A DNA stretch of 38,550 nucleotides. Origin: Candidatus Saccharimonadota bacterium. GTDB lineage: Bacteria > Patescibacteriota > Saccharimonadia > Saccharimonadales > Saccharimonadaceae. The notes under the pieces are model-generated. The model saw only the letters and a program-made list of their open reading frames with translations. It did no database searches and was not told where the DNA came from. The stretch spans positions 1 through 38,550 of the forward strand of contig JAFRJG010000008.1 in assembly GCA_017432365.1 (NCBI GenBank), written 5' to 3'. A program made the translations under genes and the position numbers. Within the stretch, counting starts at the first letter, position 1. Every line of letters begins with the position of its first letter. Below are positions 1 to 38,550 of the stretch, piece after piece.

Positions 1-105
1 AACGGAGGGAACTTCGGAGGAAACGCTGCGGCGGAAGAGCCAGCGACGAGCAATGATGCTCCGCAAGATGAGGAGCCGATTGACCTGTCCGAGATTCCTT
101 TTTAG
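1..105 (+). CDS. ssb: Single-stranded DNA-binding protein, C-terminal end (partial)
   Basis: The window opens inside this gene; only the last 34 codons and the TAG stop are present. The visible part is a Gly/Asn-rich then acidic linker ending in DLSEIPF. An acidic tip ending in IPF is the hallmark of bacterial SSB and is the docking site for replication and repair proteins. The next gene is rpsR, and ssb followed by rpsR is a common bacterial order, usually with rpsF upstream. The OB-fold lies outside the window, so the call rests on the tail and the neighbour. Confidence 0.85.
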   Translation, partial: NGGNFGGNAAAEEPATSNDAPQDEEPIDLSEIPF

Positions 106-111
106 GATTTT

Positions 112-220
112 GTTCAAGTTGGCGAATTACTGCGTTAGGCTTTGCGTTGCTCAGTCAACGTACCTGAAGTACGTCTCCTTCCGCTACTCAAGCCTGCCTT
201 GTACTTCATCCAATTTGAAC
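112..220 (+). ncRNA. Structured 3'-UTR element, copy 1 of 3
   Basis: Starts 6 nt after the ssb stop. Three nested helices can be drawn: an outer helix GTTCAAGTTGG (112-122) with CCAATTTGAAC (210-220), a middle helix AGGCTT (137-142) with AAGCCT (190-195), and an apical hairpin ACGTAC/GTACGT (158-163/169-174) with a 5-nt loop. Copy 2 lies at 455-556 and copy 3 at 11890-11995. The single G-T pair in the outer helix pairs only in RNA of the + strand, weakly favouring a + transcript. Function is unknown; it could stabilise or terminate mRNA. Confidence 0.7.
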
Positions 221-224
221 AAGA

Positions 225-230
225 TATAAT
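225..230 (+). promoter_or_regulatory. -10 box upstream of rpsR
   Basis: TATAAT just downstream of repeat copy 1. The predicted transcript start is near 237, giving a leader of about 14 nt that contains the purine-rich ribosome site AGAGGA before the ATG at 251. rpsR could therefore be transcribed separately from ssb. Confidence 0.5.
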
Positions 231-250
231 AATAATCAAGAGGAAATAAT

Positions 251-448
251 ATGAGAAGAATGAAAGTTGATGCGAATCTGTATTTTGATTACAGAGACGT
301 GAAGACCTTGCAGAAGTTTTTAGACCCGTATGGGCGAATTGAAGCGGGGGCGCGAACGGGGCTAACCGCGAAGCAGCAGAGACAGTTGGCGGTGGCGGTG
401 AAGCGTGCGCGGCATTTGGCGCTTTTGCCTTTTGTTTCTGCGGCGTAA
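251..448 (+). CDS. rpsR: 30S ribosomal protein S18
   Basis: A 65-residue basic protein of the small ribosomal subunit, which binds 16S rRNA in the platform next to S6. The family signature is visible: a core of type [17 protein letters not shown] followed by the R-rich [24 protein letters not shown] segment split over residues 38-61. The length matches short S18 proteins. The start at 251 follows AGAGGA at 7-nt spacing. It sits between ssb and efp and is flanked on both sides by copies of a structured repeat. Confidence 0.97.
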
Positions 449-454
449 ATTTTG

Positions 455-556
455 TGAAATTCCGAATTACTGCGTTAGGCTTTGCGTTGCTCAGTCGACG
501 TATGTCAAATACGTCTCCTTCCGCTACTCAAGCCTGCCTTGTACTTCGGAATTTCA
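455..556 (+). ncRNA. Structured 3'-UTR element, copy 2 of 3
   Basis: Starts 6 nt after the rpsR stop. The outer helix TGAAATTCCGAA (455-466) with TTCGGAATTTCA (545-556) is a perfect 12 bp but has a different sequence from copy 1. The middle helix AGGCTT/AAGCCT (477-482/530-535) is identical to copy 1. The apical hairpin GACGTAT/ATACGTC (497-503/509-515) swaps a C-G pair of copy 1 for a T-A pair and has loop GTCAA. The single-stranded core flanking the hairpin is identical to copy 1. Confidence 0.72.
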
Positions 557-593
557 ATAAAATTTGAAAAACTTAAATAAAGGAGGATTTGTT

Positions 594-1157
594 GTGTATG
601 GTCCGACAGATTTGAAGAAAAATGTGTTGATTACGCTTGACGGGCAGCCGTACAAGGTCGTTGAGTATTCGCAGAAAGTAATGGGGAGAGGGGGATCGAT
701 TGTGAACGTGAAAGTGAAGAACTTAATCACTGGAGCGTTATTGCCGAAGACGTTTAAGGGTCAAGAGAAGATTGAGCCGGCGGAAGTGACGACGCGAAAA
801 GTGCAGTATCTGTACAAAGATGACGAGAAGTTTTATTTTATGGACCCGGCATCGTTCGAGCAGTATGAGCTGTTGAATGATTTGGTGGGAGATGCGAAAG
901 ATTTTATGAAAGAGGGGGACGAAATGGAGATTCAGTTTTATAATGGGACGGCAATTAACTTGGTGTTGCCGAAGAATCTTTGGCTAGAGGTCACATATAC
1001 AGAGACGGCAGTGAAAGGCGATACTTCGACGTCAGTGATGAAAGATGCGACGCTCGAGACGGGTGTGGTTGTGAAAGTTCCGGCGTTTATTAAAGTCGGA
1101 GATGTGATTTCTGTAGATACTGAAACTTATGCGTATCGAGAACGCAAGAACAAGTAG
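594..1157 (+). CDS. efp: Translation elongation factor P
   Basis: EF-P (187 aa from this start; the E. coli protein is 188) binds ribosomes stalled on polyproline and promotes peptide bond formation. The KOW-like N-domain with LITLDGQPYKVVEY and two OB-type domains are visible, ending in the conserved IKVGDVISVDTETYAYRER. A longer ATG frame opens at 564, but AGGAGG at 581-586 lies inside it and is ideally spaced to GTG at 594, so GTG is chosen. The tip loop reads VMGRGG where lysine-type EF-P has KPGKG, so the residue normally modified is an arginine. Confidence 0.95.
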   Translation: MYGPTDLKKNVLITLDGQPYKVVEYSQKVMGRGGSIVNVKVKNLITGALLPKTFKGQEKIEPAEVTTRKVQYLYKDDEKFYFMDPASFEQYELLNDLVGDAKDFMKEGDEMEIQFYNGTAINLVLPKNLWLEVTYTETAVKGDTSTSVMKDATLETGVVVKVPAFIKVGDVISVDTETYAYRERKNK

Positions 1158-1190
1158 AATTACTCAGAATAGCGAGCTACTAAAGATTGT

Positions 1191-1745
1191 ATGGTAGTAA
1201 GTCGAGCTGAGTATAAGTTAGAGGGAGCCGTACGGGCGTTTAATTTTGATTTTCGGGGGAAGACGGTGTTAGATATTGGGTCGAGTACGGGAGGGTTTAC
1301 GGAGTATGCGTTAAAGAAAGGGGCGCAGAAGGTGATAGCGGTAGAGAAGGGAACGAGGCAAATGAAAGCGCCCCTCAGATTCGATTCGAGGATTGAATTA
1401 CATGAGAAGACAGATATATTCGAGTTTAGGACGAGCGAGAGGATTAATGTAATTTTAGCGGACGTGTCGTTCGTGAGTTTGCGCAAGGTTCTCGCTTATG
1501 CTAAGACGGAACTAGCGACGAAGGAAACGAGATTTTTGGTAATGTTAAAACCGCAATTCGAGGCGAGACAAGAGCAGTTGGTGCGAGGAGTGGTAAAAAA
1601 TGAGAAAATGAGGCGGGAGATTTTGGCACAGTTTGAAGAATGGTTGAAAGAGAACGGACTAGTGATTTTACAGAAGCGAGATAATGTCGTGAAGGGGAAG
1701 AATGGGAACGTCGAGCGGTTTTACGATTTATGTCTTGAAAAATAA
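1191..1745 (+). CDS. TlyA-like rRNA methyltransferase (FtsJ fold), S4 domain missing
   Basis: A 184-residue SAM-dependent methyltransferase. VVSRAEYKLEGA is the TlyA entry motif, followed by the SAM-binding LDIGSSTGGFTEYAL, then ILADVSFVSLR and LVMLKPQFE, which carry acidic and lysine catalytic-type residues, and a GNVERFYDL end. TlyA-family enzymes 2'-O-methylate rRNA and normally carry an N-terminal S4 RNA-binding domain of about 60 residues. Here a TAG in frame just upstream and the efp stop 33 nt away leave no room for it. No clear ribosome site precedes the ATG. Likely co-transcribed with efp. Confidence 0.8.
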   Translation: MVVSRAEYKLEGAVRAFNFDFRGKTVLDIGSSTGGFTEYALKKGAQKVIAVEKGTRQMKAPLRFDSRIELHEKTDIFEFRTSERINVILADVSFVSLRKVLAYAKTELATKETRFLVMLKPQFEARQEQLVRGVVKNEKMRREILAQFEEWLKENGLVILQKRDNVVKGKNGNVERFYDLCLEK

Positions 1746-1757
1746 AACATAAGCCTT

Positions 1758-1763
1758 TATAAT
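1758..1763 (+). promoter_or_regulatory. pilM -10 box, near-leaderless start
   Basis: TATAAT whose last base is 7 nt before the predicted transcript start at 1770; the pilM ATG begins at 1771. There is no ribosome-binding site between box and start codon, so the mRNA would carry a leader of about one base. It heads the pilus operon. Confidence 0.55.
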
Positions 1764-1770
1764 TGACCTT

Positions 1771-2817
1771 ATGAATATCTTGAAAGGTGTGGGCGACTTC
1801 TTCGCGATGGATATCGGAACGACTTCGCTTAGAATTGTGCAGTTGTCGGGGGAGGCGTCGAGGGGTTGGAGCTTACAGCGGTATGCTTATGTGCCGGTTG
1901 ATGAGCGAACGATTCAAGATTCGAGCGACTTGGGACGGAAGAAGTTTCAGGATATTGTGATGAATGCGGTGAAACAGGCGGGGATTCGGACGAAGAATAT
2001 TGCGATTGGGCTACCAGCGGGACGAACATTTACGTCGATTGTGGAAGTCGATAATCAAGATCCGAAAGATTTAATAAAGACCGTAAAATATCAGCTTGAC
2101 CAGTATATTCCGATGGCAGCAGATGAAGCAAAGGCGGATTATGTGGTGCTCGGAACGAGTCCGAACGACCCGAAAAAAGCGGAGGTGCTCGTCTCTTCGA
2201 CGGCGAAGACGTATGCGGAGTCGATGTTAGATATGGTGGAAGCGATGGGGCTGAATGTGGTAGCGATGGAGCCGGAGCCGTTGGCGATGGCGCGAGCGTT
2301 GATGCCGATGGGGGCGGTCGATGCGAGGATGATTGTTGACTTAGGCGAGAGGTCAACGGACTTAGTAGTAGTGTTTCAGGGGGCGCCGAGATTGGTGCGT
2401 TCGATTCCGGGCGGATTCCAGTCGTTAGTGAAGGCGGTGGCGAGTGCGTTGTCGATTAAAGAAGACCAGGCGCGTCAGTTTATTCTGAAGTTCGGCTTAG
2501 CACAAGATAAGCTGGAAGGGAAGATTTTCCAGGCGCTCGACCCGACACTGGAAGGGTTCTCGTCAGAATTAACAAAGTCGGTGCTGTTCTTCCAGAATAA
2601 ATATACGAATGTGAAAGTTGGCGGAATTGTGTTGTCGGGGTTTGCGGAGATTATTCCGTTTATTGCCGAGTATATCGAAGCGAAGACGGATGTGCCGACG
2701 TTGCAAGGGAATCCGTGGCAGATGGTACGGGTTTCTCCGGAACAGCAGAATGCGTTGATTAACGTGGCGAGTGAATTTGCGGTGGCGATTGGCTTGGCAG
2801 AAAGGAGTAATGCGTAA
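1771..2817 (+). CDS. pilM: Type IV pilus assembly protein PilM
   Basis: Cytoplasmic actin-like ATPase (348 aa, about the usual length) that with PilN and PilO forms the inner-membrane alignment complex of type IV pili. Actin-fold nucleotide motifs are visible: AMDIGTTSLRIVQL near residue 13, MIVDLGERSTDLVVV near 190 and GGIVLSGFAEIIPF near 285. There is no signal peptide or membrane segment, as expected. It overlaps pilN by one base (TAATG), implying translational coupling. First gene of the pilus operon. Confidence 0.93.
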   Translation: MNILKGVGDFFAMDIGTTSLRIVQLSGEASRGWSLQRYAYVPVDERTIQDSSDLGRKKFQDIVMNAVKQAGIRTKNIAIGLPAGRTFTSIVEVDNQDPKDLIKTVKYQLDQYIPMAADEAKADYVVLGTSPNDPKKAEVLVSSTAKTYAESMLDMVEAMGLNVVAMEPEPLAMARALMPMGAVDARMIVDLGERSTDLVVVFQGAPRLVRSIPGGFQSLVKAVASALSIKEDQARQFILKFGLAQDKLEGKIFQALDPTLEGFSSELTKSVLFFQNKYTNVKVGGIVLSGFAEIIPFIAEYIEAKTDVPTLQGNPWQMVRVSPEQQNALINVASEFAVAIGLAERSNA

Positions 2818-3989
2818 TGTATGAGATTAACCTAGTTCCGGACGTTAAAGCGGAAGCGATTCGTGCGCAAAAGGTACGGAATTTGATTTTCTTTGTATCG
2901 GGGACGGTCTCGGCAATTGCGATTGGGTTGGTAGTTTTATTAGTGTTGATTAAAGCGGGACAAGATATTACATTGGGGTCGCAAGACAAGCGATTGGAGC
3001 TGTTGTCGGGAAAATTGGAAGAGTATGATGGATTGGAAGAAATCTTGACGATTCAGAGTCAGCTTGAAAGCTTGGAGAATATCCGTACGAACAAGAAAGT
3101 GTTTTCGCGGGTGTTTGCGATTTTGGCGGCGGTCGTACCGACGGGGGCGGATTCGGTGACGCTATCGAAAGTGGACGTAGATATGAACGAGGCGATATTG
3201 TCGATTGAAGGGCAGGCGAATGCGGGGGAGGGGACGGACGGTGTGGACTATCGAGTCTTGGAAGCGTTTTCGAAGCAAGTGGGCTTGATGAAATATGATT
3301 ATGGACGGTATGTGGATGAGTCTGGGAATCAGATTCCGACGATGTGTATTCGCGAGACGGATGAGAATGGTGTAACGTTGAAAGATGAGAAAGGGAATGT
3401 ATATGGGATTTGGGCGAAAAGCGTGAGGGGGTGTGACCCGAGTCAGAAGAGCGAGGAGGGCGATGTAACGGTTGATGAGGAGGCGGTCGAGGAAGCGTTG
3501 AACGAAAATGAAGAAGAGCAAGGTGAGAATGTAGAAACGGAAGGTGGAGATGCCGTGGAAACGGTACGGATTCCACGAACGCCGCTATATGACGATTGGT
3601 ATCGGAGCGGGTATATGTCGGAGTCAGGAGAGATTACGGGAGTGGCGCATTTCGAGAGTCAGTGTACGAATTATATGTTTACGAAAGACAAGAACGGGAA
3701 GATGGTGCCGATTGAGGAAAATAATTGTACGTTAGCGTTGGGCGATTTGGAAGTGACCGAATCGAGCAACGGGAAAGTTGAGGGCGGGGAATTGGTCTTG
3801 AGATTCGAGGCGCAGTTGTCGCTGAACGCGGCGGTGCTAGATTATAACAATAAGCATATGATTGCGGTGGCGCCGAGCGGAATGAGCAACGTGACGGATT
3901 CGTATATTCAGATTGGTTCGATTTTTAGCGAAAGAGCGGCAGATTTATGCGAAGAAGGCGATAAGACCTGTAACAAGGAGGAACAGTAA
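2817..3989 (+). CDS. pilN: Type IV pilus assembly protein PilN, enlarged
   Basis: An inner-membrane PilN-like protein that starts MYEINLVPDV, the conserved cytoplasmic N-terminus that docks into PilM, followed by one membrane segment at about residues 25-47 and a coiled-coil stretch to about 90. Typical PilN is about 190 aa; this one is 390. The extra part is an acidic, Glu/Asp-rich and Tyr-containing segment at about 170-300 with scattered cysteines, inside or after the periplasmic ferredoxin-like domain. On a monoderm-type cell this part would face outward. Confidence 0.85.
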   Translation: MYEINLVPDVKAEAIRAQKVRNLIFFVSGTVSAIAIGLVVLLVLIKAGQDITLGSQDKRLELLSGKLEEYDGLEEILTIQSQLESLENIRTNKKVFSRVFAILAAVVPTGADSVTLSKVDVDMNEAILSIEGQANAGEGTDGVDYRVLEAFSKQVGLMKYDYGRYVDESGNQIPTMCIRETDENGVTLKDEKGNVYGIWAKSVRGCDPSQKSEEGDVTVDEEAVEEALNENEEEQGENVETEGGDAVETVRIPRTPLYDDWYRSGYMSESGEITGVAHFESQCTNYMFTKDKNGKMVPIEENNCTLALGDLEVTESSNGKVEGGELVLRFEAQLSLNAAVLDYNNKHMIAVAPSGMSNVTDSYIQIGSIFSERAADLCEEGDKTCNKEEQ

Positions 3990-3994
3990 AGGTT

Positions 3995-4906
3995 ATGGCG
4001 GAAAAGGCACAGATGATAGGTAAGAAGCTGAAGATTAGTGAAGCACAGAAAAATATGTTCGGAGCAGTCGTGGGGGCTTCGATAGCGCTCGGGGCGTCGC
4101 TCGTGCTAGGGGTATATTTCTTGAAGCTGATTCGGTTTAACGCGAAAGTGATTTCTGAAAAAGATGATGCGATTGAAGGATATAGCGACGCGATTGAAAC
4201 AATTGGAGTTTGCAAGAAGCCGCGGTTTGGAGTCTATTCGCAGAACGAGCTAAAGAGCTGTGCGCCGAATGATATTGCAGTCAGTGATGTGTCTGGCTCG
4301 TTGCGCTCGAAAGTCATGGAAGAAATGGCACAGAACGAAAGTTTGGAGAGTGTGGGGCGAAGCGGGATTTCTGTCTGTATGGATGATAATACTGGCGAGC
4401 AGTTGAGTTATGAGAAATTGTTACGGCGTTATGAGAACTCCACGTCGGACGAAGAACGGGAAACGAACTTCCAGATTTTCGCGATGTGTTCGGCATTAAG
4501 AACCGTGCCAGATGCGTTGCCGGCGGCGAAGAATGAGCTGGCGTTGATGGCGAGCTTAGATAAGATTTTTAAGTTGTCGAATTGGGAGCCAGAGACGTTG
4601 TCGCCGGGCGACCCAGAAGAGGCGACGATTGCAGGATTGGGCGCGATTGGGGTGAATATTACGGCGGAGACGGATGTGCCGACGGTGATTCGGATTTTGC
4701 AAAACATCGAAAAGAGTATTCGCGAGATTGGAGTACAGTCGGCGTCGATTGAATGGTCGAACGGACAGTTGCAGTTTAACGCGAAAGCGACAGCGTATTA
4801 TACGGAAGTGGCAGGATTGCATGAGGGGATTGAGACGGTGGACGGCAGAGGAATTGTCACGAAAGCGTTAAACGGGGAGGAAGAAGGAGAAGATGAAAAC
4901 ATCTGA
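3995..4906 (+). CDS. pilO: PilO-like pilus alignment-complex protein
   Basis: A 303-residue membrane protein: a basic cytoplasmic start, one membrane helix at about residues 26-48, then an extracytoplasmic region. Position directly after pilN, topology and size suggest PilO, the partner that heterodimerises with PilN. Sequence motifs are weak, so the call relies on synteny. The far C-terminus (about 215-290) resembles the small ferredoxin-like domain typical of PilO. The end overlaps the next gene by 14 nt. Confidence 0.65.
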   Translation: MAEKAQMIGKKLKISEAQKNMFGAVVGASIALGASLVLGVYFLKLIRFNAKVISEKDDAIEGYSDAIETIGVCKKPRFGVYSQNELKSCAPNDIAVSDVSGSLRSKVMEEMAQNESLESVGRSGISVCMDDNTGEQLSYEKLLRRYENSTSDEERETNFQIFAMCSALRTVPDALPAAKNELALMASLDKIFKLSNWEPETLSPGDPEEATIAGLGAIGVNITAETDVPTVIRILQNIEKSIREIGVQSASIEWSNGQLQFNAKATAYYTEVAGLHEGIETVDGRGIVTKALNGEEEGEDENI

Positions 4907-5342
4907 TTATATTAGTGTCTTTACGATTGCGATTGCAGGGACAATTCTGGCCTATTTCTTGATGAACTATTTTTTGGGTGACCCGCTAGAGAAAACGGTG
5001 AGTTTCGAATACTTGGAGCCGGTGAGTGCGGAATTGGTGACGCCGGACAGCGAAGTGTTTAACGCGAGAGCGATTAACCCGACGGTGGAAGTGTTCGTAG
5101 GGTCGTGTGAAGACATAAATCATGACGGCGTGATTGATGAAGGCGAGTTAGTGGAATGTGGCGAAGCGCGAGGGGTGGATACCGGCGAGACCACGAGCGA
5201 GATAGATGAAGATATGGAGGCGACAGATACAACGGGGACAGAGACGGAAATGGAAACGAGTGGAGCGGCGGAGACGATTACGCCGAGTGAACAAGAGCAA
5301 CAAGCAGATAGAGCGGCGAGGCAAGAAACAGTAAGCGAATAG
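4893..5342 (+). CDS. Membrane-anchored pilus-operon protein with EF-hand loop
   Basis: 149 aa, in the place where pilP would stand. A membrane helix at about residues 7-28 is followed by an extracytoplasmic part. Residues 74-85 read DINHDGVIDEGE, a perfect 12-residue EF-hand calcium loop (Asp1, Asn3, Asp5, Gly6, Ile8, Asp9, Glu12), bracketed by Cys72 and Cys89. The remainder is a Thr/Glu-rich, low-complexity tail. A strong AGGAG precedes the ATG inside the end of the pilO-like gene. It does not look like proteobacterial PilP, and a role in calcium-sensitive pilus function is inference. Confidence 0.7.
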   Translation: MKTSDYISVFTIAIAGTILAYFLMNYFLGDPLEKTVSFEYLEPVSAELVTPDSEVFNARAINPTVEVFVGSCEDINHDGVIDEGELVECGEARGVDTGETTSEIDEDMEATDTTGTETEMETSGAAETITPSEQEQQADRAARQETVSE

Positions 5343-5351
5343 CGAGATAGC

Positions 5352-7121
5352 ATGGCATTATTGACGAAAGAGATGCAAGATAGAGTCGTGGCAGCCCTTC
5401 AAGATGAAGGGCTGGTTGACCCGGCGAAGTTGGCGGAAATTCGATCGAAGACGGAGGCGGCGAAACAGCCGATTCTGCCGGCGTTAGTGGAACAGAAGTT
5501 AGTAACGAACGAGACGATTGTGCATGCGACTGCTTTTGTAATGAAAGTGCCGTATGTGAATCTGCGTAACGTGCGGATGGAACAAGATGTGCTGATGAAT
5601 ATTCCGCAAGATGTGGCGCAACGTTCGATGGCAGTGCCGTTATGCTTGGAAGAGGGAAGACTCGCAGTAGCGATGTTGGACGTGACGAACGTACAGGCGA
5701 CGGACTATTTAGCGACGTTGATTAAGAAACCGATTCGGACGGTTATGGCGAGCGAGGAGGGGATTCGCGCGATTTTGATGCAGTATCGCAACGACTTTTC
5801 TAGCGTGAAGAAGGCGGCAAAGTCGTCGGAACAGGAACAAGCGCAGAAGTCGGCACGAAGCGGAAATGCGAAAGTAATTACGCAGGATTCGCCGATTTCT
5901 AAGGCGTTGACGACGATTCTTGACTTTGCGGCGAAGTCGAAGGCGTCGGATATTCATATTGAGCCGCTTGAAAATTCGTTGATTATCAGGTGTCGGATTG
6001 ACGGGGTGTTAAGGCAGGTGATGGATTTGCCGAAGGCGATTGAGCCGGCACTTGTGTCGAGAATTAAGATTTTGTCAAATTTGAAGATTGACGAGCACCG
6101 GATTCCGCAGGACGGGCAGTTCGCGGTGGTGGTTGATGATAGAGAGATTGACTTGCGTATCGCGATTTCTCCGGTCGTTTGGGGGGAGCAAGTAGTAATT
6201 CGGTTGCTTGATAAGTCGGGAACAGCGATGGAAGTGGAGAAGATGGGGATGACCGGACGGGCACTCAAGGCGGTAACGAACGGGATTGAGAAGCCGAACG
6301 GAATGATTCTGACTTCAGGACCGACGGGTTCAGGTAAGTCGACGACTTTGTATGCTTTGATTAAGAAGATTAAAAGTGAGGCGATTAATATCGTGACGCT
6401 TGAAGACCCGGTTGAATATAAGATGGACGGAGTGAACCAGATTCAGGTGAACGTAGATGCGGGGTTGACGTTTGCGTCGGGATTGAGGTCGATTTTGCGT
6501 CAAGACCCGGACGTGGTGATGGTTGGGGAGATTCGTGACTCGGAGACGGCGAACCTGGCGGTTCAGGCGGCGTTGACGGGGCACTTGGTGTTTTCTACGC
6601 TCCACACGAACTCGGCGGCTGGGATTATGCCGAGGTTGCTCGATATGGGGATTGAGCCGTTCTTGATTGCGTCGACGCTGAACACGGTGATTGGGCAGAG
6701 GTTGGTACGACGCGTGGCGGAGAAACGAGACATTGTTCAGTCGACGGAAATGGAGACGGAAGAGATTAACGAGGTGCTTGGAGACGTGTTGCCGAAGACG
6801 CAGGAAGAAGTGGCGAGATTGTCGGCAGATTTGGGGTATCCGAATTTGCCGGTGAAAAATGCGAAGGGTTATGCGCTAGCGAAGGGAATTGAAACGCGAG
6901 ATGCGCCGAGTGGGTATGTGGGGCGAGCGGGGCTTTATGAGGCAATTGAAGTAGATGAAGATATACAGAAGTTGATTGTGGCGCGTTCGACGGCGGGAGA
7001 TTTGATGAAGGTGGCGAAGGCGAAGGGGGTAATTACGATGCGACAGGACGGAATGTTAAAGGCGTTGTCGGGGATTACGTCGGTTTCCGAGGTCAATCGC
7101 GTGGCGAGTGATTTGGCTTAA
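5352..7121 (+). CDS. pilB: Pilus extension ATPase PilB
   Basis: Hexameric secretion-type ATPase (589 aa) that powers pilin polymerisation at the cytoplasmic face. An N-terminal MshEN/GspE-N-like domain (about 1-140) is followed by the core ATPase with Walker A GPTGSGKST at 323-331, the Asp box, Walker B DPDVVMVGEIRD from 385, and the His box LHTNSA. The C-terminal region that usually holds a four-cysteine zinc site contains no cysteine here, although the adjoining PSGYVGRAGLYE segment is kept. Close spacing to the preceding gene indicates one operon. Confidence 0.95.
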   Translation: MALLTKEMQDRVVAALQDEGLVDPAKLAEIRSKTEAAKQPILPALVEQKLVTNETIVHATAFVMKVPYVNLRNVRMEQDVLMNIPQDVAQRSMAVPLCLEEGRLAVAMLDVTNVQATDYLATLIKKPIRTVMASEEGIRAILMQYRNDFSSVKKAAKSSEQEQAQKSARSGNAKVITQDSPISKALTTILDFAAKSKASDIHIEPLENSLIIRCRIDGVLRQVMDLPKAIEPALVSRIKILSNLKIDEHRIPQDGQFAVVVDDREIDLRIAISPVVWGEQVVIRLLDKSGTAMEVEKMGMTGRALKAVTNGIEKPNGMILTSGPTGSGKSTTLYALIKKIKSEAINIVTLEDPVEYKMDGVNQIQVNVDAGLTFASGLRSILRQDPDVVMVGEIRDSETANLAVQAALTGHLVFSTLHTNSAAGIMPRLLDMGIEPFLIASTLNTVIGQRLVRRVAEKRDIVQSTEMETEEINEVLGDVLPKTQEEVARLSADLGYPNLPVKNAKGYALAKGIETRDAPSGYVGRAGLYEAIEVDEDIQKLIVARSTAGDLMKVAKAKGVITMRQDGMLKALSGITSVSEVNRVASDLA

Positions 7122-7147
7122 AAGATGTAGTTTTTTTAAAAAGCTTG

Positions 7148-7156
7148 TGGTAGAAT
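7148..7156 (+). promoter_or_regulatory. Extended -10 promoter of pilT
   Basis: TGG plus TAGAAT. Seven bases after the last T is position 7163, exactly the A of the pilT ATG, so the transcript would be leaderless. No ribosome site is present in the 41 nt between pilB and pilT. Confidence 0.55.
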
Positions 7157-7162
7157 TGAAGT

Positions 7163-8233
7163 ATGCAAAATAGTGGGCTGAGAATCGAGACTTTATTAGA
7201 AGAATGTATCAAGCGAGATGCTTCGGACATTCATTTACAGGTTGGATTGCCGCCGATTTTGAGGGTTGACGGTGAGTTGGTGGGAATTACGGGGATGCCG
7301 GTTTTGACGCCAGCTATGGTAGAACAGTTGGTGTTTTCTACGCTTGATGAGACGCAACAGAAGATTTTAATGCGAGATAAGGAATATGACTATTCCTTTG
7401 CGTTCGGAGAGTTGGGGCGGTTCCGCGCGAACGCGTTTCATGAGAAGGGGAATCTGGCTTGTGCGTTGAGGTTGATTCCGAATGTAATTAAGAACGTGGC
7501 GGATTTGGGGTTGCCGCCGGTTGTGGAAAGTTTTGCGGATTATCCGCGCGGGTTGGTTTTGGTAACTGGACCGACGGGTTCAGGGAAGTCAACGACCTTG
7601 GCGGCGATTGTTGACAAGATTAACCGAGAAAAAGCGGTACATATTTTGACGATTGAAGACCCGATTGAGTTTACGCATAAGTCGCAACGGTCGGTAGTAG
7701 TACAGCGCGAAGTACATTATGACACATTTTCTTTCTCGGCGGCGTTAAGGTCAGCACTTAGGGAGGACCCGGACGTGGTGTTGATTGGGGAGATGCGTGA
7801 CCTTGAGACGATTTCTTCGGCGATTACGATTGCAGAAACGGGACACTTGGTTTTAGCGACGCTCCACACAAACTCGGCGGCGCAGTCGATTGACCGAATG
7901 ATTGACGTATTCCCGTCTCATCAACAGCCACAGATTCGGACGCAGTTGTCGAATATGTTGATGGCGATTTGTGCGCAGAGGCTGATTCCGGCGATTGGCG
8001 GGGGAAGAATTGCGGCGGCAGAGATTATGGTGGCGAACTCGGCGATTCGGTCGTTGGTGCGTGAAGGGAAAACACATCAAATCGACTCGATGATTCAGAC
8101 GGGGGCGAGTCAAGGAATGCAGACGATGGATGCAACTTTGGCGAAGCTGGTTCAGATGGGAACAGTGACATTTAACGATGCGCGAGATTTCGCGGTGGAT
8201 GTAGAAAACTTCGAGCGATTAGCTAGAGGATAA
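7163..8233 (+). CDS. pilT: Pilus retraction ATPase PilT
   Basis: Hexameric ATPase (356 aa, usual PilT length) that depolymerises pili to give retraction and twitching. Walker A GPTGSGKST lies at 136-144, followed by ILTIEDPIEF, Walker B DPDVVLIGEMRD, and the His box TLHTNSA. The PilT-specific AIRNLIRE motif appears as AIRSLVREGK near residue 290, which separates it from PilB. It has its own predicted promoter between pilB and pilT, so extension and retraction motors may be expressed separately. Confidence 0.95.
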   Translation: MQNSGLRIETLLEECIKRDASDIHLQVGLPPILRVDGELVGITGMPVLTPAMVEQLVFSTLDETQQKILMRDKEYDYSFAFGELGRFRANAFHEKGNLACALRLIPNVIKNVADLGLPPVVESFADYPRGLVLVTGPTGSGKSTTLAAIVDKINREKAVHILTIEDPIEFTHKSQRSVVVQREVHYDTFSFSAALRSALREDPDVVLIGEMRDLETISSAITIAETGHLVLATLHTNSAAQSIDRMIDVFPSHQQPQIRTQLSNMLMAICAQRLIPAIGGGRIAAAEIMVANSAIRSLVREGKTHQIDSMIQTGASQGMQTMDATLAKLVQMGTVTFNDARDFAVDVENFERLARG

Positions 8234-8245
8234 GTTGGGCGAGAA

Positions 8246-9451
8246 ATGAAGCGATATACTTATAAGGCGACGGACAAGAAGACACGGAAGGCGGTTTCTG
8301 GGGTTTTACAGGCGGAGAGTGAACGTGAAGCAGGAAGGATGTTGGTTGAGCAGGGGTATATACCGGACAAAGTTGAAGAGGAAGATACTGGGGGGATTTT
8401 AGCGAAGCTGAAAAATAAAGTTTCTTCGAAAGATAGGATTATTTTTACGAGGCAGTTTGCGACACTGATTGGGGCGGGGTTGCCGATGTCGCGGTCGCTA
8501 AAGACAGCAGCGGAGCAGTCAGCTTCGACGGCGATGAGGACGGTGATTGAGGACGTTTCTACGAGCGTGGAGGCGGGTAAGTCGTTGTCGGACGCGTTGG
8601 CGGCGCACCCAGATGTGTTTGGCGATGTGTATTTAGCGTTGGTGGCGGCGGGTGAAACTTCGGGTACACTCGACGTGGCGTTGGCGCGATTGGCGACGCA
8701 GGATGAAAAAGATGCGAACATGATTTCTAAGATTCGCGGGGCGATGGTTTATCCGATAATTATTTTTGTAGTGATTATTGTGGTGTTGGGCTTTATGATG
8801 ATTGAGGTTGTTCCGGAAGTACGGAAGCTGTATGAGGACATGGATAAGGTTTTGCCGACGATTACGCAAGTTTTAGTGAACATTTCTGACTTCTTTGCGA
8901 ATCAATGGTGGATTGTGTTGTTGATTTTTGCGGCGATTGTTTATGGAATTAATGCCTATCGAAAAACGCCGTCAGGGAAGAAGACGTTTGCGTTGTTTAA
9001 GCTGAACGTGCCGTTGTTCAATACGTTGTTTCAGCGATTGTATATGAACCGGTTTGCGCGAACGATGGAGATGTTGTTAGGAACGGGGGTGTCGATGTTG
9101 GAGTCGATGAAGATTTCTGCAAGAGCGACGAGCAACTATTACATGGAAGAGCAGTTGAATGCGGCGAGCGAGAAAGTAAAGTCGGGGAAACCGTTATCAG
9201 AGAGCATTGCGGACTTGGACTATATGTTGCCGTTAGTGCCGCAGATGATTTCGATTGGGGAGCAGTCAGGTAAGATTGATGAGATGATTGGGAAGGCGGC
9301 GGAGGTGTATGAAAACGAGCTTGATGAGAAGATTGCGAATATCTCGACGATGATTGAGCCGGTGTTGATGGTGATTATGGCGGGGCTGATTGGGGTAGTG
9401 ATTGCGGGGACGCTGTTGCCGATTTATTCTCTCGTGTCAGCGATTGGCTAA
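8246..9451 (+). CDS. pilC: Pilus inner-membrane platform protein PilC
   Basis: GspF/PilC family (401 aa, typical length). It forms the membrane platform through which PilB and PilT act on the pilin pool. Two related cytoplasmic helical domains, each with a TRQFATLIGAGLPM-type repeat (near residue 65) and RTMEMLLGTGVSML (near 270), are separated by membrane segments at about 165-190, 215-235 and a C-terminal one at about 370-395. It begins 12 nt after pilT, probably in the same transcript. No strong ribosome site precedes the ATG. Confidence 0.95.
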   Translation: MKRYTYKATDKKTRKAVSGVLQAESEREAGRMLVEQGYIPDKVEEEDTGGILAKLKNKVSSKDRIIFTRQFATLIGAGLPMSRSLKTAAEQSASTAMRTVIEDVSTSVEAGKSLSDALAAHPDVFGDVYLALVAAGETSGTLDVALARLATQDEKDANMISKIRGAMVYPIIIFVVIIVVLGFMMIEVVPEVRKLYEDMDKVLPTITQVLVNISDFFANQWWIVLLIFAAIVYGINAYRKTPSGKKTFALFKLNVPLFNTLFQRLYMNRFARTMEMLLGTGVSMLESMKISARATSNYYMEEQLNAASEKVKSGKPLSESIADLDYMLPLVPQMISIGEQSGKIDEMIGKAAEVYENELDEKIANISTMIEPVLMVIMAGLIGVVIAGTLLPIYSLVSAIG

Positions 9452-9480
9452 AGTGGTTTTACAAGTGAGTTTGGCACTAG

Positions 9481-9489
9481 TGTTATAAT
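9481..9489 (+). promoter_or_regulatory. Extended -10 promoter of pilD
   Basis: TGT plus TATAAT. The predicted start of transcription, seven bases past the box, is position 9496, the first base of the pilD ATG. No ribosome-binding site is present, so a leaderless mRNA is expected. Confidence 0.58.
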
Positions 9490-9495
9490 AGACAC

Positions 9496-10377
9496 ATGAA
9501 TATAATAATGTTTGTGTTGGTGATGGGGGGATTGGGAGCGGGAATGGGGAGCTTTGCGTGTTGTCAGGTGTGTAGGCTTCGACGGCAAGAGGAGGGGAAG
9601 AAGAAGTTAGGGTCGCGGAGCGTGTGTTTGTTCTGTCATAAACAGTTGAAGTGGTATGAGAATATTCCGATTCTATCATGGGTATTGCAGCGGGGGAAGT
9701 GTCGGAAATGCGGGAAGGAGATTGGGAAGGCAGAGATTTTGAGCGAAGTTGCGGGGGCGGTCAGTTTTATGATGCTCGGGGCGTGGTTTGCGGGGAAATA
9801 TTTTCCGCAGTTTTTTGAGTTAGGCTTGGGCGGAACGCCGCGGGCTTGGACCTGGGCGTGGTTTTTGGTGCTGTTGATCTTTATGACAGTGTTGTTAGTT
9901 TTGGCGATTTACGATGCGAGATATGGGAAACTGCCGGTAGGGGTATTGTATGGCGGAGTGGCGGTGGCAGGAGTGTTTATGATAGCGAGAGCGGTGTCGT
10001 TGGGGTTTACGGCAGTGGATGTTACGGCAACGGGAGAGAGAATCTTTGAGTTTACCGGGATAGATTGGAAAGGATTTTTACTTGCGCGCGGAGCGGCGGC
10101 GGGGTTATTGGGCGGGATATATTATATATTATATAAGGTATCGAACGAGAAGTTGGTTGGGGGAGGGGATTGGTTGGTGTGTTTGATGATTGGTATGGTG
10201 TTAGGGGATTGGTGGTTGGCGCTATGGGAATTGTTTGTGGCAAACTTTTTGGGGGCGGCGGTGATGTTGGGGCGGAGGAAGAAACGGACGGCGTTTGGAC
10301 CGTTTTTAGTGGTGGCGTTCGTGATAGGGGTGACGTTTTCGACGCAGCTTCAAATGATGAAGTTAGGGATGGTTTAG
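9496..10377 (+). CDS. pilD: Prepilin peptidase / N-methyltransferase PilD
   Basis: Polytopic aspartyl protease (293 aa) that cleaves prepilin leader peptides and methylates the new N-terminus. It starts with GSFACCQVCRLRR, the equivalent of GSFLNVxxxRxP. Two CxxC pairs follow at about residues 46-49 and 69-72, forming the cytoplasmic zinc-type domain. The two catalytic aspartates sit at D140 (YDARYGKLP) and D225 (GGGDW). The residue after the second Asp is Trp rather than the usual Val/Ile-Lys. Its end is 5 nt from the convergent xer gene, with no obvious terminator. Confidence 0.93.
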   Translation: MNIIMFVLVMGGLGAGMGSFACCQVCRLRRQEEGKKKLGSRSVCLFCHKQLKWYENIPILSWVLQRGKCRKCGKEIGKAEILSEVAGAVSFMMLGAWFAGKYFPQFFELGLGGTPRAWTWAWFLVLLIFMTVLLVLAIYDARYGKLPVGVLYGGVAVAGVFMIARAVSLGFTAVDVTATGERIFEFTGIDWKGFLLARGAAAGLLGGIYYILYKVSNEKLVGGGDWLVCLMIGMVLGDWWLALWELFVANFLGAAVMLGRRKKRTAFGPFLVVAFVIGVTFSTQLQMMKLGMV

Positions 10378-10382
10378 GGAGA

Positions 10383-11321
10383 TTAGTCGGTTTCTGAGTG
10401 GAACTTTTCGTGAACCTCGCGGAGATGGGGGTCGGTGACGTGAGTGTAGATTTGGGTCGTGCTGATGTTAGCATGACCGAGGAGAGCTTGGACACTACGG
10501 AGGTCGGCGCCATTCATGAGAAGGTCGGTGGCGAAAGAATGGCGGAGGGTATGGGGGGTGACGTGTTTGGTGATTCCGGCGGCGCGGGCGTATTTTTCGA
10601 TTAAGCGTTGGACGGAGCGGGGGGTGAGGCGGCGGAAGTCGCCGGAAGTGTTGACGGCGTTGCGGTTACGGGAGTTGTTAAGAAAGAGAGCGGGGAGGGA
10701 ATCAGTTCGGGCGGCGAGATATTCGCGGACGCGGTCGGCGGCGGCTTTGGAGATGAAAATAGGGCGGTCTTTTTGACCCTTGCCCCGGACGATAAATTCG
10801 CGACGGTCGAGATTGATAGAGTCGCGATTGAGGCTGATAAGCTCGGAGACACGAAGTCCACCAGAGAAGAGAAGCTCGACGATAGCGCGGTCGCGCAGAC
10901 CAGATTCGGTATCGTCGGGAATGGCGGCGAGAAGGTCTTCGACCTCGTCGTAATGAAGGAAAGTAACTTGTTTTTTAACGGCACGGGGGAGGTCAACAAG
11001 GGAGGGGTCGAGCGAGTCGATACCGCGACGTGCGAGATATTTAAGGAAGCCGCGGAGGGCGATGAGATGATAAGCTTGAGTGATGGCTTTCAGGTTGTCG
11101 CCGGCAGTGTCGATTTCTAGGCGGTTGAGTTTAAGACGGAATTGACGGAAGAGGTCGGGGGTAATTTCTGAGGGGAAGACGGAGTCTTTTTGGAGTAGTT
11201 CGGAAGTTAGAGCGTAAAAGCGATAAAGGTAAAGACGGTAGTTTTCGATGGTTTTTTTCGAGCGACCACGTTCTACTTCGAGGGATTCGAGAAAATCGTC
11301 GATAAGCTCGTTGATGTCCAT
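10383..11321 (-). CDS. xerD: Xer-type tyrosine recombinase
   Basis: Site-specific recombinase (312 aa) of the XerC/XerD family, which resolves chromosome dimers at dif with help from FtsK. An N-terminal SAM-like core-binding domain (about 1-95) precedes the catalytic domain. All catalytic residues are visible: R157 in GGLRVSE, K181 in RGKGQKD, H257 and R260 in HTLRHSFATDLL, H283 in LLGHAN, and the nucleophile Y292 in IYTHV. It is the only recombinase in the window and no integron or phage context is seen, so a housekeeping role is likely. XerC, XerD or a single XerH-like protein cannot be told apart here. Confidence 0.9.
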   Translation of the reverse strand: MDINELIDDFLESLEVERGRSKKTIENYRLYLYRFYALTSELLQKDSVFPSEITPDLFRQFRLKLNRLEIDTAGDNLKAITQAYHLIALRGFLKYLARRGIDSLDPSLVDLPRAVKKQVTFLHYDEVEDLLAAIPDDTESGLRDRAIVELLFSGGLRVSELISLNRDSINLDRREFIVRGKGQKDRPIFISKAAADRVREYLAARTDSLPALFLNNSRNRNAVNTSGDFRRLTPRSVQRLIEKYARAAGITKHVTPHTLRHSFATDLLMNGADLRSVQALLGHANISTTQIYTHVTDPHLREVHEKFHSETD

Positions 11322-11328
11322 AAGGAAT

Positions 11329-11337
11329 ATTTTATCA
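11329..11337 (-). promoter_or_regulatory. Extended -10 promoter of the xer gene
   Basis: Read on the minus strand: TGA plus TAAAAT, then 7 nt, then the ATG at 11321. The predicted transcript would begin at 11322, leaving a one-base leader. It is divergent from the ndk promoter. Confidence 0.5.
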
Positions 11338-11343
11338 TAGCTG

Positions 11344-11352
11344 TGGTATAAT
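11344..11352 (+). promoter_or_regulatory. Extended -10 promoter of ndk
   Basis: TGG plus TATAAT. The predicted start is near 11359, giving a 13-nt leader with AAGGAG before the ATG at 11372. In contrast to pilT or pilD this is a conventional leader with a ribosome site. Confidence 0.6.
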
Positions 11353-11371
11353 CGAAGAAAAGGAGTTTTTT

Positions 11372-11887
11372 ATGGGAAAAGAAAAAGACTTAATTCAGCG
11401 TAGCTTGGTCGTCTGTAAACCGGACGCGGTACAGAGGGGGTTAGTGGGGGAGATTGTGCATCGGTTCGAGCGAGTGGGGCTGAAGATTGTGGGTATGAAA
11501 ATGGTGATGCCGGGGGAAGAGCAATATAAGGAACATTATGAGGGGATTGGGGAGATGATTACGCGGAGAGGGGAAGAAGCGTTCCGATATAACTTAGATT
11601 ATATGATGACGGGTCCGGTGATTGCGATGGTGCTCGAGGGGGTCGAGGCGGTGCCGCTAGTACGGAAGATTGTTGGTTCGACAGAGCCGAAAGCGGCGGA
11701 CATGGGAACGATTCGAGGCGACTTTGCACACATGAGCTTCGGATATTCGAACGCGAAGCAAGTCGGTGTGCCGAACTTAGTTCATGCGTCGGGGTCGGAG
11801 GCAGAAGCAAAGAAAGAAGTAGCGCTTTGGTTTAAGCCGGAAGAGCTATATGATTATAGTGATTTGTCGGAGAAATATACGAGATAA
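11372..11887 (+). CDS. ndk: Nucleoside diphosphate kinase
   Basis: Transfers the gamma phosphate between NTPs and NDPs through a phosphohistidine, balancing nucleotide pools. The family motifs are SLVVCKPDAVQRGLVGEI at the start, TGPVIAMVLEG in the middle, and PNLVHASGS with the active-site H138. At 171 aa it is longer than the usual 135-150; the extra residues lie around the HMSFGYSNAKQVG segment before the active site and at the C-terminus. A 3'-UTR repeat starts two bases after the stop. Confidence 0.95.
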   Translation: MGKEKDLIQRSLVVCKPDAVQRGLVGEIVHRFERVGLKIVGMKMVMPGEEQYKEHYEGIGEMITRRGEEAFRYNLDYMMTGPVIAMVLEGVEAVPLVRKIVGSTEPKAADMGTIRGDFAHMSFGYSNAKQVGVPNLVHASGSEAEAKKEVALWFKPEELYDYSDLSEKYTR

Positions 11888-11889
11888 AA

Positions 11890-11995
11890 CTAATTTCGGC
11901 GAGCTTCTGCGTCAGCAGATGTGTTGCTCGCTCTCCGTACGTCAAGTACGGTTCGCTCCGCTACTCCTGCTTCCTTGAATCTCATCCGAAATTAG
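11890..11995 (+). ncRNA. Structured 3'-UTR element, copy 3 of 3
   Basis: Begins 2 nt after the ndk stop. The outer helix CTAATTTCGG (11890-11899) with CCGAAATTAG (11986-11995) is perfect. The middle helix is AGCAG (11914-11918) with CTGCT (11967-11971), replacing AGGCTT/AAGCCT of the other copies. The apical hairpin CCGTAC/GTACGG (11935-11940/11946-11951) has the same loop GTCAA as copy 2. Primary sequence is diverged but the fold is kept. On the minus strand it lies just downstream of tRNA-Arg. Confidence 0.62.
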
Positions 11996-12009
11996 CTTTA
12001 TCGATTAAT

Positions 12010-12086
12010 TGGTAGCCTGGGCGGGAGTTGAACCCACAACCTTCTCCTTAGGACGGAGCTGCTCTATCCAATTGAGCTACCAGGCC
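12010..12086 (-). tRNA. tRNA-Arg (anticodon CCT)
   Basis: A cloverleaf can be drawn on the minus strand: acceptor GGCCTGG with CCAGGCT, a D-arm with TTGGATA, anticodon loop GTCCTAA giving CCT, T-arm GTGGG/CCCGC with loop TTCAACT, and an encoded CCA. It reads the AGG codon. An ATTATA (+ strand) at 12126-12131 could be the -10 box of its promoter. Confidence 0.93.
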
Positions 12087-12098
12087 ACGAAACGGAAG

Positions 12099-12128
12099 AA
12101 CCACGAGCGAAAGCCCGTGGTTTTTATT
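12099..12128 (+). terminator. Intrinsic terminator on the + strand
   Basis: AACCACG (12099-12105) pairs with CGTGGTT (12116-12122), loop GAAA-rich, followed by TTTTTATT. It would stop transcription from ndk and lies just before the promoter of the gene at 12157. Confidence 0.65.
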
Positions 12129-12141
12129 ATACACGAGATTA

Positions 12142-12150
12142 TGATATAAT
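12142..12150 (+). promoter_or_regulatory. Extended -10 promoter, leaderless start of the gene at 12157
   Basis: TGA plus TATAAT. Seven bases past the box is 12157, the A of the ATG. No ribosome site is present. Confidence 0.58.
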
Positions 12151-12156
12151 CGAGAT

Positions 12157-13206
12157 ATGAAGATAAAACTTCTGGGGAAGTTGTCGCTTAAAAAAGCCGT
12201 GAAGACGGGCGAGGGTCAGCGGAAGACGGAAAAAGAACGAGTCGAAGAGAGGCGCGAGGAGGTTTTAGCGCGGGGACGAAAGTTCAAATATCCGTTACAG
12301 TATGCGAAACATAAGATGGTCGTGAACACGATTATTGTGGCGTTGGTCGCGGTGGTGGCACTGGGGCTGACGGGGTTTTTGGAGCTGTATAAGTTCCAGG
12401 ACATGGGGGACATCATGTATCGGATTTCGCGAATTTTACCGTTACCAGTAGCGGAGGTTGATGGAGAGAAGGTGAAGTTTGCGGATTATTTGATGACGGC
12501 GCGAAGTAGCATCGCGGCGCTCGAGCAACAGTCGGGATTGGAAGATAATTCGGAAGATAAAGAGACGATGATTGAGGTTTATAAACGGACGGCGTTGACG
12601 CAGGCGGAAGACTTGACGTATGCGGTGAAGTTGGCGAAGGAAGAGGAAATTGAGGTGAGCAACGAGGAAGTGGCGAAGGCGTTTGATGAACATCGAAAAG
12701 TGGGTGGGGCGGAGCGAAGCGAAGAGAGTTTTTTGAAAGTTTTAGCGACGAACTTTGGATTGTCGAAGCGTGAGTATCAGAGAATGTTATATTTGGCGTT
12801 GTTGAGAGCGAAAGTTGAGCAAAAAATTGATACGGAGGCGCTAAAGACGGCGGAAGCACTAGAGCGGGAGTTGAGCGAGAATGGCGGAGATTTCCAGGCA
12901 GCGAAAGAGAAGTTCGGGGAGCGAGTCGAACTGGAAGGGACGAGTGGATTGATTGATAATAAAAACGTGGACGGGGGACGGAGCGGGAAGGCGGCGAGTC
13001 TTGAGGAGGGGGCGCAGAGTGGGAAGTTTGTGTCGAGCAACGGGGACGGGTATTATTTTGTGAAACTAAATAAGAAGACCGAGACGCAAGTTGATTACGT
13101 GTCATTATTTGTGAAGTTTAAGGAGTTTGATAAGAGATTAGAGATGATTCGGGAGAGCGGGGGCGTGAAAGAATATATCAAGCTCAAAGAAACGCAGGAA
13201 GAATAA
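12157..13206 (+). CDS. SurA N-terminal-like membrane-anchored chaperone
   Basis: 349 aa. A very basic cytoplasmic segment of about 53 residues precedes one membrane helix at about 54-75; the rest faces outside. After the helix, LPVAEVDGEKVKFADYL is the typical start of SurA/PrsA-type chaperones, followed by helical repeats with Glu/Lys heptads to about 285 and a final GYYFVKLNKKTETQVDYVS segment reminiscent of the edge of a parvulin domain. A complete parvulin catalytic domain is not recognisable, so a holdase role for exported proteins is inferred. Confidence 0.7.
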   Translation: MKIKLLGKLSLKKAVKTGEGQRKTEKERVEERREEVLARGRKFKYPLQYAKHKMVVNTIIVALVAVVALGLTGFLELYKFQDMGDIMYRISRILPLPVAEVDGEKVKFADYLMTARSSIAALEQQSGLEDNSEDKETMIEVYKRTALTQAEDLTYAVKLAKEEEIEVSNEEVAKAFDEHRKVGGAERSEESFLKVLATNFGLSKREYQRMLYLALLRAKVEQKIDTEALKTAEALERELSENGGDFQAAKEKFGERVELEGTSGLIDNKNVDGGRSGKAASLEEGAQSGKFVSSNGDGYYFVKLNKKTETQVDYVSLFVKFKEFDKRLEMIRESGGVKEYIKLKETQEE

Positions 13207-13222
13207 TAAACGGCAATAAAAA

Positions 13223-13298
13223 TGGAGCCGATGGCAGGGTTCGAACCTGTGACCTGCTCGTTACGAATGAGCTGCTCTACCAACTGAGCTACATCGGC
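13223..13298 (-). tRNA. tRNA-Thr (anticodon CGT)
   Basis: Minus-strand cloverleaf: acceptor GCCGATG with CATCGGC, D-arm GCTCAGTTGGTAGAGC, anticodon loop TTCGTAA giving CGT, T-loop TTCGAAC, CCA encoded. The pair closing the anticodon loop is an A-C mismatch. It lies 15 bp downstream of tRNA-Gly and is probably co-transcribed with it. Confidence 0.94.
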
Positions 13299-13313
13299 AT
13301 CTTTCTTAATAAA

Positions 13314-13388
13314 TGGTGCGGGTACAGGGAGTCGGACCCTGATCTCATCCTTGGGAAGGATACATAATAGCCGCTATACGATACCCGC
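13314..13388 (-). tRNA. tRNA-Gly (anticodon CCC)
   Basis: Minus-strand cloverleaf: acceptor GCGGGTA with TACCCGC, anticodon stem TATCC/GGATG, loop TTCCCAA giving CCC, T-stem CAGGG/CCCTG, CCA encoded. The T-loop reads TCCGACT, so the normally invariant second T (position 55, pseudouridylated) is a C. Confidence 0.92.
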
Positions 13389-13398
13389 GACTGAGAAG

Positions 13399-13407
13399 AT
13401 TATAACA
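13399..13407 (-). promoter_or_regulatory. Extended -10 promoter for tRNA-Gly and tRNA-Thr
   Basis: Minus strand TGT plus TATAAT; the predicted start at about 13392 lies 4 nt before tRNA-Gly. Confidence 0.55.
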
Positions 13408-13436
13408 AAAAATCCCTTCGAAGAGAAGGGATTTTT
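13407..13436 (-). terminator. Bidirectional-looking intrinsic terminator after the DUF5684-like gene
   Basis: AAAAATCCCTTC (13408-13419) with GAAGGGATTTTT (13425-13436), loop GAAGA. A T-run follows on both strands. It lies 13 bp past the stop of the minus-strand gene at 13450. Confidence 0.75.
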
Positions 13437-13449
13437 AAAGCGAGGAGGG

Positions 13450-13935
13450 TTATTTCTTCGCGGAAGCTTCAACGGCTTTTTTACCGATATATTTCGCGTC
13501 GCCGAAAGCGAGGATTAAGTAGAAGATGAAGGGGAGCAGGACGAGACCGACTTTGAAACCGGTACCTTTCTTGAAGGCGTCGCCGAGTTTGATGGCGAGG
13601 TAGATATCGAAGAAGAGGGCATAAAGACCGGTAATAGTTGAGCCGGCGACGGTTTCAGAACCGACGATGGCGCTCAAGATACCGACGGCGAAGGGAAGAC
13701 CGAGACAGAAAATCCAGAAGTTGATACCAGTGATACGGCAGAGGATATAAACGTTGTAAATCGGAATGATAGCTTTCCAACCAGCTTCTCCTGCTTTGGT
13801 AAAGATTTTCCACCAGGCGACGATGCATAAGATGACGTAGATAAGGGCGACGACAGAGACACCAACGATAGCGCCGCCGAGAAGCCCGCCCGCCACGAGA
13901 GCTTCTTCTGAATTGAGACTTGTAAGAGCATCCAT
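13450..13935 (-). CDS. DUF5684-like four-helix membrane protein
   Basis: 161 aa with hydrophobic segments at about residues 14-42, 70-92, 100-116 and 128-148. The motif WWKIFTKAGEAGWKAIIPIYN is characteristic of small membrane proteins annotated as DUF5684, sometimes linked with signal peptidase-like genes. Function is unknown. A conventional promoter and an AAGGAG ribosome site precede it, and a strong terminator follows, so it is a single-gene unit surrounded by tRNAs. Confidence 0.75.
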   Translation of the reverse strand: MDALTSLNSEEALVAGGLLGGAIVGVSVVALIYVILCIVAWWKIFTKAGEAGWKAIIPIYNVYILCRITGINFWIFCLGLPFAVGILSAIVGSETVAGSTITGLYALFFDIYLAIKLGDAFKKGTGFKVGLVLLPFIFYLILAFGDAKYIGKKAVEASAKK

Positions 13936-13963
13936 GATATAACTCCTTATGTTAGTTAGGTTA

Positions 13964-13992
13964 AATGTAGCATAAAAAAATAAAAATTACAA
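13964..13992 (-). promoter_or_regulatory. Sigma-70 type promoter for the DUF5684-like gene
   Basis: On the minus strand, -35 TTGTAA (13987-13992), a 17-bp AT-rich spacer and -10 TACATT (13964-13969). The predicted start is near 13957, giving a 22-nt leader with AAGGAG. Confidence 0.6.
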
Positions 13993-14000
13993 TTAGCGCA

Positions 14001-14024
14001 TAAAAAGAAGCCTAGAGGAGGCTT
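14001..14024 (-). terminator. Intrinsic terminator of tRNA-Asp
   Basis: Minus strand AAGCCT, loop CCTCT, AGGCTT followed by CTTTTT; it lies 19 bp past the tRNA. Confidence 0.72.
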
Positions 14025-14042
14025 AGAGACAAATATGAATGA

Positions 14043-14119
14043 TGGCGGATCCGACGAGACTCGAACTCGCGACCTCTGCCGTGACAGGGCAGCGCTCTAA
14101 CCAACTGAGCTACGAATCC
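14043..14119 (-). tRNA. tRNA-Asp (anticodon GTC)
   Basis: Minus-strand cloverleaf: acceptor GGATTCG with CGGATCC, discriminator G, anticodon stem CTGCC/GGCAG, loop CTGTCAC giving GTC, T-loop TTCGAGT, CCA encoded. G73 and GTC are identity elements for AspRS. An ATTATA (+ strand) at 14131-14136 is a likely -10 box. Confidence 0.95.
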
Positions 14120-14188
14120 ACTTCAGGGAGATTATAAAGGAGAAGAAAAGAAAAATCAAGGTTTCACACGGGCTTTTATATGATACTA

Positions 14189-14194
14189 TATAAT
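14189..14194 (+). promoter_or_regulatory. -10 box of the glycosyltransferase operon
   Basis: TATAAT; the predicted start is about 14201, with the ATG at 14203, so nearly leaderless. The sequence is AT-rich and overlapping boxes are possible. Confidence 0.45.
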
Positions 14195-14202
14195 ATATAG
14201 AT

Positions 14203-14610
14203 ATGAAAGAGATTGGGTTGGGGTTCAAAAAGATTTTTAGAGAAGAAAAGGGACTGCTCCTGTTGATGGGGCTGTTGTTTGTGCTCGGGGTGGCGTTGGC
14301 GATTCATACGCTGATAAAGTTCAAAGTCGGAACGACGATGTTTTATGTGGGATATGCGGATATTGGCGGGTTTTCAGGGGGAGACTTTTTAAGTCTTTGG
14401 AACTCAGGAGGGTATCGGACGGGGGATTATTGGGCGGTGTTAGTTTTTCCGATAATGGGATTAATCTTGGCAGTTTTACACAATATGCTGGCGATACAGA
14501 TTTTTAATCGACGAGGAAAAGGATTTGCGCAGCTGTTTTTGTTGATGTCGCTGTTAGTCGGGGGAGTGGCGTTTGGAGTCTTGTTGAGATTGGCGGGAGT
14601 AGTAAAATGA
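14203..14610 (+). CDS. Small membrane protein coupled to a glycosyltransferase
   Basis: 135 aa, not recognised. Hydrophobic segments lie at about residues 17-38, 79-98 and 108-132, separated by an outside-type loop with GGFSGGD and SLWNSGGYRTGDYW. Its TGA stop overlaps the ATG of the following glycosyltransferase (ATGA), implying coupled translation and probably a shared complex. The TGA stop also supports a standard genetic code. Confidence 0.7.
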   Translation: MKEIGLGFKKIFREEKGLLLLMGLLFVLGVALAIHTLIKFKVGTTMFYVGYADIGGFSGGDFLSLWNSGGYRTGDYWAVLVFPIMGLILAVLHNMLAIQIFNRRGKGFAQLFLLMSLLVGGVAFGVLLRLAGVVK

Positions 14611-16244
14611 GACAGAGAGAGTTCGAGATACCGCTCGGGAAACGAACGCGGAAGTATCGGTTTTTGGAGATGTTGCCAGGGCTGTTGAGCTACGGAGGGG
14701 TCATTTTATTATTTCTATTGTCGTATTGTTCGCCACTACTGGGGGCGATTTATTTCTTGTCGATTATTTCGATTACGTTAGTGCGGGCGATTGGGGTGGC
14801 ATATCGGACGTGCGGGGGGTATCGGACGATTGAAGAGGCGGAGAGAGTTGACTGGAAGAAGAGATGTGAAGACTTGGAGAGCCCGCATGAGGCGTATGAG
14901 AAGCTACATAATAGGCAGAGCGAAGCGTATCATTTTCAGGAGCATGTGCGTAATTTGAAAAAAATTAGTTCAGAGCCGGACGTGGAGATGAAGTATGTAC
15001 GACCGAGCGAGGTTTATCAGGCGGTGATTATGGTGGCGTATAACGAAGGAATGGAGACGATGCGTCCGAGTATTGAGGCGGTGAGAGATTCGAATTTTCC
15101 GAATGAGCGAATAATTTTTGTGCTCGGCTATGAGGAGCGGGGCGGGGAAGAAATTGAGAAAACAGTGTTTGAGTTAAAAAAGTTGTTCAAGGACGATTTT
15201 AAGGAGTTTTTGCTAGTTAAACATCCGGACGGACTCAAGGGGGAGATTGCGGGGAAAGGACCGAACCTGTGTTGTGCGGCGGAAGAGTTGTCGCGATATA
15301 TTCGCAAGAAAAAGATTGCGCGGGAGAGAGTGATGATTACGTCGATTGATAGTGATAATCGGATGCATCCGAAGTATTTGGACGCGGTGACATATGAGTT
15401 TTGTGCACGGGAGAGGGAAGTGGCGCAACGGCGATCGTATCAGCCAGTATGTTTGTTTACGAATAATATTTGGGATGCGGCGGCGCCGATGAGGGTGATT
15501 GCGGTTTCTAATTCGTTTTTTAACTTGATTCAGACGATGAGACCGCACATGTTATGGAACTTCGCGAGTCATTCACAGCCGCTTAAGGCGATTGAGGAGA
15601 TGAATTATTGGAGTCGGCGGACGATTGTGGAGGACGGGCATCAATACTGGCGGAGCTATTTTCATTTCAAGGGGGATTATAGAGTAGTACCGATACGGGT
15701 GCCGATTGAACAAGACGCGGTGATGGACGAGACCGTAGGGAAGACGCTCAAGGCGCAGTTTGTGCAACTGAGGAGATGGGCGTACGGTGCGAGCGATATT
15801 GCCTATGTGGGTAATTTATTGTTCAGGAAAGATAGAGAAGTGCCGTTTTGGAAGACGCTGGCGAAGTATATGCGACTACTGGACTCGCACGTTACGCGCG
15901 CGATGATTGCGCCGGTTGTGGCGTTTGGGGGATGGGTGCCGATGATTATGAACTTATCGACGCGAGGAATGACGGTGTTTAATTTACCGATGGTGGTGAG
16001 CGTGGTGCAGCTGTTGGCGAGCGTGGGGCTATTTGTGACGATTATTTTCAGTCTGAAGATGTTACCGGAGCGTCCAGCGAGATATAAGAGTACGCGGAAG
16101 GTATTGATGGTGACGCAGTGGGTATTGTCGCCGGTGATTGCATTAGTTTATTCGTCGGCGAGTGCGTATGTGGCGCAGACTAAGCTGTTACTCGGGCATT
16201 ATATGGAACGTTTTGACGTAACAAAAAAAGTTGTGAAAAAATAA
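14607..16244 (+). CDS. Membrane glycosyltransferase family 2, processive type
   Basis: 545 aa. Two membrane helices lie at about 27-65, then a GT-A catalytic domain, then membrane helices at about 430-465 and 470-520. The family 2 set is present: VAYNEG near 148, the DxD pair D248/D250 in SIDSDNR, the ED pair E342/D343 in VEDGHQYW, and QLRRW at 387-391. A Q-x-x-R-W motif is typical of cellulose synthase-like enzymes that extend and export a polysaccharide. Product and donor sugar cannot be told; a surface polysaccharide is likely. Confidence 0.82.
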   Translation: MRQREFEIPLGKRTRKYRFLEMLPGLLSYGGVILLFLLSYCSPLLGAIYFLSIISITLVRAIGVAYRTCGGYRTIEEAERVDWKKRCEDLESPHEAYEKLHNRQSEAYHFQEHVRNLKKISSEPDVEMKYVRPSEVYQAVIMVAYNEGMETMRPSIEAVRDSNFPNERIIFVLGYEERGGEEIEKTVFELKKLFKDDFKEFLLVKHPDGLKGEIAGKGPNLCCAAEELSRYIRKKKIARERVMITSIDSDNRMHPKYLDAVTYEFCAREREVAQRRSYQPVCLFTNNIWDAAAPMRVIAVSNSFFNLIQTMRPHMLWNFASHSQPLKAIEEMNYWSRRTIVEDGHQYWRSYFHFKGDYRVVPIRVPIEQDAVMDETVGKTLKAQFVQLRRWAYGASDIAYVGNLLFRKDREVPFWKTLAKYMRLLDSHVTRAMIAPVVAFGGWVPMIMNLSTRGMTVFNLPMVVSVVQLLASVGLFVTIIFSLKMLPERPARYKSTRKVLMVTQWVLSPVIALVYSSASAYVAQTKLLLGHYMERFDVTKKVVKK

Positions 16245-16246
16245 TA

Positions 16247-16255
16247 TGGTATAAT
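16247..16255 (+). promoter_or_regulatory. Extended -10 promoter of proS
   Basis: TGG plus TATAAT; the predicted start is 16262, one base before the ATG at 16263. No ribosome site is present. Confidence 0.55.
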
Positions 16256-16262
16256 TCTCTCT

Positions 16263-17501
16263 ATGAGAATGTCAAAGACTTTTGTGAAGACGCTAAGGGA
16301 GGCGCCGAAGGGGGAAGAAGCGCGAAATGCGCAGTTGTTGATTCGGGCGGGATATGTACATAAAGAGATGGCGGGGGTATATGATTATCTGCCGCTCGGG
16401 TTGAGAGTGCTGGAGAAAATTAAGCAGATAATTCGTGAAGAATTGAACCGAATTTCTGCGGAAGAGATTTTGATGTCGACTTTGCAGAAGCCGGAGCCAT
16501 GGAAAAAGTCAGAGAGATGGGACGACCAAGAAGTAGATATTTGGTTTAAGACGGAACTGGCGAGTGGTGGGGAACTGGGGTTAGCGCCGACACACGAGGA
16601 GCCGGTAACAGAGTTGTTGAAGACGTATGTGGCGAGCTATAAGGATTTGCCGCGGGCAGTATATCAGTTCCAGACGAAGTTCCGTAACGAGCTGAGGGCG
16701 AAATCGGGGATTTTGCGTGGGCGAGAGTTTTTGATGAAAGACCTGTATAGTTTTCATCAGACGGAAGCGGATTTGGATGAGTTTTATCAAAAGGTTGAGG
16801 GGGCGTATGCGAAGATTTTTGAACGGCTCGGGATTGGAGCGGAGACGTTTGAGACGTTTGCGAGCGGCGGGATTTTTACGAAATATTCGCATGAGTATCA
16901 GACGTTGATTCCGGTTGGAGAAGATACGATTTTTTATGATAAAGAGAAGAAAGTGTTTTTGAACAAGGAAGTGTATAACGAGGAAGTGCTGCGGGATTTG
17001 GGGATCCCAGAGGGGACGGAGTTTCTCGAAACGGCGGGGGCGGAAGTGGGAAATATCTTTAAGTTGAAGTTTAAGTATAGCGAACCGTTAGGATTGAATT
17101 TTCAGACGAAAGAGGGGGAGAGGCAGACGGTGTATATGGGGTGTTATGGGATTGGCGTGAGTAGGGTGTTTGGGGTGATTGTGGAGCGGTTTGCGGACGA
17201 GAAAGGGCTAGTTCTGCCGGAAGCCGTGGCGCCATATAAGTATTATCTCGTGGCGAACGGTGAGAAAGGAACGGCAAAAGCGACGGAGATATATGAGAAA
17301 TACCGAGAGAAGGACGAGATGATTTTAGATGATAGAGATGTGCGCTTTGGAGAGAAGATGAAAGATGCGGAGTTAATGGGGATTCCGGTGAGGGTGGTGA
17401 TTTCTGATAGGGGATTGGAAACGGGGGAAGTTGAGGTGACGGAGCGGGCGACGGGGGAGACGCGAAAGATGACGCTTGACAAAGTTTTCGGAGCTTTGTA
17501 A
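16263..17501 (+). CDS. proS: Prolyl-tRNA synthetase, compact form
   Basis: Class II synthetase charging tRNA-Pro. Motifs visible: LPLGLRVLEKI, the THEEPVTELL loop, motif 2 FQTKFRNELR with SGILRGREFLMKDLYSFH, motif 3 GCYGIGVSRVFGVIVE, and a C-terminal anticodon-binding domain with DRDVRFGEKMKDAELMGIP. At 412 aa it is much shorter than the about 570-aa bacterial type, because the INS editing domain normally between motifs 2 and 3 is missing. ATG codons at 16263 and 16269 are both possible; the first fits the promoter. Confidence 0.94.
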   Translation: MRMSKTFVKTLREAPKGEEARNAQLLIRAGYVHKEMAGVYDYLPLGLRVLEKIKQIIREELNRISAEEILMSTLQKPEPWKKSERWDDQEVDIWFKTELASGGELGLAPTHEEPVTELLKTYVASYKDLPRAVYQFQTKFRNELRAKSGILRGREFLMKDLYSFHQTEADLDEFYQKVEGAYAKIFERLGIGAETFETFASGGIFTKYSHEYQTLIPVGEDTIFYDKEKKVFLNKEVYNEEVLRDLGIPEGTEFLETAGAEVGNIFKLKFKYSEPLGLNFQTKEGERQTVYMGCYGIGVSRVFGVIVERFADEKGLVLPEAVAPYKYYLVANGEKGTAKATEIYEKYREKDEMILDDRDVRFGEKMKDAELMGIPVRVVISDRGLETGEVEVTERATGETRKMTLDKVFGAL

Positions 17502-17555
17502 ACTCGTTTTCAGTATTATTGAAAATGTTTATCCTTTATAGAGGAGATTTAGTTT

Positions 17556-18002
17556 ATGAAAAAAAGCGTGGATTTAACAAAAGAGGGGAAAACGGAGCTG
17601 GAGAAAGAGCTTGAGGAAAGAGTTAAAGAACGAGATGTGATTATTGAGAAAATTGCGACGGCGCGGGCGTTCGGAGATTTATCAGAGAACGAAGATTATT
17701 CAGCGGCGAGAAGTGAGCAGAAGTTGAATGAGAGCCGGATTGCGGAAATTGAAGAGATTTTGAAGAATGCGAAGATTATTCGGAACGCGAGCCACGGAAA
17801 AGTTGGGATTGGAGCGAAGGTGACGGTGGAAGTTGGGGGGGAAGAATATCAGTATGCGATTGTGGGTCCGGTCGAGGCGAATCCGCTCGAGGGGAAGATT
17901 TCTAACGAAAGCCCGATTGGGAAGGCGATGCTAGGGAAGAAGGCAGGGGAAACTTATAAGTTACCGAACGGGAACGAAGGAACGATTAAAAGCGTCGAGT
18001 AG
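17556..18002 (+). CDS. greA: Transcription elongation factor GreA
   Basis: GreA (148 aa) rescues backtracked RNA polymerase by stimulating transcript cleavage. The N-terminal coiled coil has the acidic tip GDLSENEDY (canonical GDLSENAEY) near residue 42, and the C-terminal FKBP-like domain has the ESPIGKAMLGKKAGE motif. GAGGAG precedes the ATG by about 10 nt. It lies between proS and the DUF2974-like gene, tightly spaced to the latter. Confidence 0.96.
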   Translation: MKKSVDLTKEGKTELEKELEERVKERDVIIEKIATARAFGDLSENEDYSAARSEQKLNESRIAEIEEILKNAKIIRNASHGKVGIGAKVTVEVGGEEYQYAIVGPVEANPLEGKISNESPIGKAMLGKKAGETYKLPNGNEGTIKSVE

Positions 18003-18022
18003 TTGACAAGATTGGCGGTTGT

Positions 18023-19063
18023 GTGAAGACATTGTTAGATTTTTTGCGCGAAAATCGAGATGTGACGCTCGAGGAAAAAGGGTGGGGCGAGCTAGATATT
18101 TTGTTGGTGGCGGTTTTGGCGTATGCACCAGTGCGAGGGTTTACAGAGGAGCGAGGGTTTGGGGAGTTTGTTGAAGAGATTTTGAGATATAAGCCACAGA
18201 AAACAGATGACCTGATGACGCCGAAGGTAAAAGAGGTAGCGAAGATACTTGAAGGGGCGAAGCGGTACGAGGAGATGAAGATTGAGAACTTTGATGATGT
18301 GTTTAACGACGCGACGCAGTTTGGGGCGATTTGTTGTCGAGTAATTGAGGCGGGGCAGAGTGTCAAGACGATTGGGTTCAGGGGGACGAACAACTCGGTG
18401 ATTGGGTGGATTGAGAATTGTCGAGTAGTATATCAATACCCGACGATTACACATATTTTGGCGATTGAATATACGAAGTTGCATATTAAGCGAGGAGACA
18501 AGCGAGTTTATCTGGCGGGACATTCGAAGGGAGGGAACTTGGCGATGGTAGCGGGAATGGAGGCGGGATTTTTGCGTCGGCGGCGGATTCGACAGATTTA
18601 TAATTTTGACGGTCCGGGATTGAGGCGAGAACAATTTTATTCACGGAGATTCCAGAGAATTAGGAGAAAATTAAAGAATGTCATACCAGAGCAGTCGGTC
18701 GTGGGGACGTTGTTTTTGAATAAGACGAAGAAAGTGGTTAAGTCGAATGAGAAGGGGGTGTTTGCACATTATCCGACGTCGTGGCTACTGAATAAAGAAT
18801 TGAACGGATTTATCGAGGGGGAGCAGAGCCGGTTGAGTCGTCAGTTACACACGAACACTGTGAGGGGGCTGGCGACGATTGACCGAGAACAGACGGAGAT
18901 TGCGTTTGAGACGATTTTTAGGGCGTTAGAAACCCAGACGCGAAAGAAGGCGACGATTGGACCAGAGAATCTGTTAGCGATTGTGAAGAGTATCGCGGGA
19001 ATGGACAAAAAGACGCGGAAGTATTTGATGAATGTGTTGGGGTGTTTGATTAAGTTCAAGTAG
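18023..19063 (+). CDS. DUF2974 (Mbeg1-like) alpha/beta hydrolase
   Basis: 346 aa. An early LDILLVAVLAYAPVRGF segment, then TIGFRGTNNSVIGWIEN near 116, and a nucleophile elbow GHSKGGNLA with Ser168 near 166-174, followed by YNFDGPGL. These are the marks of the Mbeg1-like (DUF2974) family, related to lipases. Substrate is unknown. The second half is basic. The GTG start is chosen because no ATG exists nearby; the ribosome site is unclear. No signal peptide, so it is cytoplasmic as read. Confidence 0.75.
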   Translation: MKTLLDFLRENRDVTLEEKGWGELDILLVAVLAYAPVRGFTEERGFGEFVEEILRYKPQKTDDLMTPKVKEVAKILEGAKRYEEMKIENFDDVFNDATQFGAICCRVIEAGQSVKTIGFRGTNNSVIGWIENCRVVYQYPTITHILAIEYTKLHIKRGDKRVYLAGHSKGGNLAMVAGMEAGFLRRRRIRQIYNFDGPGLRREQFYSRRFQRIRRKLKNVIPEQSVVGTLFLNKTKKVVKSNEKGVFAHYPTSWLLNKELNGFIEGEQSRLSRQLHTNTVRGLATIDREQTEIAFETIFRALETQTRKKATIGPENLLAIVKSIAGMDKKTRKYLMNVLGCLIKFK

Positions 19064-19065
19064 GG

Positions 19066-19071
19066 TATAAT
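19066..19071 (+). promoter_or_regulatory. -10 box of dut, leaderless start
   Basis: TATAAT immediately after the preceding stop codon. Seven bases past the box is 19078, exactly the dut ATG. Confidence 0.55.
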
Positions 19072-19077
19072 GAGGGT

Positions 19078-19551
19078 ATGGAACGGAGGTTTGAGAAAGT
19101 AACGTTTGAAAGATTTAAGGAGGGGTTTCGAGATGAGCGGATTGCACGAGAGAAGTATCGAGAGCTAGAGTTGCCAAAACGAAAAACTAAGGGGGCGGCG
19201 GGGTATGATTTTTGTTTGTTGGAGGATTTGACGCTTGAGCCAGGAGAGGTAAAGAAAGTGGCGACGGGGATTAAAGCGCAGATGCCGTTAGACGAGGTGT
19301 TGTTGTTGGTCGTGCGGAGTTCGATAGGGTTTAAGTATAATATACGGTTGGTGAACCAGGTCGGAGTTGTTGATGCGGATTATTATAATAATCCAAATAA
19401 CGAGGGAGAGATTTTTTATAAGATACAGAACGAGGGGACGGAGCGAAGAGGGTTTCGAGCGGGAGAGAGCTTGGTGCAGGGGATGTTCTTGAAGTATTTA
19501 ACAGTCGAGGGGGAGGAGGGGGGATTCAAAGAAAGGAGGTCGGAAAAATGA
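19078..19551 (+). CDS. dut: dUTP diphosphatase (dUTPase)
   Basis: Trimeric all-beta dUTPase fold, hydrolysing dUTP to dUMP and keeping uracil out of DNA. Motif 1 GAAGYDF near 41, motif 2 VRSSIGFK near 79, and motif 3 NQVGVVDADYY near 96 are clear. The C-terminal arm normally ends in a Gly-rich motif 5 (GGFGSTG); here the end is EEGGFKERRSEK, keeping only GGF, so arm closure over the active site may be altered. It overlaps the next gene by 4 nt (ATGA). Confidence 0.87.
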   Translation: MERRFEKVTFERFKEGFRDERIAREKYRELELPKRKTKGAAGYDFCLLEDLTLEPGEVKKVATGIKAQMPLDEVLLLVVRSSIGFKYNIRLVNQVGVVDADYYNNPNNEGEIFYKIQNEGTERRGFRAGESLVQGMFLKYLTVEGEEGGFKERRSEK

Positions 19552-20165
19552 AAAAGCGAAGTTCAGAGGGGGAGACGAAGAGGGGGACGAGGAGCGGGGA
19601 GTTAATCAGGAAAAGCGCAGGGGCGGCAGTGTTGATTGGGTTAGGGGATTACGCATTATTAAAACTCGGGAATCCGATTGGACCAGTAATTTTTGCGCTC
19701 GGGTTGCTCGGGGTTTGTTATATGAAACAAAATTTGTTTACCGGGAAGTGCGGATTTTTGTTCGAAGACAAGATAAAAGTGAGTGATTTGTTAATAATTT
19801 TAAGTGTGAACTTATTAGTAGGATATGGATTGGGACTGATATTTTCGTTGATGGACGGAGGGATTGTGGAGAGCGCTATCGAGAAGGTGGGGAGTTGGAA
19901 AATGTCAGGGGCGTTTTTCCTGAACTCGGTGATGTGTGGAGTAGTGATGTATGTGGCGGTGAAAATGTATCGAGAAGGGACGCCACTCGGGATTTTGTTC
20001 GGGATTCCGTTATTTATTTTCTGTGGATTTCAGCATTGTATCGCGAACGTGATTACGATGGGAGTGGCGAGGGGGTTTAGTCTGACGATTCTGGTTTGTG
20101 CGGTGGGGAACTTTTTAGGGTCGGTGATGATGTGGGCTATCAGTCGAGAGGGGAAGAAAAAATAA
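19548..20165 (+). CDS. Short formate/nitrite transporter (FNT)-like channel
   Basis: 205 aa with several hydrophobic helices. The segment QNLFTGKCGF matches the FNT motif E-LFTGN, and FCGFQHCIANVITM matches GFEHSIANM, both lining the FNT pore. FNT channels conduct small monovalent acids such as formate, nitrite or lactate and are usually about 270 aa; this one has a basic N-terminus and lacks part of the normal length. Coupled to dut by ATGA, which is an unusual pairing. A terminator for the convergent tRNA-Val overlaps its end. Confidence 0.72.
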   Translation: MKKRSSEGETKRGTRSGELIRKSAGAAVLIGLGDYALLKLGNPIGPVIFALGLLGVCYMKQNLFTGKCGFLFEDKIKVSDLLIILSVNLLVGYGLGLIFSLMDGGIVESAIEKVGSWKMSGAFFLNSVMCGVVMYVAVKMYREGTPLGILFGIPLFIFCGFQHCIANVITMGVARGFSLTILVCAVGNFLGSVMMWAISREGKKK

Positions 20166-20187
20166 CCCCGGAGATTTCTTGGGGTTA
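20156..20187 (-). terminator. Intrinsic terminator of tRNA-Val
   Basis: Minus strand AACCCC and GGGGTT around an 11-nt loop, followed by ATTTTTTC. It lies 3-30 bp past tRNA-Val and overlaps the 3' end of the convergent FNT gene. Confidence 0.72.
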
Positions 20188-20189
20188 GA

Positions 20190-20266
20190 TGGTGGGTTGT
20201 GAGGGATTTGAACCCCCGACCCCCTCGGTGTAAACGAGGTGCTCTAGCCAACTGAGCTAACAACCC
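20190..20266 (-). tRNA. tRNA-Val (anticodon TAC)
   Basis: Minus-strand cloverleaf: acceptor GGGTTGT with ACAACCC, D-arm GCTCAGTTGGCTAGAGC, anticodon stem CCTCG/CGAGG, loop TTTACAC giving TAC, T-loop TTCAAAT, CCA encoded. Confidence 0.95.
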
Positions 20267-20281
20267 TTGGTGCTTCTTATG

Positions 20282-20320
20282 AGAACGCTAAACTCAGGCT
20301 TTGAGTCGGGCGTTTTTCTC
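20282..20320 (+). terminator. Hairpin with T-run upstream of thrS
   Basis: AACGC (20284-20288) with GCGTT (20310-20314), inner pairing ACTCA (20292-20296) with TGAGT (20302-20306), then TTT. It could end + strand transcripts reading through from the FNT gene, or act as a thrS leader attenuator; the -10 box of thrS lies downstream, which favours the former. Confidence 0.5.
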
Positions 20321-20339
20321 TAAGAATTAGTTATCATTA

Positions 20340-20358
20340 TAGCATAATATGCTAGAAT
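20340..20358 (+). promoter_or_regulatory. thrS -10 box overlapped by a palindrome
   Basis: TAGAAT at 20353-20358 shares its first two bases with the palindrome TAGCAT-AAT-ATGCTA at 20340-20354. A dyad this close to a promoter could be an operator. The leader carries AAGGAGG and, nearer the ATG at 20385, GAAAGGA. Confidence 0.4.
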
Positions 20359-20384
20359 AAGGAGGTAAAAGAAAGGATAAAGCT

Positions 20385-22148
20385 ATGGTGAACAAAGAAG
20401 AAAAAATGCGACATACGCTGAGCCATGTGTTGGCGGCGGCGGTGAAAGAGCTTTATCCGACGACAAAGTTCGGGATTGGACCGGCGATTGAGAACGGATT
20501 TTATTATGATATGGATTTGGGGACGGAGAAGGTGACAGAGAAAGAATTAGCGAAGATTGAGAAGAAGATGAGGGGGATTTTACAGAGGAAGTTTAAGATG
20601 GTGAAGGAAGAGGCGACGCGGACGGAGGCGCTGAATTGGGCGATTGAGGAGGGGCAAGAGTTAAAGAAAGAGTTGATTGAGGAACTGCCGGAGAGTGAGC
20701 AGATTACGTTTTATTCTATGGTGGATGGGGGTGGAAAAATTTTGTTCAAAGATTTATGTAAGGGACCGCACGTGGCGGAATCGGGGGAGATTGGGGCGTT
20801 TAAGCTTGAGAAAGTTGCGGGGGCGTATTGGCGGGGGGACGAAAAGCGGGAGATGTTGACGCGGGTGTATGGGGTGGCGTTTGAGACGCAAGAAGAGCTT
20901 GATGCGTACATAAAACGACAAGAGGAGGCGAAGGCGCGAGACCATCGGAAATTAGGTAAGGAGTTGGATTTATATACGTTTTCTGAGTTGGTCGGGGCGG
21001 GGCTACCGATGTTTACGCCGAGGGGGACGATTTTGCGTGATTTATTGGCGGATTATTCCTTAGGCTTGAGAAAGCGGGCGGGGTTTGAACGAGTTTGGAC
21101 GCCGCATATTACGAAAGTTGACCTCTATAAAACGAGCGGACACTATGCGAAGTTTGGAGATGAGCTGTTTATGGTTCATTCGCAAGTCAACGGGGAAGAG
21201 TTTGCGCTCAAGCCGATGAACTGTCCGCACCATACGCAGATTTTTGCGAGCCGGCCGCGGACGTATAAGGAGATGCCGATTCGGTATATGGAGCCGACGA
21301 CGGATTATCGTGATGAGAAGAGTGGGGACTTGGGAGGGTTGTCGCGAGTGCGGTCGCTGACACAAGACGATAGTCATGTCTTTTGTCGAACAAGTCAGAT
21401 TAAAGAGGAAATTAAAAACCTCGTAGGGATTGTACAAAAGTTTTATACGAGCTTAGAGATGAGCAAGTTACGGGCGAGATTATCGTATCGTTCGGATGAG
21501 GACAAGTATCTCGGTTCAAAAGAATTATGGAAGATGGCACAAGAGAAGATTCGGGAGGCGGCGATTGAGAACGAGCTCGACTTCTTCGAGGCGGAAGGGG
21601 AGGCGGCGTTCTATGGTCCGAAGATTGATTTCATGGCGGAAGACGCAATCGGAAGAGAGCATCAAGTCGCGACGATTCAACTTGACTTTGTGCAGCCGGA
21701 ACGGTTCGGACTGGAGTTTACGAACGAGAAAGGGGAGAAAGAGCAACCGGTAATGATTCATCACGCGACGCTCGGGTCGATTGAACGGTTTATGTCGGTG
21801 TTTATTGAACATACGGCGGGTTGGTTCCCGTTCTGGATTGCGCCGGAGCAAGTAAGGGTTTTGACCGTCAATAATAAAGTGGCGCCGTATGTGAAAAAGA
21901 TTTGTGCGGAGTTGGAAAAAGTTGTGCTCGAGGAGCCAGTAGAAAATAATAAATTAAGATTGACGGTTGATGAGTCGGACGATTCGCTTGGGAAGAAGAT
22001 TCGGCGAGCGGTTGCGCTTAAAGTGCCGGTAGTGTTGGTGGTGGGGGAGAAAGATATGGAGAAGGGGCAGGTATCGGTACGGTTACGAGATAAGGAAGAG
22101 GTAGTAAAGTTGAAGGACTTGGCGATATATTTTCAGAAAGTGAAGTAA
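20385..22148 (+). CDS. thrS: Threonyl-tRNA synthetase lacking the TGS domain
   Basis: Class II synthetase (587 aa) charging tRNA-Thr and editing mischarged Ser. It starts directly with the editing domain (MRHTLSHVLAAAVKEL, with HxxxH), then DLCKGPH with the Cys and His of the editing site. The catalytic core shows LKPMNCPHHTQIF, MEPTTDYRDEKSGDLGGLSRVRS and LTQDDSHVFC, followed by a C-terminal anticodon domain. The about 60-residue TGS domain of the E. coli-type enzyme (642 aa) is absent. miaA begins one base after its stop. Confidence 0.95.
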   Translation: MVNKEEKMRHTLSHVLAAAVKELYPTTKFGIGPAIENGFYYDMDLGTEKVTEKELAKIEKKMRGILQRKFKMVKEEATRTEALNWAIEEGQELKKELIEELPESEQITFYSMVDGGGKILFKDLCKGPHVAESGEIGAFKLEKVAGAYWRGDEKREMLTRVYGVAFETQEELDAYIKRQEEAKARDHRKLGKELDLYTFSELVGAGLPMFTPRGTILRDLLADYSLGLRKRAGFERVWTPHITKVDLYKTSGHYAKFGDELFMVHSQVNGEEFALKPMNCPHHTQIFASRPRTYKEMPIRYMEPTTDYRDEKSGDLGGLSRVRSLTQDDSHVFCRTSQIKEEIKNLVGIVQKFYTSLEMSKLRARLSYRSDEDKYLGSKELWKMAQEKIREAAIENELDFFEAEGEAAFYGPKIDFMAEDAIGREHQVATIQLDFVQPERFGLEFTNEKGEKEQPVMIHHATLGSIERFMSVFIEHTAGWFPFWIAPEQVRVLTVNNKVAPYVKKICAELEKVVLEEPVENNKLRLTVDESDDSLGKKIRRAVALKVPVVLVVGEKDMEKGQVSVRLRDKEEVVKLKDLAIYFQKVK

Positions 22149-22149
22149 G

Positions 22150-22983
22150 ATGGCGGGGAAGGCGCCGGTCATTATCGGTCCGACAGGCTCGGGAAAGACG
22201 GGAGTTGCGGTCGAAATTGCGGAAGTGATTTTAGAGCAGTTAGGACGAGAAGTCGAGATTATCGCGGCGGATTCACGAACGATTTATCGCGGGATGGATA
22301 TTGGGACGGCGAAACCTAGCCTTGAAGAGAGGCGAGGAGTGAAACATTATGGGTTTGATTTGGTAGAACCAGGGGAGAGGTTTACGGTGAAAGAGTTTAA
22401 GGGATATGCCGAGGAGAAGATAACGGAGAGTATAAAACGGGGAAAAATCCCGATGGTGGTTGGAGGGACGGGGTTATATGTAGATGCCTTAATATACGAC
22501 TATCAATTTGAGACGCCCGGAAAAGGGTATGGACGCGAGCGAGGGGAATGTATAAAAAATTTGAACGGGCGGAAGGGAGTGCTAAAAGCTGATGATGCAG
22601 AAAAATATCCCGACCGGCAAAAAATGTGTTCAAGGTATCGAGTATTCGGGATTTTGTGGTCGGCAGAAGAGTTAAGAGCGAGATTGTTAAAGCGGGCGGA
22701 TAAAATGTTTGTACAAGAGCTATTTGAAGAGACGGCGAGATTGGTTGAGAAATATGGCTGGGGGAGTCAGGCGATGAAGAGTAATATATATAAGTTTGCC
22801 TGGAGCTATATGCGGGGAGAAGTCGGTCGGGAGGAGGCGATACGACTCGTAGCGACGGATGATTGGCATTTAGCGAAGCGGCAGATGACGTGGTTCCGAA
22901 GAAATCCGGAGATAGAATGGTTTTCTCTTGAAGAAATGAAACCGGCTGTGATAAAATGTATTCAGAATGAGTACAGAAAGTAA
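22150..22983 (+). CDS. miaA: tRNA dimethylallyltransferase MiaA
   Basis: Adds a dimethylallyl group to A37 of tRNAs reading UNN codons. The P-loop GPTGSGKTG lies near residue 10, followed by AADSRTIYRGMDIGTAKP, VVGGTGLYVDALIYDY and the C-terminal RQMTWFRRNPEIEWF. At 277 aa it is somewhat shorter than the usual 300-316, the loss being in the middle swinging region. The stop of thrS is one base upstream and its own 3' end overlaps the next gene by 17 nt. Confidence 0.93.
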   Translation: MAGKAPVIIGPTGSGKTGVAVEIAEVILEQLGREVEIIAADSRTIYRGMDIGTAKPSLEERRGVKHYGFDLVEPGERFTVKEFKGYAEEKITESIKRGKIPMVVGGTGLYVDALIYDYQFETPGKGYGRERGECIKNLNGRKGVLKADDAEKYPDRQKMCSRYRVFGILWSAEELRARLLKRADKMFVQELFEETARLVEKYGWGSQAMKSNIYKFAWSYMRGEVGREEAIRLVATDDWHLAKRQMTWFRRNPEIEWFSLEEMKPAVIKCIQNEYRK

Positions 22984-23572
22984 GACGGTTGTAGAAAAAT
23001 TATTCGGTTCGAAGACGCGGGCGAAGTTGCTGAAATTGTTTTTTGAGAGTCCGGACAAATCTTTTTACGTCCGCGAGATTACGCGGGTAATTGAAGAGCA
23101 GATTCATTCTGTGCGGAGGGAACTGCTGAATCTCGAGAGTATTGGGGTAGTGAAGAACGAGACGTATGATAACAAAGTATACTATGCAGCGGACATGAAA
23201 CATCCGTATGCGCACGCGCTAGTGGAGATTTTTTCGAAGAAAGTGGTACCGACGAAAGATAAAGATATTAAAGAAGGGGGATGGGAAGAGTATGTAAAGC
23301 CGGTAAAAAAATTTTTAGCGGCAGTGATGTTGACGAATCGGATTCCGGGGCAAGAGGGGATTGATTTGTTGATTATCGGGGACGACAAGACGAAGAAGTT
23401 GACGCATTGGGCGGAGATGGTGGAGAAGAAGGTGGGGAAACCGCTGAACTATGTGATTTTTTCGGTGGAAGATTTTTTGTACAGGAAGAGTGTGCGAGAT
23501 AGGTTCGTGATGGAGATTTTAGATATGGATGTAAGTGAGTTAATCGACCCTGATAAAATAATTAAGGAGTAG
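22967..23572 (+). CDS. Winged-helix protein with nucleotidyltransferase-like C-terminal domain
   Basis: 201 aa. Residues 8-75 form a clear winged helix: KTRAKLLKLFFESPDKSFYV, REITRVI, then SVRRELLNLESIGVVKNE and a wing with NKVYYAAD. The second half contains GIDLLIIGDD and a GKPLNYVIFSVEDFLYRK segment, resembling minimal nucleotidyltransferase domains fused to such regulators in CPR and archaeal genomes; the catalytic GS motif is not evident. It probably binds DNA; its target is unknown. Starts inside the end of miaA. Confidence 0.65.
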   Translation: MSTESKTVVEKLFGSKTRAKLLKLFFESPDKSFYVREITRVIEEQIHSVRRELLNLESIGVVKNETYDNKVYYAADMKHPYAHALVEIFSKKVVPTKDKDIKEGGWEEYVKPVKKFLAAVMLTNRIPGQEGIDLLIIGDDKTKKLTHWAEMVEKKVGKPLNYVIFSVEDFLYRKSVRDRFVMEILDMDVSELIDPDKIIKE

Positions 23573-23581
23573 AGTAAAAAG

Positions 23582-24031
23582 ATGTTCGAGATTGAAAATA
23601 AAAAGCCAGAAGTGATAACGATTACGACGAAACAGACGAATGTGGCGTTTAATGTGGAGGAGGGGATTATCGCAGGGAAGATTGCTGTCGGGGAGATTCA
23701 TGGACCGGGAGAGTTCGAGATTGGCGATGTGACGATTCGCGGGATTAGAGTGCCGTCAGGGAAGACGATTTATGATGCGGAGATTGGCGGGGTTCATGTA
23801 GGGATTATCGGGGGGATTGAAGAGGGGCTGGATGACCTCGGGGTCGCAGATGTGCTATGTACGTCGAGCGTAAGAGCGATTCGAGAGATTGAGCCGAAAG
23901 TAGTCGTGGCGATGGGGAATGTGGATGGAATGGTCAGCGAGCTGAAAGTAACCGCGAGGGCAGAGAAGAAATTGAAGGTAAAGAACGCAGATGCGTTGCC
24001 GGTGGCGCTGGAAGTTGTAGCATTAAGCTAA
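23582..24031 (+). CDS. MBL-fold homologue without the metal-binding motif
   Basis: 149 aa. The core EIHGPGEFEIGDVTIRGIRV, then GGVHVGIIGGIEEGL, GVADVLCTS and IEPKVVVAMGNVDG, follows the order seen in CPR/COG2220-type metallo-beta-lactamase-fold hydrolases, in which GPGEYEI, a GDLG-type segment and IPMH-type segment recur. The N-terminal part with the HxHxDH zinc motif is missing, the usual histidine after IEPK is absent, and only one histidine-rich spot remains. It is likely a non-catalytic remnant kept for another role. GGAG overlaps the stop of the previous gene. Confidence 0.55.
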   Translation: MFEIENKKPEVITITTKQTNVAFNVEEGIIAGKIAVGEIHGPGEFEIGDVTIRGIRVPSGKTIYDAEIGGVHVGIIGGIEEGLDDLGVADVLCTSSVRAIREIEPKVVVAMGNVDGMVSELKVTARAEKKLKVKNADALPVALEVVALS

Positions 24032-24060
24032 AGCATAGTTGAGATAAGAGAGGAGGAGAG

Positions 24061-24702
24061 ATGCTGAAGCTATTGGGCGGGGTGATTGTGGTCGGGATAA
24101 TTATTATCTCGATGGTGTTGCATGAATTGGCGCATGGATGGGTGGCGTATAAACTCGGAGATGATACAGCAAAAGAGGACGGACGATTGACGCTGAATCC
24201 GCTCAAACATCTGGACCCGTTTATGTCGGTGATTTTACCGGTTTTGTTATATTTGTCGGGCGGGGTAGTGTTCGGTGGAGCAAAGCCAGTACCGGTTAAC
24301 TTTTCTCGCGTAAAGGGAGGGGTCTGGGGAATGGCGCTCGTGGCGTTGGCGGGACCGATGACGAACTTTTTGTTGGCGTTTGGGGGATTTTTGGTGGGGT
24401 ATTATATGGGGGTCCTGGACGGGGCGGCGGGAGCGATTGGACAGTTGATAGGGGTGGAGTTTATTATAGTTAATCTCGGATTCATGGTGTTTAACCTGTT
24501 GCCGTTGCCGCCGCTCGACGGGTCGAGAGTGATTTATGCGGTCATGCCGGACGGAGTGAGAAGTATGATGGATAGCTTAGAGAAGGTGGGGTTAGTGTTC
24601 GTATATATCTTGATTGTGCTCGGAGGAAGGGTGTTTACGGTCTTGATGTCGGGGGCGATAACGGGGATTTTGAACGGTTTTTACTGGATTGTTGGGGCGT
24701 AA
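24061..24702 (+). CDS. Site-2 protease-like M50 family membrane metalloprotease
   Basis: 213 aa, mostly hydrophobic. HELAH at residues 21-25 is the zinc-binding HExxH inside the first helix, and LPLPPLDGSRV near 155 supplies the third ligand (the NPxxG/LDG motif region). GPMTNFLLAF is the family's central segment. There is no PDZ domain, as in the short M50B proteases. These cut transmembrane substrates within the membrane. GAGGAGGAG precedes the ATG. A new promoter follows 3 nt after the stop. Confidence 0.88.
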   Translation: MLKLLGGVIVVGIIIISMVLHELAHGWVAYKLGDDTAKEDGRLTLNPLKHLDPFMSVILPVLLYLSGGVVFGGAKPVPVNFSRVKGGVWGMALVALAGPMTNFLLAFGGFLVGYYMGVLDGAAGAIGQLIGVEFIIVNLGFMVFNLLPLPPLDGSRVIYAVMPDGVRSMMDSLEKVGLVFVYILIVLGGRVFTVLMSGAITGILNGFYWIVGA

Positions 24703-24704
24703 AT

Positions 24705-24713
24705 TGGTATAAT
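24705..24713 (+). promoter_or_regulatory. Extended -10 promoter of the structured leader RNA
   Basis: TGG plus TATAAT; the predicted start is 24720, one base before the 11-bp closing helix of the leader. Confidence 0.62.
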
Positions 24714-24719
24714 AAAAGT

Positions 24720-24874
24720 ATCCCTAGTGGCAACATGATTTTTCCTGTATACTTCATGTTTGAGGGATTTCGTGGCAGATTTCCGTGGAAATCGCGCATA
24801 AGATTTTACCCACCTTGCAACTAAGCAGGGAAAAACATAGCCGCTAGGGAACTAGAAATCTAGAACGAGGTGGG
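24720..24874 (+). ncRNA. Structured 5' leader (possible riboswitch) of the NUDIX-RNase H gene
   Basis: A 155-nt leader. The closing helix TCCCTAGTGGC (24721-24731) pairs with GCCGCTAGGGA (24840-24850), 11 bp. Inside are AACATGA/TCATGTT (24732-24738/24754-24760), GATTTC/GAAATC (24778-24783/24788-24793) and CCTTGC/GCAGGG (24813-24818/24825-24830). CCCACCTTG (24809-24817) is complementary over 9 bp to CGAGGTGGG (24866-24874), which contains the ribosome site next to the ATG. That pairing excludes the third inner hairpin. A second GATTTC at 24766-24771 offers an alternative partner. I recognise no known riboswitch class. Confidence 0.68.
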
Positions 24875-25738
24875 ATGAAACAAAGAATTCGTGTGATGGG
24901 GATTTTACGGCGGGGAGAGGAAATCCTCTTGTTAAAGAAGAGAGCCGGGCGAAGCGATGCGCCGGTTTTTTATGAGCTATTGAACGGGAAGATAAAGTTC
25001 GGAGAGCAGCCAGAGGAGGCGATGGGGCGGATTGTAAAAGATGACTTAGGGATTGACGTGAAGGAGATAAAGCTGAAGGACGTTGTGACGTTCTTGGCGT
25101 TTTCTGGAGCGAGCCAGATTGCGAATCTTTATATCATTTATGAGATTTTTGAGCGGAAAGGGAGCGGGGCGATACGGCTGGGAGAGAAATATTCCGCGTA
25201 TAAATTGGTGAAATTGGGAGAGACGAGCAAGTTGAGTCTCGAAGAGGCGTCGCGGACGGTGTTGGGACTGGAGGACGAAAAGGCGTTTTCGGGCGAGGAG
25301 CTACGAGAAGTAGTCAACGGAGCGACGGTCTATGTGGATGGGAGTTCGCGAGGAAATCCGGGACCGGCGGGGATTGGATATTATATTGTAGGGGAAGATG
25401 GGCGAATATTGAGACGGGGAGGAGAGTTTATTGGGTTTGCGACAAGTCGGGTGGCGGAGTATTATGCGCTAAAGGAGGGGGTTGAGCAGGCGGTGGAGTT
25501 GGGATTGAAAAATGTGAAGTTTGTAGGAGATAATTTGATGATGATAAATCAAATGAACGGGATTTATCGAGTCAAAAATCGGGATTTGTTGCCGATATAT
25601 CAAGATATACGGAAATTAGTAGAGGAGAACTTGACGGCGGTGGCGTTTGTACATGTGAAGCGGGAGCATAATTTACGGGCTGATGAGGAGGCAAATCGGG
25701 CGATTGATAGGCATTTTGGGGAAAATGTGATAGAATAA
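24875..25738 (+). CDS. Degenerate NUDIX domain fused to RNase HI
   Basis: 287 aa. Residues 1-130 have the NUDIX fold, but the box is eroded: G38 and E44 are kept while the R-E-U-x-E-E core reads RIVKDD (52-57). Residues 150-285 are a ribonuclease HI with all four acidic residues, D155 (VYVDGSSRGNPGP), E195 (AEYYAL), D219 (VGDNLM) and D270 (LRADEEAN), expected to cut RNA in RNA-DNA hybrids. The fusion is not the usual HBD-RNase H arrangement. A structured leader precedes it, and the rnpB promoter overlaps its stop codon. Confidence 0.85.
   Translation: MKQRIRVMGILRRGEEILLLKKRAGRSDAPVFYELLNGKIKFGEQPEEAMGRIVKDDLGIDVKEIKLKDVVTFLAFSGASQIANLYIIYEIFERKGSGAIRLGEKYSAYKLVKLGETSKLSLEEASRTVLGLEDEKAFSGEELREVVNGATVYVDGSSRGNPGPAGIGYYIVGEDGRILRRGGEFIGFATSRVAEYYALKEGVEQAVELGLKNVKFVGDNLMMINQMNGIYRVKNRDLLPIYQDIRKLVEENLTAVAFVHVKREHNLRADEEANRAIDRHFGENVIE
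25728..25736 (+). promoter_or_regulatory. Extended -10 promoter of rnpB inside the upstream stop codon
   Basis: TGA plus TAGAAT, with the last T being the first base of the TAA stop of the RNase H gene. The predicted start at 25743 coincides with the first base of helix P1 of RNase P RNA. Confidence 0.6.
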
Positions 25739-25742
25739 GCGG

Positions 25743-26084
25743 GAGCTTGAAAGACAATCGCTCGGGCGACCGAGAGGAAAGTCCGGACAGAGTAGAACGA
25801 GATAGTCGCTAACGGCGACCGCCCGTAAGGGTAGGGAAAGTACCACAGAAACAAAACTACCCGCGTCTCTCCGCGGGAAAAGGTGAAAAGAGCGAGGTAA
25901 GAGCTCGTAGCGTCGTGTGGTGACACATGACGGAGGCAAACCCTATCTTCTGCAAGGAGTGCTAAAAGCCCTGGTTCGGGGACGCACGCTTACCGCTGGA
26001 GCGAGAAAGCAATTTCTCGCCTAGATAGATGATTGTCGGTTCGCTCGCAAGAGGGAATTACAAAATCCGGCTTATTGAAAGCTC
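25743..26084 (+). ncRNA. rnpB: RNase P RNA, bacterial type A
   Basis: The catalytic RNA that matures tRNA 5' ends, about 342 nt. Conserved blocks are in order: GAGGAAAGTCCGGACA, ACAGAAA, a GGTGAAA and GTAAGAGCTC block, GGCAAACCC, AGATAGATGATTGTC and the 3' CCGGCTTA. P1 is GAGCTT (25743-25748) with AAGCTC (26079-26084), placed as in E. coli. A strong terminator starts two bases later. The 5' end fits the predicted promoter. Confidence 0.96.
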
Positions 26085-26085
26085 A

Positions 26086-26117
26086 TCAAAAATCTCCGCC
26101 TTGGCGGAGATTTTTGA
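26086..26117 (+). terminator. Bidirectional terminator between rnpB and rpmB
   Basis: A near-perfect palindrome of 15-bp arms around TT: TCAAAAATCTCCGCC and its complement. A-run and T-run flank both sides, so it can stop rnpB (+) and the infC-rpmB operon (minus). Confidence 0.85.
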
Positions 26118-26130
26118 TAGGGTTTCGGTT

Positions 26131-26343
26131 TTAGGCGGTCTTCGGCTTCGGGGAATCAAGAAGACCTTTTTTCTTCAACGTACGGAGAGCAGAAGTTGAG
26201 ACGTTAAGACGAACCTTTTGACCGTTGATAACTAAGGTCTTTTTCTGGACGTTCGGCTTAAAGGCTTTACGAGTCTTTCGCTGGGAGAAAGAAACGTTAT
26301 GACCGTACATTTTGCCTTTTCCGGAGACTTCACAGATTGCCAT
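26131..26343 (-). CDS. rpmB: 50S ribosomal protein L28
   Basis: A 70-residue basic protein. It starts [20 protein letters not shown], then KTRKAFKPNVQKKTLVINGQ and TSALRTLKKKGLLD, matching the L28 layout (C-x-TGK, NNVSH, K-R-F-PNLQ). It is the last gene of the infC operon; its start overlaps the rplT stop by one base (TAATG). L28 at the end of an infC-rpmI-rplT operon is not the textbook arrangement (usually with rpmG). Confidence 0.95.
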   Translation of the reverse strand: MAICEVSGKGKMYGHNVSFSQRKTRKAFKPNVQKKTLVINGQKVRLNVSTSALRTLKKKGLLDSPKPKTA

Positions 26344-26693
26344 TATTTGTTCTCCTTTACGGTTTTAACGATAGCTTCGAAGGCTTTCGGGTTATTTACG
26401 GCGAGTTCAGCGAGAACTTTACGGTCGAGGGAGATACCCTGTTTCTTGAGTCCGGCAATAAGCTGGGAATAAGAAAGACCGAGTTCGCGAGAAGCGTTGT
26501 TGATACGGGTAATCCAGAGGGCGCGAAGGTCGCGTTTTTTATTACGACGGTCGCGGTAAGCGTAGCGGAGGGATTTGATAACGCCCTGTTTCGCGAGGCG
26601 AAAACTACGGGTACGATAATGTTGCATCCCCTTCGCAGCCGCGAGGGTTTTCTTGTGTTTGGCGTGGGCGGCGACGCCGCGTTTAACTCTCAT
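26343..26693 (-). CDS. rplT: 50S ribosomal protein L20
   Basis: A 116-residue very basic protein needed early in 50S assembly, binding 23S r[44 protein letters not shown] and the [21 protein letters not shown] segment are canonical. In many bacteria L20 also represses its own operon. It lies 2 nt downstream of rpmI and overlaps rpmB by one base. Confidence 0.98.
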
Positions 26694-26695
26694 GA

Positions 26696-26890
26696 TTAGA
26701 CTCCTAAAGCGGTTTTAAGGTTTTTCTTGATTTTTCCGTTGACGGAAGCGGCAGTTTTCATATTACGCTTGCGAGATTTGGACTTTTTCGCAAGGATATG
26801 GTTGCCGAAGGCGCGTTCGCGAATGAGCTTTCCGGAGCCACTGATTTTGATACGTTTGGCAGTACCTTTATGCGTTTTTAACTTTGGCAT
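26696..26890 (-). CDS. rpmI: 50S ribosomal protein L35
   Basis: A 64-residue basic protein with the canonical start [20 protein letters not shown] and KSKSRKRNM in the middle. It belongs to the infC-rpmI-rplT operon. AAAGGAAAATT precedes the ATG. Confidence 0.97.
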
Positions 26891-26919
26891 AATTTTCCTT
26901 TAGGTTAAATTTTTTATAC

Positions 26920-26964
26920 GGGTTCGATAAGCGTACTTATCGAGGAAGGTACGAACGGGGAACC
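26920..26964 (-). promoter_or_regulatory. Hairpins in the infC-rpmI spacer, possible L20 control site
   Basis: In the 88-bp spacer, CGATAAG-CGTA-CTTATCG (26925-26942 on +) forms a 7-bp hairpin, enclosed by GGTTC (26921-26925) and GAACC (26960-26964). In other bacteria L20 represses rpmI-rplT by binding a leader structure in this region; that role here is inference. Confidence 0.4.
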
Positions 26965-26978
26965 GTAGAAGTAGGAAA

Positions 26979-27497
26979 TTACTTTTTCCGAATTCCGACC
27001 GAGAGGTTACGTCCGCTGAACTGGGGTTTTCCTTCGACGATAACGTCGTCGCCGAGTAGGGAGATGACTTTATTTAAGAGCTCGTTGCCGAGTTCTTTAT
27101 GAGCCATTTCGCGCCCGCGAAAGACAATCATGATTTTCGCACGGTCGCCGTCGTCGAGGAAGCCACGGATTTTACGGACTTTAATGTTAAGGTCGTTATC
27201 GCTGATTTTAAGACCGATTTTCATTTGTTTTAGCTCGGACTGTTTTTCGCGAGCTTTCTTTCGGTTTTTCGCTTCTTCTTTCATGCGTTGGTATTGGAAC
27301 TTTCCCCAGTCGATAACTTTAACGACGGGAGGGTTCGCAGCGGCAGCGATTTCGACGAGGTCAACGCCAGATTTTCGGGCGAGAGCAAGGGCATCTTTAC
27401 TCGACATGAGACCGAGTTGTTCTCCACTAGCTCCAATTACGCGAACTTCAGGGTAACGAATTTCTTCGTTGATTTTGGTGCGTGAATTTTTACTAAT
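26979..27497 (-). CDS. infC: Translation initiation factor IF-3, ATT start
   Basis: 172 aa. IF-3 checks the start codon and keeps subunits apart. The first ATG in frame (27407) would cut off the conserved N-domain. Reading upstream gives S-K-N-S-R-T-K-INEEIRYPEVRVIGASGEQ, the invariant IF-3 start, beginning at ATT (27495-27497) with AAGGA about 9 nt before it. An AUU start in infC is a known autoregulatory feature, since IF-3 discriminates against it. The linker is Lys-rich and the C-domain ends GKPQFSGRNLSVGIRKK. Confidence 0.93.
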   Translation of the reverse strand: MSKNSRTKINEEIRYPEVRVIGASGEQLGLMSSKDALALARKSGVDLVEIAAAANPPVVKVIDWGKFQYQRMKEEAKNRKKAREKQSELKQMKIGLKISDNDLNIKVRKIRGFLDDGDRAKIMIVFRGREMAHKELGNELLNKVISLLGDDVIVEGKPQFSGRNLSVGIRKK

Positions 27498-27533
27498 GGG
27501 GCAGTCCTTTCTCGTTAATTAACCTTAGCGGAG

Positions 27534-27539
27534 ATTATA
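27534..27539 (-). promoter_or_regulatory. -10 box of the infC operon
   Basis: Minus strand TATAAT; the predicted start is near 27527, giving a 30-nt leader with AAGGA before the ATT start. Confidence 0.5.
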
Positions 27540-27611
27540 CTAAAATTACCTCTAAAAAGCAAGGATTTTCTCGGGGGCTAGTAGGGGCGTTAGAGAGAGC
27601 GGGGGGAGAAG

Positions 27612-29135
27612 TTAGTCGAGGCGTTGGCGTTTGCGATAAGTTAGAGCTTCGGAGAGATGAGCGACGTCGATTTCTGGGGAAGCGTCGAGGTCGGCGATGG
27701 TTTGGGCGACTTTGATGATTTTGAAATAAGAGCGGGCGGAGAGGTTCAGTTTTTCCGAGGCGTTGGCGAGGAAAGTTTCAGCGCGACTGGTCAGACGAAG
27801 GAGCGAAGAGACTTGATGAGAGGTAAGGGAAGAGTTATAGACGTCGGATTTTGAGAAACGAGAACGTTGGCGGGCGATTGCATCTGTAATTTTCTTTTTT
27901 ACAACATCGTGTTCGGAGGAAGTTGTGGAAACCTTTTGGCGGAGGTCTTTATTTTCGACGCGGTCAACTTCGATATACATGTCGATACGGTCAAAGAGAG
28001 GACCAGAGAGCTTTTTCTGGTAATTTTGAATCTGGGTTTCGGAGCAAGTACAGAGATGGGTCGGGTCGCCGAGGTAACCACAGGGGCAAGGGTTCATGGT
28101 GGCGATTAACATGAAGTCGGCGGGGTAAGTGGTTTTCGAATTGGCGCGGGAGATGGAAATAGTACGGTCCTCGAGAGGTTGGCGTAGGGCTTCGAGAACG
28201 GTACGAGGAAACTCAGGGATTTCATCGAGGAAGAGGACGCCGAGATGAGCAAGGGAAATTTCGCCAGGAGTTGCTTTTGCACCGCCGCCGATAATGGAGA
28301 CTGCGGAGGCAGTGTGATGAGGAGAACGAAAAGGGCGGGAGGTGATGACTGAATCGGAGAGACCGGTGAGAGAATGGATTTTGGTAATGGCAGTTGTCTC
28401 GGGAGGAGAGAGAGGCGGGAGAAGATTAGCGGCAGCGCGGGCGAGAAGGGTCTTTCCGGCGCCGGGAGGACCGGAGATGAGGATGTTATGATGTCCGGCG
28501 ATAGCGACGGAGAGGGCGCGTTTGGCGACGGACTGTCCGCGGATATGGTCTAAAATTGGGGCGGAAGAACCTGTTTCTTTATTTTCTACAACGAAACTAG
28601 CGGGGTCTTTCGGGGAGATTCGTTGTTCGCCTTTCAGATGAAGAAAAAGCTCGCGGAGATTTTTAACGCCGATTAAAGAGACGCCAGAGATAAGGGAAGC
28701 CTGAGCGAGATTCTGTTCAGGGAGGAAGACTTCGGTCAAACCGGCGGAACGCGCGGCTTCTACGATGTTGATGATGCCGCGGACGGGGCGAAGTTCACCA
28801 TTGAGAGAAAGCTCGCCGACAAAGAAACGATTTTTAACGTCGGATTCGAGGAGCTGGCGTGAGAGAACCATGATAGAGAGGGCGATGGAAAGGTCGAGAA
28901 AAGAGCCTTCTTTCAGGAGGTCAGCAGGAGCGAGATTGATGGTAACTTTTTTGTCGGGAAAAGAGAAGTCGGAATTGACGAGGGCGCTACGAACGCGTTC
29001 ACGAGCTTCTGTGATGGTTTTATTCGCCATACCGACGATATTGAAGGCAGGAAGACCTTTATTCATGTCGCCTTCGACCTCCACGATGCGACCTTCGTAG
29101 CCATAAGGAATGGCGGAATAGACCTTCGAAATCAT
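27612..29135 (-). CDS. comM: ComM-like AAA+ ATPase (Mg-chelatase-like, YifB family)
   Basis: 507 aa. An N-terminal Lon-protease-like fold (SAIPYGYEGRIVEVE, GLPAFNIVGMAN, INLAPADLLKEGSFLDLSIA) precedes the AAA+ module with Walker A ISGPPGAGKTLLARA near 218, FRSPHHTASAV, Walker B VLFLDEIPEF and the sensor TMNPCPCGYLGDP, with CxCG zinc-like cysteines. ComM is a branch-migration helicase needed to integrate DNA in natural transformation. With the pilus motor genes this hints at competence. A TATCCT at 29142-29147 places transcription start exactly on its ATG. Confidence 0.92.
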   Translation of the reverse strand: MISKVYSAIPYGYEGRIVEVEGDMNKGLPAFNIVGMANKTITEARERVRSALVNSDFSFPDKKVTINLAPADLLKEGSFLDLSIALSIMVLSRQLLESDVKNRFFVGELSLNGELRPVRGIINIVEAARSAGLTEVFLPEQNLAQASLISGVSLIGVKNLRELFLHLKGEQRISPKDPASFVVENKETGSSAPILDHIRGQSVAKRALSVAIAGHHNILISGPPGAGKTLLARAAANLLPPLSPPETTAITKIHSLTGLSDSVITSRPFRSPHHTASAVSIIGGGAKATPGEISLAHLGVLFLDEIPEFPRTVLEALRQPLEDRTISISRANSKTTYPADFMLIATMNPCPCGYLGDPTHLCTCSETQIQNYQKKLSGPLFDRIDMYIEVDRVENKDLRQKVSTTSSEHDVVKKKITDAIARQRSRFSKSDVYNSSLTSHQVSSLLRLTSRAETFLANASEKLNLSARSYFKIIKVAQTIADLDASPEIDVAHLSEALTYRKRQRLD

Positions 29136-29194
29136 AAGTTAAGGATAGACTAAACGGGGAAGAAGTACAAGGGGTAGCGGTTTTAGGGGGAGTA

Positions 29195-29203
29195 TGGTAA
29201 AAT
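29195..29203 (+). promoter_or_regulatory. Extended -10 promoter of tmRNA
   Basis: TGG plus TAAAAT; the predicted start near 29210 lies 4 nt before the mature 5' end. Confidence 0.55.
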
Positions 29204-29213
29204 GAAGGGAGTT

Positions 29214-29573
29214 GGGGCTGATAAAGCTTAGACGGATTATTAACAGATATCAGGCGTATCGATTGAACACCGTAAGTGTTAAATAAGTGCTAAAGAAAAC
29301 ACTGCTGCAGCGCGTGTAGCTTACATGCCTGCTTATGCCTAAGATTTAATTATAGGCTGGTCTCGAGACAAGATTCCGTAGTCGAGAGATTATCATAACA
29401 CGGGATTAAGGTTTCTTTGTAACGAAGAGAAGCTCGAAAAACTAGTTATGGAGATTTGAAGTTCTGTTCCTCGCAGCTTCAGAGATAATCCGAGAGAAAA
29501 ACGAGGAACTATGTACGTAGAATGATATCCAGTGGTAGTTCGGACCCGGAGGCAGTATCCGGCAGCTCCACCA
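29214..29573 (+). ncRNA. ssrA: Transfer-messenger RNA
   Basis: A 360-nt tmRNA that rescues stalled ribosomes. The acceptor GGGGCTG (29214-29220) pairs with CAGCTCC, followed by ACCA. The tag frame starts at GCT 29289 and ends at TAA 29340-29342, encoding AKENTAAARVAYMPAYA (17 residues), longer than most and ending AYA rather than LAA. The T-stem CCGGA/TCCGG encloses GGCAGTA instead of the usual TTCAANT-type loop, and the D-side TTCGACGG reads TTAGACGG. The flanks TTCGGAC and CAGCTCCACCA match E. coli, so the position of the loop is secure. Confidence 0.93.
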
Positions 29574-29593
29574 GAAGATTGAATAAAAAAGTT

Positions 29594-29619
29594 ATACATC
29601 TCCGAGGGAGATGTATTTT
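29594..29619 (+). terminator. Intrinsic terminator of tmRNA
   Basis: ATACATCTCC, loop GAG, GGAGATGTAT, then TTT. Confidence 0.7.
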
Positions 29620-29668
29620 GATGGTTGGGAGACGGGAAAATAGGAGAATAACAGGGGTCGAAACCAAG

Positions 29669-29706
29669 AAAAAAGACCGGTAACTGCGAGGAAAACCGGT
29701 CTTTTT
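29669..29706. terminator. Bidirectional intrinsic terminator
   Basis: AAAAAGACCGGT (29670-29681) with ACCGGTCTTTTT (29695-29706), a 12-bp helix with A-run and T-run on opposite sides. It ends the candidate sRNA on the minus strand and backs up tmRNA termination on the + strand. Confidence 0.8.
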
Positions 29707-29778
29707 GTGTAGAGTGTGGAGTTATTTTGGCTAAAAATGTTTGTTTTTGGCTTTTGATAATTTTTTTATTCAAAAGCT
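29669..29778 (-). ncRNA. Candidate small RNA (about 110 nt)
   Basis: A complete minus-strand transcription unit without a reading frame. The predicted start at 29778 opens directly into a 5' hairpin GCTTTTGA/TCAAAAGC (29750-29757/29770-29777), then an A-rich single-stranded stretch with AACTCCACACTC, whose CTCC could pair with ribosome-binding sites. The 3' end is an intrinsic terminator: AAAAAGACCGGT, loop, ACCGGTCTTTTTT. The linker and terminator lie in the sequence otherwise read as the spacer after tmRNA. Confidence 0.62.
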
Positions 29779-29784
29779 AATATA

Positions 29785-29813
29785 AATATAGCGTATCAAA
29801 ATGCTTGTGTCAA
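29785..29813 (-). promoter_or_regulatory. Consensus sigma-70 promoter of the candidate sRNA
   Basis: On the minus strand, TTGACA (29808-29813), a spacer of exactly 17 bp, and TATATT (29785-29790). Its -35 matches consensus fully, one of only two such in the window besides the rRNA promoter. Confidence 0.68.
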
Positions 29814-29856
29814 CACTTTTTTGGATAAATTTTTTATATTTTTTGAAGAACAGAGG

Positions 29857-29955
29857 ACAACAGGGGAGAGGTTGTGAAATGGAGTATATGTAGAAAATAC
29901 AACGGAAAATTTTGAACGAATAACAGGGGAAAAATGGCTGATTGTTGTGAAAAAT
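29857..29955 (+). repeat. Imperfect direct repeats with AACAGGGG
   Basis: Two similar modules, 29857-29880 and 29921-29955, each have AACAGGGGA-A followed by TTGTTGTGAAA-like sequence (shortened in the first). A third AATAACAGGGG lies at 29647-29657. They sit in the AT-rich block upstream of the candidate ncRNA promoter. I see no gene in 29820-29980. Confidence 0.4.
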
Positions 29956-29980
29956 ATATTAAAAAGTTTGAACAAAAGTC

Positions 29981-30009
29981 TTGAACTTTGGGCAGATACG
30001 TGGTATGTT
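29981..30009 (+). promoter_or_regulatory. rRNA-like promoter of the large ncRNA
   Basis: TTGAAC (29981-29986), spacer of 17 bp, TATGTT (30004-30009). The upstream A-rich stretch and the GTCTTGA block resemble the promoter before 16S rRNA at 38340-38368. The predicted start is 30016. Confidence 0.62.
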
Positions 30010-30015
30010 GGAAGA

Positions 30016-30350
30016 GTCGAAAGACAAAATAAAAACGAAAAATAAACCGAGAAAAAAATGAAAGATAAATAACGAAAAGAACTGGCGACGCAAAAAGGTA
30101 ATTTCTAGCCATAAATTACATAGGAATTACCTAATGCTTCGCCAGACGGAGCGCTACGACAACCTGAATTGTTAGCACCTTGAAAGCCATAAGAGAACAA
30201 GGCAGGGAAGCGTAAAGGACGTGCTCCACACTTCGTGGAGCGGTCAAGCGACGAAAGCGGGAAAGGGTTGCGGCTAATAGTTATGTGTTTAGAGCCGGAT
30301 AACCCGCCCGCTCTCTCGTCCATGGAAGTCAAGTGAGATTTTGTCATGGA
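30016..30350 (+). ncRNA. Candidate large structured non-coding RNA, unidentified
   Basis: The predicted transcript begins with a GTC-GAAA-GAC mini-hairpin, then about 55 nt almost free of T. From 30082 it folds densely: CTGGCGA/TCGCCAG (30082-30088/30139-30145) enclosing a 12-bp helix (30096-30107/30121-30132); GCTA-ACAA/TTGT-TAGC (30153-30176); CCTTG/CAAGG; GCTCCAC/GTGGAGC (30223-30229/30235-30241); a nested set GACGA/TCGTC, GCGGG/CCCGC, GGGTT/AACCC, CGGCT/AGCCG across 30250-30320; and CCATG/CATGG (30320-30324/30345-30349). It lacks the signatures of SRP, 6S, RNase P or tmRNA. The 3' end is uncertain as no terminator is seen. Confidence 0.68.
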
Positions 30351-30374
30351 GAGATTCTTGGGGGAAGGGGATTA

Positions 30375-30383
30375 TGATATAAT
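30375..30383 (+). promoter_or_regulatory. Extended -10 promoter of the gene at 30391
   Basis: TGA plus TATAAT; the predicted start is 30390, with the ATG at 30391. This sets the start codon, since an in-frame ATG at 30346 would lie upstream of the promoter and inside the ncRNA. Confidence 0.57.
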
Positions 30384-30390
30384 AAAGCAT

Positions 30391-30765
30391 ATGGTAAAAC
30401 GTATGCGCGGTAACTTTCCGGTGATTCTCAGTATTCTGGCGGCGTTTGGAGCGCTGTTTATGTTGAATTATACGAGTCCGCTCGAAGCGGGGGCTTTAGG
30501 TGTTTTAGTATTTTTTATAATGATTTTTATCTTCTTATACGGTGTGATGTATGAAGTGATAAAGATTATTCAAAGGATACTCGGAGCAGGAGGGAAACAG
30601 AAGGGGGGAGTCGAGAAACGAACGTATATGTATGCGACTGTGGCGGCGTTTGGACCGATTATGTTGTTGATTATAAGGACGTTTTCCGCGGTGAATGTGT
30701 TTACGATTATGTTGACAGCGATTTTTGTCTTTTTGAGCTGTTTTTTGATATATAAACGCGCTTAG
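30391..30765 (+). CDS. Small membrane protein upstream of the coupling-protein-like ATPase
   Basis: 124 aa, not recognised. It has four hydrophobic segments at about residues 9-24, 30-57, 80-98 and 100-120, with a basic stretch between the second and third. The ATG at 30391 is chosen over one at 30346 because of the promoter. It stands first in a row of small genes leading to the VirD4/TraD-like ATPase and may be a membrane partner. Confidence 0.68.
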   Translation: MVKRMRGNFPVILSILAAFGALFMLNYTSPLEAGALGVLVFFIMIFIFLYGVMYEVIKIIQRILGAGGKQKGGVEKRTYMYATVAAFGPIMLLIIRTFSAVNVFTIMLTAIFVFLSCFLIYKRA

Positions 30766-30770
30766 GAATA

Positions 30771-30779
30771 TGATAAAAT
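30771..30779 (+). promoter_or_regulatory. Extended -10 promoter, leaderless start of the gene at 30786
   Basis: TGA plus TAAAAT; seven bases past the box is 30786, exactly the ATG. No ribosome site is present. Confidence 0.55.
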
Positions 30780-30785
30780 AAACAT

Positions 30786-31061
30786 ATGCAAAAAGAAGGC
30801 TTGAGGACGGTAGAGGGGAATGGCGTGTTCAGCGTGGAGGGGGCGCTCGAGGAGCTGAACGCGTTTGAGGATGCATTGGGACGAGACAAAACGTCGATTC
30901 GGAAGGAGATGGGGGAAGAGGGATTGAGTGAGGTTCAGAAGGCGGTTGAAGAATTAAAAGATGACCCGTATATGTTGAATGTAAAGATACAAGATATGTC
31001 AGATACGCTGATTTTGAGAGCGTTCGGGCGGGTGCGCAACGGAACGGAGGAGAGAGCATGA
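30786..31061 (+). CDS. Small acidic soluble protein coupled to the VirD4/TraD-like ATPase
   Basis: 91 aa, not recognised. Acidic, helical, with an amphipathic middle (SVEGALEELNAFEDALGRD) and an end of type LNVKIQDMSDTLILRAFGRV. No membrane segment. Its stop overlaps the ATG of the ATPase gene (ATGA), so translation is coupled and a physical partnership is plausible. Confidence 0.65.
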   Translation: MQKEGLRTVEGNGVFSVEGALEELNAFEDALGRDKTSIRKEMGEEGLSEVQKAVEELKDDPYMLNVKIQDMSDTLILRAFGRVRNGTEERA

Positions 31062-33646
31062 CGCCGGTCGTGTATCTTTGTCTGGCGGGGGGAGTCGGAG
31101 TGGGGGGATTAGTAGGTCTAAAGTTGTTGAAATTACGGAAACTTCGGTTGATTAAGGAAGCAGAGCGGGGACTGAAGATGATAGCGCTTGAGATTCATCT
31201 TCCGCCGTCAACGGATGACATTCAGGGAGGGGGGAGAGACGAACGAGACGTGGCGAATGAGGCAATCTCTCAGGCGGAAGTGATGTATTCGATTATTGCG
31301 TCGACGCTGACAAAGGGGAAAGAGGCGAGGATTTTTGGACAGAAGCATATTTCTTTTGAGATTACGGCGAGAGACGGATTGATTAAGTATTTTGCGGTAA
31401 CGCCGGCGGTACTAACGGAGACGGTAAAGCAGGCGGTGATTGCAGCGTATCCGACGGCGAGAGTTGAGGAGACGGAACGAGAGAACATTTTTTCGAAAGT
31501 GGCGAAGCTGGAAGGGGTAACTGGAGGGGAGATGACGTTGATGAAAGAGTATGTGTATCCGATTGCGACGTATGAAGAGACGAAGCGAGACGCGAGCCTC
31601 GGGATTCTCAATGCGCTTTCGGCGACGAAACAGGGAGACGGGATTGGGGTACAGATTCTCGTACGACCGAAAAGCGCGGAATGGACGGAGAAGTCAGAGA
31701 CGTGGGTAAAAAATATCAAGGAAGATAAAGAGAGCAAAGGAGCGGGGGGCGGATTGAGCAATTTATTTAAGGGGTCTGAACAACTTTTTTCCATGTTATG
31801 GAAGCCGATGGAAGCGAGAGAAGAAGAGAAGCGAGACGAAGTTAAGGTTCTGACAAATATTCAACAAGAGGAGATTCAGGCGGTTGAAGAGAAGACGAGA
31901 TATGCGGCGTTTGAGACGTTGGTGAGGGTTGTCGCAAGTAGTGAACAAGGAAAACTCAAGGCAGGGGCGATGGCAGGGGGGGTCGTGACGGCGTTTGCGC
32001 AGTTTAACTCGCCGAAGTACAACGGTTTCCAGTATGAACAGGCGAGAGATATGCGGAAGTTGGCGCGAGATTATATTTTGCGCGATTTTCCGCTGAAGAC
32101 ACGAGAAAATATTTTGAACAGTAAGGAATTGTCGAGTATTTTCCATTTACCAGAGCAAAACGCGATTCCGACCAGTCAGGTGATGAGACAACAGGTGAAA
32201 GAGGTTGATGGTCCGGCGAAGTTGGTCGAGGACGGGGTTTTAATTGGAGTGAACGAGTTTAGAGGGGAGAAGAAGGAGATTCGGTTATCGAAGGAAGACC
32301 GACGGAGACACACGTATGTTATCGGTTCGACGGGGATGGGGAAGTCGAAGTTTTTGAGAAATATTGCATATCAGGACATGGTGGAGGGGAGAGGGTTTGC
32401 GTTTATCGACCCGCACGGAGATGTAACGGAGGAGCTTTTGGCGATGGTGCCGAAAGAGAGGATTGACGATGTGATTTATTTTGACCCGGGAGACGTGGAA
32501 AATCCGATTGGTATGAACATGTTTGAGCTGACGAGTGAGGAGCAGAAAGACTTTATCGTTCAAGAGGGGATTAATATGTTGCAATCGCTCTATGACCCGA
32601 GTAATCAGGGGTTCTTTGGACCGAGGGGGCAACATATGTTCCGGAACGCGGCGCTTCTACTAATGGCAGACCCGAACGGAGCGACGTTTATTGATATACC
32701 GAGGTGTTTTATTGATCCGGAGTTTGTACGGGCGAAGCTGCAATATGTAACTGACCGACAGGTGTACGATTATTGGACGAAAGAGTTTCCGGCGAGCCAG
32801 AAGAGTAATGATGCGGGAGAGGTGATTACTTGGTTTGCGTCGAAATGGGGACCGTTTATTTCAAACCAGATGATGAAAAATGTACTGGGGCAGGTCAAGA
32901 GCGGGTTTAACATTCGGGAGATTATGGACAATCGGAAGATTTTGTTGGTGAATTTGTCGAAGGGGAAGATGGGGGAGCTGAACTCGAAGCTGCTTGGAAT
33001 GATATTTGTGATGAAGTTTCAAGTTGCGGCGATGAGTCGAGTCGATACGCCAGAGGAAGAAAGGGAAGACTTTTCGTTATTCGTGGACGAGTTCCAGAAC
33101 TTTTCGACCGAGAGTTTCGAGAGTATTTTATCAGAAGCAAGAAAGTTCCGCTTGAATCTTGTTGTGGCGAACCAGTTTATGACACAATTAACAGATAAGA
33201 TTCGGGAAGGAATACTCGGGAACGTAGGGACGATTGTCGCGGGGCGACTCGGGATTACGGATGCGGAATTGATTGAAAAAGTCTTTACGCCGACGTTTAC
33301 GGCGGAGGATTTACACAAGACGCCGAATTATCATGCGGTTGCGACGGTGATGATGTATGGGATGCCGAGTGCGCCGTTTACGATGACTTGGTCGGTGCTT
33401 GGGGAAGAGAACGAAGAAGTGCGGGAGAATCTGAGAAAGTATTCGGCGATGAGATATGGGCGACCGAGGGAAGAAGTGAGTCGGGAGATTGACCAGAGGT
33501 TGGCGGCGAGTAATCCGACGGGGGCGACGAAGAAGGAAGAAAAGAAGGCGCGAGCGTATGGTGCGGTAGATAAAGAAGAGCGAGAGGAAAACTTCTTAGA
33601 GGCTTGGGAACGAAAAAAGCATGAGCTTAGAAGCTTGAAAAAATAG
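31058..33646 (+). CDS. VirD4/TraD-type DNA-translocating ATPase
   Basis: 862 aa. An N-terminal membrane helix at about residues 4-22, then a long region with unknown fold to about 400, then a FtsK/HerA-type motor: Walker A GSTGMGKS at 423-430, FAFIDPHGDVTEELL soon after, and Walker B SLFVDEFQNF near 675, followed by SEARKFRLNLVVANQ, the conserved sensor of type IV secretion coupling proteins. The C-terminal tail is charged. No relaxase or other T4SS genes are visible. It may move DNA or protein across the membrane; the fixed place next to gyrase suggests a core function. Confidence 0.85.
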   Translation: MTPVVYLCLAGGVGVGGLVGLKLLKLRKLRLIKEAERGLKMIALEIHLPPSTDDIQGGGRDERDVANEAISQAEVMYSIIASTLTKGKEARIFGQKHISFEITARDGLIKYFAVTPAVLTETVKQAVIAAYPTARVEETERENIFSKVAKLEGVTGGEMTLMKEYVYPIATYEETKRDASLGILNALSATKQGDGIGVQILVRPKSAEWTEKSETWVKNIKEDKESKGAGGGLSNLFKGSEQLFSMLWKPMEAREEEKRDEVKVLTNIQQEEIQAVEEKTRYAAFETLVRVVASSEQGKLKAGAMAGGVVTAFAQFNSPKYNGFQYEQARDMRKLARDYILRDFPLKTRENILNSKELSSIFHLPEQNAIPTSQVMRQQVKEVDGPAKLVEDGVLIGVNEFRGEKKEIRLSKEDRRRHTYVIGSTGMGKSKFLRNIAYQDMVEGRGFAFIDPHGDVTEELLAMVPKERIDDVIYFDPGDVENPIGMNMFELTSEEQKDFIVQEGINMLQSLYDPSNQGFFGPRGQHMFRNAALLLMADPNGATFIDIPRCFIDPEFVRAKLQYVTDRQVYDYWTKEFPASQKSNDAGEVITWFASKWGPFISNQMMKNVLGQVKSGFNIREIMDNRKILLVNLSKGKMGELNSKLLGMIFVMKFQVAAMSRVDTPEEEREDFSLFVDEFQNFSTESFESILSEARKFRLNLVVANQFMTQLTDKIREGILGNVGTIVAGRLGITDAELIEKVFTPTFTAEDLHKTPNYHAVATVMMYGMPSAPFTMTWSVLGEENEEVRENLRKYSAMRYGRPREEVSREIDQRLAASNPTGATKKEEKKARAYGAVDKEEREENFLEAWERKKHELRSLKK

Positions 33647-33657
33647 GGACGAGTCGG

Positions 33658-33663
33658 TATAAT
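33658..33663 (+). promoter_or_regulatory. -10 box of gyrB
   Basis: TATAAT; the predicted start is near 33670, leaving a 20-nt leader with AAGGAGG before the GTG at 33690. Confidence 0.55.
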
Positions 33664-33689
33664 CGGGGGAGCAAAGATAAGGAGGCAAT

Positions 33690-35666
33690 GTGGCCGAGAG
33701 TTACGATTCGTCTGAAATTAGAGTGTTGGAAGGTTTGGAGCCGGTTAGGATACGACCGGGGATGTATATTGGCTCGACAGGATATGATGGGCTACATCAT
33801 TTGATTAAGGAAATCGCTGATAACTCGATTGACGAGGCGATTGCAGGATTTGCGAATCGGATTACGATTACGATTTTGGACGATGGAGGGGTGAGAGTTG
33901 AAGATAACGGGCGTGGGATTCCAGTTGATAAACATCCAAAGACGGGATTATCGACGCTTGAGACGGTTTTAACGGTTTTACACGCTGGAGGGAAGTTCGG
34001 GGACGGGGGATATAAGGTTTCTTCGGGGCTACACGGGGTCGGTTCGTCGGTCGTGAATGCATTATCGACGAAGATGATTGCGGAGGTTTATCGCGACGGG
34101 AAGACACATCATGTGGAGTTTGAAGTCGGGAAGACCTCGAAGCCGTTTACGGTGACGGAAGGCTGTGCCAGGGAGCATGGAACTTCGATTACGTTCTATC
34201 CGGACCCGACGATTTTTAAGGAAACGACGACGTTTGAGTATAGCTGGGTGGCGAATTATGCGCGGCATCAGGCGTATTTGACGAAGGGAATTTTGATTGA
34301 GGTACTTGACGAGAGAACGGGAGAGAAAGAGTCGTTTTATTTCGAAGGGGGGATTAAGAGTTATGTGAAGAGGTTGAATAACGGGAAAGAGGTATTGACA
34401 GACGACATTTTTTACGTTGAGAAGAAGATGGAAGATTCGGAAGTCGAAATTGCGGTACAGTATAACGACACGTTTGCGGAGACGATGAAGCCGTTTGCGA
34501 ATAATGTCTTGACGCCGGACGGAGGAATGCATGTGGTTGGGTTTAGGACGGGGCTGAACCGGACGATTAACGATTATGCGCGAAAGAACGGGTTACTGAA
34601 AGAGAAGGAAGATAATCTGACGGGGGACGATATTAAAGAGGGGCTAACGGCGGTAATTCTAGTAAAGTTGCCAGACCCGCAGTTCGAGGGGCAGACGAAG
34701 AATAAACTCGGTAACCCGGAGGTTAGGGGGTATGTTGACAGAGTAATGACGGAATATTTCGGGTATTATCTTGAGGAAAATCCGGCGATTGCGAAGAAGA
34801 TTGTGAATAAAGCAACCTTGGCGGCGAGAGCGCGAAAAGCGGCACGAGCGGCGAGAGACAATGTGATTAGGAAGGGGGCGTTTGATGGGCTTAACTTGCC
34901 GTCTAAACTGGCGGATTGTTCATCGAGAAATCGGGATGAGTGTGAGTTGTTTATCGTTGAGGGTAATTCGGCGGCGGGTTCAGCAAAGGAAGGGAGAAAT
35001 CCGAAGATACAGGCGATTTTGCCGTTGCATGGGAAAGTATTGAACACGGAGAGAGCGAGATTAGACAAGATGTTGGCGAATCAGGAATTGGTTTCGCTGA
35101 TAAAAGGACTCGGGGTTGGGATTGGAGAGCAATTTGACCTCAAGGGGCTAAGGTACGATAAGATTGTGTTCATGACCGATGCGGATGTGGACGGACTGCA
35201 TATTGCAACGCTATTGATGACGTTTTTCTTCCGATATATGCCGCAGGTGATTGAGGCGGGGCATGTATATTTGGCGAAGCCACCGTTGTTTGGACTGATT
35301 AAGGGGACGGGGAATACGCGAAAAATTGATTATCTGTATGACGAGAAGGCGTTGGAGGAGAAATTGGCAGAGAAGATTGAGGAGAAGAGGAAGAACGGGA
35401 CGAAGATTGACGAGAATCAAGAGAGGTTCAAGCAGGCGGGATATACGGCACAACAACGGTTTAAGGGGTTGGGCGAGATGGACGCGAAACAGCTTTGGGA
35501 AACGACGATGGACCCGGAGAATCGGGTGTTAGTTCAGGTTCATATTGAGGACGCAGAGAAGGCGGACGCGGTGTTTGCGAAGTTAATGGGCGACCAAGTG
35601 GACTTGCGCAAAAACTTTATTCAGGCAGGGGCGAGTAAAGTGAACTTGGACGATTTGGATTTTTAA
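33690..35666 (+). CDS. gyrB: DNA gyrase subunit B
   Basis: ATPase subunit (658 aa) of gyrase. The GHKL domain shows EIADNSIDEAIAG, DNGRGIPVD and SSGLHGVGSSVVNALS; the transducer domain follows; the TOPRIM domain has EGNSAAGSAKEGRN and FMTDADVDGLHI. It ends with the QQRFKGLGEMD and QLWETTMDPENR blocks. The large E. coli-type insertion is absent. GTG is the start: an ATG two bases earlier is out of frame. gyrA follows 30 bp later. Confidence 0.98.
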   Translation: MAESYDSSEIRVLEGLEPVRIRPGMYIGSTGYDGLHHLIKEIADNSIDEAIAGFANRITITILDDGGVRVEDNGRGIPVDKHPKTGLSTLETVLTVLHAGGKFGDGGYKVSSGLHGVGSSVVNALSTKMIAEVYRDGKTHHVEFEVGKTSKPFTVTEGCAREHGTSITFYPDPTIFKETTTFEYSWVANYARHQAYLTKGILIEVLDERTGEKESFYFEGGIKSYVKRLNNGKEVLTDDIFYVEKKMEDSEVEIAVQYNDTFAETMKPFANNVLTPDGGMHVVGFRTGLNRTINDYARKNGLLKEKEDNLTGDDIKEGLTAVILVKLPDPQFEGQTKNKLGNPEVRGYVDRVMTEYFGYYLEENPAIAKKIVNKATLAARARKAARAARDNVIRKGAFDGLNLPSKLADCSSRNRDECELFIVEGNSAAGSAKEGRNPKIQAILPLHGKVLNTERARLDKMLANQELVSLIKGLGVGIGEQFDLKGLRYDKIVFMTDADVDGLHIATLLMTFFFRYMPQVIEAGHVYLAKPPLFGLIKGTGNTRKIDYLYDEKALEEKLAEKIEEKRKNGTKIDENQERFKQAGYTAQQRFKGLGEMDAKQLWETTMDPENRVLVQVHIEDAEKADAVFAKLMGDQVDLRKNFIQAGASKVNLDDLDF

Positions 35667-35696
35667 CGGAAATGAGGTTTGAGGAGAAGAAAAAAT

Positions 35697-38264
35697 ATGC
35701 CTAAAAACGAAAATAACGGTCAAATGAGCGACGAAAACATGAAAGACGTAAGCGGAAAGGGCTTGGAGGTTTCCGGCGCGGAGAATGGCTCTACGGGCGT
35801 TACAGAAGCAATTGTAGATGGTATTGAGAATCGCAACGTCGAGAGTACCATGGAGGAGTACTTCCTCAAGTATTCGATGTCGGTGATTGTGGACCGGGCG
35901 CTGCCGGACGTTAGGGACGGATTAAAGCCGGTAAACCGACGGATTTTATATGCGATGAACAAGAACGGCTGGAAAGCGCCACATGCAACGGTGAAGTCGG
36001 CGAGAATCGTTGGGGAAGTGATGGGTAAGTATCACCCGCACGGAGATTCGTCGATTTATATGGCGATGGTGAACTTGGCGCAGCCGTGGAAAATGCGATA
36101 CACGTTGATTGAGGGGCAGGGGAACTTCGGGTCGATGGACGGAGACGAGGCGGCGGCGTCGAGGTACACTGAGGCGCGAATGGATAAGGTTGGGGCGGAG
36201 CTGTTGACGGATATTGAGAAAGAGACGGTTGACTTTCGGGATAACTTTGACGGAACGGAACAGGAGCCGGTTGTGTTGCCGGCGGCATTGCCGAATATTC
36301 TGCTTAACGGACAGATGGGGATTGCGGTCGGGATGGCGACCAACATTCCGCCACATAATCTTGGGGAATTGGTTGATGCGACAGTGGCGCAGATTGATAA
36401 TCCGGAGATTTCTCTAGAAGAATTGATGAAGCATGTGAAAGGACCGGATTTTCCGACGGGGGCGGAAGTGTATGGAGGGGCAGCGATGCGGTCGGCGTAT
36501 GCGACGGGGAAGGGGTCGGTGACGATTCGGGCGGTGGCGAATATCGAGGAGCGGAAGAACGGTCGGTATAATATCGTGATTACGGAAGTTCCGTACGGTA
36601 TGAGCAAGGAAGGGTTTATTGATAAAGTTCGAGAGTTGGTATTGAGTAAAAAACTTGACCATATCGCGGACGCGAGAGACGAATCAGCGAGAGGGAAGAT
36701 TCGTGTCGTGGTCGAGCTGAAGAAAGATGCGTTTCCAAAGAAGATTTTGAACCAGCTATACAAGCTGACGCCTTTACAGACGACGTTCCATTATAATATG
36801 TTGGCGCTTGTGGACGGGATTCAGCCGCGGATTTTGGGGCTGAAGGAGATTTTAGGGGAGTTTATTAAACATCGGCAGGTGGTTGTGCGAAGGCGGAGCG
36901 AGTATGAACTAAGGAAAGCGAAGGAGCGCGCGCATATTCTCGAGGGGTTAAAGATTGCGCTAGATAATATTGACGAGGTAATTAAAGTAATTCGGGCGAG
37001 CTACGACGACGCAGATAAGCAGTTGATGGAAAAGTTCGGGTTGTCGGAGATTCAGGCGGCGGCGATTTTGCAGATGCAACTGAGAAGGCTCCAGGGATTG
37101 GAACGAGATAAGATTGAGGCGGAGCTGAAGGAGCTACATGATTTGATTAAGCGACTCGAAGAGATTTTGGCAGACGAGATGAAGATTTTAGGGGTGATTA
37201 AGGAAGAGCTGATTGCGCTGAAAGCGAAGTATGGGGACGAACGGAGGAGTAAGATTATCAATCACGAGGTTGGGAAGTTTGCAGAGGAGGAGTTAATTCC
37301 GGAGGAGGAAAGCGTGATTTTATTAACGGCGCAGAACTATATGAAGCGGGTGAGCCAGAACGACTTTCGGAAGCAGAACCGAGGGGGGAAGGGGAAGAAG
37401 GGAATGACGACGAAAGAGGAAGATGTGATTGCACAGATTGTAACGGCGAGTTCGCATGATTATCTATTGTTCTTCACGAGTCAGGGGCGGATTTTTCGGC
37501 TCAAGGCGTATGAAGTGCCACAAGCTTCGCTTTCGGCAAAAGGAACGGCGGCGGTGAACCTGTTGTCGATGCATCCAGAGGAGAAGATTACAGCGATAAT
37601 TAAACAGGGGTCGGGATTGGAAGAAAACGGCTATCTGTTTATGGCCACGAAGAAAGGGACGATAAAAAAGACGCCGATTAAAGATTTCCTGAATATTCGG
37701 TCGAGCGGGTTGGTTGCGATTAAACTTGATGCGGGAGATGAATTGAGATGGGTTCAGGGGACGACAGGGGAGAATGATGTAGTGATTTCTACTTCGGCGG
37801 GACAGGCGATTCGGTTTAACGAGAAAGATGTGCGCGCGATGGGTCGGGCGGCACGAGGGGTGAGAGGGGCACGGTTGCGACCGAAAGATGAGATTGTGGG
37901 GATGGACATTATTACTGACCCGGGACAGAAGATTTTAGTGATTTCTGCGAACGGATATGGGAAGGCGACGCTCGCATCGAACTTCCCGGCGCACAAGCGG
38001 GGTGGAGTGGGGATTCGGGTCGCGGCGGTAACGGCGAAGACGGGTCCGATTGTGGCGGTACATACGCTTGACCCGGCGGCGAAAGAAGTGATTATGATGT
38101 CGAGCAACGGGATTGCGATTCGGGTGGCGGTGAAAGAGATTCCGACGCTCGGGCGAGCGACGCAAGGGGTGCGGATTATGAAGCTCGGTGAGGGGGACGC
38201 AGTGGCGTCGATTGGGATTGTCTTACCAGAAGAAGAGTCGACGGAAGAGAAGATAGGGAAGTAA
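35697..38264 (+). CDS. gyrA: DNA gyrase subunit A
   Basis: Breakage-reunion subunit (855 aa from this ATG). The start at 35697 has GAGGAG 10 nt upstream; an in-frame TTG at 35679 covers that site and is less likely. The N-terminus carries about 40 extra low-complexity residues. The catalytic tyrosine is Y157 (AASRYTEAR). In the quinolone region HPHGDSSIYMAM, S118 equals E. coli Ser83 but M122 stands where E. coli has Asp87. The C-terminal beta-pinwheel has the GyrA box as QNRGGKG (canonical QRRGGKG), confirming gyrase rather than topoisomerase IV. Confidence 0.97.
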   Translation: MPKNENNGQMSDENMKDVSGKGLEVSGAENGSTGVTEAIVDGIENRNVESTMEEYFLKYSMSVIVDRALPDVRDGLKPVNRRILYAMNKNGWKAPHATVKSARIVGEVMGKYHPHGDSSIYMAMVNLAQPWKMRYTLIEGQGNFGSMDGDEAAASRYTEARMDKVGAELLTDIEKETVDFRDNFDGTEQEPVVLPAALPNILLNGQMGIAVGMATNIPPHNLGELVDATVAQIDNPEISLEELMKHVKGPDFPTGAEVYGGAAMRSAYATGKGSVTIRAVANIEERKNGRYNIVITEVPYGMSKEGFIDKVRELVLSKKLDHIADARDESARGKIRVVVELKKDAFPKKILNQLYKLTPLQTTFHYNMLALVDGIQPRILGLKEILGEFIKHRQVVVRRRSEYELRKAKERAHILEGLKIALDNIDEVIKVIRASYDDADKQLMEKFGLSEIQAAAILQMQLRRLQGLERDKIEAELKELHDLIKRLEEILADEMKILGVIKEELIALKAKYGDERRSKIINHEVGKFAEEELIPEEESVILLTAQNYMKRVSQNDFRKQNRGGKGKKGMTTKEEDVIAQIVTASSHDYLLFFTSQGRIFRLKAYEVPQASLSAKGTAAVNLLSMHPEEKITAIIKQGSGLEENGYLFMATKKGTIKKTPIKDFLNIRSSGLVAIKLDAGDELRWVQGTTGENDVVISTSAGQAIRFNEKDVRAMGRAARGVRGARLRPKDEIVGMDIITDPGQKILVISANGYGKATLASNFPAHKRGGVGIRVAAVTAKTGPIVAVHTLDPAAKEVIMMSSNGIAIRVAVKEIPTLGRATQGVRIMKLGEGDAVASIGIVLPEEESTEEKIGK

Positions 38265-38266
38265 AG

Positions 38267-38294
38267 AATTGCGCCGAGGGGACGGCGCAATTTT
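38267..38294 (+). terminator. Intrinsic terminator after gyrA
   Basis: AATTGCGCC (38267-38275), an 8-nt loop, GGCGCAATT (38284-38292), then TT. It starts 3 nt past the gyrA stop. Confidence 0.8.
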
Positions 38295-38339
38295 GACGTA
38301 GAACGTGCTAAAAATGTAAAAAATTGGACGAAAAAAGTC

Positions 38340-38368
38340 TTGACACTCGGGGGGGAGTGGGTTAAGAT
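38340..38368 (+). promoter_or_regulatory. Ribosomal RNA operon promoter
   Basis: TTGACA (38340-38345), a spacer of 17 bp rich in G, and TAAGAT (38363-38368). An A-rich stretch just upstream looks like an UP element. The predicted start is near 38375. Confidence 0.8.
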
Positions 38369-38374
38369 TAAGGG

Positions 38375-38533
38375 AGTCTAGGGAGACAGAGGTGAGTTAT
38401 CGCTTAACGATTCCTTAGAATCAGTAGATTAACAGTTTAGTTGTGCAATTTCGCTATTTTTATAATAGCAATCATCGTCAGTTGATTTTATAGTTGAGTT
38501 TATGCTGAGTTTTTAACTTGGCGTTCAATTTCT
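38375..38533 (+). other. rRNA operon leader
   Basis: About 159 nt between the predicted start and 16S rRNA. It holds GATTC/GAATC around CTTA near 38409-38423 and GCTATT/AATAGC (38453-38458/38464-38469). A TATAAT at 38461-38466 lies in the second hairpin and has no good -35. The leader half of the 16S processing helix must be here, but its partner lies outside the window. Confidence 0.6.
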
Positions 38534-38550
38534 TTAATGGAGAGTTTGAT
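38534..38550 (+). rRNA. rrs: 16S ribosomal RNA, first bases (partial)
   Basis: The window ends in GGAGAGTTTGAT, the universal 5' end of 16S rRNA (AGAGTTTGAT is E. coli position 8 onward). The start is set by that numbering. Confidence 0.9.

Follow-up and report, generated by a model that had tools for sequence, protein, structure and literature searches.

A structured RNA gene matching nothing in Rfam in the bacterial class Saccharimonadia

Gene order and promoters at the locus

The window, a 38,550-nt stretch of DNA, carries a densely folded RNA on the plus strand, in the gap behind tmRNA. The order at the locus is an Mg-chelatase-like gene, tmRNA (on either strand), the RNA, a gene for a small membrane protein, a gene for a 91-aa protein, and a TraG/VirD4-like ATPase gene, which is followed in the window by gyrB and gyrA. 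A cmscan search of the window placed tmRNA at 29214-29573, a gene that ARAGORN missed, and RNase P RNA at 25742-26089. The orientation of the tmRNA gene varies between relatives: in several of them (L012, L014, L016-L019, and L027) it points the opposite way to the RNA, whereas the orientation of the RNA and of the membrane-protein gene is constant. Near the end of tmRNA, the minus strand has a good promoter match, TTGACA-N17-TATATT, and facing it a terminator (29594-29616 and 29785-29813), so that a putative antisense RNA of about 180 nt would fit between them.

The promoter proposed for the RNA in the first-pass annotation was found in this gap as described, with a -35 element TTGAAC at 29981-29986, a 17-bp spacer, and a -10 element TATGTT at 30004-30009 on the plus strand. 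The -10 region and the -35/-10 spacing are kept in relatives. From this promoter, the 5' end of the RNA is predicted at about 30016. The suggested likeness of the promoter surroundings to those of the 16S rRNA promoter was a fair one: a comparable GTCTTGA block is present at the window end, where 38300-38550 comprises the 16S promoter (...AAAAAAGTCTTGACA-N17-TAAGAT...), a leader, and the 16S start GGAGAGTTTGAT. This comparison was made at the window end, the assemblies of the other genus genomes being without 16S. The contig itself stops within the first bases of 16S rRNA (38264-38550), and many contigs of relatives also stop some 8-12 kb beyond the RNA, probably in the same operon.

Further upstream, 120 of 202 loci have an inverted repeat, TGTTGTA-N5-TACAACA, before the RNA; by reading, the window has a degenerate copy at 29943-29962, with no strand assigned. 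The commonest distances from the repeat to the -10 motif are exactly 56 bp (58 of 159 loci) and about 115 bp (38 of 159). The repeat stands at a fixed distance before the promoter (for example, L014:1373-1391), and sometimes occurs in two copies about 59 bp apart. It is likely to be a regulator site or an upstream activation element.

Conserved and covarying structure of the RNA

The RNA strand at 30080-30356 folds with a free energy of -106.9 kcal/mol, compared with -73.7 ± 4.5 kcal/mol for 200 dinucleotide shuffles (z = -7.3), none of which equaled it. Near the predicted RNA start lies a short hairpin, GUC-GAAA-GAC (30016-30025), which almost every genus member has as GUCGAGAUGAC or GUCGAAAGAC; an A-rich, T-poor linker (30026-30081) comes next. 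Six helices follow. P1 (30082-30145; 30082-30087 paired with 30140-30145) encloses P2, and all five of its pairs show compensatory changes, with 97.8% of alignment cells paired. The P2 hairpin (30097-30131), formed by GGUAAUUUCUA and UAGGAAUUACC, has the near-invariant loop GCCAUAAAUUACA and served as the key for motif searches. In five relatives (L023, L045, L113, L116, and L118) about 45 nt sharing a GGGGUAAAAUCUC motif are inserted in this loop. P3 (GCUU/GAGC, 30136-30152) had 98.9% of cells paired and two compensatory pairs, and the sequence GCUCCGC...GAGCGC at this position was found throughout the family. P4 (30155-30214) is a two-part helix with a conserved AG(C/U)AC internal loop, in which 13 of 14 pairs are compensatory. 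P5 (30217-30245), ending in GCGGUCA, and P6 (30254-30316), with an AAUAGUUA loop and CCGGAU, make up an order-wide core. Both hairpins recur in loci of other families.

Because P1 and P3 are interleaved, they would make up a pseudoknot, or else two alternative helices where P1b overlaps P3a; in some species (L005 and L006) the two can be drawn as mutually exclusive. The idea that the linker pairs at long range with the P6 loop was discarded, as own pairs scored no better than swapped ones (12.54 versus 12.44 ± 0.17).

RNAalifold analysis of 69 sequences gave a large covariation term. In a covariance-model alignment of 95 sequences, 96.7% of the cells of P1-P6 were paired, and both sides had changed in 37 of 56 pairs, compared with 9-13 for slid partners and 22.1 ± 1.8 for shuffled ones. 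Since this alignment had been fitted to most of the structure under test, we made an additional test in which substitutions were re-placed on the tree. Against this null, seven pairs of the structure were significant at E < 0.05, and no other pair among 28,203 was. The significant pairs sit in P4, several of them, and in P6; P5 came close to the threshold, and P1, P2, and P3 vary too little to reach significance by themselves. Related genomes thus showed both conservation and covariation beyond phylogeny, the lack of which the first-pass annotation had named as a refutation, and its reading of a densely folded RNA at about 30016-30350 behind a promoter of its own is supported.

Comparison with known RNA families

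The annotation had also stated that signatures of SRP RNA, 6S RNA, RNase P, and tmRNA were absent from the RNA, and our searches agreed. Infernal cmscan with all 4227 Rfam families gave nothing at the gathering score at 30016-30350. Matches to S10-Clostridia and other weak Rfam matches in the gap had E values of 0.55 or worse and were set down to chance; the RNA loci of other families had no Rfam match either. The tmRNA model (RF00023) matches only 29214-29573, and the ends of the RNA are unpaired in the covarying structure, so tmRNA was rejected as an identity. In the open-access literature on RNAs of this lineage, subscription papers lying outside the search, we found no description of such an RNA. 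Judged by sequence comparison, it is a real and new class-wide structured RNA gene that matches nothing in Rfam.

We considered whether the RNA might stand in for a housekeeping RNA that escapes detection here, as a 6S-like regulator of RNA polymerase or as SRP RNA. The 6S model (RF00013) found nothing in 10 Nanosyncoccus genomes, nor at the locus; the small-SRP model RF00169 found nothing in 117 Saccharimonadia genomes, and the large-SRP model RF01854 nothing in the genome of the window. Both RNAs are absent or too divergent for the models. However, the architecture, serial hairpins with a pseudoknot, lacks the long rod with a central bubble and is no SRP domain either; cmscan detected no similarity. 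Moreover, both ffh and ffs have been reported missing from Parcubacteria (PMC4508563), a precedent for the lack of a detectable SRP RNA in the class, so that a missing SRP RNA needs no replacement. Taken together, we regard such a replacement as very improbable.

Distribution across the class

A plain DNA search matched 32 of 60 relatives and virtually none outside the genus, Candidatus Nanosyncoccus. The 23-base P2 motif was found in at least 115 stretches of species genomes; all matches listed belong to Candidatus Saccharibacteria, Candidatus Nanosyncoccus alces (L129) among them. To go further, covariance models were used. Model R1, built without the window sequence, recovered the window at E = 1e-48 and matched 138 of 393 class genomes: 98 in the genus, of 103 sampled, with the remaining 40 spread over 11 further genera of the family. 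The weak R1 matches that were examined lay at the same syntenic place and were accepted for that reason. Because deep family members were misaligned in P1/P2 in the first covariance-model alignments, a core model (R2) was limited to P1b to P5. R2 matched 193 of 393 class genomes in 29 genera, all of this same family, and had no match outside this family in a phylum-wide sample.

In other families of the order, the syntenic position is taken by a shorter homologous RNA with a core of about 150 nt, in which hairpins P5 and P6 are conserved. Its parts are the promoter, a hairpin with an A-rich loop, P5 ending in GCGGUCAGUC, and P6 as GGUAAGCGCU...GAGCGGAUUUACC. Model R3, built from 14 of these loci, matched most other families of the order, with E values down to 1e-39, and gave matches near 1e-10 to 1e-12 in other orders of the class. 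R3 did not match the window itself directly. Two loci of the window's own family tie the long and short forms together, since the R2 and R3 matches overlap on a single RNA in both L227 (3.5e-8 and 1.8e-20) and L230 (2.2e-6 and 3.2e-8). The window RNA is thus linked to the R3 form by these two loci, together with common synteny and common motifs.

Outside the class, weak R3 matches were seen in G453 (E = 5e-8) and, partially, in G701 (E = 6e-7). These are P6-like hairpins (G453:C1:32531-32666, L232; G701:C54:17276-17322, L235) beside proteins that do not correspond, and in L232 the hairpin directly takes the form of a terminator-like stem. They could be distant homologs or a convergent motif.

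The suggestion of a lineage-specific RNA thus held in that the RNA is structured and conserved; it is not confined to close relatives, and R2 and R3 together trace it through the class. We conclude, with a probability of roughly 0.93, that the RNA is ancestral to the class Saccharimonadia and is an independent structured RNA gene with an untranslated core.

A mini-ORF in the linker of Nanosyncoccus RNAs

The earlier statement that no reading frame fits the plus strand proved wrong. A mini-ORF, ATG AAA GAT AAA TAA (MKDK), lies in the linker at 30058-30072 on the plus strand, and other genus members have conserved mini-ORFs there as well. Among 122 unique homologs, 97 have a linker ORF of 4-12 codons that starts with ATG and stops at most 16 nt from P1; dinucleotide shuffles gave ORFs of the same type in 16.3 ± 3.8 of 122 (maximum 26). 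GTG-start versions, noticed by reading in three homologs (L049, L098, and L140), were not counted. The peptides are rich in lysine and mostly end in -KP or -KT, or are of the MKYK/MKDK type, and the distance from stop codon to P1 is fixed in most -KP/-KT types. Differences between nearest neighbors fell 24, 32, and 78 times on codon positions 1, 2, and 3, and 44% of changed codons were synonymous against 21% expected. This codon evidence supports translation of the mini-ORF. Readthrough or frameshifting at its stop codon was rejected by reading: the P2 motif has one open frame, which is out of phase in the window.

The mini-ORF is absent from other genera and families, as well as from some genus members. 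It is therefore a later addition and cannot be the core function of the RNA. This bears on the idea that the RNA acts on ribosomes, in parking, rescue, or sensing, and that the mini-ORF recruits them. Translation of the mini-ORF, its fixed distance to P1 in most -KP/-KT types, the A-rich unstructured linker, and the adjoining tmRNA gene would all suit such a role; nevertheless, the mini-ORF was added at the level of the genus and is lacking in other genera and families, and the tmRNA gene flips its orientation independently. A translation-coupled role for the RNA as a whole is, in our judgment, unlikely.

The downstream membrane-protein gene

In all families examined, the next gene on the same strand encodes a basic protein of 108-148 aa (about 120) with about four hydrophobic helices and a net charge of +5 to +15, for which no Pfam family was matched. 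In the window this gene, TM139, occupies 30391-30765 on the plus strand and belongs to the same family as its counterparts at the other loci, which makes it a candidate partner of the RNA. In other orders, where the rest of the neighborhood has changed, the RNA and the membrane-protein gene stay close: L231 has the order trpS-RNA-TM-pheS, with the gene still following the RNA, and L234 has trpS-RNA-purM-like-TM, with one gene separating the two.

The membrane-protein gene has a -10 element of its own, TATAAT at 30378-30383 on the plus strand, separate from the RNA promoter and 7 nt before the gene start. TTGGGG precedes it at 30358-30363. With a strict pattern, TTGGGG-N15-19-TATAAT was found before the gene in 60 of 121 genus loci, 45 of which have a spacer of 17, and in all 60 the start codon follows 6-7 nt after the -10 element, indicating that the gene is leaderless. 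As the spacer in the window is 14 bp, promoter activity there would have to rely on an extended -10 (TGATATAAT). Between P6 and the next gene, terminator-like hairpins were present in 9 of 15 other-family loci, compared with 14 of 150 shuffled segments; one locus of the window's own family, L185, has one by eye, and none is visible for the window RNA.

These features bear on the possibility that the RNA is a cis-acting leader, a long 5' region that would control the membrane-protein/AAA operon by its folding or by termination, with the mini-ORF as leader peptide. The RNA is always upstream of the membrane-protein gene and on its strand, the mini-ORF resembles a leader peptide that stops just before the pseudoknot, and in L005 and L006 P1 and P3 can be drawn so that each excludes the other. 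On the other hand, the gene has its own conserved promoter and appears leaderless, so that it would probably not be read from a long RNA through a ribosome-binding site; terminator-like hairpins stand between the RNA and this promoter in many families; and L234 has a different next gene. A leader is rather unlikely on this evidence, which favors a stand-alone RNA gene.

Such a stand-alone unit with promoter and terminator would also be expected of a trans-acting regulatory RNA that base-pairs with mRNAs. The most conserved stretches lie within stable helices, however, and no conserved single-stranded seed was seen besides the P2 loop and the A-rich linker; we hold this role to be quite unlikely.

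Discussion

Saccharibacteria live as obligate episymbionts, and their genomes are smaller than about 1 Mb; an RNA that is kept at one locus in nearly all sampled families of such organisms is probably important to them. It gives a handle on the question of what RNAs are used in the Candidate Phyla Radiation when 6S and SRP RNA are not detectable, and its mini-ORF offers an example of a structured RNA acquiring a coding element.

Since the RNA is constantly associated with the gene for a four-helix membrane protein, the two may form a membrane ribonucleoprotein, an idea open to experimental test. We propose this because the pairing of RNA and membrane-protein gene persists and because OLE RNA and OapA provide a precedent; since gene neighborhoods are generally conserved here, adjacency is weak evidence for partnership. 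The RNA would start at about 30016 and end shortly after P6, and would bind the basic four-helix protein encoded just downstream, with the invariant P2 loop, P5, and P6 as putative sites of contact with protein or RNA. In Nanosyncoccus, a ribosome translating the mini-ORF would stop against the P1/P3 pseudoknot, which may couple folding of the RNA to translation. By analogy, we put forward tentatively that the folded RNA binds the downstream protein and works as a membrane ribonucleoprotein in the manner of OLE RNA with OapA. More speculative still is the broader view that the particle is class-wide and arose independently as a second system of the OLE/OapA type, made translation-responsive in Nanosyncoccus by the ORF of 4-12 codons.

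Several known RNAs share features with the one described here. Like tmRNA, it is a stand-alone RNA with an A-rich, mRNA-like stretch, a short ORF with a stop codon, and a pseudoknot; unlike tmRNA, it has no tRNA-like ends, its ORF has its own start codon, and the real tmRNA is separately present at 29214-29573. With 6S RNA (RF00013) it has in common a strong promoter and a stand-alone structured RNA of 150-350 nt, whereas the 6S model gives no match and the covarying structure has no long rod with a central bubble. Leader-peptide and attenuator RNAs likewise place a mini-ORF immediately before competing helices upstream of a gene, but here the downstream gene has a separate promoter with a leaderless start, terminator-like hairpins precede that promoter in many families, and the mini-ORF is not ancestral. 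OLE RNA is an analog only: it has about 600 nt, compared with about 340 or about 150 nt here, the Rfam OLE family does not match the RNA, no Pfam family covers the protein, and the bacterial lineage is a different one. OapA is encoded immediately downstream of ole and is a four-helix protein with basic residues (PMC12265935); in both systems, a large structured RNA stands directly before a gene whose product is a small, basic membrane protein with four helices.
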